Shown here one piece after another: positions 1 through 64,000 of a DNA stretch of 64,000 bases. A model generated the notes under the pieces. It ran no database searches and was not told the origin of the DNA. It saw only the letters and a list, made by a program, of their open reading frames with translations. The position numbers and the translations under genes are program-made. The number at the start of each line of letters is the position of its first letter. Within the stretch, counting starts at the first letter, position 1. Source of the stretch: Bombilactobacillus bombi (GTDB lineage: Bacteria > Bacillota > Bacilli > Lactobacillales > Lactobacillaceae); contig NZ_SCHP01000001.1 in the NCBI RefSeq assembly GCF_013607485.1, positions 62,001 to 126,000 on the forward strand, written 5' to 3'.

Positions 1-625
1 GTAAGGGCGTCATGTTAAAGTAGTTCTTAAAAACTTTATTAGTATGCGAAACAGAAAATTGGGTTACGGCTTGCAATTGCTGATTAGTAATCTTCTGTGA
101 ATAATGGCGATGAATATAAGCCACTAAAGGCTGCACAATTGCCTTTTGCGAAAAAGTTAGCGGCGTTTGGGGAACTCTTTGTTGCAACAACAATAAAAAA
201 TTATAAATAATCTGAGATTGTAAAATAGTGGCGGCAGCATCATCTTGTTGAAAACAGTCATAATGCTCTTGCAAATATCCTGTGGTGGAAGCATCTAAAT
301 GAAAACGAGCAAAGGGTTGAGGAAATAGATAATTAACTATCGGTGCCGCCAAAGCCCCTGAAAAAGTTAAAAAGGCGGTCTGCCACGTTTGATTTGCCCA
401 CGGATAATATTGGTGAGCAACAAAGGGTGCTAACAATACACCTTCATGCGCTTTTAACAAAAAATGCTGTTGACCAATAATTATTTTTCCAACACCAGCT
501 TCTGTCTGCAGCCAATGATAAAAAGGATAACCGTGACTGCGTCTAACGGGCGTTTGGGTCCAATGATAGCCGACAGTTTCGCCGGACAATGGTAAAGTAG
601 TATTTAAGCGAGTTACAATCCGCAT
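1..625 (-). CDS. AraC-family transcriptional regulator (3' end cut by window edge)
   Basis: Translating the complementary strand from the ATG at 625 gives an open frame that runs off the left edge, about 208 codons. The N-terminal part looks like a cupin-type sugar-sensing domain (segments GVGKIIIGQQHFLLKAHEG and TAFLTFSGALAAPIV). It is followed by the first helices of an AraC/XylS DNA-binding domain (VAYIHRHYSQKITNQQLQAV, then FSVSHTNKVFKNYFNMTPL). A GGAGC Shine-Dalgarno lies just upstream of the ATG. It diverges from lacLM across about 190 bases, so it is probably the lactose/galactoside activator of that operon; this role is inferred from position. The second half of the HTH domain lies outside the window. 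Confidence 0.85.
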   Translation of the reverse strand, partial: MRIVTRLNTTLPLSGETVGYHWTQTPVRRSHGYPFYHWLQTEAGVGKIIIGQQHFLLKAHEGVLLAPFVAHQYYPWANQTWQTAFLTFSGALAAPIVNYLFPQPFARFHLDASTTGYLQEHYDCFQQDDAAATILQSQIIYNFLLLLQQRVPQTPLTFSQKAIVQPLVAYIHRHYSQKITNQQLQAVTQFSVSHTNKVFKNYFNMTPL

Positions 626-740
626 AGAATTTTTGCTCCTTTTATATAATCAACTAGACATATTTAAAATTTAGCAAAGACTAATTAAATAGTATTTAAT
701 ACGCTATCATTAAATTGCTTTTATGAATTAAAATCACCTA

Positions 741-755
741 TTTTAAGCGAAAATT
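741..755. promoter_or_regulatory. weak cre-like site in the AraC/lacL intergenic region
   Basis: The stretch TTTTAAGCGAAAATT has the AAnCG core of a CcpA site but departs from the consensus WTGNAANCGNWNNCW at two defined positions. It lies about 60 bases upstream of lacL, where carbon catabolite repression would be expected. A TATAAT hexamer at about 786-791 has no good -35 partner, which would fit an AraC-activated promoter. Confidence 0.3.
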
Positions 756-815
756 ATCATATTAAATTGCCAAATAGTCTTCTATAATTTACCTTAAAAA
801 TTAGGGAGGACAATC

Positions 816-2693
816 ATGCAGCCTAAATTATCTTGGCTAGATGACCCTGAAGTCTTTCGGGTTGGCCAACTAGAGGCCCACAGCGACCATCAATTTTTTC
901 AGAATATAACCGAATGTCAGCAAAATCAGAGCAGCTTCGTGCAATCATTAAATGGCACTTGGCAGTTTAAGTTTTCACCTAATCCCCAAGTGCGTCCAAG
1001 TAATTTTTACCAAGAAAGTTTTCAGGCCGATAATTTTGATACCATACAAGTTCCGCAACATATTGAATTAGCTGGCTTCAGCCAAATTCACTATATCAAC
1101 ACGTTTTATCCTTGGGAAGGTAAGCAATTTCGGCGGCCGCCTTATACATTGGAAAATGAGCAGCTAGAAGCAGGATTATTCAGCCAAAGCGCTGATAATC
1201 ACGTGGGTTCATACTTAAAGCGCTTTGACTTAAAACCTTCATTACAAAACAAAAAAATTCGTTTACGTTTTGAGGGGGTTGAAAGAGCTTTTTATGTGTG
1301 GCTAAACGGACATTTCTTAGGCTATGCCGAAGACAGTTTTACTCCGGCAGAATTTGATTTGACCCCGTATATAAAAAATAAAAATAACAAATTAGCCGTG
1401 GAAGTCTATAAATATAGTACCGCAGCTTTCATTGAAGACCAGGATTTTTTCCGCTTTTTCGGAATCTTTCGCGATGTTCAATTAATCGCCCAACCTTCAG
1501 TACACGTTGAAGATTTAACTATTAAGCCCACAGTAGACGCTGATGGAACTACCGGTAAAGTTCAGCTACAATTTAAAATTGCTCAATCGGACCCAGCAGA
1601 AATCAAAGTAGTTATTAAAGATCAGCAAGGTCAAGAAATTTTTAATACTCAAGCCAAGACCAACTCTCAACTTACTTTACCAGCGATTACTGTCAATGAC
1701 CTTCATCTCTGGTCCCATAACCAACCCTATTTATACCAACTAGAGTTATCCATACTTAAAGATAATACCGTTCAAGAAGTTGTACCTTACCAATTTGGAT
1801 TTCGCAAAATTGAAATTAAAAATAAAGTAATTTATTTAAATAACAAACGTCTCATTATTAAGGGAGTTAACCGCCACGAATGGAACGCTCATAGTGGCCG
1901 AGTAATTTCTAAAAATGATATGTTGGAAGATTTGGCAATTATGCAAGCCAATAATATTAATGCTGTTCGTACTTCGCATTATCCTAATCAAATCTACTGG
2001 TATCATCTATGCGATCAAAAAGGCATTTACGTCATGGCCGAAAACAATCTCGAATCACATGGATCTTGGCAAAAAAACAACGAGATTGAACCCTCTTATA
2101 ATGTACCTGGATCCTTACCGCAATGGAAAATGGCTGTTTTAGATCGTGCCCGCAATAATTATGAATTACTGAAAAATCACCCTAGTATTATTTTTTGGTC
2201 ATTGGGTAATGAATCCTTTGCTGGAACCAACCTCGTAGCGATGCAGCAGTACTATCAAAGTGTTGATGATAGTCGACTCATTCACTATGAAGGAGTGGTT
2301 AATAACCGCAAATATGAAAAGGAACTTTCCGATGTTGAAAGCCGGATGTATGCATCTCCGCAAGATATCGTGGACTATTTAGAAAATAATCCAACTAAAC
2401 CCTTTATCCTTTGCGAATATATGCATAGTATGGGCAATTCCGTCGGCGGACTGCAGTCATACATGGATCTATTGGAAAAATATCCTCAATTTCAAGGAGG
2501 ATTTATCTGGGATTTCATTGATCAAGCCTTATGGGTAAAAGATGAAGCCACCGGTAAGATGGTTTTACGCTACGGAGGCGATTTTGACGATCGCGTCTCC
2601 GATTATGAATTTTCCGGTGATGGCCTATTATTTGCGAATCGCCAACCCAAACCCGCTTTACAGGAGGTTAAATATTACTATGGCAAAGAATAA
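816..2693 (+). CDS. lacL: beta-galactosidase large subunit LacL
   Basis: This 625-residue protein is the large chain of the heterodimeric GH2 beta-galactosidase typical of lactobacilli; with LacM it hydrolyses lactose in the cytoplasm. The N-terminal sugar-binding jelly-roll is followed by a beta-sandwich and the TIM barrel. The acid/base glutamate lies in SLGNES near residue 466 and the nucleophile in [12 protein letters not shown] near residue 535. The start is supported by AGGGAGG five to six bases upstream. The gene ends inside the lacM start region, so the two overlap by 14 bases and are probably translationally coupled. Length and division point match the family, and no frameshift is seen. 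Confidence 0.96.
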
Positions 2694-3642
2694 TTTGCGG
2701 ATTATTTATGGAGACGGTACTTTAGGGCTAAGCGGCAAGAACTTCCGCTATATCTTTAATTATGCGCGGGGCGGATTGGAATCTTTAGTTATAAACCAAC
2801 GAGAATGGCTTTATCGCGAACCCTTACCGACCTTCTGGCGAGCAACGACCGATAATGATCGGGGCAATGGCTTTTCTAAAAAAGCTTTGCAATGGCTTGG
2901 AGCGGACCAATTTATCAATGTTAAAGATATTGCCATACAAGTCAATCATCAACCGATTTCCCTACCATTACCCCCGCAAAATAATGGTTATTCCAATCAA
3001 GAATGGGCGCAAGAAGTTAAAATTATTTTTACGTATCAAACTCTTACCATCCCATCTACTTATGTTACTGTCAGCTATCAAGTTGACGCAGGCGGTGAAT
3101 TAGATGTTGACGTACATTATTATGGCAACTCCAAATTACCTGAATTGCCCGTTTTTGGTTTACGTTTTTTGATCCCAACAACTGCTTTATGGTACGAATA
3201 TGATGGCTTAGCCGGCGAAACTTATCCCGACCGGATGGCTGGCGGCAAACATGGGACTTATCATATCAGCGGTCTACCCGTAACACCTTATTTAGTCCCA
3301 CAAGACTGTGGTGTTCATATGCAGACAACCCGACTAACAATAGCCCGCAACACTGTTAAAAATAACATTCATACCAAAATTGAGCCTTTTTACCTTTCAA
3401 TAATCAATCAAAAAACTCCTTTTGCTTTTAGCTGTTTGCCCTATACTGCTGAAGAATTAGAAAATGCCACCCATCAAGAAGAACTGCCACCAATTCGCCG
3501 AACAGTCCTCAATATCTTCGGCGCTGTCCGTGGCGTCGGTGGTATTGACAGTTGGGGTAGTGATGTCGAAGAAGCTTATCATATCTCCGCAGCTAAAGAT
3601 ATTCAATTTTCCTTTAAAATTATTGGTAAAAATATTAATTAA
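2680..3642 (+). CDS. lacM: beta-galactosidase small subunit LacM
   Basis: This 320-residue protein is the C-terminal 'Bgal small chain' domain that completes the LacL active site. The segment [13 protein letters not shown] near residue 50 is the family signature. The frame is open further upstream (to 2542) within lacL, but the ATG at 2680 is preceded by AGGAGG at 2662-2667 and gives the usual length for LacM. It is co-transcribed with lacL and followed at once by a terminator. Confidence 0.95.
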
Positions 3643-3679
3643 TATTTCTAAAACAATTCTACTATTTAGTTAATCTTGA

Positions 3680-3716
3680 AAAAGAGTTGGAACTAGTTTT
3701 TCCCAGCTCTTTTTTT
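3680..3716 (+). terminator. Rho-independent terminator of lacLM
   Basis: The arms AAAGAGTTGG and CCAGCTCTTT pair (one G-U) around a short T-rich loop and run into seven T residues. It is placed 38 bases after the lacM stop. Confidence 0.85.
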
Positions 3717-3815
3717 AGTATTTAATTTTGCCAGCTCTTCTTAATAAACTTTAGTTGTAATAACTTTTTATGTCTTTAAAAAAGTACTAGTATTTGTAAG
3801 TAAAGGAGGATTCCA

Positions 3816-4664
3816 ATGAAAAATGTGACTATTAATCAACAAATACTGCCAGCTTTGGGCATTGGCACCTGGGAAATGGGTGAAAATCCCCAAACTTTCA
3901 ATACCGAAATTGCTGCTATTCGAACGGCTCTAGATGCAGGCTTACGGGTTATCGACACTGCTGAAATGTACGGCAACGGACAAGCAGAACGCTTAGTCGG
4001 TCAGGCCATTCAGTCATATGAGCGTTCCCAGCTCTTTATTATTTCCAAAGTATTGCCACAAAATGCTTCCGCCCGCAAAATGCGCCGTAGTTTAGCCGCC
4101 AGCTTAAAGCGATTAAGAACTGATTATCTTGATCTGTACCTTTACCATTGGCGGGGATCAGTGCCTTTAGCAGAAACCATCGCTACTCTGCAAGCCCTCC
4201 AAGACGAAGGGAAAATCCGCGCCTGGGGTGTATCTAACTTTGATCTAGAAGATATGCAAGAGCTTTGGCAGTTACCCCAAGGAAATAATGTAGCAGTTAA
4301 TGAAGACTTATACAATTTAGAGACTCGCGGAATTGAATATAGCCTCTTGCCTTGGCAAAAGCAACATCAAATACCCTTAATTGCTTATAGTCCATTAGGC
4401 CGTGGCCCGATTTTAGGCAATAAAATGGCCCAAAATCCTGCTGTTATCAAAGTTGCTCAGAAACATCAAGCCACCGTCTACCAAATCTTATTAGCCTGGG
4501 TAATCCAACAGCCACAAATATTAGCGATTCCTAAAAGCAGCAGCCCTAAACATTGGCAGGATAACCTCCAAGCTTTACAAATCAAATTAGCTCCTGCTGA
4601 TTTAAAAATTCTAGAGCAAGCTTATCCTAAACCTGAACATAAAGAACCCTTAGCTATTTATTAA
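3816..4664 (+). CDS. aldo/keto reductase
   Basis: A 282-residue soluble NAD(P)H-dependent oxidoreductase of the AKR superfamily (TIM barrel). The tetrad residues are visible: Asp and Tyr in VIDTAEMYGNG (about residues 44-54), Lys in IISKVLP, and His in YLYHWRG. The cofactor-binding end is recognisable in AIPKSSSPKHWQDN. It starts at an ATG behind AAGGAGGA. It is a single-gene unit with terminators on both sides; the substrate cannot be deduced. The short C-terminus resembles YeaE/MpoE-like AKRs rather than the long Tas type. Confidence 0.88.
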   Translation: MKNVTINQQILPALGIGTWEMGENPQTFNTEIAAIRTALDAGLRVIDTAEMYGNGQAERLVGQAIQSYERSQLFIISKVLPQNASARKMRRSLAASLKRLRTDYLDLYLYHWRGSVPLAETIATLQALQDEGKIRAWGVSNFDLEDMQELWQLPQGNNVAVNEDLYNLETRGIEYSLLPWQKQHQIPLIAYSPLGRGPILGNKMAQNPAVIKVAQKHQATVYQILLAWVIQQPQILAIPKSSSPKHWQDNLQALQIKLAPADLKILEQAYPKPEHKEPLAIY

Positions 4665-4671
4665 TGAATTC

Positions 4672-4710
4672 AAAAAAGAGCGAAGACAATGATTGTCTTC
4701 GCTCTTTTAA
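4672..4710. terminator. bidirectional terminator between AKR gene and MFS gene
   Basis: A long stem, AAAAGAGCGAAGACAA paired with TTGTCTTCGCTCTTTT, has A residues on one side and T residues on the other. It can serve the + strand reductase and the converging - strand transporter gene. Confidence 0.9.
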
Positions 4711-4787
4711 AACTGTGCTATAACTTTGATACTATGCCAAATTACTCAAATAAATTAAAATTTTATTTAGATAATGCTCCCTATACT

Positions 4788-6023
4788 TTACGCCAATTTC
4801 CGCAAGTTGGAAATTGTCAACATAACAATAAAGCTCAAAACATATAAGGCCGCCAAGAATCCCATGACCACAATTAAAGTATAATGGTCCATCAAAAATC
4901 CAATCACCACTGAAGAAAAACCACCAATGGCTCGACCGACATTGACAATGACATTATTGGCTGTGGAGCGAATTTCTGTTGGATATAAGCGACTGATAAT
5001 TGCTCCGTAGCCCCCGAACATTCCATTAGAAAAGAACCCTAAAACTGCCCCAGCAAATAGCATTGTCACTTCATTAAAGACTAAAGTAATTCCAAAAACT
5101 GATAAAGCAGAAGCAATAAGAAAAATGCCAAAAGCTTTACGTGGACCAAAGTAGTCTAAAATTCGGCCAAAAGTCATCATTCCCACGCTCATGCCGATAA
5201 TAGTAGCAATCATCCATAAGGAAGAACCTGCTACGCTTAAGCCCAATTTTTTCTGCATAATTGTTGGCAGCCAATTCATCAAGCCAAAATAACCCGCTAT
5301 TTGCACAACCACCATAAACATTAAAGAAACAGTCTGAACCCCTAAAGTCCAAGATTGGAAAAGTGTTTTGACTTTAACCTTTTTCTTAGCCGCAGGCTGG
5401 GTTTTTTGTAAAGCAATATATTCATCACTTTCATGCACATGTTTACGAATAAAATATGTTAATACCACCGGAATAACACCTAGTAAAAACAAGGCCCGCC
5501 AGCCTAGCGCTGGAATAATCATGGCGGCACCAATAGCGGCTAAAATTGAGCCAATCTGGCCGCCAATGGCAGCTATTGATGTCATCGTCCCAATATGGCG
5601 CTGATCAAAATTTTCAGCAATGAGGGTAATTCCCACTCCATATTCGCCCCCAGCACCAATCCCGGCTAAAAAGCGAAAAATATAAATCATTGTAATGTTA
5701 TGTGCCCAATACATGGCAGCTGTCGCCACTGCAAAAATAAAGATAGTGTAAGAAAAAGTTTTAACGCGGCCATAGCGATCGCCAATAAGGCCAAATAAAA
5801 CACCACCCGCTAACATTCCCAAATTAGTGATTGACGAAATCAAACCTGCTTGAGCTCCCTGCAAATGTAGGCTAGCAGCAATTGAAGAAAGCGCAAAGGA
5901 TAGAAACATCACATCCATATTCTCCAAGGCAAAACCTGCCGAGGTTGAAGCAATCGTCCATTTTTGGTTAGAAGTTAGCGCGTGGCTTTTTGTTTGTGTT
6001 TGCTGTGTTACTACTGATTCCAT
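4788..6023 (-). CDS. MFS transporter, 12-TM metabolite:H+ symporter type
   Basis: A 411-residue polytopic membrane protein of the major facilitator superfamily. The loop 2-3 signature GDRYGRVK and its weaker repeat GRILDYFGPRKA mark the two six-helix halves, joined by a charged linker (KTQPAAKKKVKVK). The overall pattern resembles the aromatic acid/sialic acid symporter branch, but the substrate cannot be read from sequence. The frame is open to 6104, but the ATG at 6023 is preceded by GGAGGG at ideal distance and gives a typical short N-terminus. It diverges from pyrFE. Confidence 0.85.
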   Translation of the reverse strand: MESVVTQQTQTKSHALTSNQKWTIASTSAGFALENMDVMFLSFALSSIAASLHLQGAQAGLISSITNLGMLAGGVLFGLIGDRYGRVKTFSYTIFIFAVATAAMYWAHNITMIYIFRFLAGIGAGGEYGVGITLIAENFDQRHIGTMTSIAAIGGQIGSILAAIGAAMIIPALGWRALFLLGVIPVVLTYFIRKHVHESDEYIALQKTQPAAKKKVKVKTLFQSWTLGVQTVSLMFMVVVQIAGYFGLMNWLPTIMQKKLGLSVAGSSLWMIATIIGMSVGMMTFGRILDYFGPRKAFGIFLIASALSVFGITLVFNEVTMLFAGAVLGFFSNGMFGGYGAIISRLYPTEIRSTANNVIVNVGRAIGGFSSVVIGFLMDHYTLIVVMGFLAALYVLSFIVMLTISNLRKLA

Positions 6024-6154
6024 AATTTCCCTCCAAAATGAATGCTCGCAGACATTCGTTATTTTTTCTGGCACTGCAATTAAATTGTTTGTATTATTAC
6101 ACAAAGTTAAAAAAATAGCAACGCTAATTTAAAAAAACAATTTATTATTCGTAT

Positions 6155-6183
6155 TTGACGAATTATCAAAAATAGTTTAAGCT
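6155..6183 (+). promoter_or_regulatory. probable sigma-A promoter of pyrFE
   Basis: TTGACG (6155-6160) is separated by 17 bases from TAAGCT (6178-6183). The predicted leader is only about 30 bases. It is too short to hold a PyrR attenuator, and no CNGNGA hexaloop hairpin is present. Confidence 0.5.
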
Positions 6184-6216
6184 GACTCCAGCAAATTTGA
6201 AGAAGGGTGGTTAATT

Positions 6217-6927
6217 ATGGGTCCTGTTTTTATTGCTTTAGATTTTGGAGAATTAAAGGCAGTTCAAAAATTTTTAGATTTGTTTCCTAATACTGACCAA
6301 TTAGCAGTTAAAGTGGGCATGGAGTTATATTATTCTCAAGGTCCAGCCATTATAAAATATTTACAAGCGCAAAAAGTACAAATATTTTTGGATTTAAAAT
6401 TGTACGACATTCCTAACACCGTGGAACAAGCGGCTTATCAATTAGCACTCCAAAAAATTGATTACTTGACTATTCATGCTGCGGGTGGCTCCAAAATGAT
6501 TCAAAGTGCCAAGGCCGGCCTAATTCGCGGCAGCCAAGAACAACATCAAGCTGTCCCCAAATTATTGGCAATCACCAAGTTAACTTCATTTTCTCAAACT
6601 CAAATGCAAAAAGAACAACAAATTGCTGCCACTTTACCCCAAGCGGTCAGTCATCTAGCCCAGTTAGCCCAACAAAATGGTGCTGATGGGGTCATTTGTT
6701 CTGCTCAAGAAAATCAAATTATTCACCAAGTAACACAGCCAAACTTTTTATGCATCAATCCTGGCATTCGGCTGGCGGATAATTCTGCTGATGATCAGGA
6801 GCGGATTGCAACTCCCAGCAAGGCTAAAGCTTGGGGAAGTAACGGTTTGGTTATAGGCCGGCCTATTACTAAAGCTAATGATCCTGTAGCCGTTTATCAG
6901 CAAATTTTAAAACAATGGAGGAACTAA
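6217..6927 (+). CDS. pyrF: orotidine 5'-phosphate decarboxylase
   Basis: A 236-residue enzyme for the last step of UMP synthesis (OMP to UMP). The catalytic DLKLYDIPNTV motif lies at about residues 63-73. The phosphate-binding end NPGIRLADNSADDQ and VIGRPI are intact. The ATG follows AGAAGGGTGG. pyrE starts two bases after the stop. The other pyrimidine genes (pyrB, C, AA, AB, D) are not in the window, so FE is separated from the usual cluster or the rest lies elsewhere. Confidence 0.96.
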   Translation: MGPVFIALDFGELKAVQKFLDLFPNTDQLAVKVGMELYYSQGPAIIKYLQAQKVQIFLDLKLYDIPNTVEQAAYQLALQKIDYLTIHAAGGSKMIQSAKAGLIRGSQEQHQAVPKLLAITKLTSFSQTQMQKEQQIAATLPQAVSHLAQLAQQNGADGVICSAQENQIIHQVTQPNFLCINPGIRLADNSADDQERIATPSKAKAWGSNGLVIGRPITKANDPVAVYQQILKQWRN

Positions 6928-6929
6928 TT

Positions 6930-7556
6930 ATGACAACTATGGCAGAACAAATCGCTCAAGATTTACTCAAAATTAAGGCCGTTACACTTAGCCCACAAGC
7001 ACCTTTTACCTGGGCCAGTGGCTTAAAAGCTCCAATTTATACAGATAATCGCCAAACAATTGCTTTTCCAGAAGTGCGCAATCACATTGCTAACGGTTTA
7101 GCACAACTTATCCAGCAATTTTACCCGCAAGCCACTGTCATTGCCGGGGTAGCCACAGCCGGCATCCCGCATGCCGCTTTAGTAGCAGACCGCTTAAATT
7201 TACCCTTGAGCTATGTGCGCCCTAAACCTAAGGATCATGGAGCAGGCAAGCAAGTAGAAGGCCAACTAAAAGAAGATGATCAAGTAGTCTTAATTGATGA
7301 CTTGATATCAACTGGTGGCAGTGTCTTAAACGCGGCCAAGGCTATTCCTAAAAAAGCTCACATTCTTGGTGTAGCGGCAATTTTTAGTTACGATTTGCCG
7401 GACAGCCAAGCCAACTTTCAACAAGCCCAAGTTCCCCTAAAGACGCTCACCGATTATCCAACCTTGATTGCCACAGCACAACAACAAAATCAGATTACAC
7501 AACAAGAATTAGAATTATTACAAAAATGGCATCAAGATCCGCATAATTGGCATTAA
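6930..7556 (+). CDS. pyrE: orotate phosphoribosyltransferase
   Basis: A 208-residue enzyme converting orotate and PRPP to OMP. The PRPP-binding signature VVLIDDLISTGGS is present, together with the mobile-loop segment RPKPKDHGAGKQVEG. The frame extends back to 6915 inside pyrF, but GGAGG at 6917-6921 points to the ATG at 6930. It is co-transcribed with pyrF. Its TAA shares the palindromic TTAA with the stop codon of the converging phosphatase gene, and no terminator separates them. Confidence 0.95.
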   Translation: MTTMAEQIAQDLLKIKAVTLSPQAPFTWASGLKAPIYTDNRQTIAFPEVRNHIANGLAQLIQQFYPQATVIAGVATAGIPHAALVADRLNLPLSYVRPKPKDHGAGKQVEGQLKEDDQVVLIDDLISTGGSVLNAAKAIPKKAHILGVAAIFSYDLPDSQANFQQAQVPLKTLTDYPTLIATAQQQNQITQQELELLQKWHQDPHNWH

Positions 7557-8176
7557 CGCAAGAAAAACTCCGCCGGTGCTACACGGTTGTAATACCGCAA
7601 AAAGGCTTTGCCGGTCTGTTCTTCAGCAGCCAAGCTAATCACTCCAGCATTGCGGACTTGCATAACTTGACTAATATCCGGAATTCCCAAAACTGTTTGA
7701 ACTAAGGAACGGGACACTGTACCATGACAGACTACTAAAATTGAATTATCACGGTTATTAGTCACTAAATCCTGCCAAAAATTACTTAGACGCAGGGATA
7801 AATGCTGGTAAGATTCACCATTGCAAAAATCACTATAGTTATCCCGTAAGTATCCTTGATCATCAAAAGCCTGAGGATATTGGGCTTGTACTTGATCTGC
7901 CAGTAATCCATCCCAATCGCCGTAGTCGATTTCTTGCAGACGCTCGTCTACTTCAATTTTACAATGACCATCATTGACAATTTGAGCAGTTTGAAAAGCT
8001 CGCTTCATGGGACTAGAGTAAACTCGAGCAATCTTGGACATGTCAAAACTTTCATGTAAAGCCTGCGCTTGAAGTTGCCCCGTTTGATTTAAAGGCAAAT
8101 CAGTTGAAGCCCCATTAATTTTGCCGTCTTTATTTGTATCAGTTTCTCCATGGCGCACGATGTACACATTAATCAT
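7553..8176 (-). CDS. histidine phosphatase family protein (phosphoglycerate mutase-like)
   Basis: A 207-residue protein of the RHG superfamily. The phospho-accepting His is in YIVRHGETDTN near residue 8, the second His in VVCHGTVSR near residue 150, and conserved arginines flank them. Such small members are usually broad phosphatases rather than glycolytic mutases; the substrate is unknown. It converges on pyrE with a 4-base overlap and diverges from the uracil permease gene. A GGAGTGGATTG sequence precedes the ATG. Confidence 0.86.
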   Translation of the reverse strand: MINVYIVRHGETDTNKDGKINGASTDLPLNQTGQLQAQALHESFDMSKIARVYSSPMKRAFQTAQIVNDGHCKIEVDERLQEIDYGDWDGLLADQVQAQYPQAFDDQGYLRDNYSDFCNGESYQHLSLRLSNFWQDLVTNNRDNSILVVCHGTVSRSLVQTVLGIPDISQVMQVRNAGVISLAAEEQTGKAFLRYYNRVAPAEFFLR

Positions 8177-8200
8177 TCAATCCACTCCTAAAATATTTTA

Positions 8201-8229
8201 TTGACAACTTACACAATTAGTTTTATTAT
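8201..8229 (+). promoter_or_regulatory. sigma-A promoter of the uracil permease transcript
   Basis: TTGACA (8201-8206), 17-base spacer and TATTAT (8224-8229), close to consensus. Transcription would start about ten bases before the PyrR-type hairpin. Confidence 0.8.
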
Positions 8230-8241
8230 AGCAAAAATACA

Positions 8242-8275
8242 TCCTTTAACGATAGTTCTGTGAAACTATGAAGGA
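8242..8275 (+). promoter_or_regulatory. PyrR-binding RNA hairpin (anti-antiterminator)
   Basis: The outer arms TCCTT and AAGGA enclose an asymmetric bulge (TAACG against G) and the upper stem ATAGTT/AACTAT. The stem is capped by the hexaloop CTGTGA at 8258-8263. The bulged stem with a CNGNGA hexaloop is the known PyrR recognition element of Firmicutes. With UMP or UTP present, PyrR binding would favour the terminator that follows. Confidence 0.85.
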
Positions 8276-8298
8276 ATTGCTAAGAGAAGATATTAGTG

Positions 8299-8332
8299 AA
8301 CCCTCAAAGTCACAGACTTTGGGGGTTTTTAT
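8299..8332 (+). terminator. attenuator terminator upstream of the uracil permease gene
   Basis: AACCCTCAAAGTC pairs with GACTTTGGGGGTT (one G-U) and ends in TTTTTATT. It sits between the PyrR hairpin and the start codon, as expected for pyrimidine-controlled attenuation. Confidence 0.88.
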
Positions 8333-8345
8333 TATGGAGGGTAAA

Positions 8346-9611
8346 ATGCCGACAGAAAGAGATATTTTAATGGACATTCCACAACGTCCCAGTTGGGGCC
8401 ATTGGTTGGGGTTATCAGTGCAACATTTATTTGCCATGTTTGGTTCGACAGTTTTGGTTCCCATTTTAGTGGGACTTAATCCTGGGATTGCTCTATTTAG
8501 TTCTGGAGTCGGGACGTTGTTATATATACTGATTACCAAAGGCAAAATTCCCGCTTACATGAGTTCCAGTTTTTCTTTTATTGTACCCATGGTAGCTTTA
8601 ATGAAAACTGTGGGCTACCCCGGAATTGCCCAAGGCACCGTTGCAGTCGGCTTAGTTTATCTTATCACTGCCTTAATTGTTGGTCTGATTGGTTCAAATT
8701 GGATTGATAAGGCTTTACCGCCTATTGTAGTCGGCCCTATCATTATGGTCATTGGCCTTTCTCTAGCGGGGACGGCCGCAAAAGATGCCACAATGAACGG
8801 CAGCCATTACGATATTAAATATTTCATCGTTGCGTTAGCCACAGCGTTAATTACAGTGTTCTTTAATATGTATCTCAAGGGTTTTTGGAGTCAAGTAGCT
8901 ATTTTATTAGGCATTATCGTTGGTTATTTTATTGCTGTTTTATGCGGATTAGTTGATTTCAAGCCCATTGCTCAAACGCCTTGGTTTCAAGTGCCGAATT
9001 TTCAAATCCCTGGTATTAGCTATCATCTACACTTTTATTGGGGCGCTATCTTGAGTCTAGCACCGATTGCCTTTGTAACTATGACAGAACACATGGGCCA
9101 CATCATGGTTCTTGATGGTTTGACTCATCGCAACTTTTTTAAAGATCCGGGCTTGAATCATACTCTGGCCGGCGATGGAACTGCTTCAATTATTGCAGGA
9201 TTAATTGGTGGACCTGCTATCACTAGTTATGGCGAAAATATTGGCGTGATGGCCATTACCAAAATCTATAGTGTCTGGGTAATTGGAGGAGCGGCGGCTT
9301 TAGCAATGATTTTTGGATTTATTGGCAAATTAAGTGCATTAATCCAAAGTATCCCTTCTCCAGTTATTGGTGGCATTAGCTTCTTATTATTTGGAGTGAT
9401 TGCTTCTAGTGGACTGAGAATTTTAATTGATAATCACATTGATTTTAACCAAAAACGTAATCTAATGATTGGTTCTCTTATTTTAGTCATTGGAATCGGC
9501 AACGCCTACCTACAGCTGGGACAATATCAATTTTCCGGCCTAGCTGTAGCAACTGTTTTAGGAATTGTCTTAAATCTGATTTTGCCACAAAAAGCTGCTA
9601 GCGAGAAATAA
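8346..9611 (+). CDS. pyrP: uracil permease (NCS2 family)
   Basis: A 421-residue nucleobase:cation symporter-2 protein. The N-terminal segment GLSVQHLFAMFGSTVLVPIL and the signature GDGTASIIAGLIGGPAITSY followed by ENIGVMAITKI are characteristic of uracil permeases. The frame is open from 8268, but that start lies inside the attenuator. The ATG at 8346, behind GGAGGG, gives the normal short N-terminus (MPTERDILMDIP). The PyrR leader supports uracil as substrate. It is a single-gene unit with its own terminator. uraA is a synonym. Confidence 0.92.
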   Translation: MPTERDILMDIPQRPSWGHWLGLSVQHLFAMFGSTVLVPILVGLNPGIALFSSGVGTLLYILITKGKIPAYMSSSFSFIVPMVALMKTVGYPGIAQGTVAVGLVYLITALIVGLIGSNWIDKALPPIVVGPIIMVIGLSLAGTAAKDATMNGSHYDIKYFIVALATALITVFFNMYLKGFWSQVAILLGIIVGYFIAVLCGLVDFKPIAQTPWFQVPNFQIPGISYHLHFYWGAILSLAPIAFVTMTEHMGHIMVLDGLTHRNFFKDPGLNHTLAGDGTASIIAGLIGGPAITSYGENIGVMAITKIYSVWVIGGAAALAMIFGFIGKLSALIQSIPSPVIGGISFLLFGVIASSGLRILIDNHIDFNQKRNLMIGSLILVIGIGNAYLQLGQYQFSGLAVATVLGIVLNLILPQKAASEK

Positions 9612-9627
9612 GCTTTTAATATTAACA

Positions 9628-9665
9628 AGGGGGTGAAGACATAATATTGTCTTCACCCCTATTCT
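9628..9665. terminator. terminator after uracil permease, possibly bidirectional
   Basis: AGGGGTGAAGAC pairs with GTCTTCACCCCT around an AT-rich loop. It lies between the permease and the converging pseudogene. Confidence 0.85.
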
Positions 9666-9697
9666 TTCGGTGGTTTTTTAAATAAGCAAGGTTGGGC

Positions 9698-10221
9698 TTA
9701 GTTTATTTTACGTTTAGGATTTAAAATTCCTAAAGGATCAAACAGATTCTTTATTTGATGTTGGATTTGGTCAACATCATTACCTAATTCTTCAACTGTC
9801 CACTGATTTTTAGACATACCTACAGCATGTTCACCGGAGATCGTTCCCCCAAGACTCAAGGCTTTTCTAAACAACATTCTCACAGCTTCCTTCACACTTT
9901 CTGGAGCCTCTGGCTGCTCATTCCATAATAAACTTGGATGCAAATTGCTATCACCGACATGACCAGCAGTATAAATATCAACTTGCTGTTTTTGTGAAAC
10001 TTCATCAATATAATCAACCATTTCTGCTAATTTAGATAAAGGCACTGCCATATATTCCATAATATGATATTTAGATTGTGCAAATACTGCCGGAAGCATA
10101 TCTTGCCGCAATTTCATAATTGCTGGGCTTCTTTGTCATCAACATGAACTTGGGCATGGGGTACCTGCGCTTTTAAGTATGCTAAGATTTGTTCTTTAGT
10201 ATAGGCTGTAAATACCGTCAT
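9698..10221 (-). pseudogene. internally deleted FAD-linked oxidase (glycolate oxidase GlcD / D-lactate dehydrogenase type)
   Basis: The last 139 codons encode a typical FAD-oxidase C-terminal domain: HVGDSNLHPSLLW, then GGTISGEHAVGMSK, then NLFDPLGILNPKR. Directly upstream, an ATG at 10221 with an AGGAAG Shine-Dalgarno opens a second frame (MTVFTAYTKEQILAYLKAQV and so on, about 35 residues). It stops at the junction around 10117, and its frame is offset from the C-terminal part. The start region and the last third of the gene survive, while the FAD-binding domain (roughly 300 residues in intact relatives) is missing. This is a large internal deletion with a frame break, so the gene is almost certainly inactive. 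Choosing GlcD over Dld is by overall look only. Confidence 0.85.
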
Positions 10222-10845
10222 TGCATACGCTTCCTTTCACATTATGAGCTTATTGTAGCATATACCTCATTATAAATATATTTTCACATCCATTACCATA
10301 AAGATATTTAAATACTGACAATTTTGTTAAAGCTTTGAGATAATAATTATTTCACAAGCATTAGTTGCATTAGCCACTTTTACTATTATATTCCGAATTT
10401 GAGTTACCTTAACTTTGTGCGTTGTGCTTGACTTATGGAATTATATTTAGTATCTTAAAGACGGTAAGCGATTTCAAACTGCATGAGTCTTTACTGCTCT
10501 TGAAAAGATGGAAACTTTGGAAAAATTAATCTCGCTTATGCTTTTAGTAAATTAATACTGTTTCAGCCTAATTGGTAGCCAAGTTTTGCTTGTATTAGAA
10601 TTTTTGTAAGCGATTGCATTGGACTGAGGGCAAAATAAGTGAACTCTACTTAGTACTGAATGTTAAGTCCACAGTCCTTGAGTAACCGCCTTATGAGGAT
10701 AAATAGGAGTTGGTTATTGGCAAAAATTAAAATGACTACCAAAACTGGATTTTGCCGTCTAAAACAGGTTCACAAAAGAATATTCACAGCTAATCAAAAG
10801 TAGCCAGCGGAACTTGTTTCTTTAAATAAACTTGGAGGCTATAGC
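10222..10845. other. 624-base intergenic region upstream of glpO
   Basis: No credible coding frame or RNA gene was found. The left end is the promoter side of the deleted oxidase pseudogene. A cre site at 10604-10618 and a weaker copy of its core (GGTAAGCGATTTCA, 10463-10476) suggest the right part is the control region of glpO. No convincing -35/-10 pair could be assigned near 10846. The length suggests decayed sequence. Confidence 0.6.
10604..10618. promoter_or_regulatory. cre site (CcpA operator) upstream of glpO
   Basis: TTGTAAGCGATTGCA fits every defined position of the consensus WTGNAANCGNWNNCW. A related but imperfect element lies 140 bases upstream. Catabolite repression of glycerol genes is well established in Firmicutes. 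The 230-base distance from the glpO start implies a long leader or an upstream promoter. Confidence 0.65.
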
Positions 10846-12678
10846 ATGACTTTTTCTCAAGCAACTCGTAGTGACATTTTAGAACATTTAAAAAAAGATC
10901 ACTTAGATGTCTTAGCAATTGGTGGTGGTATTACAGGGGCGGGAGTCGCTTTGCAGGCCGCTGCCGCCCAATTAAAAACTGGTCTCATTGAAATGCAGGA
11001 TTTTGCGGAAGGAACCTCTTCGCGTTCCACTAAACTAGTTCATGGCGGTATTCGTTATTTAAAAACTTTTGATGTGGAAGTAGTGGCTGACACCGTTCAA
11101 GAAAGAGCTGTTGTCCAAGGCATTGCTCCTCATATCCCACGTCCTAAACAAATGATTCTCCCTATTTATGATGAACCAGATGCCACCTTTAATATGTTTT
11201 CAGTTAAAATTGCCATGGATTTATATGATCGCTTGGCTCATGTCACTGGTAAATACGCTAATAAAGTGATTCCCAAAGAAGAAGTCTTACAGCTAGAACC
11301 AGATTTGAATCCACATAATTTATTGGGGGCTGGGGTTTACTTAGACTTTGAAAATAATGATGCCCGCTTAGTTATTGAAAACATTAAAGAAGCTGCTGCT
11401 AGTGGCGGACTCATGGCAAGTCATGTACAGGCCTTACAAATTAATCATGATGAACATGGAAAAGTCAACGGCGTCCGTGCTCGTGATTTATTAAATGGTG
11501 AAGAATTTGATATTCATGCCAAAATTGTTATCAATACGGCTGGTCCTTGGTCTGATCAAGTTCGAAATTTAGACAATAAATATCACGAAGCCGACCATAT
11601 TCGCCCTACTAAAGGGGTTCATCTAGTAATATCTGATACGAGACTCAAAGTACCAACAGCGACTTATTTTGATACCGGTAAACACGATGGACGTATGATT
11701 TTTGTCATTCCACGCTTTAATAAAACTTACTTTGGTACCACCGATACTGACTATCAAGGTGATTTTAAACACCCAGAAGTCACCCAAGCAGATGTTGATT
11801 ATCTATTAGAAATTATGAATCGCCGTTATCCTCAAGCACATCTAACACTCGCTGATATCGAAGCAAGTTGGGCGGGCTTACGGCCGTTATTGTCTTCTAA
11901 TGGTAGTTCGGATTATAATGGTGGTTCTAAAAAGGTATTATCTGATAAAAGCTTCAATGAGCTCGTTACAGCCGTCACCCAATACAACGCTGGTAAAATT
12001 ACCCGTAGTGATATTGAAAAAGTACTCTCGCAGCTGCAAACTGCTCAATCTGAAAAAAGTGCAAGCGCATCTTCAATTTCACGGGGCAGCTCCTTAACTG
12101 TTGACGCGGATGGATTAATGAATTTAGCAGGAGGCAAAATTACTGATTATCGCAAGATGGCTGCAGGAGCTATGAAAAAGATTAAAAAAATTTTGGATCC
12201 ACAACTATCACAGCCTCTTCAACTGCCAGATTCAAAAAACCTACAGGTTTCGGGGGGACATTTTGATCCTGCTAAAGTGGACGAGACTATTAACGAATAT
12301 GCCCAAGTTGGAATCAATCAGGGAATAAGCGCTGATGAAGCTTTTAAACTGGCCAATCTATTCGGCTCCAATGCACCTCAAATATTTGCGTTGGCTGACC
12401 GGCTGCCGGCTGCTCCCGGCTTGAGTTTAGGTGAAACACTAGCTTTGCATTATTCTTTAGATAATGAAATGACCTTAACTGCCGTTGATTATCTTTTGCG
12501 ACGCACTAATCATTTGTTATTTGAAGCTGATAGCATCAATAAAATTAAAGAGCCAATTATTGACGAAATGGCACGCTACTTTAATTGGGATGCTGAGCAA
12601 AAACAACTACAGACACAAGCCTTGGATAAAGCTATTGCCAATTCTCAATTGCACTATCTTAAAAATGAAGTTCATTAA
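10846..12678 (+). CDS. glpO: type 1 alpha-glycerophosphate oxidase (FAD)
   Basis: A 610-residue membrane-associated flavoprotein oxidising sn-glycerol 3-phosphate to dihydroxyacetone phosphate. The FAD dinucleotide fold GGGITGAG lies at residues 25-32, followed by the family motif SSRSTKLVHGGIRYL. Residues about 355-405 (SDKSFNELVTAVTQY through SSISRGSSL) correspond to the extra insertion found in streptococcal and enterococcal GlpO and absent from GlpD dehydrogenases. It therefore probably transfers electrons to O2 and makes H2O2. An AGGAGG-like CTTGGAGGC precedes the ATG. The usual partners glpK and glpF are not adjacent. Confidence 0.92.
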   Translation: MTFSQATRSDILEHLKKDHLDVLAIGGGITGAGVALQAAAAQLKTGLIEMQDFAEGTSSRSTKLVHGGIRYLKTFDVEVVADTVQERAVVQGIAPHIPRPKQMILPIYDEPDATFNMFSVKIAMDLYDRLAHVTGKYANKVIPKEEVLQLEPDLNPHNLLGAGVYLDFENNDARLVIENIKEAAASGGLMASHVQALQINHDEHGKVNGVRARDLLNGEEFDIHAKIVINTAGPWSDQVRNLDNKYHEADHIRPTKGVHLVISDTRLKVPTATYFDTGKHDGRMIFVIPRFNKTYFGTTDTDYQGDFKHPEVTQADVDYLLEIMNRRYPQAHLTLADIEASWAGLRPLLSSNGSSDYNGGSKKVLSDKSFNELVTAVTQYNAGKITRSDIEKVLSQLQTAQSEKSASASSISRGSSLTVDADGLMNLAGGKITDYRKMAAGAMKKIKKILDPQLSQPLQLPDSKNLQVSGGHFDPAKVDETINEYAQVGINQGISADEAFKLANLFGSNAPQIFALADRLPAAPGLSLGETLALHYSLDNEMTLTAVDYLLRRTNHLLFEADSINKIKEPIIDEMARYFNWDAEQKQLQTQALDKAIANSQLHYLKNEVH

Positions 12679-12768
12679 AAAAAGTTGCAAATACTAGAAA
12701 ATTTACAAAAATAATCGTTGGTTTTTTCATTAGAATATAATACTCATGCTATTAATAGAATAACAACT

Positions 12769-12817
12769 AAAAATGACCTCGTAAGTCAGCTTAAATCTAA
12801 CTTGCAAGGTCATTTTA
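12769..12817. terminator. bidirectional terminator between glpO and fructokinase
   Basis: AAAATGACCT and AGGTCATTTT form the base of an interrupted stem continued by AAGT/ACTT. A and T tracts lie on both flanks. Confidence 0.8.
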
Positions 12818-13693
12818 TTATTCTTCATTAACCCGGTAAGCTAAAGCAAAGTTGCCTAAAGTTGCAGAACCATTCTCTTTAACTCGCGGCATTTGTAAAT
12901 ACTTGTTCAGATCAGGTACATGAACATAACTATTTAACAATTGCTCAAATTGTTGCCTTACTTTATTCAAAAATTCCTCACTCATCACACCGCCGCCAAA
13001 GACGATATTATCCGGGCGCAAAATCATTGTCTGCTGGATAGCAGCTTGAGCTACATAATAAGCCATAATATCCCAAACATGATGATCCTTAGGAACTTGC
13101 GGTCCAGGGATGCCTAAGCGGGCTTCAAAAGTCGGCCCTGCAACTAATCCTTCCAAACAATCTTTATGATAAGGGCAAATGCCGGCAAATTCTAAATCAT
13201 CGGGATGCCGTTTTAAAAATGTATGTCCCATTTCAGGATGACCAATTCCTTGCAGAATTTTACCATCTAAAACAGCTCCGCCACCTACTCCTGTGCCGAT
13301 TGTATAATAAACTAATGAGTCAATTTTTTCATTATACAATTGAGAAGTGACATATTCCCCATAGGCTGATGCATTAACATCCGTTGTAAAATATATAGGA
13401 ATATTTAATGCCTTTTTGATAGGCCCTACTAAATCTGTCTGACGCCATTTAATCTTAGGAGTATCAGTAATATAACCATAATGCGGATTGTTTTTTTGCA
13501 ATTCCAGCGGCCCAAAGGATGCAATGGATAAAGCTGCTAAATCTGGAAATTGCTGAAAAAATTCAATAGTTTTTTTAATAGTGGTTTGTGGATCCGTGGT
13601 GGGAAATTGCGTTTTGTGCAAGACCCGGTAATCTTCATTACCGACTGCACAAACAAACTTAGTTCCGCCGCCTTCAACACTTCCTAATAACAT
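12818..13693 (-). CDS. scrK: ROK-family fructokinase
   Basis: A 291-residue sugar kinase. The ATP-binding loop GSVEGGGTKFVCAVG is at the N-terminus. The zinc site of bacterial fructokinases is present as GHTFLKRHPDD followed by CPYHKDCLEG near residues 165-185. The substrate motif (GTGVGGGAVLDGKIL) is present. The ATG at 13693 with GAGG upstream is preferred over the longer frame from 13723. It would phosphorylate fructose to fructose 6-phosphate. No sugar transporter or invertase is adjacent, so it is a stand-alone kinase. Confidence 0.88.
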   Translation of the reverse strand: MLLGSVEGGGTKFVCAVGNEDYRVLHKTQFPTTDPQTTIKKTIEFFQQFPDLAALSIASFGPLELQKNNPHYGYITDTPKIKWRQTDLVGPIKKALNIPIYFTTDVNASAYGEYVTSQLYNEKIDSLVYYTIGTGVGGGAVLDGKILQGIGHPEMGHTFLKRHPDDLEFAGICPYHKDCLEGLVAGPTFEARLGIPGPQVPKDHHVWDIMAYYVAQAAIQQTMILRPDNIVFGGGVMSEEFLNKVRQQFEQLLNSYVHVPDLNKYLQMPRVKENGSATLGNFALAYRVNEE

Positions 13694-13758
13694 AATCTCT
13701 GCCTCACTTTTTAATCTATTCACAAATTGATTATATTATTCAAACCCTTAATTGCAAG

Positions 13759-15039
13759 CTATTTTTGCTCAGAAGCAGTACCGTTTAACAAAAGATTCAT
13801 CACTACCGCTGTCATACTGCCAATAACCATCCCGTTACTTAAAATAGTCTGTACCGAAGCGGGTAAAAAGTGAAATAGTTGCGGCTGAGATGTCACTCCT
13901 AAACCAATCCCCACTGAAACAGCAATTACTAATAAGTTTTTAGTGGTCATCTCAACACTTGCTAACATCTTAATACCTTGAGCACCGACCATACCAAACA
14001 TTACTAACATCGCTCCGCCTAAAACTGAGGTAGGAATTAGGTTAGCAATTGCGCCTACTTTAGGAATCATACCTAAAATAATTAAGAAGAAAGCTGAATA
14101 ATAAACTGGTTTTAATGTTTTAATACCTGAAAGCTGCACAATACCCACATTTTGGGAAAAAGTAGAATAAGGAAAAGTATTAAATAACCCACCTAAAATA
14201 GCCGCTAGCCCTTCTGAACGATAACCCTCGGCCAAATCCTTTTCATCAAGTTCAGCGCCTACAACTTCACTTAAGGCAAAATAAACCCCGGTTGATTCAA
14301 TCATACAAGTTAAAGCCGCCAAAATCATCGTAGCAATCGAAGACCATTCAAATTTAGGCGTTGCAAAATAGAACAATTGCGGAATTTGAAACCAGTGAGC
14401 CGCACTGACTGGAGCAAAACCTACTTGCCCTAGTAACATCGCAACAACAGTTCCTACAATAATACCAATTAATACAGAAATTTGTTGGATAAATCCATGT
14501 GTCCAAATATTAATACAAATAATAACTAGCGCTGTAACTAAACCTAAAATCAAATTAATAGGCGCCCCAAAATCCTTAGCAGTACTATTGCCACCACCAA
14601 TATTCTGAAAGGCTACTGGAATTAAAGTAAAACCCACTAAAGTGATTAATGAACCAGTTACCAAAGTTGGGAAAAAACGCCGTAATTTTGCAAAAATTCC
14701 CGAAATTAAAAATATAAATATTCCCGCGGCAATAATGCCTCCGTACATATATCCCGGTCCTAAAGTTTTGCCAATTTGCTGCAATGGTGCTACATACTCC
14801 ACTGCACATCCCAAAACTACTGGTAAACCAATTCCGGTCCATGGCGTACGTTTAATCTGCAACAGTGTTGCCACACCACACATGAAAATATCAGCAGAAA
14901 CCAGATAGGTCATTTGTTGAGCATTAAAGCCCAGTGCTCCCCCCACTAACAGTGGTACTAAAATATCGCCTGAATACATTGCCAACAAATGCTGCAGCCC
15001 TAATACGGCAGTCTTCATCACTGATTGCTGCTTTTCCAA
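13759..15039 (-). CDS. pbuX: xanthine permease (NCS2 family)
   Basis: A 426-residue nucleobase:cation symporter-2 protein. The N-terminus LQHLLAMYSGDILVPLLVGG, the segment VVLGCAVEYVAPL and the signature GLFNTFPYSTFSQNVGIVQLSG resemble xanthine permeases rather than the uracil carrier at 8346. The start codon is TTG at 15039 with GAGGAGG eight bases upstream. An ATG at 15044 is too close to the Shine-Dalgarno and out of frame. It diverges from the dipeptidase gene. xpt is not adjacent and no guanine riboswitch was found. Confidence 0.85.
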   Translation of the reverse strand: MEKQQSVMKTAVLGLQHLLAMYSGDILVPLLVGGALGFNAQQMTYLVSADIFMCGVATLLQIKRTPWTGIGLPVVLGCAVEYVAPLQQIGKTLGPGYMYGGIIAAGIFIFLISGIFAKLRRFFPTLVTGSLITLVGFTLIPVAFQNIGGGNSTAKDFGAPINLILGLVTALVIICINIWTHGFIQQISVLIGIIVGTVVAMLLGQVGFAPVSAAHWFQIPQLFYFATPKFEWSSIATMILAALTCMIESTGVYFALSEVVGAELDEKDLAEGYRSEGLAAILGGLFNTFPYSTFSQNVGIVQLSGIKTLKPVYYSAFFLIILGMIPKVGAIANLIPTSVLGGAMLVMFGMVGAQGIKMLASVEMTTKNLLVIAVSVGIGLGVTSQPQLFHFLPASVQTILSNGMVIGSMTAVVMNLLLNGTASEQK

Positions 15040-15118
15040 AACATAATCCTCCTCAAGTTTAAAATTATGTTTACTAGAATAACATGTAAAAGCAGAATTT
15101 TAAAGAGGAAAATTAAAA

Positions 15119-15133
15119 AAATGTTCGTGTTTT
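15119..15133 (-). promoter_or_regulatory. possible PurR box upstream of xanthine permease
   Basis: On the minus strand AAAACACGAACATTT contains the CGAAC core and has one core mismatch to AWWWCCGAACWWT. It lies about 85 bases upstream of the permease start. Only one box is visible, whereas functional PurR sites are often paired, so this is tentative. Confidence 0.3.
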
Positions 15134-15210
15134 GTCACAATCAAACTTTCATTAGTTTCCTATAAAATTATGGTAAACTGAAGTTAATAATCTTAAGGAG
15201 GATTTTTACT

Positions 15211-16641
15211 GTGCCACAGAAAAAATTATCAGCCTGTACTACTATTTTAGTAGGTAAAAAAGCGTCGCTTGACGGCTCTACAATGATTGCCCGCAATGAC
15301 GATACTTTTCATGCAGTTGCTCCCCATAAATTTGAATATCATCAACCAACCACTAATGCCAAAGATCAAGTAGTTAAATCTTGGCTTAATGGCTTTCAAG
15401 CACCAGTGCCTGCTGAGAGCTATGGTTGGCCGGGAGTACCTAATGTTGACTACCAGCACGAAGGTTATTATGACGAAAGTGGTATTAATACCAAAAATGT
15501 TGCCATGTCAGCTACTGAAAGCACTTATGGTAATGAGCGTGCCTTAGCATATGATCCATTGGTTAAAGATGGCCTCGATGAAGATTGTATTGTACGGATG
15601 GTCTTACCTTATGTAGATTCTGCCAGAGCTGCCGTTCAAAGAACTGGTGAACTCATTCAAAAATATGGTTCGCCGGCAGGCAATTCAGTGTTATTTAGTG
15701 ACAAAGATGACGTCTGGTATATGGAAATCGTAACGGGTCATCACTGGGTAGCCCAGCGTATCCCTGATGATGCTTATGTAATAGCTGCCAACCGGGTTTC
15801 CATTCAGCAGGTTGATTTTGACAATCCTCAAGATTTCATGTGGTCTGACAATATTCAAGAATTTGTTAGTGAACATCACCTCAATACAGACGCTGAAGGC
15901 TGGAACTTCCGTCATATCTTTGGTACTGATAACCAAAAAGACCGCCATTATAATAATCCTCGGGTTTGGTTCGGACAAAGATACTTTAACCCCGAAATTT
16001 CTCAAACTCCTGAAGATGGTGAACTGCCTTTTATCTGTCGGACTACTCATAAAATTTCTGTCGATGATATTGAGTATGTTTTGGGCTCACATTATAATGA
16101 GACTCCATATGATCCCTTGCAGTCTGCCGACAATCATACAAAATACCTATATCGACCGATTGGATTAAATCGGACGCAAAATTCCCATGTTTTACAAATT
16201 CGCAATGACGTGCCCGCGGAATTCGCCGCGATTATGTGGCTCTGCTTGGGTTATCCAACATTTTCACCTTATTTACCTTTTTACACTAATATGAATGAGA
16301 CAGATCCGTCCTTTAATGATACAAGCATGACTTTTAACTTAAAAGATGCTTATTGGTTGTATAAAGGTATGTCAGTTTTGGTAGAATCCCACTACAAAGA
16401 CTTTATCCAAGGAAATATTGATTTTCTAACAGAATGCCGGCGCAGTTTTCGCCAAGCAGTAGCTAAAACTGATAAAGCAGCAACTAAATATCAAGGCCCA
16501 GCATTAACTCAGTTTTTAACTGCCCAAAACCAAAAATTAGTCCAAGAAAATCGCCAGCAAACTTTACAATATATGAGTGATTTAATGACTCAAGGCATTA
16601 ACTTATCACATCTGACTTTTAATATGGACAAGAATTTGTAG
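15211..16641 (+). CDS. pepD: C69-family dipeptidase
   Basis: A 476-residue peptidase of the N-terminal-nucleophile type. The conserved SACTTILVGKKASLDGST at the N-terminus carries the nucleophile Cys9, exposed by cleavage of a short propeptide in the family. IARNDDTFH follows, as in lactobacillar PepDA. The start is GTG at 15211 behind AAGGAGGA. It hydrolyses a broad range of dipeptides in the cytoplasm. It is transcribed alone and followed by a strong terminator. Confidence 0.93.
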   Translation: MPQKKLSACTTILVGKKASLDGSTMIARNDDTFHAVAPHKFEYHQPTTNAKDQVVKSWLNGFQAPVPAESYGWPGVPNVDYQHEGYYDESGINTKNVAMSATESTYGNERALAYDPLVKDGLDEDCIVRMVLPYVDSARAAVQRTGELIQKYGSPAGNSVLFSDKDDVWYMEIVTGHHWVAQRIPDDAYVIAANRVSIQQVDFDNPQDFMWSDNIQEFVSEHHLNTDAEGWNFRHIFGTDNQKDRHYNNPRVWFGQRYFNPEISQTPEDGELPFICRTTHKISVDDIEYVLGSHYNETPYDPLQSADNHTKYLYRPIGLNRTQNSHVLQIRNDVPAEFAAIMWLCLGYPTFSPYLPFYTNMNETDPSFNDTSMTFNLKDAYWLYKGMSVLVESHYKDFIQGNIDFLTECRRSFRQAVAKTDKAATKYQGPALTQFLTAQNQKLVQENRQQTLQYMSDLMTQGINLSHLTFNMDKNL

Positions 16642-16731
16642 GAAAAAATTAATATAAATAAATCTTATTGGTATTACTATAAGTTTTTAGTTTTATTGTT
16701 CATCGAGATTTAATATTTTAAACATCAATAT

Positions 16732-16778
16732 AAAGCCCCATAATATTAGGAAAATTCAACTAATATTATGGGGTTTTA
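16732..16778 (+). terminator. terminator of the dipeptidase gene
   Basis: AAAGCCCCATAATATTAG pairs perfectly with CTAATATTATGGGGTTTT. The remaining bases up to 16961 are AT-rich and hold nothing I recognise. Confidence 0.9.
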
Positions 16779-16961
16779 TAAGTAAATAGTATCCCAAATT
16801 AAAATTTTTATTGAGATTATTACAAGAAATCCATAGTGATCAATTTTAAAAAGGTTAGAAAAAATTGTTCTACATTTAACGTCTTAATTTTTGTAAGAAA
16901 TACAAAAGTCTTACCATCAAAGCTCATACTAACTCCTTAATATGATTAGGTGTAGAAATAC

Positions 16962-18080
16962 CTAGTCATATTGTCTTAAAAATTCTGAAAGTTTTGCCAA
17001 TCCTATCTTTAAAGTATCCTCATCTGTACAATACCCTAAACGCGCATGGCCTGGCAAATCAAAGCGCTCGCCGGGAACCAAAAGGACACCCGTTTGTTTT
17101 AGCAAGCGTAAGCAAAATTCTTCTGTTGAAATAGGAATATCTAATTTGATACAAGAAGTAGAAACTGCTTGAGGAAAAACACAGCTTACACGTGGCTCTT
17201 GATCTACCCATTTTTTTAAAATTTGAAGATTATTTAATACTATTTTTCGATTACGATTCCATACTTGATTTCGATGCTGTAATATATATGTAGCTAACAA
17301 ATCATTAAACACACCCCCACAAATCATTGTATAATCACGATATTTTCTAAAGTTATCACTCAATTCTTCATTCGCTACTACCCATCCAATTCTTATGCCT
17401 GGAAAAGAATAGCTTTTCGATAAAGAATTTGTTGAAATCCCCTTTTCGTACAAATCGACAATCGAAGTAAAACTATCAGTATCATCTAACGGTAAATAAA
17501 CCTCATCAACTAAAACATATGCACCCACTGATCGTGCAATTTCAACTACCTTTTGTAAAAACTCATGGTCTAATAATGTTCCTGTAGGATTGTTAGCATT
17601 ATTCAAACAAATTAATTTAGTATTGGGACGGATTAATTGTTTTAATTCATTAATATTAGGATACCAATTATCAGCTTCATTAATATTCCAAAAATCAATT
17701 TTAGCTCCTAACGATTTTGGTATATCATATAATTGTTGGTAGGACGGATATTCACTTATCACATGATCACCTGGTTCAATTAAGGAATACAAAGCCAAGT
17801 AATTAGCACCCGTAGCTCCATTTGTCTGTAATACCTGCGTGGGCTGAACATTATCATATAATTCACAAACTTGCTCTTTAAATTTAGGAGACCCCTCAAT
17901 CCAACCATAATTCATTTTAGACTGTCCTAAATCTTTCAGAAATGTTTGATAATCATCATTATTATCAGCAAATAATTCATTTATTGTCATAGAAGATATT
18001 GTACTTTGCGAAATATCATATTTTGCAGATTTTTCCCATTCATTCAACCATGATTCAACGCCAAATTCGGCAATCTTCAT
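16962..18080 (-). CDS. PLP-dependent aminotransferase (fold type I, ArcT-like)
   Basis: A 372-residue class I/II aminotransferase. The cofactor lysine is in STNSLSKSYSFPGIRIGW near residue 220. The Asn/Pro motif LNNANNPTG and the Asp of YVLVDEVYLPLDD are intact. The true ATG is at 18080 behind AAGGAGGG; the frame is open to 18194. It diverges from ddaH and an ArcD-like antiporter. Transaminases of this look occur in arginine-catabolic clusters (arcT of Latilactobacillus sakei), so a role in arginine or ornithine-type amino acid turnover is likely but not shown. The gene is more AT-rich than its left neighbours. Confidence 0.78.
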   Translation of the reverse strand: MKIAEFGVESWLNEWEKSAKYDISQSTISSMTINELFADNNDDYQTFLKDLGQSKMNYGWIEGSPKFKEQVCELYDNVQPTQVLQTNGATGANYLALYSLIEPGDHVISEYPSYQQLYDIPKSLGAKIDFWNINEADNWYPNINELKQLIRPNTKLICLNNANNPTGTLLDHEFLQKVVEIARSVGAYVLVDEVYLPLDDTDSFTSIVDLYEKGISTNSLSKSYSFPGIRIGWVVANEELSDNFRKYRDYTMICGGVFNDLLATYILQHRNQVWNRNRKIVLNNLQILKKWVDQEPRVSCVFPQAVSTSCIKLDIPISTEEFCLRLLKQTGVLLVPGERFDLPGHARLGYCTDEDTLKIGLAKLSEFLRQYD

Positions 18081-18099
18081 AATAATCGCCCTCCTTTTT

Positions 18100-18130
18100 A
18101 TTATATGATAGCTACATGCAAGCGAAAATT
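18100..18130 (-). promoter_or_regulatory. aminotransferase promoter with overlapping cre-like box
   Basis: On the minus strand TATAAT (18105-18100) lies 17 bases from a poor -35 (TTTTCG, 18128-18123). The + strand stretch ATGCAAGCGAAAATT (18116-18130) fits the cre consensus at all but one defined position and covers the -35. CcpA binding here would block transcription. Confidence 0.5.
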
Positions 18131-18440
18131 GCAAGCCTTTTCTTATAAACATTAATATTTGTGAATGCTTGCACAACATATTAAATGTTCTCATTAGGTT
18201 CTTGATGAAATCAAAACAAAAATCAACTATAAGAATAGTGGTTTATTTTATCCCTCATTTTTATATTATCTGACATTATGTAGAATACTTAGATTCTCGA
18301 TACAAGGTTTTTAAAACATTTATTTTTTTTTTTTTATAAATCCTTTTTATCTTAAATCACATAATAATTAGCTACTCAAAACATGTTAATTATTACAATG
18401 TACTATAAAAATTAATTTTATATAATAAACAATTTTACTA

Positions 18441-18469
18441 TTGAAAACGTTTTATGCATATTGTATACT
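18441..18469 (+). promoter_or_regulatory. ddaH promoter with overlapping cre-like box
   Basis: TTGAAA (18441-18446), a 17-base spacer and TATACT (18464-18469) make a good sigma-A promoter. TTGAAAACGTTTTAT (18441-18455) matches the cre consensus except for the late C, so CcpA repression is likely. Confidence 0.65.
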
Positions 18470-18506
18470 TACAGTGGATTAAATAAAAAGGAAAAGGGGA
18501 ATTTAA

Positions 18507-19274
18507 ATGTTTAAAAATGTAATTGTTCGTATCCCATCCAAACATGTTTCTGATGGTATTACTAGTGCTAATGAGGGTAAACCTATATATGAAAAAGCGT
18601 TAGTTCAACATGAAAACTATGTTAGTGCTTTAACTAAGGCAGGAGTAGATGTTACTGTATTAAAACCAGAAGATGAATTTCCTGACTCCTGTTTTGTAGA
18701 AGACGTAGCATTATGTACGAAAAAATGTGCAATTATCACTCGACCGGGGGCTTCTAGCCGTCGAGAAGAAGCAGCTTTGCCTGATATGATTAAAACCTTA
18801 CATCATTTTTATACTCATGTAGAACAAATTAAGGAACCTGGAACTATTGAAGCCGGAGACATCATGATGGTAGGTGATCATTTTTATATTGGTTTATCTG
18901 CAAGAACAAATCAAGAAGGCGCTAATCAAATGATTAGTATATTAGAAAAGTACGGCTTATCAGGAGAAACAGTGCCATTAAAAGAAGTATTACATTTAAA
19001 AACAGGATTGGCATATTTAGAAAATAATAATCTTTTAGTAGCGGGTGAATTTAAAAACGATCCACGCTTTGCTGATTTTAATAAAGTTGAGATTGATCCT
19101 GATGAAGCATATGGAGCAAATTGTATTTGGGTTAATGACTACGTGTTAGTTCCTGAAGGCTACCCAAAAGTTCAGAAGAAAATTGAAGCATTAGGCTATA
19201 AAGTATTAATTGTCGATACTTCAGAATTTAGAAAAATTGATGGTGGATTAAGCTGTCTATCTTTAAGATTTTAA
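18507..19274 (+). CDS. ddaH: NG,NG-dimethylarginine dimethylaminohydrolase
   Basis: A 255-residue enzyme of the guanidino-group-modifying superfamily. It hydrolyses mono- and dimethylarginine to citrulline plus methyl- or dimethylamine. From memory the alignment to the Pseudomonas aeruginosa enzyme is close and full length: PDSCFVEDVALC (Asp/Glu substrate site), CAIITRPGASSRREE, EAGDIMMVGDHFYIG, HLKTGLAYLE (catalytic His near 162) and KIDGGLSCLSLRF (catalytic Cys near 250). The start has AAGGGGAA upstream. It is followed by an ArcD-like antiporter gene. No arcA, arcB or arcC is in the window, so it is not part of a standard arginine deiminase operon here. Confidence 0.92.
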   Translation: MFKNVIVRIPSKHVSDGITSANEGKPIYEKALVQHENYVSALTKAGVDVTVLKPEDEFPDSCFVEDVALCTKKCAIITRPGASSRREEAALPDMIKTLHHFYTHVEQIKEPGTIEAGDIMMVGDHFYIGLSARTNQEGANQMISILEKYGLSGETVPLKEVLHLKTGLAYLENNNLLVAGEFKNDPRFADFNKVEIDPDEAYGANCIWVNDYVLVPEGYPKVQKKIEALGYKVLIVDTSEFRKIDGGLSCLSLRF

Positions 19275-19307
19275 TCCATATGTGCTTAGTTAAATAGTTC
19301 ATTGAAT

Positions 19308-19353
19308 ATTGGAATGCTGACATATTTTTATGTGTTGAGTATTCCAATTTTGT
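19308..19353 (+). terminator. intercistronic hairpin between ddaH and antiporter gene
   Basis: ATTGGAAT and ATTCCAAT form the base of a long interrupted stem whose inner parts (CT/AG, CATAT/ATGTG) partly pair. TTTT follows. It probably reduces read-through into the antiporter gene or stabilises the ddaH 3' end. Confidence 0.65.
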
Positions 19354-19368
19354 TAGGAAGTGAAAAAA

Positions 19369-20778
19369 ATGAGTGACAATCAAAAAATTGGAGTCATTCC
19401 TTTAGTAGGTTTGATTATTGGTGCAATTGTCGGTGCTGGAATATTTAATTTAATGAAAGAAATGGCACTTACTGCTTCAGTCGGAGTCACAATCCTTGGG
19501 TGGACTATTACTGGAATAGGAATGGGATCCCTGGCTTTATGCATGCAGAATTTAAGTAACAAGCGGCCTGATCTTAATGCAGGCATCTTTAGTTATGCCC
19601 AAGAAGGGTTCGGAGATTATATGGGATTTAACTCCGTATGGGGATATTGGGTCTCTGTAATTATTGGTAATGTTGCTTACGGAACATTGCTATTTAGCGC
19701 GTTAGGCTATTTTTTCCCGATTTTTGGTAACGGTCAAAATGTTGCATCTATTATTGGAGCATCAATTGTTTTATGGATAATTCATTATTTAATTATACGT
19801 GGTTTAAATAAAGTTACTCTACTTAATACCGTTGTAATGATTGCGAAATTAGTGCCGATAATTTTATTTATTGTATGCATTTTATTAGTATTTAATAGTC
19901 ATATATTTTTTTATGATTTTTGGGGAACATTTAAGCAAAGTCATCCATTTTCAAGTGTGTTAAAACAATTAAAAGGTACTGTTTTATCAACTGTCTGGGT
20001 CTTCATTGGTGTAGAAGGAGCTGTTGTTTTCTCTGGAAGAGCTAAAAAAGCTAGTGACGTTGGAAAAGCTACTATTTTAGGATTTGGTACAGTAGCTTTA
20101 ATCTATGCATTGGTAACAGTTCTCTCGTTTGGAGTAATGACTCGGACTCAGTTGCAACATTTGCCTAATCCTGCTATGGGATATGTTCTTGAAAAGATCA
20201 TTGGTAAACCTGGTGCTTTTATTATTAATTTAGGAGTTATTATTACAATATTTGGGGCATGGATATCCAATACTTTATTAGCAGAAGAAGTCTCTTATCA
20301 GGCAGGAACACGCAAGTTATTTCCAAAAACTTTTACTAAAGAAAACAAACATGGAATGCCAAATAACGCAACATTTATCACTAATTTATTAGTTCAACTT
20401 TTATTAATAAGTTTCTTATTTACAGATCAAGCATACTCACTTTTATCTAAAATATCATCTGCAACTATTCTTCTATCTTATATTTGTGTGGCATTATACC
20501 AATGCAAATTTACATGGTATGAAAAAAAAGATAAAAAAAGAACAAAAAATTTATTTATTGGAACTATTTCCATTTTATATTTTATTTGGTTAATCTATGC
20601 TTCAGGAATTTTTTATTTTCTGTTAACCATTTTATGTATTTTATTAGGAGCTATCATGTTTATTTATGTTAAACATAGCAATCGCGAAATTATTTTTAAA
20701 CCATTTGAAAAGATAATCTTTGCCGTTATTATGTTATTTTCTGTTTACGCAATAATTAGAATAATAAGCAATGTATAA
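19369..20778 (+). CDS. APC-superfamily basic amino acid antiporter (ArcD-like)
   Basis: A 469-residue, 12-13-helix membrane protein. The N-terminal IPLVGLIIGAIVGAGIFNLM is the APC substrate-binding first helix with the unwound GAGIF motif. EGAVVFSGRAKKASDVGKAT matches the basic amino acid/polyamine antiporter family that includes ArcD. The ATG at 19369 has AGGAAG at correct distance; a GTG nine bases upstream is a less likely start. Cotranscription with ddaH suggests exchange of (methyl)arginine for citrulline or ornithine; the exact substrates are inferred. Low GC, as in the two neighbouring genes. Confidence 0.85.
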   Translation: MSDNQKIGVIPLVGLIIGAIVGAGIFNLMKEMALTASVGVTILGWTITGIGMGSLALCMQNLSNKRPDLNAGIFSYAQEGFGDYMGFNSVWGYWVSVIIGNVAYGTLLFSALGYFFPIFGNGQNVASIIGASIVLWIIHYLIIRGLNKVTLLNTVVMIAKLVPIILFIVCILLVFNSHIFFYDFWGTFKQSHPFSSVLKQLKGTVLSTVWVFIGVEGAVVFSGRAKKASDVGKATILGFGTVALIYALVTVLSFGVMTRTQLQHLPNPAMGYVLEKIIGKPGAFIINLGVIITIFGAWISNTLLAEEVSYQAGTRKLFPKTFTKENKHGMPNNATFITNLLVQLLLISFLFTDQAYSLLSKISSATILLSYICVALYQCKFTWYEKKDKKRTKNLFIGTISILYFIWLIYASGIFYFLLTILCILLGAIMFIYVKHSNREIIFKPFEKIIFAVIMLFSVYAIIRIISNV

Positions 20779-20880
20779 TACCTCTAAAAATGAAAGTAAT
20801 AAATTCAATACAGCGATTTTTATAAGCTAATAAAAGTGCTACTACACTGTAATTAGCTATATTAAAAATATAATTAATCT

Positions 20881-20943
20881 AAAAATGATTCCTATTAATG
20901 TCTATTGCAATAATTATCATTTTTCTAGGAATCATTTTTGTTT
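20881..20943 (+). terminator. terminator after the antiporter gene
   Basis: AAAAATGATTCCTA pairs perfectly with TAGGAATCATTTTT over a 31-base loop and is followed by TTTTC. The 311-base gap to the next gene otherwise shows only AT-rich sequence. Confidence 0.75.
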
Positions 20944-21089
20944 TCTTAGATTAATGCTATTAGAGTTAATTATAGAGTATATATATAGTAAGCTTAATCA
21001 TCAACTAGTATATTTTTAACTTCCCCAAAGAAGTTTTTTTAATGCAAGCCTTCACAAATTGTAATAAAATGATTAACTGGAGGTATTTT

Positions 21090-21995
21090 ATGAATTCAAA
21101 ACAAATGCGCCGCAAGGGCGCACTTTTAGCGCTTATTGCATCAATGCTTTGGGGTATTTCTGGTACAGTAATGCAATTTGTAGCACAATCCACTACTGTA
21201 CCGGCAACTTGGTTTATTGGTACTAGAACTTTAATTACGGGGATTATTCTGTTGTTAATTGTCGCTGGCAAAAAAGGCTGGCGTAATTTATTTCAGATTT
21301 TTCATAATGGAAAAAGTATTTTTCTATTGCTTTTATTTGTCTTTTTAGGTCTATTAGGCAATATGTATACCTTTTTTTATAGTGTACAGCTAGGAAATTC
21401 TGCTGCCGCCACAATTTTGCAATATTTAAGTCCACTTTTCATTTTGCTGGGAACTTTGATTTTTATGCGTCAAATTCCTAGTAAAATTGACATTATCAGT
21501 TTTGGAATTGCTTTAATTGGAGTTTTTTTACTCATTACTAGGGGTGACATACACCACTTAGTAATCCCTTTTGACGCTTTCATTTGGGGTATTCTTTCAG
21601 GTCTCACCGCCGCTTTATATATCATTTTCCCCAAACTCTTAGTGGGGATGGATTATTCTCCTTTAGAAGTGACAGGCTGGGGTATGTTTTTAAGCGGCAT
21701 TATTTCCCAATTTGTAAGACCCATTTGGCAGCTACCGCCGCACTTTAACTTACAAGCGGCTTTAGGTGTAGGAACAATTATTCTTTTGGGTACTCTATTA
21801 GCATTTTTAATTATGATTGCTGCGACCCAATATGTGTCTTCAGCAATTGTCAGCATTACTGATGCTGTCCAGCCTTTTGTCACTTTCGTTTTAAGTGTAA
21901 TCTTTTTTCAAGCACACTTTTCATTTACAGAAATTCTAGGTGCCTGTTTGGTAGTGCTATCAATCTATCTATTAAACCGCTTTTCCGATAAATAA
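21090..21995 (+). CDS. EamA/DMT-family transporter
   Basis: A 301-residue protein with ten predicted membrane helices arranged as two EamA repeats. The first begins LLALIASMLWGISGTVMQF and the second FDAFIWGILSGLTAALYIIF. Proteins of this family export amino acids or small metabolites; the substrate is unknown. The ATG at 21090 is behind TGGAGG; the frame is open from 21042 but that start lacks a Shine-Dalgarno. A single gene between terminator-bounded neighbours. Confidence 0.85.
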   Translation: MNSKQMRRKGALLALIASMLWGISGTVMQFVAQSTTVPATWFIGTRTLITGIILLLIVAGKKGWRNLFQIFHNGKSIFLLLLFVFLGLLGNMYTFFYSVQLGNSAAATILQYLSPLFILLGTLIFMRQIPSKIDIISFGIALIGVFLLITRGDIHHLVIPFDAFIWGILSGLTAALYIIFPKLLVGMDYSPLEVTGWGMFLSGIISQFVRPIWQLPPHFNLQAALGVGTIILLGTLLAFLIMIAATQYVSSAIVSITDAVQPFVTFVLSVIFFQAHFSFTEILGACLVVLSIYLLNRFSDK

Positions 21996-22029
21996 GCCCC
22001 TGAGGCCATCTTTTTATTTCAAGTAAATG

Positions 22030-23102
<1,073 letters not shown>

Positions 23103-23163
23103 AACTTACAGTTCTAAGCATATCAATTGGCTAGTAGTAAATTTATTAGTAAAATATTAGTAT

Positions 23164-23205
23164 TAAGGAGGCTGGGACCAGACATTGGACCAGTCTCCTT
23201 ATTTA
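23164..23205 (+). terminator. terminator of ldhD
   Basis: TAAGGAGGCTGG pairs with CCAGTCTCCTTA (one G-U) around GACCAGACATTGGA. Only 33 bases separate it from menF and no promoter is evident in that space, so men expression may depend on read-through. Confidence 0.8.
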
Positions 23206-23238
23206 ATATCTTGACTAATTATTTAGAGGGAAACTACT

Positions 23239-24540
23239 TTGAAACCACAATTATTAATCCAAACAAAAATCCTTAATCCCCTACCGATAAAACAACTGCT
23301 TGCTTGGTTGCACCAGCAAGGATCACAATTAAAATTTGTCTGGGAAAATCCTTCCAAGGACTATCTATTGCTCGGCTGCGGCCAAATTATACAAATTTCA
23401 CCTCAAAAAGCTGTTAGCTTTGCAGACTTAAATACGCTCTTAAATCAGGGCCGCCACCAAATTGTTAATTTGGATGCAAAAACTGCTGCCCATCTAAAAG
23501 TAGTAGGCGGTTTTCCTTTTCTAACAACTGTTGTCCCTAATTCATATTGGCAGAATTTACATAATGGCCGCCTCTGGATTCCCCAAATTATAATTGAACA
23601 AACACCTAGTCAGACCTCTTTAACAGCCATTGGCTCAGATTTTACTGCCTTAAAAGTCCAACTACAAACTATTACACAACAACTTACAGCAATAACACCG
23701 TTAGCAGCACAGTCTTATAATTTATCTAACTTTAAAGAGTTAGCTGTTTCGGCTTATCAACAACGACTCCAAGCAGTCCTTAAACTTATTGCTGAAAATA
23801 AACTACAAAAAGTTGTGCTTGGACGTTTTGCCACTGCCCAAATTCCTCCTGCCATTTCCGAGGCTATTTGGCTACAATTACGCCAAAGTCAGCCGCAAGT
23901 GTATCATGTACTTCTTCAAGATCACACAACAGCCTTTCTAAGTGCTACACCAGAAAGACTCTTGGCCATCAACCACCAGCAATTACAAACAGCTGCCGTG
24001 GCTGGCAGTATTCGTCGGGGTACGACACCAAGCCAAGATAAACAGCTTCAACAGCAGCTTTTACATGATACTAAGAATTTAAAGGAACATGCTTTTGTCA
24101 GCAACTGGCTGCAACAAGCTTTGCAGCAATTGCATTTGCAAGTTGAAGTCTCTGCCCAGACGCAAATTTTAACAACAGCCACTATTCAACATCTTTATAC
24201 ACCCATTCAAGCCCGCGGAAATATGGATGTAGCTAGTATTTTAGCAAAATTACATCCAACCCCGGCCTTAGGCGGTATACCAAAAAGTTCAGCTTTAAAT
24301 TGGCTTCAAGAATCCGAAAGTGAAGCCCGCGAAATGTTTGGCGCTCCTATTGGTTATTTAGCTGCTGATGGTCAAGGTGAATTTGCCGTCGGTATCCGCA
24401 GCGCTTTACTAACACCGCTCCAATTGCGCTTATTTGCTGGCTCAGGCATTGTGGCGGGTTCACAAATCAATACGGAAACTCAAGAAACTGCTAAAAAATT
24501 TCAGGCAATTTTGTCAGCATTTCAAACACCAAAGGAGTAA
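23239..24540 (+). CDS. menF: isochorismate synthase
   Basis: A 433-residue chorismate-utilising enzyme making isochorismate for menaquinone. The C-terminal chorismate-binding domain is intact: KVVLGRFATA, AGSIRRGTTP, HPTPALGGIPK, ESEAREMFGAPIGYL and RLFAGSGIVAGSQ. The start is TTG at 23239, eight bases after GAGGG. It opens the four-gene set menF-menD-menH-menC. Isochorismate rather than salicylate formation is inferred from the neighbouring menD. Confidence 0.92.
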   Translation: MKPQLLIQTKILNPLPIKQLLAWLHQQGSQLKFVWENPSKDYLLLGCGQIIQISPQKAVSFADLNTLLNQGRHQIVNLDAKTAAHLKVVGGFPFLTTVVPNSYWQNLHNGRLWIPQIIIEQTPSQTSLTAIGSDFTALKVQLQTITQQLTAITPLAAQSYNLSNFKELAVSAYQQRLQAVLKLIAENKLQKVVLGRFATAQIPPAISEAIWLQLRQSQPQVYHVLLQDHTTAFLSATPERLLAINHQQLQTAAVAGSIRRGTTPSQDKQLQQQLLHDTKNLKEHAFVSNWLQQALQQLHLQVEVSAQTQILTTATIQHLYTPIQARGNMDVASILAKLHPTPALGGIPKSSALNWLQESESEAREMFGAPIGYLAADGQGEFAVGIRSALLTPLQLRLFAGSGIVAGSQINTETQETAKKFQAILSAFQTPKE

Positions 24541-24546
24541 ATTATA

Positions 24547-26256
24547 ATGCAGCCCATTCAAAAAGCATTAACGCAACAAATCATGACCATTTTACAAGCT
24601 GGATTCCAGCAAGGTTTAAAAGATGTAATTTTATCGCCAGGTTCACGTTCTACGCCTATAGCAATACTATTAGGGAAAATGCAAGATCAGGATTTAATTA
24701 ATTTATATGTTGATGTGGATGAACGTTCAGCGGCTTTTTTTGCCTTGGGTCTAGCCAAAGTCAAAAAGCAGCCAGTGTTGTTAGTTTGTACCTCCGGTAC
24801 TGCGGCGGCTAACTATTATCCAGCAATTTGTGAAGCTTATGCAAGCAATATCCCCTTAGTGATTTTAACAACTGATCGTCCGCCTGAATTACAAGACATC
24901 GGTGCCGCCCAAACACTTAAACAAGTAGATCTTTATCATCACCAAGTTAAGCAGGCTTGGAATTTACCAGCGATTGATCTAGAAAATCAAAAAGCAGAAA
25001 TTAAGTATTCCCATTATCTTATAAAAAAGGCTTTTCAAACTGCCTTACAATGTCCTGAAGGCCCCGTACACTTGAACTTGCCCTTGCGTAAGCCCTTAAT
25101 GCCCGACTTAAATCCCGACTTTTCAGATTTTCATCCTTCACAGTCGTTGACTTTATCAACTACTATAACGCCTTCAGCTTTACAAGCTTTGCAGGATCAA
25201 CTACAAAATAAACGCGGATTGATTGTAGCAGGACCGCAAATAGGAACAGATGCCGAACAAGAAGCTCTAGTTGCTTTTGCCCATAAAATGAACTGGCCGC
25301 TCATTGCTGACCCTCTCAGCAACTTGCGCTGTTATCCAGAAACTATTACTCAAGGAAAATGGATTTGCCAATTTTTTCAACAGCTCACAACCGATTATTA
25401 TCCGGAGGTGATCTTGCGTACTGGTGCCACTTTAGTAGCAGCGGAAATCTCTACTTGGCTGCGACAGATCCATTTGCCAATTATTTATCTCGACAGTAAT
25501 CGTGCTTATTTAGATGATACCTTGAGTACTACCATGGCTTTACCCCTTAGTCCGGCGGCCATTTTGCCAAAATTAAACTTACAGCCTGCTTCCCCGCAGT
25601 GGCTGCAGCGCTGGCAACGATTAGATCAGCAAATAAAGCACCTTTTAGAGCTTAACTTACAATACAAGTCTTTCAATGAACCACAAATCGCGCAAACTAT
25701 CAGTGCCAACTTACCTTCTCAGGCACAATTATTCATCAGTAATTCTTTACCCATTCGAGAAATAGAGGCATTTAGCGGCCATTTTCAGACTGGTGTTCAA
25801 CTCTTTGGCAACCGGGGGTTAAATGGCATTGACGGTGTAAACTCAACGGCTTTGGCGATGGCCGCGGCTAAGAGCAGTCCTGCCTATTTATATATTGGGG
25901 ATTTAGCTTTCTTTCATGACTTAACAGGATTAATGATGGGGGTAAAATATCACTTAAATTTGACCATTCTTATTCAAAATAATAATGGCGGTGGAATTTT
26001 CTCCTTTTTACCACAAGTTCAAGCAGCTGATCAATTTGAAAAGGTTTTTGGCACACCCCAAAATCTGCAATTAGCCGCTCTGGCCAAATTTTATCAAACT
26101 CGTTATATTAACTGTACTAATTATCAAGAATTACAACAGCTGTTGTGCCAAAAGCCGCAGGGCATAACCCTGGTAGAATTGAATACTCAACGCAACCAAT
26201 TAACTTCTATCGAGCATCAGCTCAGCCAAAAAATCAAAGCTAGTTTAAGGATTTAA
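24547..26256 (+). CDS. menD: SEPHCHC synthase
   Basis: A 569-residue thiamine-diphosphate enzyme (2-succinyl-5-enolpyruvyl-6-hydroxy-3-cyclohexene-1-carboxylate synthase). The N-terminal SPGSRSTPIAI and CTSGTAAANYYPA are MenD signatures. The ThDP/Mg motif appears as GDLAFFHDLTGL through NNNGGGIFSFLP near residues 460-490. Full length, six bases after menF, with AAGGAG overlapping the menF stop. Confidence 0.95.
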   Translation: MQPIQKALTQQIMTILQAGFQQGLKDVILSPGSRSTPIAILLGKMQDQDLINLYVDVDERSAAFFALGLAKVKKQPVLLVCTSGTAAANYYPAICEAYASNIPLVILTTDRPPELQDIGAAQTLKQVDLYHHQVKQAWNLPAIDLENQKAEIKYSHYLIKKAFQTALQCPEGPVHLNLPLRKPLMPDLNPDFSDFHPSQSLTLSTTITPSALQALQDQLQNKRGLIVAGPQIGTDAEQEALVAFAHKMNWPLIADPLSNLRCYPETITQGKWICQFFQQLTTDYYPEVILRTGATLVAAEISTWLRQIHLPIIYLDSNRAYLDDTLSTTMALPLSPAAILPKLNLQPASPQWLQRWQRLDQQIKHLLELNLQYKSFNEPQIAQTISANLPSQAQLFISNSLPIREIEAFSGHFQTGVQLFGNRGLNGIDGVNSTALAMAAAKSSPAYLYIGDLAFFHDLTGLMMGVKYHLNLTILIQNNNGGGIFSFLPQVQAADQFEKVFGTPQNLQLAALAKFYQTRYINCTNYQELQQLLCQKPQGITLVELNTQRNQLTSIEHQLSQKIKASLRI

Positions 26257-26259
26257 GAG

Positions 26260-27066
26260 ATGCAATTAACTATTAATCAAGCAGTTTATAATATCAATAT
26301 TGAAGGTCAAGGTCAGCCAGTTTGGCTTTTGCTGCACGGATTTATGGGCAGTCAGCACGATTTTGAACAAATTAAGCCGTATTTAACAACCACAGTAATT
26401 ACTTTGGACTTACTAGGACACGGCAAAACCAAAGCACCACTGACGCCCAGTCGCTTAACTTTTAAGCAGCAAACTCAAGATTTGGCCGAGATATTAAATA
26501 CCTTACACTTCTCAAGTGTTAATATTTGTGGTTATTCCATGGGTGGACGTTTAGCCTTGGGCCTAGCCTTTTCTTTTCCGCAATTTTGCCGACAATTATT
26601 TTTAGAAAACTGCACTGCTGGCATTATCAATTCTCAAAAGCGGAAACAACGCCAACAACATGATCAATTCTTAGCACAAAAATTACGCCAAGAACCCTTA
26701 AGTGCTTTTATCCATTATTGGGAACAGCTACCCTTATTCCAATCACAAAAGACGTTGTCTCCTGCTATTCAACAGCAGATATATCAACAACGTATTCAAC
26801 AAAATCCTCAAGGTTTAGCCGCTAGTTTAGAAGGTATGGGAACTGGTGTTATGCCTAATTATTGGCCGCAACTGGAAAAATTTTTTTTACCTGTTACTTT
26901 AATTACAGGCAACCTCGATACTAAATTTAGCCAGATAACCCAACAAATGCACCAGCTTTTTCCTCATAGTCAACGTTTTGTTGTCGATCAGGCAGGACAT
27001 AATGTTCACTTAGAACAACCGCAAGTTTACAGCCAGATTCTTAAGGAGCAGCAATATGCAAATTAA
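26260..27066 (+). CDS. menH: SHCHC synthase, alpha/beta hydrolase
   Basis: A 268-residue alpha/beta-hydrolase. LLLHGFMGSQHDF contains the oxyanion loop, CGYSMGGRLALG the nucleophile Ser near residue 92, and AGHNVHLEQP the catalytic His. It removes pyruvate from SEPHCHC to give SHCHC. It begins three bases after menD and overlaps menC by 11 bases, which supports the assignment over a generic hydrolase. Confidence 0.88.
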   Translation: MQLTINQAVYNINIEGQGQPVWLLLHGFMGSQHDFEQIKPYLTTTVITLDLLGHGKTKAPLTPSRLTFKQQTQDLAEILNTLHFSSVNICGYSMGGRLALGLAFSFPQFCRQLFLENCTAGIINSQKRKQRQQHDQFLAQKLRQEPLSAFIHYWEQLPLFQSQKTLSPAIQQQIYQQRIQQNPQGLAASLEGMGTGVMPNYWPQLEKFFLPVTLITGNLDTKFSQITQQMHQLFPHSQRFVVDQAGHNVHLEQPQVYSQILKEQQYAN

Positions 27067-28168
27067 GTCCTTAAAATTATTACCCGTCAGTTTAACTTTT
27101 AAACAGCCTTTCGTTTCTGCACACGAAACTTTATCACAGCGCAATCTGCTCCTTGTCCAAGTTGTTGATGAATTAGGTAATCAAGGTTTAGGCGAATTAG
27201 AAGCCTTTGAACAGCCATATTATAGTAGTGAAACGTTAGTGGGAGCCAAGAAAATTATTGAACACACATTAGCGCCTACACTCACTAATTTTTGCTTTGA
27301 TAATCCCTGTCAAATTCAGACCCTGTGGCAAAAAGTACGTGGAAATAACTTTGCTCAAGCTGCTGTTGAAACAGCTATTTGGGCAGCTTTTGCACAACGC
27401 CAGCAGCAGCCCTTAAGAACTATTATTGCCCAAAGCGCTGGCAGTAGTACAAATTCTAGCATTCATACAGGTATTAGCCTAGGTTTAAGTGATTTAAAAA
27501 CAACTACCAACCAAGTACAGCAAGCTTTAAATCAAGGCTATCAAAAAATCAAGATAAAAATTAACGGCAATGCCGACTTGAAGCGTTTGGCCAGTATTCG
27601 ACAGCGTTTTATTCACGCCCCTCTAATGGCCGACGCTAATGGTTCGCTAACGTTAACTCCTGATTTAGCTTCTAATATTGACCAACTTAATTTAATTATG
27701 ATTGAAGACCCCTTCGGTCCGCAAGATCTCCGTAATTCTCATATCTTACAAAAGCAAATGTCTACGCCAATTTGTTTTGATGAACCGATTACCAGCGTAG
27801 CTGCAGCCTTAAACGCCTTATATTTTCAACAATGCCAAATTATCAGCTGTAAAATCAGTGCTTTAGGCGGTATCACACCTGTCATTCAATTAATTCAAGC
27901 CCAACGTCAATATCATTTTCCTCTCTGGTGTGGAGCCATGCTTGAAGGCGGCATCGGCCGCGCTTTAAATTTGGCGGTAGCTAGTTTAAACAATTTTAAT
28001 TTTCCTAGTGATATTGCAGAAACCAAGCGCTACTACCAAAAAGACTTGACCCAAGAAAAATTTGAATTACAGGAGGGAAAAATAATTTTGCCCACAGCCA
28101 CCGGTTTAGGAGTACAGCTTTTACCCAGTTATCAAAAGCAATTACACAATTTACCATCATTAATTTAA
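27056..28168 (+). CDS. menC: o-succinylbenzoate synthase
   Basis: A 370-residue enolase-superfamily enzyme dehydrating SHCHC to o-succinylbenzoate. The lysine pair is in YQKIKIKING near 165, and the metal ligands are Asp in LMADANGS, Glu in MIEDPFG and Asp in CFDEPI. The second lysine is in CKISALGG. It starts within the end of menH behind AAGGAGC. In related operons menB and menE lie between menH and menC; here they are missing. The stop codon is one base from the end of a converging gene. Confidence 0.92.
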   Translation: MQIKSLKLLPVSLTFKQPFVSAHETLSQRNLLLVQVVDELGNQGLGELEAFEQPYYSSETLVGAKKIIEHTLAPTLTNFCFDNPCQIQTLWQKVRGNNFAQAAVETAIWAAFAQRQQQPLRTIIAQSAGSSTNSSIHTGISLGLSDLKTTTNQVQQALNQGYQKIKIKINGNADLKRLASIRQRFIHAPLMADANGSLTLTPDLASNIDQLNLIMIEDPFGPQDLRNSHILQKQMSTPICFDEPITSVAAALNALYFQQCQIISCKISALGGITPVIQLIQAQRQYHFPLWCGAMLEGGIGRALNLAVASLNNFNFPSDIAETKRYYQKDLTQEKFELQEGKIILPTATGLGVQLLPSYQKQLHNLPSLI

Positions 28169-28169
28169 A

Positions 28170-29612
28170 TTATTTTTGTAAACGTGCTTTCCAATATTGC
28201 GGAGCAATTTGTTGATTAAACACATCATCAGCCCACACAAATTTTCGGTAAGGAACGTGCTTATTTAAACCGCTTTTTCCTTGCAGGTATTGCGGATTTT
28301 GTACACGCTCTAAACTGACGGCATAATTGGCATGCATGATCACTTGATAGCTAGCAGCAGCCACCAAAATCGCTAAAGTTGCTATGCAGAACAATAAGCG
28401 ATTAATTTTGATTAATTTCATTGCTCTTTGAAAAAAACTAATCAAAATTAAATACATAAATATATAAGCCGGAAACACAGCCCGACAATTGATGGGTGAA
28501 GCCACAAATACCAAAGGTCCCACAAAAAGCCCTACGGTTAAGTAATAAAGCCATAGCCACCGATCTTTGGGGAAAAACTGATAAATAAATGTGCCCACAT
28601 ATATTACTAAAAAAATACTCATTACAGCATCTATATTAGCCAAAGTCGGACTTAATAAATATTCATAATTATGATCTTTGGGAACACTCAAAAGGTGAGC
28701 TCCCAACAGCCAAAAGTACAGTAAAAAAATTCCAGCAACTGCTAAATAACAAACTTTTAATAATCTATTAATAGCAGAACGGTTAATGATAATAAACATT
28801 GCTGCTAACAATAAAGTCAAAAATAATGTATTTAAACTTATCAGCCACAAATGATTATAATTGGAATAAAGTTGCCAAATTTTATGTAAATCAAAAGTAA
28901 TCTTCCGATAAGGAACATTCAACCGATATCCTGGATAGGAAAACATTATACCTAATGAGCTCAGGGCGCCGATTAAGTAAGTAATCTGATAAGATTTTTT
29001 TGAAGTAAACCAGAATAGCACTAAAATTCCTAAAATAACTTGAACGACCGTCAATGTTTCTAAAAATAATCCCGCACAAAGACCAATTATCAACGTTATA
29101 ACACTATATATTTTACCCAGGGACTGCTGTTCACCTTTTTTTACTATAACAAGGTATAAAAGCACTAAGGCAATTGAGGGAACATAATTACTAAAACCAG
29201 CGTTCCAAACTAAAATTGCATTCAAAAAAGCATCATTTAAAGTGAAGATGAACCCCGTTGCTAATACTAGACTCCACCAAGTTTTACCGCCTAGTTGCCA
29301 TAAAGACCAAATTAATAAAGTCCAAGCACCCCCAAAAACTAAAACTGCAAGCTTTAAATGCCGCATCGAAAAAATTTCTAAAAGATTGCCTAAATACCTC
29401 CCATTTAAACTTCCACCATATAATTTTGGTGCTCCCAAAAAATGATGATGTAATAAATAATTTCCAGATTCCCCCCACCAAAAAAAGTCATCACCACTAG
29501 GAATTAAAAAGTATCGAAAAAGAGCAAAATAACAAAAAATCACTCCGAAAATTAATATATAAAGCCAATTTTGCTGCCATCTTAGTAATAATCTTGATTT
29601 TATAGTTTTCAT
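28170..29612 (-). CDS. polytopic membrane protein, GT-C/DUF6056-like
   Basis: A 480-residue protein with about 12 hydrophobic helices. The first extracytoplasmic loop after helix 1 contains PSGDDFFWWGESG, then LNGRYLGNLLEI. An acidic motif in this place is typical of lipid-linked glycosyltransferases of the GT-C fold, and the pattern recalls DUF6056 proteins. A cell-surface glycosylation role is possible but unproven. The ATG at 29612 lacks a clear Shine-Dalgarno. Transcribed alone, tail to tail with menC without a visible terminator. Confidence 0.65.
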   Translation of the reverse strand: MKTIKSRLLLRWQQNWLYILIFGVIFCYFALFRYFLIPSGDDFFWWGESGNYLLHHHFLGAPKLYGGSLNGRYLGNLLEIFSMRHLKLAVLVFGGAWTLLIWSLWQLGGKTWWSLVLATGFIFTLNDAFLNAILVWNAGFSNYVPSIALVLLYLVIVKKGEQQSLGKIYSVITLIIGLCAGLFLETLTVVQVILGILVLFWFTSKKSYQITYLIGALSSLGIMFSYPGYRLNVPYRKITFDLHKIWQLYSNYNHLWLISLNTLFLTLLLAAMFIIINRSAINRLLKVCYLAVAGIFLLYFWLLGAHLLSVPKDHNYEYLLSPTLANIDAVMSIFLVIYVGTFIYQFFPKDRWLWLYYLTVGLFVGPLVFVASPINCRAVFPAYIFMYLILISFFQRAMKLIKINRLLFCIATLAILVAAASYQVIMHANYAVSLERVQNPQYLQGKSGLNKHVPYRKFVWADDVFNQQIAPQYWKARLQK

Positions 29613-29735
29613 AATACTTTTATCATAATAAAAAACTTGTTAAGAATCAAAATAAAATTAAAAAAAATTTCATTAAGGTGATAAATAATCGTTGCCAAAA
29701 GATATTAGTTTTATTTACTGACTTTTACAGAAAAT

Positions 29736-29772
29736 AAAAAGCCAAAACTGTCATTTGTCTTGGCTTTTTTAT
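29736..29772. terminator. terminator between the membrane-protein gene and the small basic-protein gene
   Basis: AAAAAGCCAA pairs with TTGGCTTTTT and has A/T tracts on both sides. On the minus strand it ends the transcript of the 52-residue protein. Confidence 0.8.
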
Positions 29773-29809
29773 ATTTTTAAGCAATAATGCCCTCTGTAAA
29801 ATTAAAATC

Positions 29810-29968
29810 TTATTTTTTAGCTGTTTTTTTAGCTTCAGCTTTTTTCATATCATTTAGACCATTCATCAGAAATGATAACACTTCATCTGTATGTTGACGA
29901 CGTTTAGCAGAATTAAGTTTGGATGTTGGGCGGCGACGTCCCGTAACACCTTTATGTGTATTAACCAT
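29810..29968 (-). CDS. small basic protein, 52 residues, unknown function
   Basis: The minus strand shows a very strong Shine-Dalgarno (GGAGGAGG) nine bases before an ATG at 29968, a 52-codon frame and a terminator just past the TAA. The protein begins MVNTHKGVTGRRRPTSKLNS, continues with a second basic patch (AKRRQH), a short possibly helical segment (DEVLSFLMNGLNDM) and a Lys/Ala-rich tail. The high positive charge suggests nucleic acid or ribosome association. I do not recognise a family. The combination of strong RBS, own terminator and good codon use makes it a probable real gene. Confidence 0.7.
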   Translation of the reverse strand: MVNTHKGVTGRRRPTSKLNSAKRRQHTDEVLSFLMNGLNDMKKAEAKKTAKK

Positions 29969-30139
29969 GATGTGTCCTCCTCCCCACAATGTATTAACCT
30001 CTATATTTTAAGAGAAAACGGCACAATATTCAAGCATAATTAACATTTCTCCCGAAAAACTCCGTAACTCATTTAAATCTTGAAGTAACTTTTACTACCC
30101 AATTGCTAAAATTAAAATTATTTCATTAAAAATAATACC

Positions 30140-30172
30140 TTGAAGCTGTATTTTATTAGTTAGTATGCTAAC
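30140..30172 (+). promoter_or_regulatory. promoter and probable MarR operator
   Basis: TTGAAG (30140-30145) and TATGCT (30164-30169) with an 18-base spacer form a promoter. The dyad GTTAG-TATG-CTAAC (30159-30172) covers the -10. A short dyad on the promoter of its own gene is the usual MarR autoregulatory layout. Confidence 0.55.
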
Positions 30173-30194
30173 ATAAGAAATGGAGGTGAGGCCT

Positions 30195-30662
30195 ATGCCC
30201 GAAAATGTGATACATTTGATTAAGATTGTCTCTAATCAACTATCCAGAAAAATGAATAAATTTGCAAAACAGTTTGGCCTAACTGGTGTGCAAATTCAAA
30301 TCATTGATTACTTAAACCATTTACCGCAAAATCAATTTGTCTATCAAAAAGACATCGAACAAGAGTTTAATATTCGTCGTTCGACAGCAACCAGTGTTTT
30401 GCAGAAAATGGAAGAAAACCAACTTATTATGCGCAATGTATCACCATCAGATTCCCGAATTAAAATTATCTCAGCATTACCCAAGGCCGAAGAATTACAG
30501 CCGCAAATTTCCAAATTTTTGGCAGCTACCAATACGGAATTATTAAATAGTATTAGTACTTTTCAACGTCGCGGATTTTTAAAAGCTTTAGATAAGATTT
30601 CCGCAGAGTTATCCACAGACGAAAAAAAGGAGCATGAATACGATGCAGAACATCATCTTTGA
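30195..30662 (+). CDS. MarR-family transcriptional regulator
   Basis: A 155-residue winged-helix regulator. The recognition helix region reads QKDIEQEFNIRRSTATSVLQ (about 53-72) and the wing VSPSDSRIKIISAL. The ATG at 30195 follows a perfect GGAGGTGAGG; the upstream ATG at 30180 is part of that Shine-Dalgarno. It overlaps the nucleoside hydrolase gene by 20 bases, so the two are translationally coupled and it may control nucleoside salvage. The ligand is unknown. Confidence 0.9.
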   Translation: MPENVIHLIKIVSNQLSRKMNKFAKQFGLTGVQIQIIDYLNHLPQNQFVYQKDIEQEFNIRRSTATSVLQKMEENQLIMRNVSPSDSRIKIISALPKAEELQPQISKFLAATNTELLNSISTFQRRGFLKALDKISAELSTDEKKEHEYDAEHHL

Positions 30663-31572
30663 TTGTGATCCAGGTAGTGACGATGCTATTGCTATTTTAG
30701 AAACATTCGCCCATCCTGAAGCTTTTAGCGTTTTGGCAATGACAACTGTCGGCGGCAATGGTGTGTTAAAGAATGTTACAAAAAACTTGCAACATTTACT
30801 CTGGTTTTTAAAACAGACAACCCCCCTGGCACCTGGGCAAGCAACACCGATTATTAAGAACCTGAAAAACGCTACAGAAATTCACGGTGAAAGTGGCCTT
30901 GCTGGGCCTACATTCCCTGAAGCTGCAGATAGTTACCCTTTGGCAAGCCATAATGGCATTACTTTATTGCACGAAACTATTCAAAAAAGTACTACTCCAA
31001 TTACTGTAGTAGCAACTGGTCCTTTAACCAATATTGCACTACTCTTAAAAGTTTTCCCGGAAGATCGGGATAAAATTCAGAAATTAGTCATTATGGGTGG
31101 TGCTCTAAAAGGCGGCAATGTCACGGAACTGGCAGAATTCAACTTTTATGTAGATCCAGATGCTGCTCATATTGTTATGCAGTCAGGTTTACCGATTGTT
31201 TTATGTGGTTTAGATGTTACCTTAAAAACTGGCTTAACATTTGAACAAATTACTTCATTAGAGGGTCAAGGTCCAGCCAGCCAATTGGCCTATGAAATTT
31301 TAATGCCTTATTTTACAGCCGAACAAGGAGAAGGACTCAAAATGGCAGCAATTCATGATTTAGCTACTATCACTTATCTTCTTGATTCTAACATTTATCA
31401 AGGCCAACATTATGCTTTAGAAGTAGATAACAGTTGGGGTTCAAAACGAGGACATGTGCAAATCTCTCAAAATGGCAGCAAAAATGTTTTGGTTTTAGAA
31501 AAAGTTAATACTGCTAAAACCGGCCAGTTATTATTAGACTCTTTAAAAATTTTAGATGAAAAATTAAGCTAA
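30643..31572 (+). CDS. inosine/uridine-preferring nucleoside hydrolase
   Basis: A 309-residue enzyme of the IunH/RihB family cleaving ribonucleosides to base and ribose. The Ca-binding N-terminal motif IIFDCDPGSDDAIAIL is intact, as are the VATGPLTNIALLL and NFYVDPDAAHIV segments. An in-frame ATG at 30634 lies only one base after AAGGAG; the ATG at 30643 has a ten-base spacing and is preferred. Base preference cannot be told. Base release fits the uracil and xanthine permeases elsewhere in the window. Confidence 0.92.
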   Translation: MQNIIFDCDPGSDDAIAILETFAHPEAFSVLAMTTVGGNGVLKNVTKNLQHLLWFLKQTTPLAPGQATPIIKNLKNATEIHGESGLAGPTFPEAADSYPLASHNGITLLHETIQKSTTPITVVATGPLTNIALLLKVFPEDRDKIQKLVIMGGALKGGNVTELAEFNFYVDPDAAHIVMQSGLPIVLCGLDVTLKTGLTFEQITSLEGQGPASQLAYEILMPYFTAEQGEGLKMAAIHDLATITYLLDSNIYQGQHYALEVDNSWGSKRGHVQISQNGSKNVLVLEKVNTAKTGQLLLDSLKILDEKLS

Positions 31573-31587
31573 ATATAGTTCCTATCA

Positions 31588-31633
31588 TTTACAGAAAAGC
31601 AATACTAGTTTATAATCATTATAAACTAGTATT
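31588..31633 (+). promoter_or_regulatory. promoter embedded in a near-perfect palindrome (metal ATPase operator)
   Basis: TTTACA (31588-31593), 17 bases and TATAAT (31611-31616) form a near-consensus promoter. The sequence from 31601 to 31633 is an inverted repeat: AATACTAGTTTATAAT, one base, ATTATAAACTAGTATT. Its left arm contains the -10. The hairpin plus TTTTTA could also end the nucleoside hydrolase transcript. The position 21 bases before the ATPase start favours an operator. Confidence 0.65.
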
Positions 31634-31653
31634 TTTAATGAGGAAGCGAGCAT

Positions 31654-33480
31654 ATGCATTTTAGTAAATTAATGATTATTTTTGGTATTGGAATTGTAGC
31701 TCTGATTTTAGAATTTGGCTTTCACCTAAATTTATGGGCCCAAATTTTAATTAGTGTAGTTGGTTTATTTTTAGCGGCCTCAATGACCGTGGAAATGATT
31801 AAAACCTTACGGTCAGGAAAATACGGTGTTGATCTTTTAGCGATTATGGCTATTCTTTCAACTCTAGCTGTAGGTCAATATTGGGCAAGTTTGATTATTT
31901 TATTGATGTTAGTTGGTGGCGATACCTTAGAGGACTATGCTGCTAATAAGGCCGGCAGTGAACTCAAAGCCCTTTTAGAGCATGCTCCCCAACAAGCCCA
32001 TATTGTTCAAAAAGATGGCACCATTCAAGATGTTGAATTAGAAGATGTGCCTGTGGGTGCACAATTAGTAGTCAAGCCTGGAGAACAGGTACCTGTTGAC
32101 GGTATTGTCACTAAAGGCAGCGGCAGTTTTGATGAGTCTTCTTTAACAGGTGAGTCTAAGCCAGTCGAAAAATCCGTCCACAGTGAGTTAATGTCTGGTT
32201 CCATTAATGGAACCAGTGCTGTTGAATATCGTGCTACCAAGTTAGCAGCCGATTCGCAGTATCAAAAAATTATTCGTTTAGTTAAAGAATCGCAAAATCA
32301 ACCAGCACATTTTGTGCGTTTGGCTGACCGTTACGCGGTGCCATTCACTATTGTGGCTTTGATTATTTCCGGAATTGCTTGGTTTATTTCCGGTGATCCT
32401 AACCGCTTTGCGCAAGTCTTAGTAGTAGCTTCACCGTGTCCTTTAATTTTAGCGGCCCCGATTGCTTTAGTTTCAGGTATGAGCCGTACTAGTCGCAACG
32501 GAATCATTGTGAAAAGTGGGACCTCCATTGAAAAAATGGCACTTTTAAAAACTATCTATTTTGATAAAACAGGAACTATTACGAGTGGTGAATTAGCTTT
32601 GAATCAAGTCTCACCTGCTCCCGGATTTACATCTGATCAATTACTGGAATATGCAGCCAGTGCTGAGCAACAGTCCAATCACGTCTTAGCTATTTCCCTG
32701 TTAAAAAATTATCATAACCAGTTGTTGCCTCTTAAAAATCTTGAAGAAAAAACTGCTCAAGGTGTTCAAGCCCAAATTGGTGAACACATTATCAAGGCTG
32801 GAAAAATGGAATTTGTCAATCCCGGTCAGCAATCAGACAACAATGATCCGACTATTTTTGTAGCCGTTGATAATCAATATGCTGGCAAGATAACTTTCAT
32901 TGATACTATTCGCCCTGAAGCCCAGACAACCATTTCGCAATTACGTAAATTGAATATTAGTCATTTAAAGATGTTAACTGGTGATAATGAAGCCACAGCC
33001 CAAAGAATTTCACAATACGCAGGTTTAAATGAATTTCAAGCTAATCTATTACCTGAAGACAAAATCAAAGCTTTAAAAGCGACCCCTAAAAATCAAAAAC
33101 CAATGGCTATGGTTGGTGATGGTGTTAATGATGCTCCGTCTTTGGCCGTTGCTGATGTTGGTGTTGCTATGGGTGCTAAAGGTTCAACCGCCGCTAGTGA
33201 ATCTGCTGATGTGGTAATTTTAAAAGATGATTTAAGCCGTTTAGTGCGGGCAGTCGTCATTTCTCGTGAAACCATGTCCATCGCTAAACAAGCCGTGTTA
33301 CTGGGAATATTTATCTGTACAGCACTAATGTTAGTTGCCGCTTTTGGCATTATTCCTACTATCATGGGAGCTTTGTTACAAGAAGTTATTGATACAGTTT
33401 CCATTTTGTGGTCTTTAAGAGCTCGTCGTGGCAAAACTAATTTTAATCATAATTTATCTGCCAGTACTCCAGCAGCCTAA
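31654..33480 (+). CDS. heavy-metal-translocating P-type ATPase (P1B)
   Basis: A 608-residue membrane ATPase. The actuator loop has LTGESKPVEK, the phosphorylation site is YFDKTGTIT, and the hinge is MVGDGVNDAPSLAVAD. The transmembrane metal site reads ASPCPLILAAPIALVSG, so SPC replaces the CPC of copper and zinc/cadmium pumps. There is no N-terminal heavy-metal-binding domain; the protein starts almost at once with a helix. The last helix carries LLQEVIDTVSILW rather than HEGGT, so the ion (Co, Fe, Mn, Zn or Cd) is not assignable. GAGGAAGCGAG precedes the ATG. Confidence 0.9.
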   Translation: MHFSKLMIIFGIGIVALILEFGFHLNLWAQILISVVGLFLAASMTVEMIKTLRSGKYGVDLLAIMAILSTLAVGQYWASLIILLMLVGGDTLEDYAANKAGSELKALLEHAPQQAHIVQKDGTIQDVELEDVPVGAQLVVKPGEQVPVDGIVTKGSGSFDESSLTGESKPVEKSVHSELMSGSINGTSAVEYRATKLAADSQYQKIIRLVKESQNQPAHFVRLADRYAVPFTIVALIISGIAWFISGDPNRFAQVLVVASPCPLILAAPIALVSGMSRTSRNGIIVKSGTSIEKMALLKTIYFDKTGTITSGELALNQVSPAPGFTSDQLLEYAASAEQQSNHVLAISLLKNYHNQLLPLKNLEEKTAQGVQAQIGEHIIKAGKMEFVNPGQQSDNNDPTIFVAVDNQYAGKITFIDTIRPEAQTTISQLRKLNISHLKMLTGDNEATAQRISQYAGLNEFQANLLPEDKIKALKATPKNQKPMAMVGDGVNDAPSLAVADVGVAMGAKGSTAASESADVVILKDDLSRLVRAVVISRETMSIAKQAVLLGIFICTALMLVAAFGIIPTIMGALLQEVIDTVSILWSLRARRGKTNFNHNLSASTPAA

Positions 33481-33579
33481 GTGCAATTAATGACAACCAT
33501 AAACTATAAGTAAAATACAAATTAGTTTTCTTAATAAACATCAAAAAAGATTTTAAATGGGCAGTTTAATTTATTCTTC

Positions 33580-33621
33580 AAAAGCAGTCAGGAAATAATA
33601 ATTTTTTTCTGACTGTTTTTG
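33580..33621 (+). terminator. terminator of the P-type ATPase gene
   Basis: GCAGTCAG pairs with CTGACTGT, with adjoining AAA/TTT pairs, and is followed by TTTTTG. Confidence 0.75.
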
Positions 33622-33704
33622 TGTAAGCTTTTCTAAGCATAATTGTTTAGTAACTAGCATTATAGTTCAGATCAGCTATAATAAAAATTAAAGGAGATAA
33701 AATT

Positions 33705-34208
33705 ATGGCTCATTTACAAATTATTCAAGGTGATATTACTAAAATCCCAGCAGATGCAGTTGTTAATGCCGCTAACACGCAATTAAGCGGCGGGGGTGGC
33801 GTCGATGAAGCTATTCACCAAGTCGCTGGCATGGAAGCACTAAATCAGGCCTGTGCACAGCTGCATGGTTGTGCCACTGGACAAGCTAAAGTTACACCCG
33901 CATTTAATTTGCCTGCTAAAATTATTATCCATACACCAGGTCCTATTTGGCAAGGCGGTCAACATCACGAAGCTCAGTTATTAGCGGCTTGTTATAATAA
34001 TAGCTTACGTCAAGCTAGTGCCCATCACTGCCACAAAGTCTTATTTCCTTCTATTAGTACAGGAGTTTATGGCTATCCCCTAGCTTTAGCGGCACCAATT
34101 GCAATTAAGACTATTCAAGCATTCCCGGCTACTATGGAAGTACAAATGGTTTGCTTTGATCAAATAACCTATCAAGCTTATTTGTCAGCCTTAAGAGATT
34201 TATCATGA
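33705..34208 (+). CDS. macro-domain protein (ADP-ribose/O-acetyl-ADP-ribose hydrolase type)
   Basis: A 167-residue single macro domain. AVVNAANTQLSGGGGVDEAI is the ADP-ribose-binding loop of the MacroD/YmdB type, and the second loop is FPSISTGVYGYPLALAA. Members hydrolyse O-acetyl-ADP-ribose or mono-ADP-ribosylated substrates. AAAGGAG is upstream. The 3' end overlaps the converging YibE/F gene by 31 bases. No sirtuin or ADP-ribosyltransferase partner is nearby. Confidence 0.92.
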   Translation: MAHLQIIQGDITKIPADAVVNAANTQLSGGGGVDEAIHQVAGMEALNQACAQLHGCATGQAKVTPAFNLPAKIIIHTPGPIWQGGQHHEAQLLAACYNNSLRQASAHHCHKVLFPSISTGVYGYPLALAAPIAIKTIQAFPATMEVQMVCFDQITYQAYLSALRDLS

Positions 34209-34939
34209 TGTCGCTGCCAAATAATATAATAGTTAGTCAAAAAGGCCACCGCAATAACCCCTAAAATCCCTAAAAGCAGTTCTAAAACGGCTGATCCCAA
34301 AATTGCATTGTTCAAAATAGTTACAGGTGTATAGTGTAGTTGAATTAACCATAGTCCCAATGTCAAATAACTACCAAAAAAACCAAATAGCAAGGTATTC
34401 AGCGCTGTGGCAATATTTTTGCGGCCAATTTCTAAGCCCGCATGTAGTAATTGCTGATCGCTAATTTGGGGCTGATATAAAATAATTTCCCAAACACCCG
34501 AACTGATGGCTATACTAGCTTCAGCCACTGCACCTAAAGCACTAAATAACAACACTACGACCTGAATTTGAGGAAAAGAAATTCCTATTGGCAACAAGAA
34601 CTGTTCAATTTCATCAGTATCTTCAATAGAAAATCCTTGACTAAATGAAAAATGAACTGCCACAAGCGTTATTGCTAACAATCCTAGCAAAACCAACAAG
34701 CTGCTGGCTAAAGCACTTTGGCGGATGTGACCATTAGAAGTATTGGGATAAATAGCTAAAAAGACTAAACCTACTGCAAAAAGTATACCAACCACTAAGG
34801 GATTAAATTCATCAGCAATCAGCATCATTACTGCCATTAAAGCAAAAAAACTCCCGCCCAAACTGATAAAAATATTTATACCCTTGCGACCAGCGACCAG
34901 CACTAATAATATGAATAAAGTCACTGTTAACCAAATCAT
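34178..34939 (-). CDS. YibE/F-family membrane protein (short partner)
   Basis: A 253-residue protein with six or seven helices. The segment LFSALGAVAEASIAISSGVW and the preceding helices match YibE/F proteins. It lacks the N-terminal soluble domain of its upstream partner. It begins at an ATG sharing ATGA with the partner's stop, so the two are translationally coupled and may form a complex. Function of the family is not established. Confidence 0.82.
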   Translation of the reverse strand: MIWLTVTLFILLVLVAGRKGINIFISLGGSFFALMAVMMLIADEFNPLVVGILFAVGLVFLAIYPNTSNGHIRQSALASSLLVLLGLLAITLVAVHFSFSQGFSIEDTDEIEQFLLPIGISFPQIQVVVLLFSALGAVAEASIAISSGVWEIILYQPQISDQQLLHAGLEIGRKNIATALNTLLFGFFGSYLTLGLWLIQLHYTPVTILNNAILGSAVLELLLGILGVIAVAFLTNYYIIWQRHHDKSLKADK

Positions 34940-36021
34940 AGATTTTTACTCCGCAATAAACTAGCTGCTAAAAAAGCGGTCAAAGGTACTGCCAATACTA
35001 TCCCGATTGCACTAATTACTGTCTGCGTATAACCTAAAGTTAAGGTTCGCGACAAGCTAAATTGCAAGGTATTACCATTGCGCAAATAAAGGATAATAAT
35101 AGGAATTAATTCTGCCAAAAATAGATAAAACAAAATATTAATTAAAGGACCAATAATTTCACGCCCCACGTGCATCCCTGAAGTAAATAACTGATGTTTA
35201 GTAATTTGGGGCTGCTCTTGTAAAAGTTGATACACAGAAGCAGTAATATCAGTTGTTTCATCCATACAAGCACCTAGAACTCCCAAAAGGGTTTCTGCCA
35301 AAAAAATCCATTGAAAGGGTTGAATGCCATAATTTAGTGTTTCGTAATGGATACCCTGATTATTACTCAATTGTAAAATTATTGTACTTACAATAACTGC
35401 AAAAAAGGTACTCAGCCAAGTAGCACCAACACTGATTAGAGTTTGGCGTGAATAGCCAAAAATTAAAATTAAAGTTAATGGTGTCACTAAAAGAGTTAAA
35501 AGAATTGTTAAAAATAAAATATGCTGATTATGCCATTGTGTAGCAATTATTAATAGACCCGCAAAAAGCCCGCAATTTAGCACCGCACTTAAAACCGCCC
35601 GCAAGCCATGGATTTTTAGTAAGCCCAATAAACTGATTAAAACAATCCCTAATAGTATCAACAGAATTCCGTCTCTTTTGGGGCTAATAATCGTTAAATG
35701 ACGAAGAGAATGGTTATTGCTTAAAATAAGGTGGCAGCCCACCCGATATTGATTAGTATTTGCTTGCGATTGATAGTAAGTGTTGTCACGTACCAGATAG
35801 CGGTGGCGATATTTGCCTGTAAGTAAGCGCAAAGTAAGTCTTTGCGTTATTTGAGTATCTTGATTATGATATTGATCTTGGACAGTTTGCTGGTGAACAA
35901 TTTGGACTCGCTCGACGGTAGCCACATTTTGTGACCAATAATTTCTTTGAGATAAACATACGATTAACAACCACAGGCCTGCAGCCACCATAATCCAGCT
36001 ACTCCTTTTTTTTGGTGCCAC
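34936..36021 (-). CDS. YibE/F-family membrane protein (long partner)
   Basis: A 361-residue protein. An N-terminal helix (residues ~10-28) is followed by an extracytoplasmic domain of about 100 residues and then seven or so helices. LLGVLGACMDETTDITASVY is the YibE/F signature. A GTG at 36021 with GAGGTG six bases upstream is preferred over the longer frame from 36063. It precedes the short paralogue in the same operon. The similarity of the two C-terminal halves points to an old duplication. Confidence 0.82.
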   Translation of the reverse strand: MAPKKRSSWIMVAAGLWLLIVCLSQRNYWSQNVATVERVQIVHQQTVQDQYHNQDTQITQRLTLRLLTGKYRHRYLVRDNTYYQSQANTNQYRVGCHLILSNNHSLRHLTIISPKRDGILLILLGIVLISLLGLLKIHGLRAVLSAVLNCGLFAGLLIIATQWHNQHILFLTILLTLLVTPLTLILIFGYSRQTLISVGATWLSTFFAVIVSTIILQLSNNQGIHYETLNYGIQPFQWIFLAETLLGVLGACMDETTDITASVYQLLQEQPQITKHQLFTSGMHVGREIIGPLINILFYLFLAELIPIIILYLRNGNTLQFSLSRTLTLGYTQTVISAIGIVLAVPLTAFLAASLLRSKNL

Positions 36022-36108
36022 AATCTTCACCTCTTTAACAGTAATATTGCCAATTAGTAGCACTTTTAGCGCTGGTTATCTGCACATCAACCTAAAAGTC
36101 AATTATAA

Positions 36109-36146
36109 TACAAAAGCACTCTGTTAGAATATACTAACAGAGTGCT
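36109..36146 (-). terminator. terminator of the LysM protein gene
   Basis: AGCACTCTGTTAG pairs perfectly with CTAACAGAGTGCT. On the minus strand it is followed by TTTTGTATT. Confidence 0.85.
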
Positions 36147-36236
36147 GCTGGAATTAATTAAATTTGCTGCTATGATAAAGGGAAGATAAATAATTTCTAC
36201 GATTATAAGAGAATATAATTAGTGGGTAAAATAATT

Positions 36237-36836
36237 TTAGTACCAGCCGTGAGTCATCCAAAATTGTTGTGCGCCTTCCCAAGAACCATAACGTGCGGCA
36301 ACATAGTTGTTGGCAACTCGTTCTTGATTAGCTGGGGAATAGTCACCATGCAAATATGAAGCATCTAATTGATATTTACCATAATAACGACCGTTTTGTG
36401 CGGAGTAAGAACCACCAGATTCTCGACTCGCAATCCATTCACGTGCACTCGAATAAATACCAGCAGCGTTGTTAGAATAGTTATCATAACTGATTTGAGA
36501 TGAAGGCTGAGTTTGATAAGAATTGTTGGCAACCGCTTGTTGAACACTACCAGCAGCCGGTGTATCTTGCACTTGGCTGTTAGTAGCAACTGAAACTTGT
36601 CCATCATCTTTGATGAGCAATTTTTGTCCGACATAAATCATATTAATATTTTGAATGTTGTTATCAGCAGCAACTTGATTCACAAGACTTAAATCATTTT
36701 TTAATTGCAAAGAAATTCCAGATAAAGTATCACCTGGCTTAACCGTATAAATACTATCTGCTTTAGCAACATTAGAAAACCCGAAGAAAGAAATCATACC
36801 TAAAGCTGTTGCAAATGCGACTTGTTTAAATTTCAT
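36237..36836 (-). CDS. secreted LysM protein with Apf-like C-terminal domain
   Basis: A 199-residue exported protein with a signal peptide cleaved near AKA-DS (residues 26-27). One LysM domain follows (YTVKPGDTLSGISLQ through GQKLLI, residues ~30-75). Then come a Ser/Gln/Asn-rich linker and a C-terminal lysozyme-like domain with REWIASRESGGSYSA, GKYQLDASYL and the end WMTHGWY. This architecture is that of aggregation-promoting factor (Apf) proteins of lactobacilli; the Glu of RESGG would be the catalytic acid. It probably acts in the peptidoglycan. Transcribed alone. Confidence 0.88.
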   Translation of the reverse strand: MKFKQVAFATALGMISFFGFSNVAKADSIYTVKPGDTLSGISLQLKNDLSLVNQVAADNNIQNINMIYVGQKLLIKDDGQVSVATNSQVQDTPAAGSVQQAVANNSYQTQPSSQISYDNYSNNAAGIYSSAREWIASRESGGSYSAQNGRYYGKYQLDASYLHGDYSPANQERVANNYVAARYGSWEGAQQFWMTHGWY

Positions 36837-36993
36837 ATAAATAATTACTCTCCTTTAATTTAAAAACACGATAATCACAGAATCATTAACAACGCTCACC
36901 AACAGCTCTTATACTAACAGACTAATATTACGGAATTATTTCAATCAAATGATAAATTTTGGGTTATATTACAAGAATATTACAAAAACACGG

Positions 36994-37473
36994 TTATTTA
37001 TGATAAGCGGTACCGGCATTAATCATAAAGGCCCGATAAATTTGTTCTGACAAAACCAGCCTCATTAGTTGATGAGGTAAGGTAAAACGTCCAAAAGAAA
37101 TTGCTTGATTGGAACGCTGGCTAACTTGCGGGCTTAAGCCTAAAGAACCGCCAATGACAAAAACAATTTTACTATGGCCATAAGTTAATAAATCTGCAAT
37201 TTTAGCCGCAAAAACTTCTGATGTTAATTCTTTTCCTAAAATTTCTAAGGTAAAAACATAGTCCTCGGGGCTAATTTTTTGTAATATACGTTCGCCTTCA
37301 ATCTTTTTAACCTGTTCCATTTGCGCTGTACTTAAACTTTCAGGGGCCTTTTCATCTGGAACCTCAATAATTTTCAAATCACAATATGGCCGCAAACGCT
37401 GCGCATATTCTTGAATACCTTGTTTAAAAAATTTTTTCTTAATTTTTCCTACTGCAATAATTTTTATTTTCAT
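36994..37473 (-). CDS. rlmH: 23S rRNA (pseudouridine1915-N3)-methyltransferase
   Basis: A 159-residue SPOUT-class methyltransferase acting on helix 69 of 23S rRNA. The SAM-binding knot is [13 protein letters not shown] near residue 105 and the C-terminal segment is [19 protein letters not shown]. Full length. The ATG at 37473 has only a weak Shine-Dalgarno (GGTGG). Placement downstream of htrA is the order seen in many Lactobacillales. The gap before it carries the DnaA-box cluster. Confidence 0.96.
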
Positions 37474-37559
37474 TAATAGTTTTCCACCGTTTCATTGTTG
37501 TTCGATTTTTAGTTATTTGCCTATTTATCAAGGGTTTGAAAGGGTTTAACAAATAAATA

Positions 37560-37600
37560 TTTCCACTTATCAACAGGTTTTCCCCAGATAAGTGGAAAAC
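37560..37600. repeat. inverted repeat beside the DnaA-box cluster
   Basis: TTTCCACTTATC and GATAAGTGGAAA pair perfectly over 12 bases around a 15-base loop. The left arm overlaps the box-like TTATCAACA at 37567-37575. CTTTTTT follows on the + strand, but no + strand gene ends here, so a terminator role is unlikely. Confidence 0.7.
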
Positions 37601-37666
37601 TTTTTTCCACCTAGTGAATCCAGTTATACACATTATAAACAACTTTTTCCACATAAATGTGTATAA
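37567..37666. promoter_or_regulatory. cluster of DnaA-box-like sequences in the rlmH-htrA gap
   Basis: Two exact TTATACACA boxes lie in opposite orientation (37624-37632 on +, 37658-37666 on -). TTTTCCACA at 37645-37653 and TTATCAACA at 37567-37575 differ from TTATNCACA by one base. Further TTTTCCAC fragments lie at 37591-37611. The remaining gap bases hold the htrA terminator and AT-rich sequence. No dnaA gene is in the window. Confidence 0.6.
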
Positions 37667-37733
37667 CTTTTACCATTCATTATATTTTATCATCATAATT
37701 TTAAAATAAAATCCGATTATTAAAATCTATCCA

Positions 37734-37765
37734 ACAAAAAAACGTAAAGCCTGCGCCTTACGTTG
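37734..37765 (-). terminator. terminator of htrA and the wal operon
   Basis: On the minus strand AACGTAAGG/CTTTACGTT form the stem and TTTTTTTG follows. Confidence 0.85.
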
Positions 37766-37783
37766 ATTTCGTCAAGAGCTTAT

Positions 37784-39031
37784 TTAGTTTACCTTAGTTA
37801 GTTTAACATCTGCTGTTTGTGCTTTACCATTACGGTAGAACTGTAATTTAATCGTATCGCCCAAATTATGACTATAAAGTTGAGTATGCAAGTCAGCCAC
37901 ATTTTTAACTTTCTTATTATCTAAACCTACAATTACATCATATTTACGCAAACCAGCTTGACGAGCTACTGAATTAGCACTCACTGAACCGATTAAAACT
38001 CCTTCAGTGACATTATCAGGCAACTTCAGCACACTCCGCTGTTGACTTCTGGAGACTTGATCCAAGTCCACTACCTTAATTCCTAATTGTGGCCGTTGAA
38101 TTTTACCATTTTGCACAAGCTGGTTAATAATTTTAACTACTTCATTGCTAGGAATTGCAAAACCCATTCCTTCAACCGAAGTGCCATCTGTGCTTGCAGC
38201 CAATTTCATCGAATTAATACCAATAACTTGTCCGGCAGCATTTACTAATGGACCACCAGAATTACCAGGGTTAATTGCCGCATCAGTTTGTAATACTGTT
38301 GCTTGACCCGTTACTTGACCCGTTTTTTCATCCGTAGTATCAACTGTCCGGTTTTTAGCGGAAATAATACCCTCGGTTACTGAGGTTGCATACTTGCTGC
38401 CTAATGGTGAACCAATAGCTATTACTGACTCGCCAGGAGTTACAGCATCTGAATTGCCAAAAGCTGCTGTACTATGGATTTTATCAGCTGAAATTGACAA
38501 AACTGCCAGGTCAGTAATTGAATCAGTTCCCACTTTTTTAGCAGCCACCTTAGTACCATCACTTAAAATAACCTCTAGTTTTTCCGAACCGGCTACTACG
38601 TGATTATTAGTAACAATATAGGCGTTACCATTTTGCTTACTATAAATTACACCCGAACCTTCACTAGATTCTTGAAGTTTGCTTTTATCGGTCTTAGAAG
38701 AATCATCATCCCCATTACCATACAAACTGCCAAATAAGGCACTTAAACTATCATTATTTTCTTGTTGACGCTGATAATTAATTACCGAAACTACCGAACC
38801 CTTGACCTTCTTAAAAGCATTTGTCATTTGATTATTAGATTTAACAGTGACATTACTAATCTGCGTGGTTCCCGCTTTACCATTAACCGGAGCACTTTGA
38901 GTAGGGTTAGTAGAATTATTGGTATTATTGCCCCAATGGCTAAAGCCATAAAAACCTAAACCAACACCAATAAAGGCCGAAATTAAAGCCACAATGGCGA
39001 TTTTCCAGAGTCCTAAACTATTTCTCTTCAA
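37784..39031 (-). CDS. htrA: HtrA/DegP-type membrane-anchored serine protease
   Basis: A 415-residue quality-control protease. One N-terminal helix (residues ~10-30) anchors it outside the membrane, followed by a Ser/Asn/Thr-rich linker. The trypsin-like domain has His in VTNNHVVAGS, Asp in ITDLAVLSI and Ser in NPGNSGGPLVN. A single PDZ domain follows (GVLIGSVSANSVARQAGLRK). The start is TTG at 39031, with GGAGGGTG seven bases upstream. It lies downstream of walJ with a 121-base gap, which may hold its own promoter. Confidence 0.95.
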   Translation of the reverse strand: MKRNSLGLWKIAIVALISAFIGVGLGFYGFSHWGNNTNNSTNPTQSAPVNGKAGTTQISNVTVKSNNQMTNAFKKVKGSVVSVINYQRQQENNDSLSALFGSLYGNGDDDSSKTDKSKLQESSEGSGVIYSKQNGNAYIVTNNHVVAGSEKLEVILSDGTKVAAKKVGTDSITDLAVLSISADKIHSTAAFGNSDAVTPGESVIAIGSPLGSKYATSVTEGIISAKNRTVDTTDEKTGQVTGQATVLQTDAAINPGNSGGPLVNAAGQVIGINSMKLAASTDGTSVEGMGFAIPSNEVVKIINQLVQNGKIQRPQLGIKVVDLDQVSRSQQRSVLKLPDNVTEGVLIGSVSANSVARQAGLRKYDVIVGLDNKKVKNVADLHTQLYSHNLGDTIKLQFYRNGKAQTADVKLTKVN

Positions 39032-39152
39032 ACTAACACACCCTCCACTACTGTTATTATTGTTAGAACTAGTTAAATTGTAGCTGAAAGATATTTTTAA
39101 TTCCAGCTTGTTTATATTGTAGCCAATAAATTTGAAAATTGCATGAAGATTC

Positions 39153-39953
39153 TTAAATTGTTAGTAACTTTGTTGCCTGCTGGGGGTCGGTGTCATGTAA
39201 GGTAAAATCATAATCTACACCTAAATCAGCCGCCATTAAAATTTGCGCTACCGTTTGGTGAGCGAGAGTTTTGTAATTATTCTCAGGGCTTAAATGTCCC
39301 AAAAAGACTTGCTGGGTCCGATTACCAATCACATCGATAAGCGCCTGCGCTCCATCATGATTAGACAAATGTCCTTCATCACTAATAATACGTTGTTTCA
39401 AAGACCAAGGATAACACCCATCACGCAACATCTGTAAGTCGTGATTGCACTCCATTAAAATTGCATCCGCATTTTGAATTATATATTTCATCCGATCAGA
39501 TACATAGCCGGTATCAGTTAAATCTACAAACGATTTACCGGCATAATGAATATTATAAAATTGAGGATCGATAGCATCATGAGAAACACTAAAACTTTCA
39601 ACATCGATACCACCAAGGTTGAAAACCGTATTAGCAGCTAATAGATGCTTTTGTTTAGGCGGTATTTGACCAATTTTAGGGGCCATCGCCTGCCAAGTTT
39701 TCTGATTAGCATAAACATCTAAGCCATAACGCCGGGCCAAGACGCCAACGCCTCGAATATGATCGCTATGTTCATGAGTTACTAAAATTGAATCTAATTG
39801 AGTAATATCTTGGCCAATACTGGTTAATAAGTTTTTTATTTTTTTACCAGATAAACCAGCATCAATTAATAATTGCTGCTTAGGAGTCTTGATAAATAGA
39901 CTATTGCCTTGACTGCTGCTGGCTAGAATACTTACTTGCATTACATCATTCAT
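39153..39953 (-). CDS. walJ: WalJ/YycJ metallo-beta-lactamase-fold exonuclease
   Basis: A 266-residue metal-dependent hydrolase. The zinc motif is VTHEHSDHIRG near residues 58-68, followed by MECNHD and LGHLSPENN. Members (YycJ, VicX) act as DNA exonucleases or in coordination of cell division. The last gene of the wal operon proper; it overlaps walI by eight bases. AGGTG precedes the ATG. Confidence 0.93.
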   Translation of the reverse strand: MNDVMQVSILASSSQGNSLFIKTPKQQLLIDAGLSGKKIKNLLTSIGQDITQLDSILVTHEHSDHIRGVGVLARRYGLDVYANQKTWQAMAPKIGQIPPKQKHLLAANTVFNLGGIDVESFSVSHDAIDPQFYNIHYAGKSFVDLTDTGYVSDRMKYIIQNADAILMECNHDLQMLRDGCYPWSLKQRIISDEGHLSNHDGAQALIDVIGNRTQQVFLGHLSPENNYKTLAHQTVAQILMAADLGVDYDFTLHDTDPQQATKLLTI

Positions 39954-40767
39954 TCACTGTCACCTGTCGCTTTTGATCATCCTTAATAATAGCACCACTA
40001 AAGGCGTTAATTTTACTAATTTGCATTGTCTTGGAATCTTTCGTAGTAAAACCAACATACCACATCGGAATATAAATAGTATTACTTTTAACCTTTAATA
40101 GTCGGCCGTAGGCTAAAGCTGTCCACTTAATTTGCGAATTGCTGGGAATATCATTATTCGTATATAAGCTATCAACGGCATGTCGTTCACTGATAGTAGC
40201 TTGTTTTTCCCGTAAAACTGTAATGTCATCAATATAGCGCTGCTGATAGCTTACCAAACGGTTATCTTCAATTTGAAAGGTAATACGTCCATCAAATTCG
40301 TAAAATTGACCAATTTTTCGATCCTCAATATAGACAATGTTACTCTTAGTTGATAATTTCGGTTCATAATGATATTGCTGGCCAAATAAAACATTTTGCT
40401 GTTTAGCTAGAAAACGATTAAGTGTTTGTTGGGGGTTTTGCACTGACAATAAAATTGGTGAATCTAAAATACTATTCAGCTGATGCTTTTCTTCATTATA
40501 GCTGACACTTTGGTTACGCAGTTTGTCTTGATTAATCCTTAAAACTGGACTATCTTTGCTAGCCAAATAATATCCTTGTTGAGATGAATTACTTAATTTT
40601 TTATCAATTGCAATATTGTCTTTATCCATTTCTTTAGTTAAGCTAATATGTCCTGAATTATTAGTGATTACTACGGCATTACGACTTTTTAAATAAGAGG
40701 TAAAAAGGAAAATATCTAATGCAATAAATACGGCCAGAAAAATCATTTCAATTTTCTTAAAATCCAT
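39946..40767 (-). CDS. walI: WalI/YycI regulator of WalRK
   Basis: A 273-residue single-pass membrane protein. The N-terminal helix MIFLAVFIALDIFLFTSYL is followed by an extracytoplasmic YycI domain ending in ISKINAFSGAIIKDD. With YycH it modulates WalK at the membrane. A G-rich Shine-Dalgarno (AAGGGGGGGG) precedes the ATG. It begins 12 bases after walH. Confidence 0.92.
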   Translation of the reverse strand: MDFKKIEMIFLAVFIALDIFLFTSYLKSRNAVVITNNSGHISLTKEMDKDNIAIDKKLSNSSQQGYYLASKDSPVLRINQDKLRNQSVSYNEEKHQLNSILDSPILLSVQNPQQTLNRFLAKQQNVLFGQQYHYEPKLSTKSNIVYIEDRKIGQFYEFDGRITFQIEDNRLVSYQQRYIDDITVLREKQATISERHAVDSLYTNNDIPSNSQIKWTALAYGRLLKVKSNTIYIPMWYVGFTTKDSKTMQISKINAFSGAIIKDDQKRQVTVNE

Positions 40768-40779
40768 AATTACCCCCCC

Positions 40780-42087
40780 TTAACTAATCCAATCTTCATA
40801 AGTTTTCCATTGATCATTAATTTTGACGTAATAAGATGGTGTTAAATCTACTATTTCGTGATTTTGACTGTCATCACTCCATTTATACCCAATGACAATC
40901 TTTTGAATATTATGGATATTAAAACCATTATCTTTTAAACCCATGATAATATCCGTAGTGGCTGGTAACCGTACTCGTTTTTGTTCAGCAGGAACTGGTA
41001 CTTGAAGGATTTTTTTAGAAAAAAATAATGTTTGTCCATTGGTTGAAAAATCAATCTTTACTGAACCAGTTTTACTTTGTTGAAAAATAGGAAAACCTTC
41101 GACATAGTTGCGAAAGAGCAGACTTTGATTTTTGCGATCATAACTATATAAGTACAAACCATTTAACGGATTACCAATTTTAACTAATGAGCGATAAGTT
41201 TCATCAAATAAATCCGGAACATTTTTTGGCACATTGGTTTTGGAATAATCACTAAATGCAACTTCATCATTTTTATTATTGACTGCTAAAAGTCGATACA
41301 TCCCACTACGATAGACTGTTTGGTTGTCCACTTTATGAGAAGTAATGTCAGCTCCCTGCTTAGAGTTCAGCAGATTAGAAATATAATTATTATTATTTTG
41401 AATAGTAATTAAATAACTTACTGGCTTTAAATTGATAGGCTTCAAATACAGCAACTGCACACCATGAGCATTCACTTGCGTATTCACTGGTACCGAAAAA
41501 TTATTATCTTGGATTAATTTTTGAATTTGATTGTAATCCAACTTTTGTTCACGAACCCGATAAATCGCAAAATTATGATCATTTAAAAAATAGAGATAAT
41601 GTCGCTGATTTTTTAAAGTTAATATAATACGCTGTATTTCATAGTCATGACGTTGCTGTAAGTGTTTTTGTGCAGTTAAATGCGCCACAGTATTAATAGT
41701 AATAGCGGTTGGATAAACTAACTGCAAAGAATTTTTTTGATGGAGCAATTGTTGATAACGGAGACTGTCGTTAACCGAAATTCGTTCAAAATTACTTAAA
41801 CGAGCCTTCTTAAACTGGGTAAAAAGTTCACGTACCGTACTATATTTATAATTGTAAATTAGGCGTTGAGTCTTTTGCTGACTGATAATAATCTTAGTTG
41901 GTGCAAAAATTTCATTCATCGCCTTAGTGGTCGCCAGGGTGCGACGGTTCACAGTTTGCACCGTTCCTGATTGGACCCCTTGTTGATATTTAGCATTATT
42001 TGTCCAAATTAACCAAGATAAAACCAAACTTATAACTATGGCAATAATGAGAAAAAACCTTAGCACAATGTTGCTAAAGCGCTTCAT
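40780..42087 (-). CDS. walH: WalH/YycH regulator of WalRK
   Basis: A 435-residue membrane-anchored protein. The single N-terminal helix (FLIIAIVISLVLSWLIW) is followed by a large extracytoplasmic YycH domain. The frame extends to 42195 inside walK, but the ATG at 42087 with GGGGGTGAT upstream gives a clean anchor sequence MKRFSNIVLRFF. It overlaps walK by 14 bases. In Bacillus YycH represses and in Staphylococcus activates WalK; the sign here cannot be told. Confidence 0.92.
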   Translation of the reverse strand: MKRFSNIVLRFFLIIAIVISLVLSWLIWTNNAKYQQGVQSGTVQTVNRRTLATTKAMNEIFAPTKIIISQQKTQRLIYNYKYSTVRELFTQFKKARLSNFERISVNDSLRYQQLLHQKNSLQLVYPTAITINTVAHLTAQKHLQQRHDYEIQRIILTLKNQRHYLYFLNDHNFAIYRVREQKLDYNQIQKLIQDNNFSVPVNTQVNAHGVQLLYLKPINLKPVSYLITIQNNNNYISNLLNSKQGADITSHKVDNQTVYRSGMYRLLAVNNKNDEVAFSDYSKTNVPKNVPDLFDETYRSLVKIGNPLNGLYLYSYDRKNQSLLFRNYVEGFPIFQQSKTGSVKIDFSTNGQTLFFSKKILQVPVPAEQKRVRLPATTDIIMGLKDNGFNIHNIQKIVIGYKWSDDSQNHEIVDLTPSYYVKINDQWKTYEDWIS

Positions 42088-43951
42088 CCCAATCACCCCC
42101 AGTTTCATTAGGATCATATGGCAGCGAAATATAAAAAGTTGAGCCATGGTTTTCCATACTATTAACCCAGACGTGTCCTCCTTGTGCTTCCACAACTTCT
42201 TTAGAAATAGATAAACCTAAACCAGTACCGCCTTGCTTGCGGGAGCGGGCTTTATCAACTCGATAAAAGCGGGCAAAGACCTTCTTTAAGTCTTTACGGG
42301 GAATGCCTAAACCTTGATCACTAATACTCAGAATAATATAACGTTGCGTATCAATTAATCGACACGTAATAGTACCGCCATCTGGCGAATACTTCAGAGC
42401 ATTATTCATAATATTATCAATAGCCTGCGTCATCTTATCCGGATCAATCTCTACCCAAAGATCTTTTTTAGTAAAAGTCCGCTTGATGGTATATTTTTTA
42501 GTATCTTTGCCAGCTGCCGCTGCTTTTTCTTGGTTATTTTTAATTAACATATCAAAGCGATCCAAAATAAAATTAAAAAATTCGTTGAAATTAACTAATT
42601 CCACGTTTAATTTGGCAGTTCCCTGATCAAAACGTGATAAATCTAACAACGAATTAACCATCCGAATCATGCGTTCAGTTTCTTCTTGTGTTACTTTTAA
42701 AAATTGCGGTGCTAAGTGAGGGTCTTTCCAAGCGCCATCGTTAAGAGTTTCAATATAACTGCGTAAGCTCGTTAAGGGTGTCCGCAATTCGTGCGAAACA
42801 TTAGAAACAAACTGCCGGCGATCACGGTCAATTTTTTGCTGTTCAGTAACATCATGCAATACACAGATTACACCCGTCACAAAACCAGTATTGCGCTTAA
42901 TTAAAGAAAAATCCGCCTGTAAAATCAAATTATCGCCATCACTATCCGCTTCAGGCTCAATAATTCGTTCATCTTGATTCGCTAATAAATCATCAAAAGA
43001 AGTTGTCGCACTTATTTCTAATAAATCTACCAATTGCATGGTGAAGGCTGTTTTTTGATCAACATTAAGAAACGATTGGGCAGCTTCATTAATAATTGTT
43101 ACTTTACCATGGCGATCAGTTGCTACAACACCATCGGTCATTTGTGTTAACACACTGTTCAGCCGATTACGTTCAGCATCAGAATTTTCCTGTTCTTCTT
43201 CTACTCGAACTGACAGATTATTTACGGCCACTGCTAGTTGTCCCAATTCATCTTCACTATAAACCCGAACTTGACCAGAATAATCACCCTTGGCCATCCT
43301 AATTGCCTGTTTGCGCATTTCTGCAATTGGCCGCGTAATTGCGCGCGCAACCACAATTGAAATTAAAGCCCCTAATAAACCGGCAACCAACGAGGCAACA
43401 AAGAAAATAAAGACAATGCTATTAATGCTTTTGTATACTTGATCCATATCCGCCCGAATATATACAGCTCCTACAACTGTATTACTATCACCATTCGAAC
43501 TGATTAAGGGCGTGATCGCCAAGTAATAACTGCCGTCACGGTCATTATGAGATATTTGTGTGGTTTTGCGACCTGAATAAATGACATCTTTAATTTGCGC
43601 ATTAGTCGTCCTTTGTCCGATAATGTTTTGATTGCTGCTATTTCTGACTGCTACAATCTTACCTTGACTATCAATGACTTCAATATCCGAATTTTGAATA
43701 TTACTAATGTCATTAATGGTTGAACGTACATTACGTCGTGAATGAGCTGAAGAACTCGCCAGATTATTAGCTAATGATGTTGTCACATAAGAAGGTAATT
43801 GCACTTGTGCTTCAAAAGTTTCAATATTCTGTTGTTCCAAACGATGCACAAAATAAGCCCCAATAATTTCAATAGTAATTAATAATAACAGCATAAAAAT
43901 AGCCGCAATCTTAAACTGGATTGAGCGAAAAAAGCTAATTTTATTATTCAC
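42074..43951 (-). CDS. walK: WalK (VicK/YycG) sensor histidine kinase
   Basis: A 625-residue membrane kinase for cell-wall homeostasis. Two helices (residues ~12-33 and ~180-203) flank an extracytoplasmic Cache/PAS-like domain. HAMP, then a PAS domain from about residue 265 (TDGVVATDRHGKVTIINEA), then HisKA with FVSNVSHELRTPLTSL near 383 and HATPase with NNALKYSPDGG and GGTGLGLSISKE follow. The start is GTG at 43951 with GGGGAA eight bases upstream. The two-TM form with an external domain is as in Bacillus and lactobacilli, unlike the one-TM streptococcal VicK. Confidence 0.96.
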   Translation of the reverse strand: MNNKISFFRSIQFKIAAIFMLLLLITIEIIGAYFVHRLEQQNIETFEAQVQLPSYVTTSLANNLASSSAHSRRNVRSTINDISNIQNSDIEVIDSQGKIVAVRNSSNQNIIGQRTTNAQIKDVIYSGRKTTQISHNDRDGSYYLAITPLISSNGDSNTVVGAVYIRADMDQVYKSINSIVFIFFVASLVAGLLGALISIVVARAITRPIAEMRKQAIRMAKGDYSGQVRVYSEDELGQLAVAVNNLSVRVEEEQENSDAERNRLNSVLTQMTDGVVATDRHGKVTIINEAAQSFLNVDQKTAFTMQLVDLLEISATTSFDDLLANQDERIIEPEADSDGDNLILQADFSLIKRNTGFVTGVICVLHDVTEQQKIDRDRRQFVSNVSHELRTPLTSLRSYIETLNDGAWKDPHLAPQFLKVTQEETERMIRMVNSLLDLSRFDQGTAKLNVELVNFNEFFNFILDRFDMLIKNNQEKAAAAGKDTKKYTIKRTFTKKDLWVEIDPDKMTQAIDNIMNNALKYSPDGGTITCRLIDTQRYIILSISDQGLGIPRKDLKKVFARFYRVDKARSRKQGGTGLGLSISKEVVEAQGGHVWVNSMENHGSTFYISLPYDPNETGGDWDEAL

Positions 43952-43989
43952 TAATTATTTCCCCAAAATAATCTTTCTTGTATTTATCC

Positions 43990-44709
43990 TTACTCATTAT
44001 CTTCTTTATTTGTCTCGGCTTTGAGATAATACCCCACACCCCGACGCGTAATTAAATACTCAGGATGACTAGGATCATTTTCAATTTTTTCCCGCAAACG
44101 TCTAACTGTGACATCAACAGTACGTACATCACCAAAATAATCATAGCCCCAGACTGTCTGCAACAAATTTTCTCTGGTCATAACTTGCCCTAAATGCTGA
44201 GATAAATAGTGTAAAAGTTCAAATTCACGGTGTGTTAATTCGATTTCTTTACCCTTTTTAGTAACTGTATAGGCATCTGGCAGAATCATCAGCTCACCTA
44301 CTTGAATATTAGGGTTGGCCTCGTCACTATTGTTATCTAAATTAACCTTTTGACGGCGCAAATTAGCCTTGACGCGAGCTACTAATTCCCGATTAGAAAA
44401 TGGCTTTGTGACATAATCATCAGCTCCCATTTCTAAACCTAAAACCTTATCTAATTCTGAGTCCTTAGCTGTCAACATAATAATCGGTGTATCTTTGGTC
44501 TTACGCACTTGGCGCGCCACTTCCAGACCATCAATTTTCGGTAACATTAAATCTAGAATAATCAAGTCAGGATTCTCTTGTTCGACTTGAGTTAAGGCAG
44601 CTTCGCCATCAAAGGCAATGACAGTTTCATAGCCTTCTTTTTCAAGATTATATTTAATGATATCGGTAATTGGCTTTTCATCGTCGACAATCAATATTTT
44701 ATTTGTCAT
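43990..44709 (-). CDS. walR: WalR (VicR/YycF) response regulator
   Basis: A 239-residue OmpR-type regulator. The receiver domain has phospho-accepting Asp in [15 protein letters not shown] near 53, Thr in IIMLTAKDS and Lys in DDYVTKPFS. The winged-helix domain has [12 protein letters not shown] and [15 protein letters not shown]. First gene of the wal operon (R-K-H-I-J, probably htrA as well). It controls wall hydrolases; the LysM and NlpC/P60 genes in this window are plausible targets. Essential in related species. Confidence 0.97.
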
Positions 44710-44774
44710 TAGGTAAATTGCCTCCTTACTTTAGTTTCAGTATACTATTTTCTAGAAGAAATCGAAAAATAAAG

Positions 44775-44803
44775 TTGCCACATTTTTAAATTTATGCTAT
44801 TAT
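44775..44803 (+). promoter_or_regulatory. promoter of tRNA-Lys
   Basis: TTGCCA (44775-44780), 17 bases, TATTAT (44798-44803), 17 bases before the mature tRNA. Confidence 0.65.
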
Positions 44804-44820
44804 ATTTTTTGTACTTAATT

Positions 44821-44893
44821 GGGTGGTTAGCTCAGCTGGCAGAGCAACGGACTCTTAATCCGTGGGTCCAGGGTTCGATCCCCTGACCACCCA
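44821..44893 (+). tRNA. tRNA-Lys (anticodon CTT)
   Basis: A 73-base cloverleaf. The acceptor arms GGGTGGT/ACCACCC, D-loop AGCTCAGCTGGCAGAGC, anticodon loop CTCTTAA (anticodon CTT) and T-arm CAGGGTTCGATCCCCTG all pair. The discriminator is A. The genome does not encode CCA here (CTA follows). Confidence 0.97.
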
Positions 44894-44906
44894 CTAATTG
44901 ATAGAT

Positions 44907-44953
44907 AAAAGCTGATATATAACTGTAAAAGGTTGATATATCAGCTTTTTTAG
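44907..44953 (+). terminator. terminator of tRNA-Lys
   Basis: AAAAGCTGATATAT pairs with ATATATCAGCTTTT and is followed by further T residues. Confidence 0.88.
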
Positions 44954-45436
44954 TTTTTAACTTTAAAAACTATTTATTTTTATAGTCAAATTTCATGTCC
45001 AATAATACTTTATACCGAATCATTGTTCCAACTAGGTATTTATTTCTTCTAAATCTAGTTGACCATGAGATAAATATCTATTTTTTATCCTATTCTAGGC
45101 TTTCAAAATAGATTAATCGTAGCAATAAATACACCAATATTCTAATATAAGTGTCTGTTAAGCATTTAACAGAAATTGTTTTACTGTGTCTAAAACGATT
45201 AATAATAACATTATGTGGGGATTGTTTTGATGACGTCAACTATCAGTTTTTATTGATTATCTTTGTCATCGCTAATACCTCTTTCATGGCAAATTTTTAC
45301 CGATAATTACAATCTGAAGAAAATTAAGGACAATTTTGCTCAGCTATTGTCTCGATTAATTTGTTTATCTTTATGGGCTGTGCTAAATTAAAAGTTATTA
45401 ATATTATTAATCACTTAGAGAGGTCGCTACTGAATT
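44954..45436. other. AT-rich intergenic region before the first ABC fusion gene
   Basis: No coding frame, T-box, riboswitch or RNA gene was recognised. A short dyad CTGTTAA/TTAACAG lies at 45155-45172. The final 60 bases resemble the leader of the second fusion gene (both end in GAGG, an ATTAATT-type stretch upstream, and a T-rich spacer to ATG), consistent with a duplicated promoter region. Confidence 0.5.
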
Positions 45437-46867
45437 ATGAAAAGAAAAATATTTTCAGGATTAATGTTGTTAATTTTATGGTTAGTTTTACTTCCTGTTA
45501 CTATTGTTCATGCCCAAAAGGTCTACCAAATTGGTACTGATGTCACTTTTCCGCCATTTGAATTTGCCAATAATGATGATAATTATGTTGGCATTGACAT
45601 TGACATATTAAAAGCTATTGCCAAAGAAGAGGGTTTTAAAGTTCAGATTAAACCTGTAGGCTTTAACGCAGCAGTCCAAGCAGTTGAAGCTGGACAAATG
45701 GATGGTATTATTGCGGGGATGAACATTACTCCGGAAAGAAAAGTCAAATTAGACTTTTCCACCCCTTATTATCATTCTGGAGTAGTGATGGCTGTCAGAC
45801 ATAACAGCTCTCTTACCAAACTAAGCCAGCTTAAGGGTCAAAAAGTAGCAATTAAAACAGGCACAGCTGGAGCCGCATATGCCAACAGTATTAAAAGTAA
45901 ATATGGTTTTAAAACTGTCACTTTTGATGATTCCAATAACATGTATCAAGATGTAGTTACCGGCAATTCAGTAGCTTGCTTTGAAGACCAGCCGGTAATG
46001 CAGTATGGAATTCATCACGGAACTCCACTTAAGATAGTTACTGCACCTGCCAATACCGGCGATTATGGTTTTGCCGTTCGTAAGGGCCATAATCAAAAGC
46101 TGCTCCAGCAGTTTGATGCCGGTCTGAAAAAGATTAAGGCCAATGGTACTTATGATAAAATTAAAGCCCACTATCTTGGCACTAAACACCACAAAGCTCC
46201 AGCTCAGCCCCAAGAAGATCGCAGTTTCTTTGGTTTAATTAAACAAAATCAAGCAGCCCTGCTTAGTGGTTTAGGAGAAACAATTTGGCTGACAGTAGCG
46301 GCGATTTTATTTGCCACGATTTTTGGCATTATTATTGGTCTTTTAGGGGTTGTACCCAATAAATTCTGCCAAGGTCTCTCCACTACTATTATTTATATCT
46401 TTCGTGGCTTGCCCTTGTTAGTTTTAGCTTTATTCATCTACACGGGTATTCCCAGTTTGACCGGACAAAAAATTCCTGCCTTTCTAGCAGGAATTATTAC
46501 CTTGACCTTGAATGAAGGTGCTTATATTGCCGCCTTTGTCAAAGGAGGCATTCAAGCGGTAGATCCGGGGCAAATGGAAGCTGCCCGCAGCTTAGGTTTA
46601 CCGTTTGGCAAGGCCATGCGGCGGGTAATTTTACCGCAGGGTATTAAAATCATGATTCCATCTTTTATCAATCAGTTTATTATTACTTTAAAAGACACTT
46701 CTATTTTATCGGTCATTGGACTTCTAGAGCTTACCCAAACGGGTAAAATCATCATTGCCCGTAATCTAGAGGGCTTTAAAATCTGGGCAATTATTGCCTT
46801 GATTTATCTTATCATTATTACCCTACTGACTTGGCTATCTAATTGGGTTCAAAGGAGGATGCAGTAA
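45437..46867 (+). CDS. amino acid ABC transporter, substrate-binding/permease fusion (copy 1)
   Basis: A 476-residue GlnP-like fusion. After a signal-anchor (residues 1-26) comes a type 3 solute-binding domain (IGTDVTFPPFEFANNDDNYV, residues ~33-250), a short linker, then a five-helix permease domain with [17 protein letters not shown] and the ATPase-contact loop [17 protein letters not shown]. Probable polar amino acid uptake. No ATPase gene follows, although an AAAGGAGG identical in place to the RBS of the ATPase after copy 2 remains at its 3' end. The last ~790 bases are almost identical to copy 2. Confidence 0.9.
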   Translation: MKRKIFSGLMLLILWLVLLPVTIVHAQKVYQIGTDVTFPPFEFANNDDNYVGIDIDILKAIAKEEGFKVQIKPVGFNAAVQAVEAGQMDGIIAGMNITPERKVKLDFSTPYYHSGVVMAVRHNSSLTKLSQLKGQKVAIKTGTAGAAYANSIKSKYGFKTVTFDDSNNMYQDVVTGNSVACFEDQPVMQYGIHHGTPLKIVTAPANTGDYGFAVRKGHNQKLLQQFDAGLKKIKANGTYDKIKAHYLGTKHHKAPAQPQEDRSFFGLIKQNQAALLSGLGETIWLTVAAILFATIFGIIIGLLGVVPNKFCQGLSTTIIYIFRGLPLLVLALFIYTGIPSLTGQKIPAFLAGIITLTLNEGAYIAAFVKGGIQAVDPGQMEAARSLGLPFGKAMRRVILPQGIKIMIPSFINQFIITLKDTSILSVIGLLELTQTGKIIIARNLEGFKIWAIIALIYLIIITLLTWLSNWVQRRMQ

Positions 46868-47311
46868 TAATTATTTCCCGGGAAATAACTTCTAAAATAA
46901 ATATTTATAATTTCAACTTATTAGTAGATATTTTTCAAATATCATTATTAGAACTATTAAAGGGTAAAATTCTTCCTGTTCCTACTGATACTAAGACTTG
47001 TAACCTGACTATTTTATTGCCATGACAGCTATCAGTTTATCAGTTTAAAAGTTTGTCCTTTTGTCACCTTGTTCTTCCCTGCCTATTTTAGAATAGCTAA
47101 ATAGAAACAAAAGTTGAAAAGATGAAACCAAAGCTGAGCAAATTCTGAAAACACAATTTTAACTTAATAAATGTTCTTATTATTTTAGGATTATATGCTG
47201 GCGGTCCTTTTACTCATAATTAGTATTCTTATAATTAGTTGATTTTGCTTACTCGATTTATGGAATATGGGTATCATATTGAGTTTTGTAAAAATAGTTT
47301 ACCGTTACTAT
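46868..47311. other. non-coding stretch after copy 1, with palindrome
   Basis: It starts with the 18-base palindrome TTATTTCCCGGGAAATAA (46871-46888) directly after the double stop. The rest is AT-rich without recognisable genes. No trace of an ABC ATPase could be read in any frame, so the expected third component of copy 1 is absent rather than broken. Confidence 0.55.
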
Positions 47312-47352
47312 AAAAAATCCCTCAAGCACTTCAAAGTCTTGGGGGATTTTTA
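47312..47352. terminator. bidirectional stem-loop before the flavoprotein remnant
   Basis: AAAAATCCCTCAAG pairs with CTTGGGGGATTTTT. T tracts occur on both strands, so it can end the minus-strand remnant gene. Confidence 0.85.
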
Positions 47353-47358
47353 TTTTAA

Positions 47359-47455
47359 TTATTTTTGTTTAGCAATAGCTTGAACAGCATTTCTTCCTGA
47401 CAAGACACAATAACCAGCATGCGTTCCATATCTTGACACCGTAAGTATCACCATG
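47359..47455 (-). pseudogene. C-terminal remnant, probably of an FAD-dependent oxidoreductase
   Basis: On the minus strand about 27 codons ending at TAA (47361-47359) read TVSRYGTHAGYCVLSGRNAV followed by QAIAKQK. The GYxxxSGRNA pattern near a C-terminus is typical of FAD oxidoreductases such as fumarate reductase-like proteins. It has no start region and ends just before a terminator, so it looks like the tail of a deleted gene. It is divergent from a LysR gene, the normal place for a LysR target. Family assignment is tentative. Confidence 0.45.
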
Positions 47456-47513
47456 AATTATAAATGCTTTGATGATATACTAGAGAAAAAATTTAGACTA
47501 GGGAGATTATTAA

Positions 47514-48398
47514 ATGGATGTTCGAGTCTTAAGATACTTTTTAGCGATTGCACAGGAACATAACATCTCACACGCAGCCCATTTTTTGCATATTTCCCAA
47601 CCAGCACTTTCACGGCAAATTAGTGATTTAGAAACTGAATTGGGCGTTAAATTATTTGAACGAGGACCACGCAGCATTAAACTAACATCACAGGGACATT
47701 ATTTACGTGAACGTGCTCAAGAAATTATCTCTTTAGTGGATAAAACCGAATACAATTTACAAGCCAGTCAGTTATCCATTAGTGGAGAATTAGATATTGG
47801 TGGTGGGGAAAGCATTGGCATGCAGCGAATCATGGATGTTATTAGTGAAATTATTCAAGACTATCCCAATGTTCAAATTCATTTACACAGCGGTGATGCT
47901 GCGGATGTGGAGGCTAAGTTAGATGCTGGCACTTTAGACTTTGGAGTTATTATGGGTTTTAAACCCCTCCAGCAATATAATTCTCTTCGTCTACCTGATA
48001 AAAACTATTGGGGAGTAATTTTACCAGCAGCTTCCCCTTTAAAAAATAAAACCGCGATCACACCACAAGATCTCCTTGGCTACCCTTTAGTAATCTCCGA
48101 GCAGGCTCAGCAAGCCGATCGTTTTCAAGATTGGTGGCGACCAGTTTTTGAGAAATTACACATAGTTGGCACTTATAATTTAATCTTTAATGCTGCGCTT
48201 TTAGTCAAGAATCAAGGCTGTTTAGCCTTAAGCTTTGAACATCTCATAGATTTACGCAATTCCCAATTAGAATTTCGACGTCTAAAACCAACCGTACTTG
48301 AGCCAATTACTATTATTTGGAAGCAAAACCAAACGCTCTCAAGTGTGGCCCAATTATTCTTACAGCGTCTAAAAACTAATATTGCTGCACAAGCTTAA
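47514..48398 (+). CDS. LysR-family transcriptional regulator
   Basis: A 294-residue regulator. The N-terminal HTH is AQEHNISHAAHFLHISQPAL with SRQISDLETELGVKLFERG, followed by a type 2 periplasmic-binding-like effector domain (ELDIGGGESIGMQRIMDVI). Its probable divergent target is reduced to the flavoprotein remnant. It may now be an orphan or may act on the ABC genes around it. GGGAG lies seven to eight bases before the ATG. Confidence 0.9.
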   Translation: MDVRVLRYFLAIAQEHNISHAAHFLHISQPALSRQISDLETELGVKLFERGPRSIKLTSQGHYLRERAQEIISLVDKTEYNLQASQLSISGELDIGGGESIGMQRIMDVISEIIQDYPNVQIHLHSGDAADVEAKLDAGTLDFGVIMGFKPLQQYNSLRLPDKNYWGVILPAASPLKNKTAITPQDLLGYPLVISEQAQQADRFQDWWRPVFEKLHIVGTYNLIFNAALLVKNQGCLALSFEHLIDLRNSQLEFRRLKPTVLEPITIIWKQNQTLSSVAQLFLQRLKTNIAAQA

Positions 48399-48488
48399 TT
48401 TTCAATAAACTATTGTTAGTTGTAGTTAATTGTGAGAAAATGCTAATGTTATTAATTAAAATAAACCAATGGCGAGGCTCTCTTACTT

Positions 48489-49922
48489 ATGAATAAAAAA
48501 ATTGGATTATTATTAAGCCTGCTTTTTTTGTGGTTCTTTATCGGCCCCTTAAAAACCGTTCAGGCACAAAAAGTTTATCAAATTGGTACTGACGTAACTT
48601 ATCCGCCATTTGAATTTGCCAATAAAAACAACCAATATATAGGCATTGATATCGACATTATTAAAGCAATAGCTAAAGAAGAGGGCTTTCAAGTTCAGAT
48701 TAAACCTGTAGGCTTTAACGCAGCGGTCCAATCAATGGAGGCTGGACAACTTGATGGTGTTATTGCCGGGATGATGATTACTCCAGAAAGAAGGGTCAAA
48801 TTTGATTTTTCCCAGCCTTATTTTAATACTGGTATCATCATGGCTGTCGGCAAAAATAGTTCGATCAAATCTTTTCGCCAATTACGTGGACAAAAAGTTG
48901 CTTTAAAAACTGGTGCGGCCGCAGCCGCATATGCCAACAGTATTAAAAGTAAATATGGTTTTAAAACTGTCACTTTTGATGATTCCAACAATATGTATCA
49001 AGATGTAGTTACCGGCAATTCAGTAGCTTGCTTTGAAGACCAGCCGGTAATGCAGTATGCCATCAAACAAGGCACACCTCTCAAAATTCCGCTTAAACCT
49101 GCTAATAAAAGTACTTATGGTTTTGCCGTTCGTAAGGGTCATAATCAAAAGCTACTCCAGCAGTTTGATGCCGGTCTGAAAAAGATTAAGGCCAATGGTA
49201 CTTATGATAAAATTAAAGCCCACTATCTTGGCACTAAACACCACAAAGCTCCAGCTCAGCCCCAAGAAGATCGCAGTTTCTTTGGTTTAATTAAACAAAA
49301 TCAAGCAGCCCTGCTTAGTGGTTTAGGAGAAACAATTTGGCTGACAGTAGCGGCGATTTTATTTGCCACGATTTTTGGCATTATTATTGGTCTTTTAGGG
49401 GTTGTACCCAATAAATTCTGCCAAGGTCTCTCCACTACTATTATTTATATCTTTCGCGGTTTGCCCTTGTTAGTTTTAGCTTTATTCATCTACACGGGGA
49501 TTCCCAGTTTGACTGGACAAAAAATTCCTGCCTTTCTAGCAGGAATTATTACCTTGACCTTGAATGAAGGTGCTTATATTGCCGCCTTTGTCAAAGGAGG
49601 CATTCAAGCAGTAGATCCGGGGCAAATGGAAGCTGCCCGCAGCTTAGGTTTACCGTTTGGCAAGGCCATGCGGCGGGTAATTTTACCGCAGGGTATTAAA
49701 ATCATGATTCCATCTTTTATCAATCAGTTTATTATTACTTTAAAAGACACTTCTATTTTATCGGTCATTGGACTTCTAGAGCTTACCCAAACGGGTAAAA
49801 TCATCATTGCCCGTAATCTAGAGGGCTTTAAAATCTGGGCAATTATTGCCTTGATTTATCTTATCATTATTACCCTACTGACTTGGCTATCTAATTGGGT
49901 TCAAAGGAGAATGCAAGCATGA
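48489..49922 (+). CDS. amino acid ABC transporter, substrate-binding/permease fusion (copy 2)
   Basis: A 477-residue GlnP-like fusion with the same domain order as copy 1. The two differ over the first ~150 residues and around residues 200-215 of the binding domain. They are nearly identical at DNA level from [15 protein letters not shown] to PVMQY and from [16 protein letters not shown] to the end. Substrate range may therefore differ while the membrane part is the same. Its stop overlaps the ATPase gene start (ATGA). Confidence 0.92.
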
Positions 49923-50656
49923 GTATAAAAGTACAAGTAACTAACCTTAACAAAAATTTTGGCACCAATCATGTTTTAAAAAATGTTAATTTAACTGTAC
50001 AATCTAATGAAGTTGTAGTTATCATCGGACCCTCTGGCTCTGGTAAGAGTACCTTTTTGAGAACTCTCAATCGCTTAGAAGATCCAACTTCAGGAAACAT
50101 TGTTATTGACGGCACTGATATTGCCCAACCCAATGCTAATATCAATCAAGTACGCGAAAATGTGGGCATGGTTTTTCAACATTTTAATCTTTTTAATAAC
50201 TTATCAGTTGCCCAAAATATTATGTTAGCACCCCAAGAATTAAAAAATTTAGATGAGCAAAAAGCAGCAGCTCAAGCACATCACTTATTAAAAATGGTTG
50301 GTTTAGAGGAAAAATTTGCTGCGCCAATCCAATCACTTTCTGGCGGTCAGCAACAACGTGTAGCTATTGCGCGGGCTTTGGCTATGAACCCCGATTTAAT
50401 GCTGTTTGACGAACCAACCAGTGCGTTAGATCCTGAAATGGTGGGCGACGTTTTACAAGTTATGAAAAAACTGGCTCAACAAGGAATGACGATGATTGTA
50501 GTTACTCACGAAATGGGCTTTGCCAAAGAAGTGGCTGATCGAGTATTATTTTTTGATGATGGTCAAATTTTAGAAGAAGGCACCCCGACAGCTATTTTTG
50601 ATCATCCCCAAAATCCACGTTTACAAGAATTCTTAAATAAAGTTTTAAATGTATAA
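49919..50656 (+). CDS. glnQ: amino acid ABC transporter ATP-binding protein
   Basis: A 245-residue ABC ATPase. Walker A is [12 protein letters not shown] near residue 35, the Q-loop MVFQHFNLF, the signature [15 protein letters not shown], Walker [15 protein letters not shown] and the switch His VVTHEMGF. The ATG at 49919 is preceded by AAAGGAG; the frame is open back into copy 2. It energises the upstream fusion protein and may serve copy 1 as well, since the coupling loop is the same in both. Confidence 0.95.
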
Positions 50657-50657
50657 T

Positions 50658-50697
50658 AAAAAGCTCTCCTAAAACTATGAGCTAGGAGAGCTTTTTA
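50658..50697. terminator. bidirectional terminator between glnQ and the DUF975 gene
   Basis: AAAAAGCTCTCCTA pairs with TAGGAGAGCTTTTT and has A and T tracts at the flanks. Confidence 0.92.
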
Positions 50698-51420
50698 TTA
50701 CTCTAATGTCAAATTAGCACTTAAGTCCTTATAAAAGGCAGCATACGTAGCATTTTCATAAGGTTTCAGCCAAATAGAACCAAAACCTAAAACTATCAAA
50801 TTTAAAATCTCCCAACCTAAAAAGCTCAATTGCAAGACAAACAAGCGCCATTTTTGTCCTTTCATTAATTGGCGGCTGCGCGTAATACAATCAAAATAAC
50901 TGATATCACTATTAGGATTCTGATCGGTCAAATCTTTAAAGATATAAGATGCCTGAGAGTAGGAATACTGTTTTACAATTCCCGGAATAATTAATAGCAA
51001 TGACCATAAAAACACAAAAATGTACGTTAAAATTTCAATCACTAAAGCTCCTAAAAAGTAGCGCTTCGAAAACACGCTAAAAGCACCCTGCATTAATTTA
51101 TCAGGATGTTCTTTAGTGCGTAGCCAATCAATCGTTGTAAACATAATACTCATATTAATTAAAACAACCACCAGTGACCAAATTAAACTACCACCTGATC
51201 TGGCGCCATAATTATAGTTAGTACTACCACCCATTTTAGCAGAAGAAAAATAGGAAAATAAGGCAACAATACCTATGCCTGCAAGGATTAAAACCATACG
51301 CATAATAATAGCTAAGATGATTGGTATTAAATTAAGCTTAATGGCCGTTATCCATTGTCCATGATATAAATTTTTTACCTCGCGTTTTAATTCGGCACGA
51401 GTTTTTAAACGTTCTTGCAT
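50698..51420 (-). CDS. DUF975-family membrane protein
   Basis: A 240-residue protein with about five helices. The N-terminal RAELKREVKNLYHGQWITAI and the later SYSQASYIFKDL through SRQLMKGQKWRLFVLQLSF are the DUF975 pattern of Firmicutes. Function unknown; always membrane-bound. AAAGGAGG precedes the ATG. Transcribed alone and divergent from the wall-enzyme pair. Confidence 0.85.
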   Translation of the reverse strand: MQERLKTRAELKREVKNLYHGQWITAIKLNLIPIILAIIMRMVLILAGIGIVALFSYFSSAKMGGSTNYNYGARSGGSLIWSLVVVLINMSIMFTTIDWLRTKEHPDKLMQGAFSVFSKRYFLGALVIEILTYIFVFLWSLLLIIPGIVKQYSYSQASYIFKDLTDQNPNSDISYFDCITRSRQLMKGQKWRLFVLQLSFLGWEILNLIVLGFGSIWLKPYENATYAAFYKDLSANLTLE

Positions 51421-51582
51421 TCCAAATCCTCCTTTAGATCGCTTTCACAGTTACTGAGTGCTTTAAGTATAGTCCATAGGCAAATGAAACACCACCTATT
51501 TTTCTTTTTCCAAATGACTATATCTCGATAACTCAATTTGCGATATAATTATGACATCACTAAAAAAGGAGGTATAATATTA

Positions 51583-52707
51583 TTGTTATTTAAAAAAAGA
51601 AGGGTTAACTTGTATAAGTTTATTAGCTACAATTTAGCCCTAGCAGCTTTAGCTATCGGAGCTTATAGCGTTAATACAGCTCAAGCTGTTCAAGCTGATA
51701 CTAATACTGTCAGCAGTAATGTAGCACCGGCTAACTTTACTGTTACTCAGTTAGCGGGAGTTGTTACAGTTAAAGACCAAATGGCCCCACTTTACAATGC
51801 ACAAGGTCAACTAATTAAGGGGCGCAGTCTATCACCACATTCAGCTTGGCGCACCAATTCCCTACGGGTTAGCAGTACTGGACAAAAATATTATCAAGTT
51901 TCTAGCGAAGAATACATCAGTTATGACCAAGTAACCTTTCAATCTGGAAATGTCGACGGTACTGCACATCCAATTGAAAACGAAATCAAAGATGGTTCCG
52001 GCAACGCTTTTGTCTGTATCATCAAAGGTTCTGGTGTAATTTTATATAATGGCTACGGCGCACAAGCCCAAAGTTCTGGGCGGACACTAGAGAGTGGCAG
52101 TGCTTGGGCAGTAGTTAACCACGTATATGCCAATGGACATTATTGGTATGAAGTAGGCGATAATCAATGGGTTAATGATAGTTTTGTAGTAGTAGTGCAT
52201 GCCAATGATTATCAGCCAGCAGTTTATTTACGCAATGTGCCCTTAATTGCTCAACGTCCTGAGTTGCCTAATGGCTGTGAAATCACAGCGGTAACAATGA
52301 TGTTACAATATGCTGGTGCTAAAGTAGATAAAATGCAACTAGCACGTGAAATGCCACGGAATCATGATCCTAATTACGGTTATATAGGTGATCCTTGGAA
52401 CGGTACGGGTGTGACGATTTTCCCACCAGCATTAATGAATTTAGTTCAAAAATACACACCCAACCATACCGCCAAAAACCTAACAGGTTTAAGCTTTGAC
52501 GCAATTAAATACCAATTGAGTTTAGGTCATCCAGTGGTAACTTGGAATACAATGCATGGTTTTCCTTATCATGCTTTAGTAGTTGTCGGCTATGATAACA
52601 AATATGTTTACTATAATGACTGTTGGACCAATGAAAGAACTGCTTTACCTATCAATACCTTTATTCATAACTGGAATAGTCAAGCTCAAAGAGCTATAAG
52701 TTATTAA
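51583..52707 (+). CDS. secreted C39-like cysteine peptidase with SLAP-like modules
   Basis: A 374-residue exported protein. A TTG at 51583, ten bases after AAGGAGG, starts a long signal peptide (hydrophobic core NLALAALAIGAYSV). Two SLAP-like wall-binding modules follow (about residues 55-115 and 130-185). A C39_2 peptidase domain has Cys in LPNGCEITAVTMML near 233, His in FPYHALVVVGYD and Asp in YNDCW. The same modules occur in the next gene, 16 bases downstream. The domain is like that of uncharacterised surface peptidases of lactobacilli; bacteriocin processing is unlikely because there is no ABC transporter. Confidence 0.85.
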   Translation: MLFKKRRVNLYKFISYNLALAALAIGAYSVNTAQAVQADTNTVSSNVAPANFTVTQLAGVVTVKDQMAPLYNAQGQLIKGRSLSPHSAWRTNSLRVSSTGQKYYQVSSEEYISYDQVTFQSGNVDGTAHPIENEIKDGSGNAFVCIIKGSGVILYNGYGAQAQSSGRTLESGSAWAVVNHVYANGHYWYEVGDNQWVNDSFVVVVHANDYQPAVYLRNVPLIAQRPELPNGCEITAVTMMLQYAGAKVDKMQLAREMPRNHDPNYGYIGDPWNGTGVTIFPPALMNLVQKYTPNHTAKNLTGLSFDAIKYQLSLGHPVVTWNTMHGFPYHALVVVGYDNKYVYYNDCWTNERTALPINTFIHNWNSQAQRAISY

Positions 52708-52723
52708 AAGTGAGGAAATAAGG

Positions 52724-53956
52724 ATGAATAAAAAAATACTTACTACAATAGTAATTAGTGCCAGCCTTTTAAGCGCAATTAATTTGGCACCTAAGGCACA
52801 AGCTGCCAATGTCAATCCTGCTAACGGTGTGGTAACTACTGTAAAACTAGCACAATTATATAATGATAATGGACAAGCCATTGCTGGACGGCAATTAATG
52901 GCTAATACACCTTGGTTAATTAATGGCACCATCGACATACCAGATGTTGGTACTTTATATCGAGTTTCCGATCATGAATTCGTTAAATCTGAAGATGTGA
53001 ATTTACAGCATGGTGTGCCCCAAAAAGGTGTAGTCTGGGCTGGAAAAAATGGTGCTGTCACTTATCATTATCAACATGGTACTTATGAAGCAATTAATAG
53101 CAACTTAGCCGCCAATAGTGCTTGGCAGTATAACTATACTGATAACGCTAACGGTAAAACATGGTATCAAGTTGCTACTAACACTTGGATTAATAGTGAT
53201 GATGTTGCTACTCCTAAATATACTAATCCCGCTGGTTGGTATCCTATTCACAACTCGCAAATTACTCAACAGCAAAAACCTGGATATGACCTTTATAATG
53301 GCGTAGAAGGTATTAAAGTCTATAAAGTACGTCAATTCTTTGGTTTATCTAATGCTCATACCATTTATGATGGTAATGTAATTTCTCGCGTACGCAATTG
53401 GCAAGCAAGCCATGGTTTAAAAGCTACTGGTATTGTTGATTATAATACCTGGACACATATGGGCTTCAGCGGCAAAGATTGGTACGATTTAGATAGTTAT
53501 GTTGCGCCTTTAAGAACCAATATTAATAGCAGCCGCAGCGATCATATCGAAGCGATGATTGCCCAAGCCAAAGAATATCTAGGTAAACCGTGGATTTCTG
53601 GAGCAGCTTCTTCACCAGCTTATGGCGTTGATTGCTCTGGATTAGTCACCCAAGCTCTATATGCTTCTGGTATTGATCCTCAACCTACCAGCAATATCCA
53701 GCATGCTCAACCTGGTAATGAATGGAATTGCCAACTCTTATACAGCAGCCCTTATGTTCACAGTGTTGCTTATTCACAAAGACTTCGTGGTGATTTAATT
53801 TTCTATCAAAGCCCTTATGATGGCAGCATCTGGCACGTCGGTATCTACTTAGGAAATAATCAAGTCTTAGATTCTTGGCCTGATTCTGTCGCTGTTCGGC
53901 CAATTACTAACTGGCAGCGGAACATTGTAGCTAAAGTTGGTCGAGTATTCTATTAA
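52724..53956 (+). CDS. secreted NlpC/P60 endopeptidase with SLAP-like and peptidoglycan-binding modules
   Basis: A 410-residue exported wall hydrolase. The signal peptide ends near APKAQA-AN (residue 27). Two SLAP-like modules (about 30-90 and 100-160) lead to a PG_binding_1-like segment (VYKVRQFFGLSNAHTIYDGN to YNTWTHMGF). The NlpC/P60 domain has Cys in YGVDCSGLVTQAL, His in IWHVGIYLG and a polar third residue near DSWPDSVAV. It would cut peptide stems of peptidoglycan. Operon with the C39-like peptidase; terminated just downstream. Confidence 0.9.
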   Translation: MNKKILTTIVISASLLSAINLAPKAQAANVNPANGVVTTVKLAQLYNDNGQAIAGRQLMANTPWLINGTIDIPDVGTLYRVSDHEFVKSEDVNLQHGVPQKGVVWAGKNGAVTYHYQHGTYEAINSNLAANSAWQYNYTDNANGKTWYQVATNTWINSDDVATPKYTNPAGWYPIHNSQITQQQKPGYDLYNGVEGIKVYKVRQFFGLSNAHTIYDGNVISRVRNWQASHGLKATGIVDYNTWTHMGFSGKDWYDLDSYVAPLRTNINSSRSDHIEAMIAQAKEYLGKPWISGAASSPAYGVDCSGLVTQALYASGIDPQPTSNIQHAQPGNEWNCQLLYSSPYVHSVAYSQRLRGDLIFYQSPYDGSIWHVGIYLGNNQVLDSWPDSVAVRPITNWQRNIVAKVGRVFY

Positions 53957-53986
53957 GAAATTTTTACCCAACAAATGTATATGCTC

Positions 53987-54022
53987 AAAAAGCCCTTAGC
54001 ATTTTTTGCTAAGGGCTTTTTA
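53987..54022 (+). terminator. terminator of the wall-enzyme operon
   Basis: AAAAAGCCCTTAGC pairs with GCTAAGGGCTTTTT. Confidence 0.93.
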
Positions 54023-54380
54023 GTTATAAAATTTGAACTTTCATGCTAATAATTACCTAGGAAATATACTCATAAAAGTTATATAGAGCTTTTACCTCCA
54101 CTCTTATAACTAGAATGCGACAACGAATATTATTAGTATTTGCCAACATAATTTAATATTTGTGAGTGTAATTACGACCTGAAATTTAAAAAGCAACAAT
54201 CTATTAATTAGACTGTTGCTTTTTAGACAGGAGGATATATCATTATTTAATCAATTAGGAGAGGTTCAATTCACCTAAACATTATCCTCTGTAATAGTAT
54301 CACATTAATTAGTAATACTATTACTGTATTTTATGCTCTTAAATGAGAATTTCAAGCTATTTTTTAATATATTTATAATT
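54023..54380. other. non-coding region with further stem-loops
   Basis: It holds a second strong hairpin (AAAAAGCAACAATCT/AGACTGTTGCTTTTT, 54188-54224) and a 10-base inverted repeat (GTAATAGTAT 54291-54300, ATACTATTAC 54315-54324). A strong Shine-Dalgarno-like AGGAGG at 54231 has no usable start codon after it. No gene was recognised; a small RNA is possible but unsupported. Confidence 0.5.
54188..54224. terminator. orphan bidirectional terminator-like hairpin
   Basis: The stem is AAAAAGCAACAATCT with AGACTGTTGCTTTTT over an eight-base loop. No gene lies between it and the previous terminator; on the minus strand it could end corA transcripts. Confidence 0.7.
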
Positions 54381-55292
54381 TTAAAGCTTCTTATGAAACT
54401 TTAAAATCAACAAGAGCCATAGGGACAAGATGATACAGATCACTACAATTATTATCCAAGCAAAAGAAACTTTCATCCATGGCAAACCTACATTCATACC
54501 AAAAAAACCAGTTACAATTGTCGGAACTGTTAAAATCAAAGACCAAATTGTTAAAAATTTCATTGTGTCATTCAAATTATTATTGGCAATAACATTAAAA
54601 GTTTCTGTGATTCTTTGAACAATATCTAATTCTGTTTCAACCATTTGTTTAACCTGACGACATTCCACTAGAACATCCTCTAACATCTCTGAATTGGCAG
54701 TTTCTTGGCTTGTACGCATAAAGGGCGTTTGAGCTAAGCGACAAATAATTGATTCATTTAAAATGATAGCACTAGAAAAAAATGACAATGATTGTTCTAA
54801 ACGTGAAAGCTCTACTAATTTTTCATTAGTAATTTTTTTGTTAAGCTCTTGATCGAGTTGATTACGCCGATGGGTGATTTGACGGATCACAGGCAAAAAA
54901 GTGTCAATCAATTCAAATAATAAAGCCAAAACTACTTTCTCATTAGTAAATTTGCTTAAGTTTAGTTGCAGCTTATTCAAAGACTTCTTGACAATAGAAC
55001 TGTCACAGGGATTAAAAATAAACAAAGTATCTTGATGAATTAAAAATTCAATTGGCTGGGTGACATAATGCAAATCATCTTTATCTAAAAAACGGGGTAT
55101 TTGAATGATTAATAATTGATCACTTGTAGTTTTATCGTAGATATAATTAGGGCTTTCATCACGATCAGTTCCATAAGCAATGATTTCATCATCAATATGA
55201 AAGTCGCGTTCTAAGTCTGAGATTTCACTGGCAGTTAAGTGGCTGGTATTAATAAATTTATATTGAGGATTCAGCGCAATGTTTTCAATCAA
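54381..55292 (-). CDS. corA: CorA-family divalent cation transporter
   Basis: A 303-residue inner-membrane channel-type transporter. A long cytoplasmic helical domain precedes two C-terminal helices, with the selectivity motif GFFGMNVGLPW between them and a lysine-rich end. This is the short YfjQ/MIT-like type. The start is TTG at 55292, eight bases after GGAGGG; the frame is open to 55346 but crosses the palindrome and the Shine-Dalgarno. Mg2+ is the likely ion. Confidence 0.88.
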   Translation of the reverse strand: MIENIALNPQYKFINTSHLTASEISDLERDFHIDDEIIAYGTDRDESPNYIYDKTTSDQLLIIQIPRFLDKDDLHYVTQPIEFLIHQDTLFIFNPCDSSIVKKSLNKLQLNLSKFTNEKVVLALLFELIDTFLPVIRQITHRRNQLDQELNKKITNEKLVELSRLEQSLSFFSSAIILNESIICRLAQTPFMRTSQETANSEMLEDVLVECRQVKQMVETELDIVQRITETFNVIANNNLNDTMKFLTIWSLILTVPTIVTGFFGMNVGLPWMKVSFAWIIIVVICIILSLWLLLILKFHKKL

Positions 55293-55306
55293 TTTTATCA
55301 CCCTCC

Positions 55307-55324
55307 ATATTTCCCGGGAAATAT
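55307..55324. promoter_or_regulatory. 18-base palindrome just upstream of corA
   Basis: ATATTTCCCGGGAAATAT abuts the Shine-Dalgarno of corA. Its central 16 bases also occur at 46872-46887 after the first ABC fusion gene, and I see the 12-base core nowhere else in the window. It is suited to bind a dimeric repressor; the factor is unknown. Confidence 0.45.
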
Positions 55325-55402
55325 TAGAAATATTTTTTCCCTTCATTATTTGCTACAATAGCGCCTTGCTATTTAAGGGGCCTCTTTAGTGTTTTAAGTG
55401 AT

Positions 55403-55819
55403 TTATTTTCTTTTAAAGATAAATACCTTACTAAAGACATAATTAGCTATCACCACGATGATATTGTCGATTAATTTAACAATGAGGCTATTAGCATGCA
55501 GCATGCCAATACCTATTTGTAAAACTACAAAATCAATTAATAGACTCAAAATTCTAAAGAAGAAAAATGCTTCTAATTCTTTTAGTACGGCTTTTTTCGA
55601 ACTTTGATGCGAATTAAAAACAAATTGTTTATTTGTGATATAGGCAAAAAGTACTGACAATAACCAAGCAACAAAGGTGGCCATTTGATAACCCATTATA
55701 TGATTCCAAGTGTAAAGTTCATAAAATACTATTAAATTAATTAAGGTGGTTAATCCCCCAAATATCAAATAAGAGATAAGCGCCCAATATTTTTTTATTA
55801 AAGTAATTAGCTTCTCCAT
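55403..55819 (-). CDS. GtrA-family membrane protein
   Basis: A 138-residue protein with four helices. YLIFGGLTTLINLIVFYELY and the C-terminal NYVFSKVFIFKRK are GtrA hallmarks. Members assist transfer of lipid-linked sugars for wall polysaccharide or teichoic acid decoration. No glycosyltransferase is adjacent; the GT-C-like protein at 28170 is distant. CAGGAG lies before the ATG. Divergent from an amino acid permease. Confidence 0.88.
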   Translation of the reverse strand: MEKLITLIKKYWALISYLIFGGLTTLINLIVFYELYTWNHIMGYQMATFVAWLLSVLFAYITNKQFVFNSHQSSKKAVLKELEAFFFFRILSLLIDFVVLQIGIGMLHANSLIVKLIDNIIVVIANYVFSKVFIFKRK

Positions 55820-55908
55820 AAAGACTCCTGTATAATTGAAGAGTTGCTGTATAATGCAGCTTGTAGGTTTATTATGACTATTTTACAATATTTAGACAAG
55901 GAGATTCT

Positions 55909-57342
55909 ATGGAAAATCAAAAACAACTGCGTTGGTTTAATATTGCCCTGGTTAGTTTTACAACTGTGTGGGGATTAACTAACGTTGTCAACAATTTTGC
56001 TAATCAAGGCTTAGTAGTTATTGTTTCTTGGGTTTTAATTATGTTGCTTTATTTTATTCCCTATACGTTAATGGTTGGACAATTAGGTGCCACCTTTACC
56101 ACAGACGATGGCGGAGTAGCTTCTTGGATTAAAGAATTGGCCAATAGTAAATTAGCTTATTTGGCAGCTTGGACCTACTGGGTGGTACACGTGCCTTATC
56201 TGGCGCAAAAACCGCAGATTATTATTGTAGGCTTTAGCTGGCTACTAAAAGGTAATGGAAATTTTGTCAACCAAGCGCCGGCTTTCTTAGTTCAAACTCT
56301 TTGTTTAGTTATTTTTCTAGCCTTTTTATGGCTGGCATCTCGGGGCGTTACTACTTTAAATCGTGTGGGCAGTATTGCGGGGATTGCCATGTTTTCCATG
56401 TCCATCCTTTTTATAATTTTGGGCATTGCGGCTCCATTTATGACCAAAATGACCATTCAAACTGCGCAAATGAATCAATTAGACACCTACCTGCCCAAGT
56501 TTGATTTGAACTATTTTACTACTATTTCTATGCTGGTTTTTGCTGTCGGCGGTGCGGAAAAAATTTCTCCCTATGTTAAGCAAACTCATAATCCCAGCCG
56601 CGAATTTCCTAAGGGAATGATTGCTCTAGCTGTTATGGTGGCCATTTCTGCGATTTTGGGATCATTTTCCATGGGAATTATTTTTAATGCCCATCATATT
56701 CCCGATGATTTAATGGCTAATGGTGCTTATTATGCCTTTCAGTTATTAGGGCAATATTTTCATTTAGGCAATATCTTTATGTGGCTGTTTGCATTGGCTA
56801 ATATCCTCGCTTCTGCTGCTGCTTTGGCCGTGTCAATTGATGCACCCTTACGCATGCTTTTAGATGATGCAGATCGTAATTATATTCCCGCTAAACTTAG
56901 CCAAAAAAACCAACGCAATATACCTATCTACGGCTATTTAATGACTGGAATTCTAGTCGCAATTTTGATTATAGTTCCGGCCATTGGTATTCAAGGAATG
57001 AATGATCTCTACAAGTGGCTTTTAAATCTAAATTCAATTGTTATGCCATTAAGATATTTATGGGTTTTTGTAGCCTACATGCTTTTAAATCAGCAGCTCA
57101 AAACTTATCAAAGCGATTATCTCTTTGTTAAGAATTCTCATGTTGGCTTTGATATTGGTTTGTGGTGCTTTATTTTTACCGCTTTTGCCTGCATATTAGG
57201 AATGGTTCCTAAATTGTCATATAATGCTAATCCTCAGAGTTGGTGGTTTCAATTAGGGCTCAATATATTAACACCGTTTGTCTTAATGATTTTAGGTTTG
57301 ATCCTGCCCGCAATCGCCCGCCGTCAGAAAAATAAAGTTTGA
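55909..57342 (+). CDS. APC-family amino acid permease
   Basis: A 477-residue, 12-helix transporter. The start LRWFNIALVSFTTVWGLTNV and the segment VGGAEKISPYVKQTHNPSRE place it in the glutamate:GABA antiporter/YjeM-like branch of the APC superfamily. No decarboxylase gene is adjacent, so the substrate remains open. AAGGAG precedes the ATG. Single gene with a GGGACA-type terminator. Confidence 0.87.
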   Translation: MENQKQLRWFNIALVSFTTVWGLTNVVNNFANQGLVVIVSWVLIMLLYFIPYTLMVGQLGATFTTDDGGVASWIKELANSKLAYLAAWTYWVVHVPYLAQKPQIIIVGFSWLLKGNGNFVNQAPAFLVQTLCLVIFLAFLWLASRGVTTLNRVGSIAGIAMFSMSILFIILGIAAPFMTKMTIQTAQMNQLDTYLPKFDLNYFTTISMLVFAVGGAEKISPYVKQTHNPSREFPKGMIALAVMVAISAILGSFSMGIIFNAHHIPDDLMANGAYYAFQLLGQYFHLGNIFMWLFALANILASAAALAVSIDAPLRMLLDDADRNYIPAKLSQKNQRNIPIYGYLMTGILVAILIIVPAIGIQGMNDLYKWLLNLNSIVMPLRYLWVFVAYMLLNQQLKTYQSDYLFVKNSHVGFDIGLWCFIFTAFACILGMVPKLSYNANPQSWWFQLGLNILTPFVLMILGLILPAIARRQKNKV

Positions 57343-57413
57343 TTGTAATTTTTATTGTGCGCTAGCACGCACCGTGTGGGTTTTTATCCTCCTAGCATCT
57401 ATAAATATATATA

Positions 57414-57446
57414 AATCCGGGACAAAATACATGTCCCGGATTTTTT
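57414..57446. terminator. terminator of the permease gene (GGGACA type)
   Basis: AATCCGGGACA pairs with TGTCCCGGATT around AAATACA and runs into TTTTTT. It can also close the converging penicillin-binding protein transcript. Confidence 0.9.
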
Positions 57447-57484
57447 CTGTATAGGGCTTAAAAACCAGCTAATGATTAATTATT

Positions 57485-60121
57485 TTAGTTGACTTCAATG
57501 ACTGGATCACTAATATTTCCGCCATAACTGCGAATTTCATTAATTAAATCTTCAAGTTGGGCTTTTAACTGTGTTTTATTGCTGTCATCGTTTTGATAAG
57601 CCTCTTTGACCTTGTCTAACAAAGGCTGATATTGTTTCATTAGTCGCTCTACTGTGGCTTGTCTTTTAGCTTCTCGTTCCGCCTCAATTTGACTCTTTTG
57701 GGCTTCAAAACGGGCTAAACGATTGTTTTCTTTTTGAGCTTGCAGTTGGGCCTGTGTTAAGTTCAATTCCCGCTGTAACTCCATGATAGTCCGATTAAAC
57801 TCAGCTTTTGCATTCATACGTTTAACATTTTCATTTTTATAACGAATTTTTTGTAATTGGGCAATTTTGTTATCATATTGGGATAACTTAGCAAAAGGCT
57901 CCTGTTGATAAGCCGTAATGGCTTGTTGCACAACGCGCTCGCGATTTTGTTCCTGCTTTTTAGTTAGATGATAGATTAAGCGATAATCAAGATTATTCAG
58001 CCGCTTTTGATTGGCATTAATTTCCGCACTATTAAAGGCTAAATAATTTTCGGAAATTATTTGCGCAACACTTTTTTGAACAGCTTCTTGACGTACATAA
58101 AGATTATCTCCCACCTTACGAATACTGCTAGGAACTTTAAAGTCCGTATTAGGTTCTTTCAAATAATCAACCAAATATTCCCCTTCAGCACGAAATGTTT
58201 TAATAGTGAGCTGCAATTGATCATCACTTAATGGCTGTTGATGGTCAAAACCTGTCCAGTTAGCAATGGTAAACCAAGGCGTCATGCCGACGAAATAACT
58301 ATCATGATTAAAATCTGTAGTTCCGGTTTTGCCTGCCACATGCGCATAATTATGCAAGGCAGCTTCTTTGCCTAACCCATTAGTTACTACACTTTGCATG
58401 GCATTAATCATCATGTAACTTGCACTTGAAGTATAGACGCTAACTTGTGTATGGGGGTTTTGATAAAGGGTGCGCTCATTAACAGTGTCTTCAATACTTT
58501 TAAGATTGTTGGGTGCAACGAACTTTCCACCCCGGGCAAAAGAACTATAGGCCGAAGCCATTTCGGTAGTAGTTACTCCTTTAGTAAAACCACCCACTGA
58601 CAGAATAGGATTATTGTCAGCTGGATAAAGTCCTTGAAATTGCATTTTACCTAATAATTGGTAAAAGGATTTTTCTTTATCACTTAAGGCTAATTTAAAT
58701 GCCACTGTATTAATAGAATCTGCCAGAGCTTGTCTTAAACTGACCGCCCCCCGATAGCCACTATACCAGTTATGAATATTACCTACAGGACCATCTATTA
58801 CTCGACTTTGTGGTGCATATCCCCGTTCAAAAGCCGGTGCATAAGCAATCAAAGGCTTGGCCGTAGAACCTGGCTGACGGTAAGCATTAATAGCACGATT
58901 TAATTGATCGCCTTGAGTGGTGCGACCACCAATAATTGCTAAAACATCACCCGTGCGGTTATCTACAATAGTACTTGCTACTTGTGGTTCTAATTTACCT
59001 TCAGCATCACGTTGCTTATAAGCAGCATATTGCTGATCTACAATTTTAACTAGCTGTTTTTGCAAATCTTGATTGATAGTAGTCCGAATAATAAATCCAC
59101 CATTAAGCAATTCACCATAGTATTTATCATAAATTTGGGAATAGCGGCTGCGATAATCATTTTTTTCTTGATCATTTTGAAAAAGATATTTCATTTCAAA
59201 TCCATGAACCATCATCAGTTGTTTGACGGCATTGTCTACTGCATAATTCAAAGCATAATCCTGTGAAATATCATTATCATAAGTAAAATTATGAATTTTC
59301 AATTTAATAGCAGGCTGCGAATAACGCTGAAAGTCCGCTGCAGAGATTAACTTTTGTTGATACCAAGAATACAATACCGTATTGCGGCGATTTTTAGCAG
59401 CAGTTGGATGTACTACTGGGTCATAGAGTACTTGATTGTTGGGAATACCAACTAAAAGTGCAATTTCTCCTATATCCAGCTGATTTTGATCCTTAGAAAA
59501 ATAATACTGGCTGGCACTGCCGATCCCATAACAGCCGTGTCCTAAATAGACATTATTAAGATAAAATTCCAAAATTTTTTTCTTGGAAAATTTTGCCTCG
59601 AGTTGTTGTGCAATGACCATTTCCTTAATTTTGCGGTCAAAACTTTGTGATTGATCTTTTAAAACAATATTTTTAACTAATTGCTGCGTCAAAGTTGAAC
59701 CACCCTGCACTTGCCGATGCCATAAAGACTGCCAAATGGCTCTTAACACACCTGTTAAATCCACACCATGATGTTGGTAATAACGGCGATCTTCTACGGC
59801 AATTATCCCCTTCCGCAAACGCGGATTGATTTGGGAATACGATACATAATTTGCTTGACTGTGAGTGAGAGTCTTTATCGTTTGATTAGAGCCATCTTTA
59901 ATCGTGGTGGGCTGTTTAGGATGAAAATTATTTTCTCGGATATCGTCACTAATAACATAGCCATCTGTGATATCCTTTTGAACTTCACCTAAATATTTGT
60001 GACAAATAAATATCCCTAAAATTACAATTAGTAATAAAAAGATGAGAAAAATATACTTTAAAATCTTTCTTATTGGATGTGCTTGAAAATTCTGCAGCCA
60101 ATGCCGCCATCTTGCTTGCAA
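57485..60121 (-). CDS. class A penicillin-binding protein with coiled-coil C-terminal extension
   Basis: An 878-residue bifunctional peptidoglycan synthase (PBP1A/2A type). A helix at about 20-42 is followed by the GT51 glycosyltransferase domain (VEDRRYYQHHGVDLTG, GGSTLTQQLVKN). The transpeptidase domain has the active Ser in GSTAKPLIAY, SxN in ADSINTVAFK and KTGTTDFNH. From about residue 690 a charged Lys/Glu/Gln-rich extension of some 190 residues is predicted to form a long coiled coil. Many relatives have a Ser/Asn-rich tail instead. TTG start at 60121, seven bases after AAAGGAG. It begins 18 bases after an unknown membrane protein gene, forming an operon. Confidence 0.93.
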   Translation of the reverse strand: MQARWRHWLQNFQAHPIRKILKYIFLIFLLLIVILGIFICHKYLGEVQKDITDGYVISDDIRENNFHPKQPTTIKDGSNQTIKTLTHSQANYVSYSQINPRLRKGIIAVEDRRYYQHHGVDLTGVLRAIWQSLWHRQVQGGSTLTQQLVKNIVLKDQSQSFDRKIKEMVIAQQLEAKFSKKKILEFYLNNVYLGHGCYGIGSASQYYFSKDQNQLDIGEIALLVGIPNNQVLYDPVVHPTAAKNRRNTVLYSWYQQKLISAADFQRYSQPAIKLKIHNFTYDNDISQDYALNYAVDNAVKQLMMVHGFEMKYLFQNDQEKNDYRSRYSQIYDKYYGELLNGGFIIRTTINQDLQKQLVKIVDQQYAAYKQRDAEGKLEPQVASTIVDNRTGDVLAIIGGRTTQGDQLNRAINAYRQPGSTAKPLIAYAPAFERGYAPQSRVIDGPVGNIHNWYSGYRGAVSLRQALADSINTVAFKLALSDKEKSFYQLLGKMQFQGLYPADNNPILSVGGFTKGVTTTEMASAYSSFARGGKFVAPNNLKSIEDTVNERTLYQNPHTQVSVYTSSASYMMINAMQSVVTNGLGKEAALHNYAHVAGKTGTTDFNHDSYFVGMTPWFTIANWTGFDHQQPLSDDQLQLTIKTFRAEGEYLVDYLKEPNTDFKVPSSIRKVGDNLYVRQEAVQKSVAQIISENYLAFNSAEINANQKRLNNLDYRLIYHLTKKQEQNRERVVQQAITAYQQEPFAKLSQYDNKIAQLQKIRYKNENVKRMNAKAEFNRTIMELQRELNLTQAQLQAQKENNRLARFEAQKSQIEAEREAKRQATVERLMKQYQPLLDKVKEAYQNDDSNKTQLKAQLEDLINEIRSYGGNISDPVIEVN

Positions 60122-60139
60122 TAATATTCTCCTTTGCTC

Positions 60140-61444
60140 TTAGTTGATAAAAAGTGTTGTTCCGCTATTAACTAAGTTTGTCAGAGTAATCAAATCCGAA
60201 TTATCCAAGACCATACCATTATTTAAAGCTGATCCGGAACTATAGATAAAGCCCAATCTTTGGTCATTGCTAAATAATATTGAAGTCTGTAATGCAGGAT
60301 TGTTTTTCAGCCAAAAAGTTGGTTGAGCACGATTATAATCACTCACACTATTAGTAGTAGAATCAACGCTTGTAGCATCAGGATAGTAACGGCCAAAAGT
60401 TGCTTGGCTTGGATCTGTTACGACGCCAGCAGTATCTGGGGGATTGATAATTAATTCTTGTAGACGATAAATTCCTCGCGGCACCCGGCTTGCTATTACT
60501 TGGATTAAAGAACTTGTAGTGCGATAATGGCTCCCTACTCGCCGCAACAGTGACAACGTTTGATCACTTTGAGAAAAATACAAAACCTGGCTTGCAGTAA
60601 TACCCGCTGCTGACAAAGTACGATTAGCATCATCAGCCACTTGAACATTGTCAATAATGGTTACATGAGCCGGTTGATAGCTTTGCGTCAAAGGCGCATT
60701 TTTTAAGGCTGCCAATTGCTCTTGCTCTTGAGCTAACTGATTTTTATCACGATTACTTTGAGCATTTTTAAAATAGGTCAAGAGCTCTTTAATTTGTGGC
60801 TGCCAGTAATGCTGCCAGTGGCGGTTTTTAATTAATTTATAATACGCATTAGCTTGGGAAACCTGCGTCAGATCTAATTGATCATGATTAGTTTGAAATT
60901 TTCCCATGGCTGTTTTTAAAAATTTATTGGCATCTTGGGTTTGATCAAACCATACCCGAATGGTATCCAGCCGATTCTTCTGCCGCTGATAGACAGTTTG
61001 ATTTTTTTCTTTCAAAAGATTGTTATCGGTTCCGTCGAGCCGCTTTTTGCTAACGCGATTAGCATAATAATGGGGACCATCGAAATAACTTTTGACTTGT
61101 TCCTCATTTTGACGACGCGCATTTAATAAAAGCGTGATTTTTTGAAAATCACGGCGAGTTTGCTTACTAAAAACCAGATGACCTGCATCTAATTTCATTA
61201 ATTTGGTAAACATTTGTACTTTTTTAGTATCAACTTGCGTTATTAAAGCTTGATGCTGTTGATTTTGGTACTGATGCCTTACAAAATCCTTAGCAGCCAC
61301 ATCGACTCCTCCACCGGCCAATAGTAATAAAAAAGCAAGTGCTCCCAAAACAAGTATTATTTGGCTGGTGCGTTTTATCAAGCGAAATTTTTCTCTATTA
61401 ATCTTCATACAAGCCAATCTTTCTCCAAATAATTTTGTTGTCAT
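60140..61444 (-). CDS. membrane-anchored protein of unknown function, upstream of the PBP gene
   Basis: About 434 residues and not recognised. A helix (IILVLGALAFLLLLAGGG) is followed by a ~390-residue extracytoplasmic part. Its first half is helical and charged; its second half (QVLYFSQSDQTLSLLRRV to the end) may be a beta-rich domain. The ATG at 61444 has AAAGGG upstream and a candidate promoter (TTGTCC, 17 bases, TATACA) before it. The frame continues to a TTG at 61528, adding another hydrophobic stretch (MLLVALSLIIFYTI), so a two-helix version is possible. Its operon with the PBP gene suggests a wall-synthesis partner; this is inference. Confidence 0.65.
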   Translation of the reverse strand: MTTKLFGERLACMKINREKFRLIKRTSQIILVLGALAFLLLLAGGGVDVAAKDFVRHQYQNQQHQALITQVDTKKVQMFTKLMKLDAGHLVFSKQTRRDFQKITLLLNARRQNEEQVKSYFDGPHYYANRVSKKRLDGTDNNLLKEKNQTVYQRQKNRLDTIRVWFDQTQDANKFLKTAMGKFQTNHDQLDLTQVSQANAYYKLIKNRHWQHYWQPQIKELLTYFKNAQSNRDKNQLAQEQEQLAALKNAPLTQSYQPAHVTIIDNVQVADDANRTLSAAGITASQVLYFSQSDQTLSLLRRVGSHYRTTSSLIQVIASRVPRGIYRLQELIINPPDTAGVVTDPSQATFGRYYPDATSVDSTTNSVSDYNRAQPTFWLKNNPALQTSILFSNDQRLGFIYSSGSALNNGMVLDNSDLITLTNLVNSGTTLFIN

Positions 61445-61551
61445 TAGCCCTTTTGATTGTTGTATAGTATAAAATATTATTAAGGACAAAGCCACAAGCA
61501 ACATGGCTATTATAATATCATTAACCAAATAATTTCATTGAGGTAACTAAC

Positions 61552-62472
61552 TTGAACAAATTAAAAAAGCATGTCGCTTTATTAAGTACAGTATTAATCC
61601 TTCTGATTACTTTAACTACAGTTTATTATAGTCGAAAGCCCCTCCTTCAAGCCACCTCAAACTGGCTAACCGCTCAAACTATTCCTTTTAATTGGTTAGT
61701 AAACCCTCAAAAAGTCAATAAAAATATTCACCCACATGCAATTACCTTGAATGAAATAGATAATCAAGAATATCAAACTGAATTAGCTCATGTTGATACG
61801 CTCATTCACTCATTTAACCGGCAAAAGCAAAAATCCACCTGGCTTTCACCAGCACAATTCCACCAATTACAAGGCTGGGTCCACCAAAAACCACATCGCT
61901 ATATCTATAGCGTGACCCCCTTACTAATTGGCTACGATCATCAGGGAAAATATACTGTTTTAAGTGCCAATCGTTATGATGATACCAAGCAAATCCGTAG
62001 TTATCGTTATCAAGTATACTTTAGGCAACATCAAGTACTCAAAACATCTTATCTTGGATCAACTAGCAATAATAAGGCTCCTAAATTTATTGGCTTCACT
62101 AATAAATTGGGTAACTCTGGCATTTCCAAAGCTCCTAACTTTCTTGATAATATTAACACTACACTTACTAATTCTGATATCATTAACCAGCCCAATGCTT
62201 CTACACAACAATATAGTCAATTAGGAAAAAATATTGGTTTAAGTACTCATAGCGGTGCAGCGCTTCAGCGCTATGCGCAAATGGGCACAGCTAATCAAAA
62301 AAATAGTGCTATCATCGGTTATGAAATTTCCGATGTTCCACGTGAAACATTTTTCTTCATTACCCAAATTAATAAGGAAAAGACCTATTACTATACCCTG
62401 ATTTATAACCGTAATCAAAACCGTTTTATTGCTTTTGAACAAGGAAAAAAATCTATTGCAAACCGTCCCTAA
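61552..62472 (+). CDS. secreted or membrane-anchored protein of unknown function
   Basis: A 306-residue protein, not recognised. An N-terminal anchor or signal helix (residues ~8-26, LLSTVLILLITLTTVYYS) is followed by an Asn/Gln/Thr-rich extracytoplasmic part with two tyrosine-rich segments (YRYQVYFRQHQVL and EKTYYYTLIYNRNQNRF). The start is TTG at 61552 with GAGGT eight to nine bases upstream. It diverges from the membrane-protein/PBP operon with very little space, so both promoters overlap the coding ends. Confidence 0.6.
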   Translation: MNKLKKHVALLSTVLILLITLTTVYYSRKPLLQATSNWLTAQTIPFNWLVNPQKVNKNIHPHAITLNEIDNQEYQTELAHVDTLIHSFNRQKQKSTWLSPAQFHQLQGWVHQKPHRYIYSVTPLLIGYDHQGKYTVLSANRYDDTKQIRSYRYQVYFRQHQVLKTSYLGSTSNNKAPKFIGFTNKLGNSGISKAPNFLDNINTTLTNSDIINQPNASTQQYSQLGKNIGLSTHSGAALQRYAQMGTANQKNSAIIGYEISDVPRETFFFITQINKEKTYYYTLIYNRNQNRFIAFEQGKKSIANRP

Positions 62473-62555
62473 TCTGCACAGCAGCGATAATTTTCAATGA
62501 ATCAACTTATTAGACTAGTTTATCTAATTTTCATTCTTAATATCAGTAAAATTAG

Positions 62556-62587
62556 CGGGGCTGGGACAAAATTACGTCCCAGCCCCG
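62556..62587. terminator. GC-rich bidirectional stem-loop between the unknown gene and purA
   Basis: CGGGGCTGGGAC pairs perfectly with GTCCCAGCCCCG around AAAATTAC. It lies between converging genes; U tracts are poor, but the stem is very stable. The GCTGGGAC motif recurs in the ldhD terminator. Confidence 0.8.
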
Positions 62588-62654
62588 TACTTGTTATCAA
62601 AATTGTAACTGCCAAACTCAATTCTTAAACCCAAAAATTAATTTTTAAGATAAA

Positions 62655-63944
62655 CTAATTTTCCCAAATATCTTTTAAAACAATAGTTTCGTCACGATTT
62701 GGTCCCACAGAAACGCTCACAAAATCTAAATTAGTTAACTCTTTGATTTTTTCAAGATAATTGCGAGCAGCCTGAGGCCACTTAGTAATGTCAGTCAGTC
62801 CACGTAACGGCTCTTGCCATCCCGGGAGGGTAACATAAACTGGTCGACACTGATCTAAAACGTTTAAACTAGCCGGATATTCATCAATTATTTGTCCATT
62901 TGGTAATTGATAACCAGTACAAATTTTCACTTCATCTAAGCCACTCAACACATCAATACTATTTAAAGCTAAATCAGTAATTCCAGCTACTCTTTGTGCA
63001 TGCTTAAGTACCACGGCATCTAACCAGCCAATCCGACGTGGACGCTTAGTTACCACACCGTATTCATGCCCAGCATCTCGAATAAAATCGCCTGTATCAT
63101 CAGTTAGTTCCGTAGGAAAAGGTCCGGCACCCACACGCGAGGTATAAGCCTTAGCTACTCCCACTACTCGTTTAATTGCCGTCGGTCCGACACCTAAACC
63201 AGCAGTAAAGCCGCCTACAGGATTAGAAGAAGTTACAAATGGATAGGTACCATGATCAATATCCAGCATAATGCCTTGAGCGCCTTCAAATAAAACTTTA
63301 CTACCCTTTGTTAATTCCTCATTTAAAATTTTAGAAGTATCCCAGACATAAGGCCGAAGTTGTTGACCATATTCATAGTATTCAGCAAAAATATCTGCAA
63401 ATTCTAAGGGCTCACTATGATAAAGCTGAGTGAATTCGCGATTTTTACTCTCTAAATTTGCCTTCAGCTTAGCTGCAAAAGTATCTTTTTCAATTAAATC
63501 AGCCATTCTAATCCCGACACGTGCAACTTTATCCATATAAGCTGGTCCAATCCCACGATTAGTTGTTCCAATTTTATGTTGGCCTTTACTTTCTTCTTGT
63601 AATCCATCCAATTTAATATGATAGGGTAAAATAACTTGTGCGCGATTAGAAATCTTAAAGTTCTCAAAGCTTACTCCCTGCTCTTTTAAAGCAGCCATTT
63701 CCTTAACTAAAGATTGCGGATTGACTACCACGCCATTACCAATCATAGCAATCTTTTCTGAGTTTAAAATTCCTGATGGTACCAAGCGCATTTTGTAAAC
63801 CTTATCATCAACTTCCACCGTATGTCCAGCATTATCACCGCCTTGATAACGGGCTACGATTTGCGTTTTTTGACTCAAAAAATCGGTAATTTTGCCTTTA
63901 CCTTCATCGCCCCACTGCATACCAACAACCACTACACCAGTCAT
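62655..63944 (-). CDS. purA: adenylosuccinate synthetase
   Basis: A 429-residue enzyme making adenylosuccinate from IMP, aspartate and GTP. The P-loop-like [14 protein letters not shown] is at residues 8-21. The catalytic His in GGDNAGHTV, the IMP site [17 protein letters not shown] and the GTP motif near the C-terminus ([10 protein letters not shown]) are intact. Full length. AAAGGATG precedes the ATG at 63944. Its place upstream of walRK on the same strand is the usual order in lactobacilli, indicating that the replication origin lies to the right of the window. Confidence 0.97.
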
Positions 63945-64000
63945 TAATCCATCATCCTTTACTAATTAGTTTTTACTTCTCTAGTTTACCAATTAAGAAC

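Follow-up and report, generated by a model that had tools for sequence, protein, structure and literature searches.

A conserved DnaA-box cluster between rlmH and htrA of Bombilactobacillus bombi as a probable DnaA sink outside oriC

The window analyzed here is a 64-kb stretch of the Bombilactobacillus bombi genome (C76:62001-126000; genome of 1.81 Mb in 164 contigs) in which a cluster of DnaA boxes lies in the gap between rlmH and htrA, followed to the right of htrA by walJ and the wal operon, and we indeed confirmed this gene order as it had been given in a preliminary description of the sequence. RlmH (36994..37473, minus strand) is a SPOUT methyltransferase known in Bacillus subtilis as YydA and matches the structure PDB 1to0 ("UPF0247 protein yyda") over its full length (E 1e-53). 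The neighbor upstream of the cluster, htrA (37784..39031, minus strand), encodes trypsin-like and PDZ domains and is set apart from the cluster by a terminator-like hairpin with a T tail at its 3' side (37741..37764, minus strand). Elsewhere in the window, two open reading frames of amino-acid ABC transporters (45437-46867 and 48489-49922) share identical C-terminal halves and differ in their N-terminal halves, which reads as a segmental duplication or gene conversion, and a short open reading frame at 9698-10117 resembles, by eye, a C-terminal fragment of an FAD-linked oxidase and is possibly a gene remnant.

The core of the DnaA-box cluster (37567..37666, no strand assigned) comprises six box positions that form two modules of three boxes, 67 bp apart, and this stretch contains two exact and three one-mismatch boxes. 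Module 1 consists of an exact box, TTATACACA, in sense orientation to rlmH (37658..37666, minus strand) and two one-mismatch boxes antisense to rlmH, TTTTCCACA (37645..37653, plus strand) and TTATAAACA (37633..37641, plus strand). Module 2 is made up of the box-like sites TTTTCCACT (37591..37599, minus strand) and TTTTCCCCA (37578..37586, plus strand) and the one-mismatch box TTATCAACA (37567..37575, plus strand), for which the majority of the genus carries TTATCCACT, TTATCCCCA, and TTATCCACA, respectively. One more box-like site, TTTTCCACC (37480..37488, plus strand; genus majority TTTTCCACA), is found directly upstream of the rlmH start. The second exact TTATACACA box (37624..37632, plus strand) is absent from the box positions common to the genus and forms an inverted repeat with the one at 37658-37666. 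The preliminary description had already recognized these two exact boxes in inverted orientation, the one-mismatch boxes TTATCAACA and TTTTCCACA, and several box fragments, which we locate as TTTTCCAC at 37480 and 37603 on the plus strand and at 37591-37599 on the minus strand, and it had missed the third one-mismatch box, TTATAAACA. The perfect inverted repeat that it reported is present as well (37622-37634 / 37656-37668) and amounts to two exact boxes facing each other, with arms of 13 bp instead of the claimed 12 bp.

Within the window, no second 150-bp stretch with two boxes at up to one mismatch was detected. When the 64-kb window was simulated 200 times with a first-order Markov model, the densest 110 bp held at most four boxes with no more than one mismatch and usually two, compared to five in the real cluster. 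A pattern search of all 1.8 Mb of the genome counted 98 copies of TTATNCACA and 58 of the backward word, and this cluster is the only place with paired TTWTNCACA boxes in convergent or tandem arrangement within 30 bp, though the close-pair scan is weak by itself since backward control patterns also yield one or two places. Two further pairs of exact boxes that we considered as additional clusters (C87:77381/77489 and C87:87331/87553) were rejected because they fall within long open reading frames that are, by eye, hsdM-like and coaA-like. What lifts the cluster above chance is not the close-pair scan but conservation.

For this comparison, RlmH searches supplied loci of 60 relatives, of 151 genomes at the class level and 143 at the order level, and 80 named loci. 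Lactobacillaceae are represented by many genera, and tens of further families of the class have members in the set. Across 173 loci, 484 exact boxes (5.6 per kb) fall in the 500 bp immediately upstream of rlmH, while permuted words of the same letters occur in the same bin with a mean of 5.9 and a highest count of 90 for any single word. The next 500 bp farther upstream hold 48 exact boxes in the same loci, and out to 5 kb on either side of rlmH, all remaining 500-bp bins show 0.0 to 0.2 boxes per kb. The cluster noticed in this gap is widespread: when exact boxes were counted in the 1.5 kb upstream of rlmH at 206 non-duplicate Bacilli loci, 148 carried two or more, 123 three or more, and 49 none. 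A genus-level alignment of the seven shared box positions gave an identity of 0.87 inside the boxes versus 0.59 outside, a contrast that none of 216 circular shifts equaled, and within the genus, the boxes thus appear as islands of conservation in the alignment. Coincidence, with AT-rich words crowding together by chance in a long gap, would be compatible with the presence of only two exact boxes in the window and with the one or two close pairs that backward patterns also produce genome-wide, but the permuted words, the Markov simulations, and conservation all speak against it, and with the boxes conserved in this way, we consider the idea refuted and give it practically no credence.

Counting exact boxes alone overlooks boxes of the TTTTCCACA type, and for this reason the genus member G005 was nearly missed: its cluster has a single exact box, and TTTTCCACA boxes predominate both there and at oriC. 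The region upstream of dnaA was read in four genus members, two of which (G005, locus L294, and G002, locus L297) have no exact TTATNCACA there but four and five TTTTCCACA boxes, respectively; their htrA-rlmH clusters retain one and two exact boxes, and their origin boxes may thus be weaker than those of the cluster.

The cluster belongs to neither rlmH nor htrA. Eight genomes of Lacticaseibacillus and Lapidilactobacillus have rlmH apart from htrA and without an exact box upstream, and it is the 3' flank of htrA that holds two to six exact boxes; the next open reading frame in the seven Lacticaseibacillus genomes is HesB-like and in some of them is followed by a small heat-shock protein, both identified by eye. 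Similarly, eight Bacillaceae genomes were examined, and in seven of them three to eight boxes lie in the 3' flank of the htrA copy located 34 to 56 kb from dnaA. The other htrA copies of these seven have none, and the genes that come after the htrA-linked cluster vary (manA-like, ROK-like, or ABC-2-like by eye). The eighth of these genomes, Paraliobacillus, has no boxes in the 3' flank of htrA. At five loci of Gracilibacillus, Sediminibacillus, and Terribacillus (L237 and L240-L243), we observed four to eight exact boxes after the origin-proximal htrA and then unrelated genes. In Listeria-like and other genomes (L252, L253, L273, L122, and L267), the cluster follows htrA by 160 to 590 bp and rlmH is 2.7 to 5.3 kb away from htrA. 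Conversely, the cluster keeps to rlmH with htrA 2.5 to 5.4 kb off at five other loci (L284, L289, L047, L255, and L269), and it is situated between divergent htrA and rlmH genes in families with inverted htrA.

These rearrangements bear directly on the possibility that the cluster is a DnaA-controlled promoter at which bound DnaA represses or activates rlmH (or a divergent htrA) and thereby ties ribosome methylation or surface proteolysis to replication. Such a role would fit the box position directly before the rlmH start, the tandem pair of boxes 30 to 60 bp upstream of rlmH in many loci, and the listing of yyzF-yydABCD as directly DnaA-regulated in B. subtilis (PMC8203912), and it may well hold locally. 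However, a single-promoter role cannot account for conservation of a cluster that is kept when either rlmH or htrA is displaced: it stays behind htrA in Lacticaseibacillus and Lapidilactobacillus with rlmH elsewhere, unrelated genes come after it in a number of Bacillaceae and Listeria-like genomes, and across species, the boxes are not tied to the promoter of one gene. In addition, a consensus scan found no strong sigma-70-type promoter for rlmH in the window, which is weak evidence. Control of rlmH as the sole explanation is ruled out by the persistence of the cluster where rlmH has left, just as a role tied to the 3' end of htrA is ruled out by its persistence with rlmH where htrA is displaced or inverted. 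Overall, we regard promoter control as an unlikely main function, albeit the one to be taken most seriously after the DnaA sink that we favor below.

The preliminary description placed the cluster away from dnaA, which is true within the window, and yet dnaA and oriC are found only ca. 47 kb away on the same contig. A DnaA domain hit lies at C76:145963-146448 on the minus strand with an array of boxes upstream of it (C76:146862-147036), while the cluster is located at 99.6 kb of C76. GC skew, computed over contig C76 as the one contig that was read whole, stays below zero for most of the stretch between 15 and 145 kb and becomes positive at 145-150 kb, so that dnaA and the skew switch both map to ca. 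145 to 150 kb and not to the cluster, which places the cluster inside one replication arm. Like oriC at dnaA, it consists of DnaA boxes in an AT-rich gap, but it has neither a GC-skew switch nor adjacent dnaA/dnaN. The comparison to streptococci made previously was borne out: in streptococcus-like genomes, a family read from gene order and distance, the homologous gap likewise has two exact boxes but lies 3 kb from dnaA with htrA in the opposite direction. This homologous gap is what recommends the proposal that a secondary or relic origin persists near rlmH-htrA, dating from an ancestor in which these genes adjoined oriC much as they do in streptococci. Against it stand the sign change of the GC skew at dnaA instead of at the cluster, the box arrays that the compared genomes have at dnaA in addition to the cluster, and the distance of tens of kb from dnaA in most genomes. 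This origin hypothesis is therefore unsupported, and we judge it highly improbable.

Proximity to oriC is nevertheless not strict. In 61 genomes with both loci on one contig, the distance from dnaA to the rlmH locus ranges from 3 kb to 1.09 Mb, and some genomes have the cluster as far as 540 kb from dnaA. The mean number of boxes near rlmH declines from 4.2 at less than 80 kb from dnaA to 2.0 at more than 350 kb (Spearman -0.37, p 0.004, with kinship ignored), in part because some clusters stayed with htrA beyond the 1.5-kb limit. At the far end of this range is genome G014 (L121), whose chromosome of 2.27 Mb has walJ-htrA-rlmH across from dnaA at a distance of 1.09 Mb. Exact boxes are absent from this locus, and the region upstream of dnaA contains five; as a single case, this is suggestive of box loss far from oriC.

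The boxes follow a recurrent order. They are oriented against rlmH in 490 cases and with it in 164. Of the adjacent boxes no more than 40 bp apart, 139 pairs share one orientation, most of them with starts 9-13, 20-22, or 33-35 bp apart, 55 pairs converge at spacings of 11-15, 21-24, and 33-34 bp, and only 9 diverge. The module of the genus begins with a sense box, continues with antisense boxes 13 and ca. 25 bp farther on, and occurs twice, 67 bp apart. With spacings close to multiples of 11 bp, the boxes would lie on one face of the helix, an arrangement that would fit the expectation for cooperative DnaA binding. Ordered boxes with fixed spacing and orientation, together with the repeated three-box module of the genus, could also point to a datA- or DARS-like locus that alters the nucleotide state of DnaA beyond mere binding. 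Like the cluster, datA, DARS1, and DARS2 of Escherichia coli are DnaA-box loci outside oriC, and they affect initiation, but they act with IHF/Fis on the DnaA nucleotide state (PMC5295017). Since datA and DARS need IHF and Fis while B. subtilis lacks datA, DARS, and IHF according to a 2026 review (PMC13220808), a mechanism of this kind seems very unlikely. A broader version appears doubtful to us but somewhat less so, namely an ancestral DnaA control locus of Bacilli whose box modules would actively set DnaA availability or state as a Gram-positive counterpart of datA/DARS and would be selected for the cluster and its chromosomal place, not for the neighboring genes.

The closest known parallel is found in B. 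subtilis, where the region upstream of yydA (= rlmH) is among the eight strongest DnaA-binding regions (region 8) and contains seven sites that span yyzF, with a Kd of 0.16 uM for ATP-DnaA (PMC4447404). As related in PMC5295017 and PMC13220808, Okumura et al. (2012) observed early initiation upon deletion of all six clusters outside oriC and partial relief upon restoring one; going by position, the yydA cluster is one of the six. The same two papers also state that removal of a single cluster has little effect and that the importance of titration is disputed. Both in B. subtilis and in our window, several boxes lie upstream of rlmH, outside but near oriC, and the boxes studied here are clustered beyond chance and conserved in intermediate lineages. 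The differences are that DnaA binding to seven sites is proven for B. subtilis, while in the window there are fewer exact boxes, htrA is directly upstream, and binding is predicted. We therefore classify the cluster, as the best reading, among the orthologs of the B. subtilis yydA cluster, in its lactobacillar form.

Our favored interpretation, which we hold to be likely though far from certain, is that the boxes form an ancestral cluster outside oriC, which by its position is the ortholog of the B. subtilis yydA cluster and acts as a DnaA sink. DnaA would be expected to bind it cooperatively because of the tandem and convergent arrays with start-to-start distances near 10-14, 20-24, and 32-35 bp on one helix face, and DnaA held at the cluster would be withheld from oriC. 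Given its location ca. 47 kb from oriC, the cluster would be copied soon after initiation, so that the number of sinks would rise early, and this rise would help delay re-initiation; the cluster may in addition influence rlmH transcription locally. Titration had been one of several options raised before, and the match to the B. subtilis cluster makes it the best supported of them. With the sites, their conservation, arrangement, position, and independence from the flanking genes as observations, we infer that DnaA binds the cluster in this organism and that titration is its main selected role. That only two exact boxes are left in the window counts against titration.

DnaA-box clusters outside oriC are already known as a kind of locus. 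We did not find the depth of conservation or the independence from neighboring genes in the literature that we searched, which is no proof that they are unreported. The retention of the cluster from lactobacilli to other families of Bacilli amid changes of the genes around it speaks for selection on a role of the cluster as such, which probably helps to time replication as a DnaA sink and not as a second origin. It bears on the question of how Gram-positive bacteria pace initiation to growth without the Hda, SeqA, datA, and DARS of E. coli and singles out one short gap that can be altered in many genetically tractable species.
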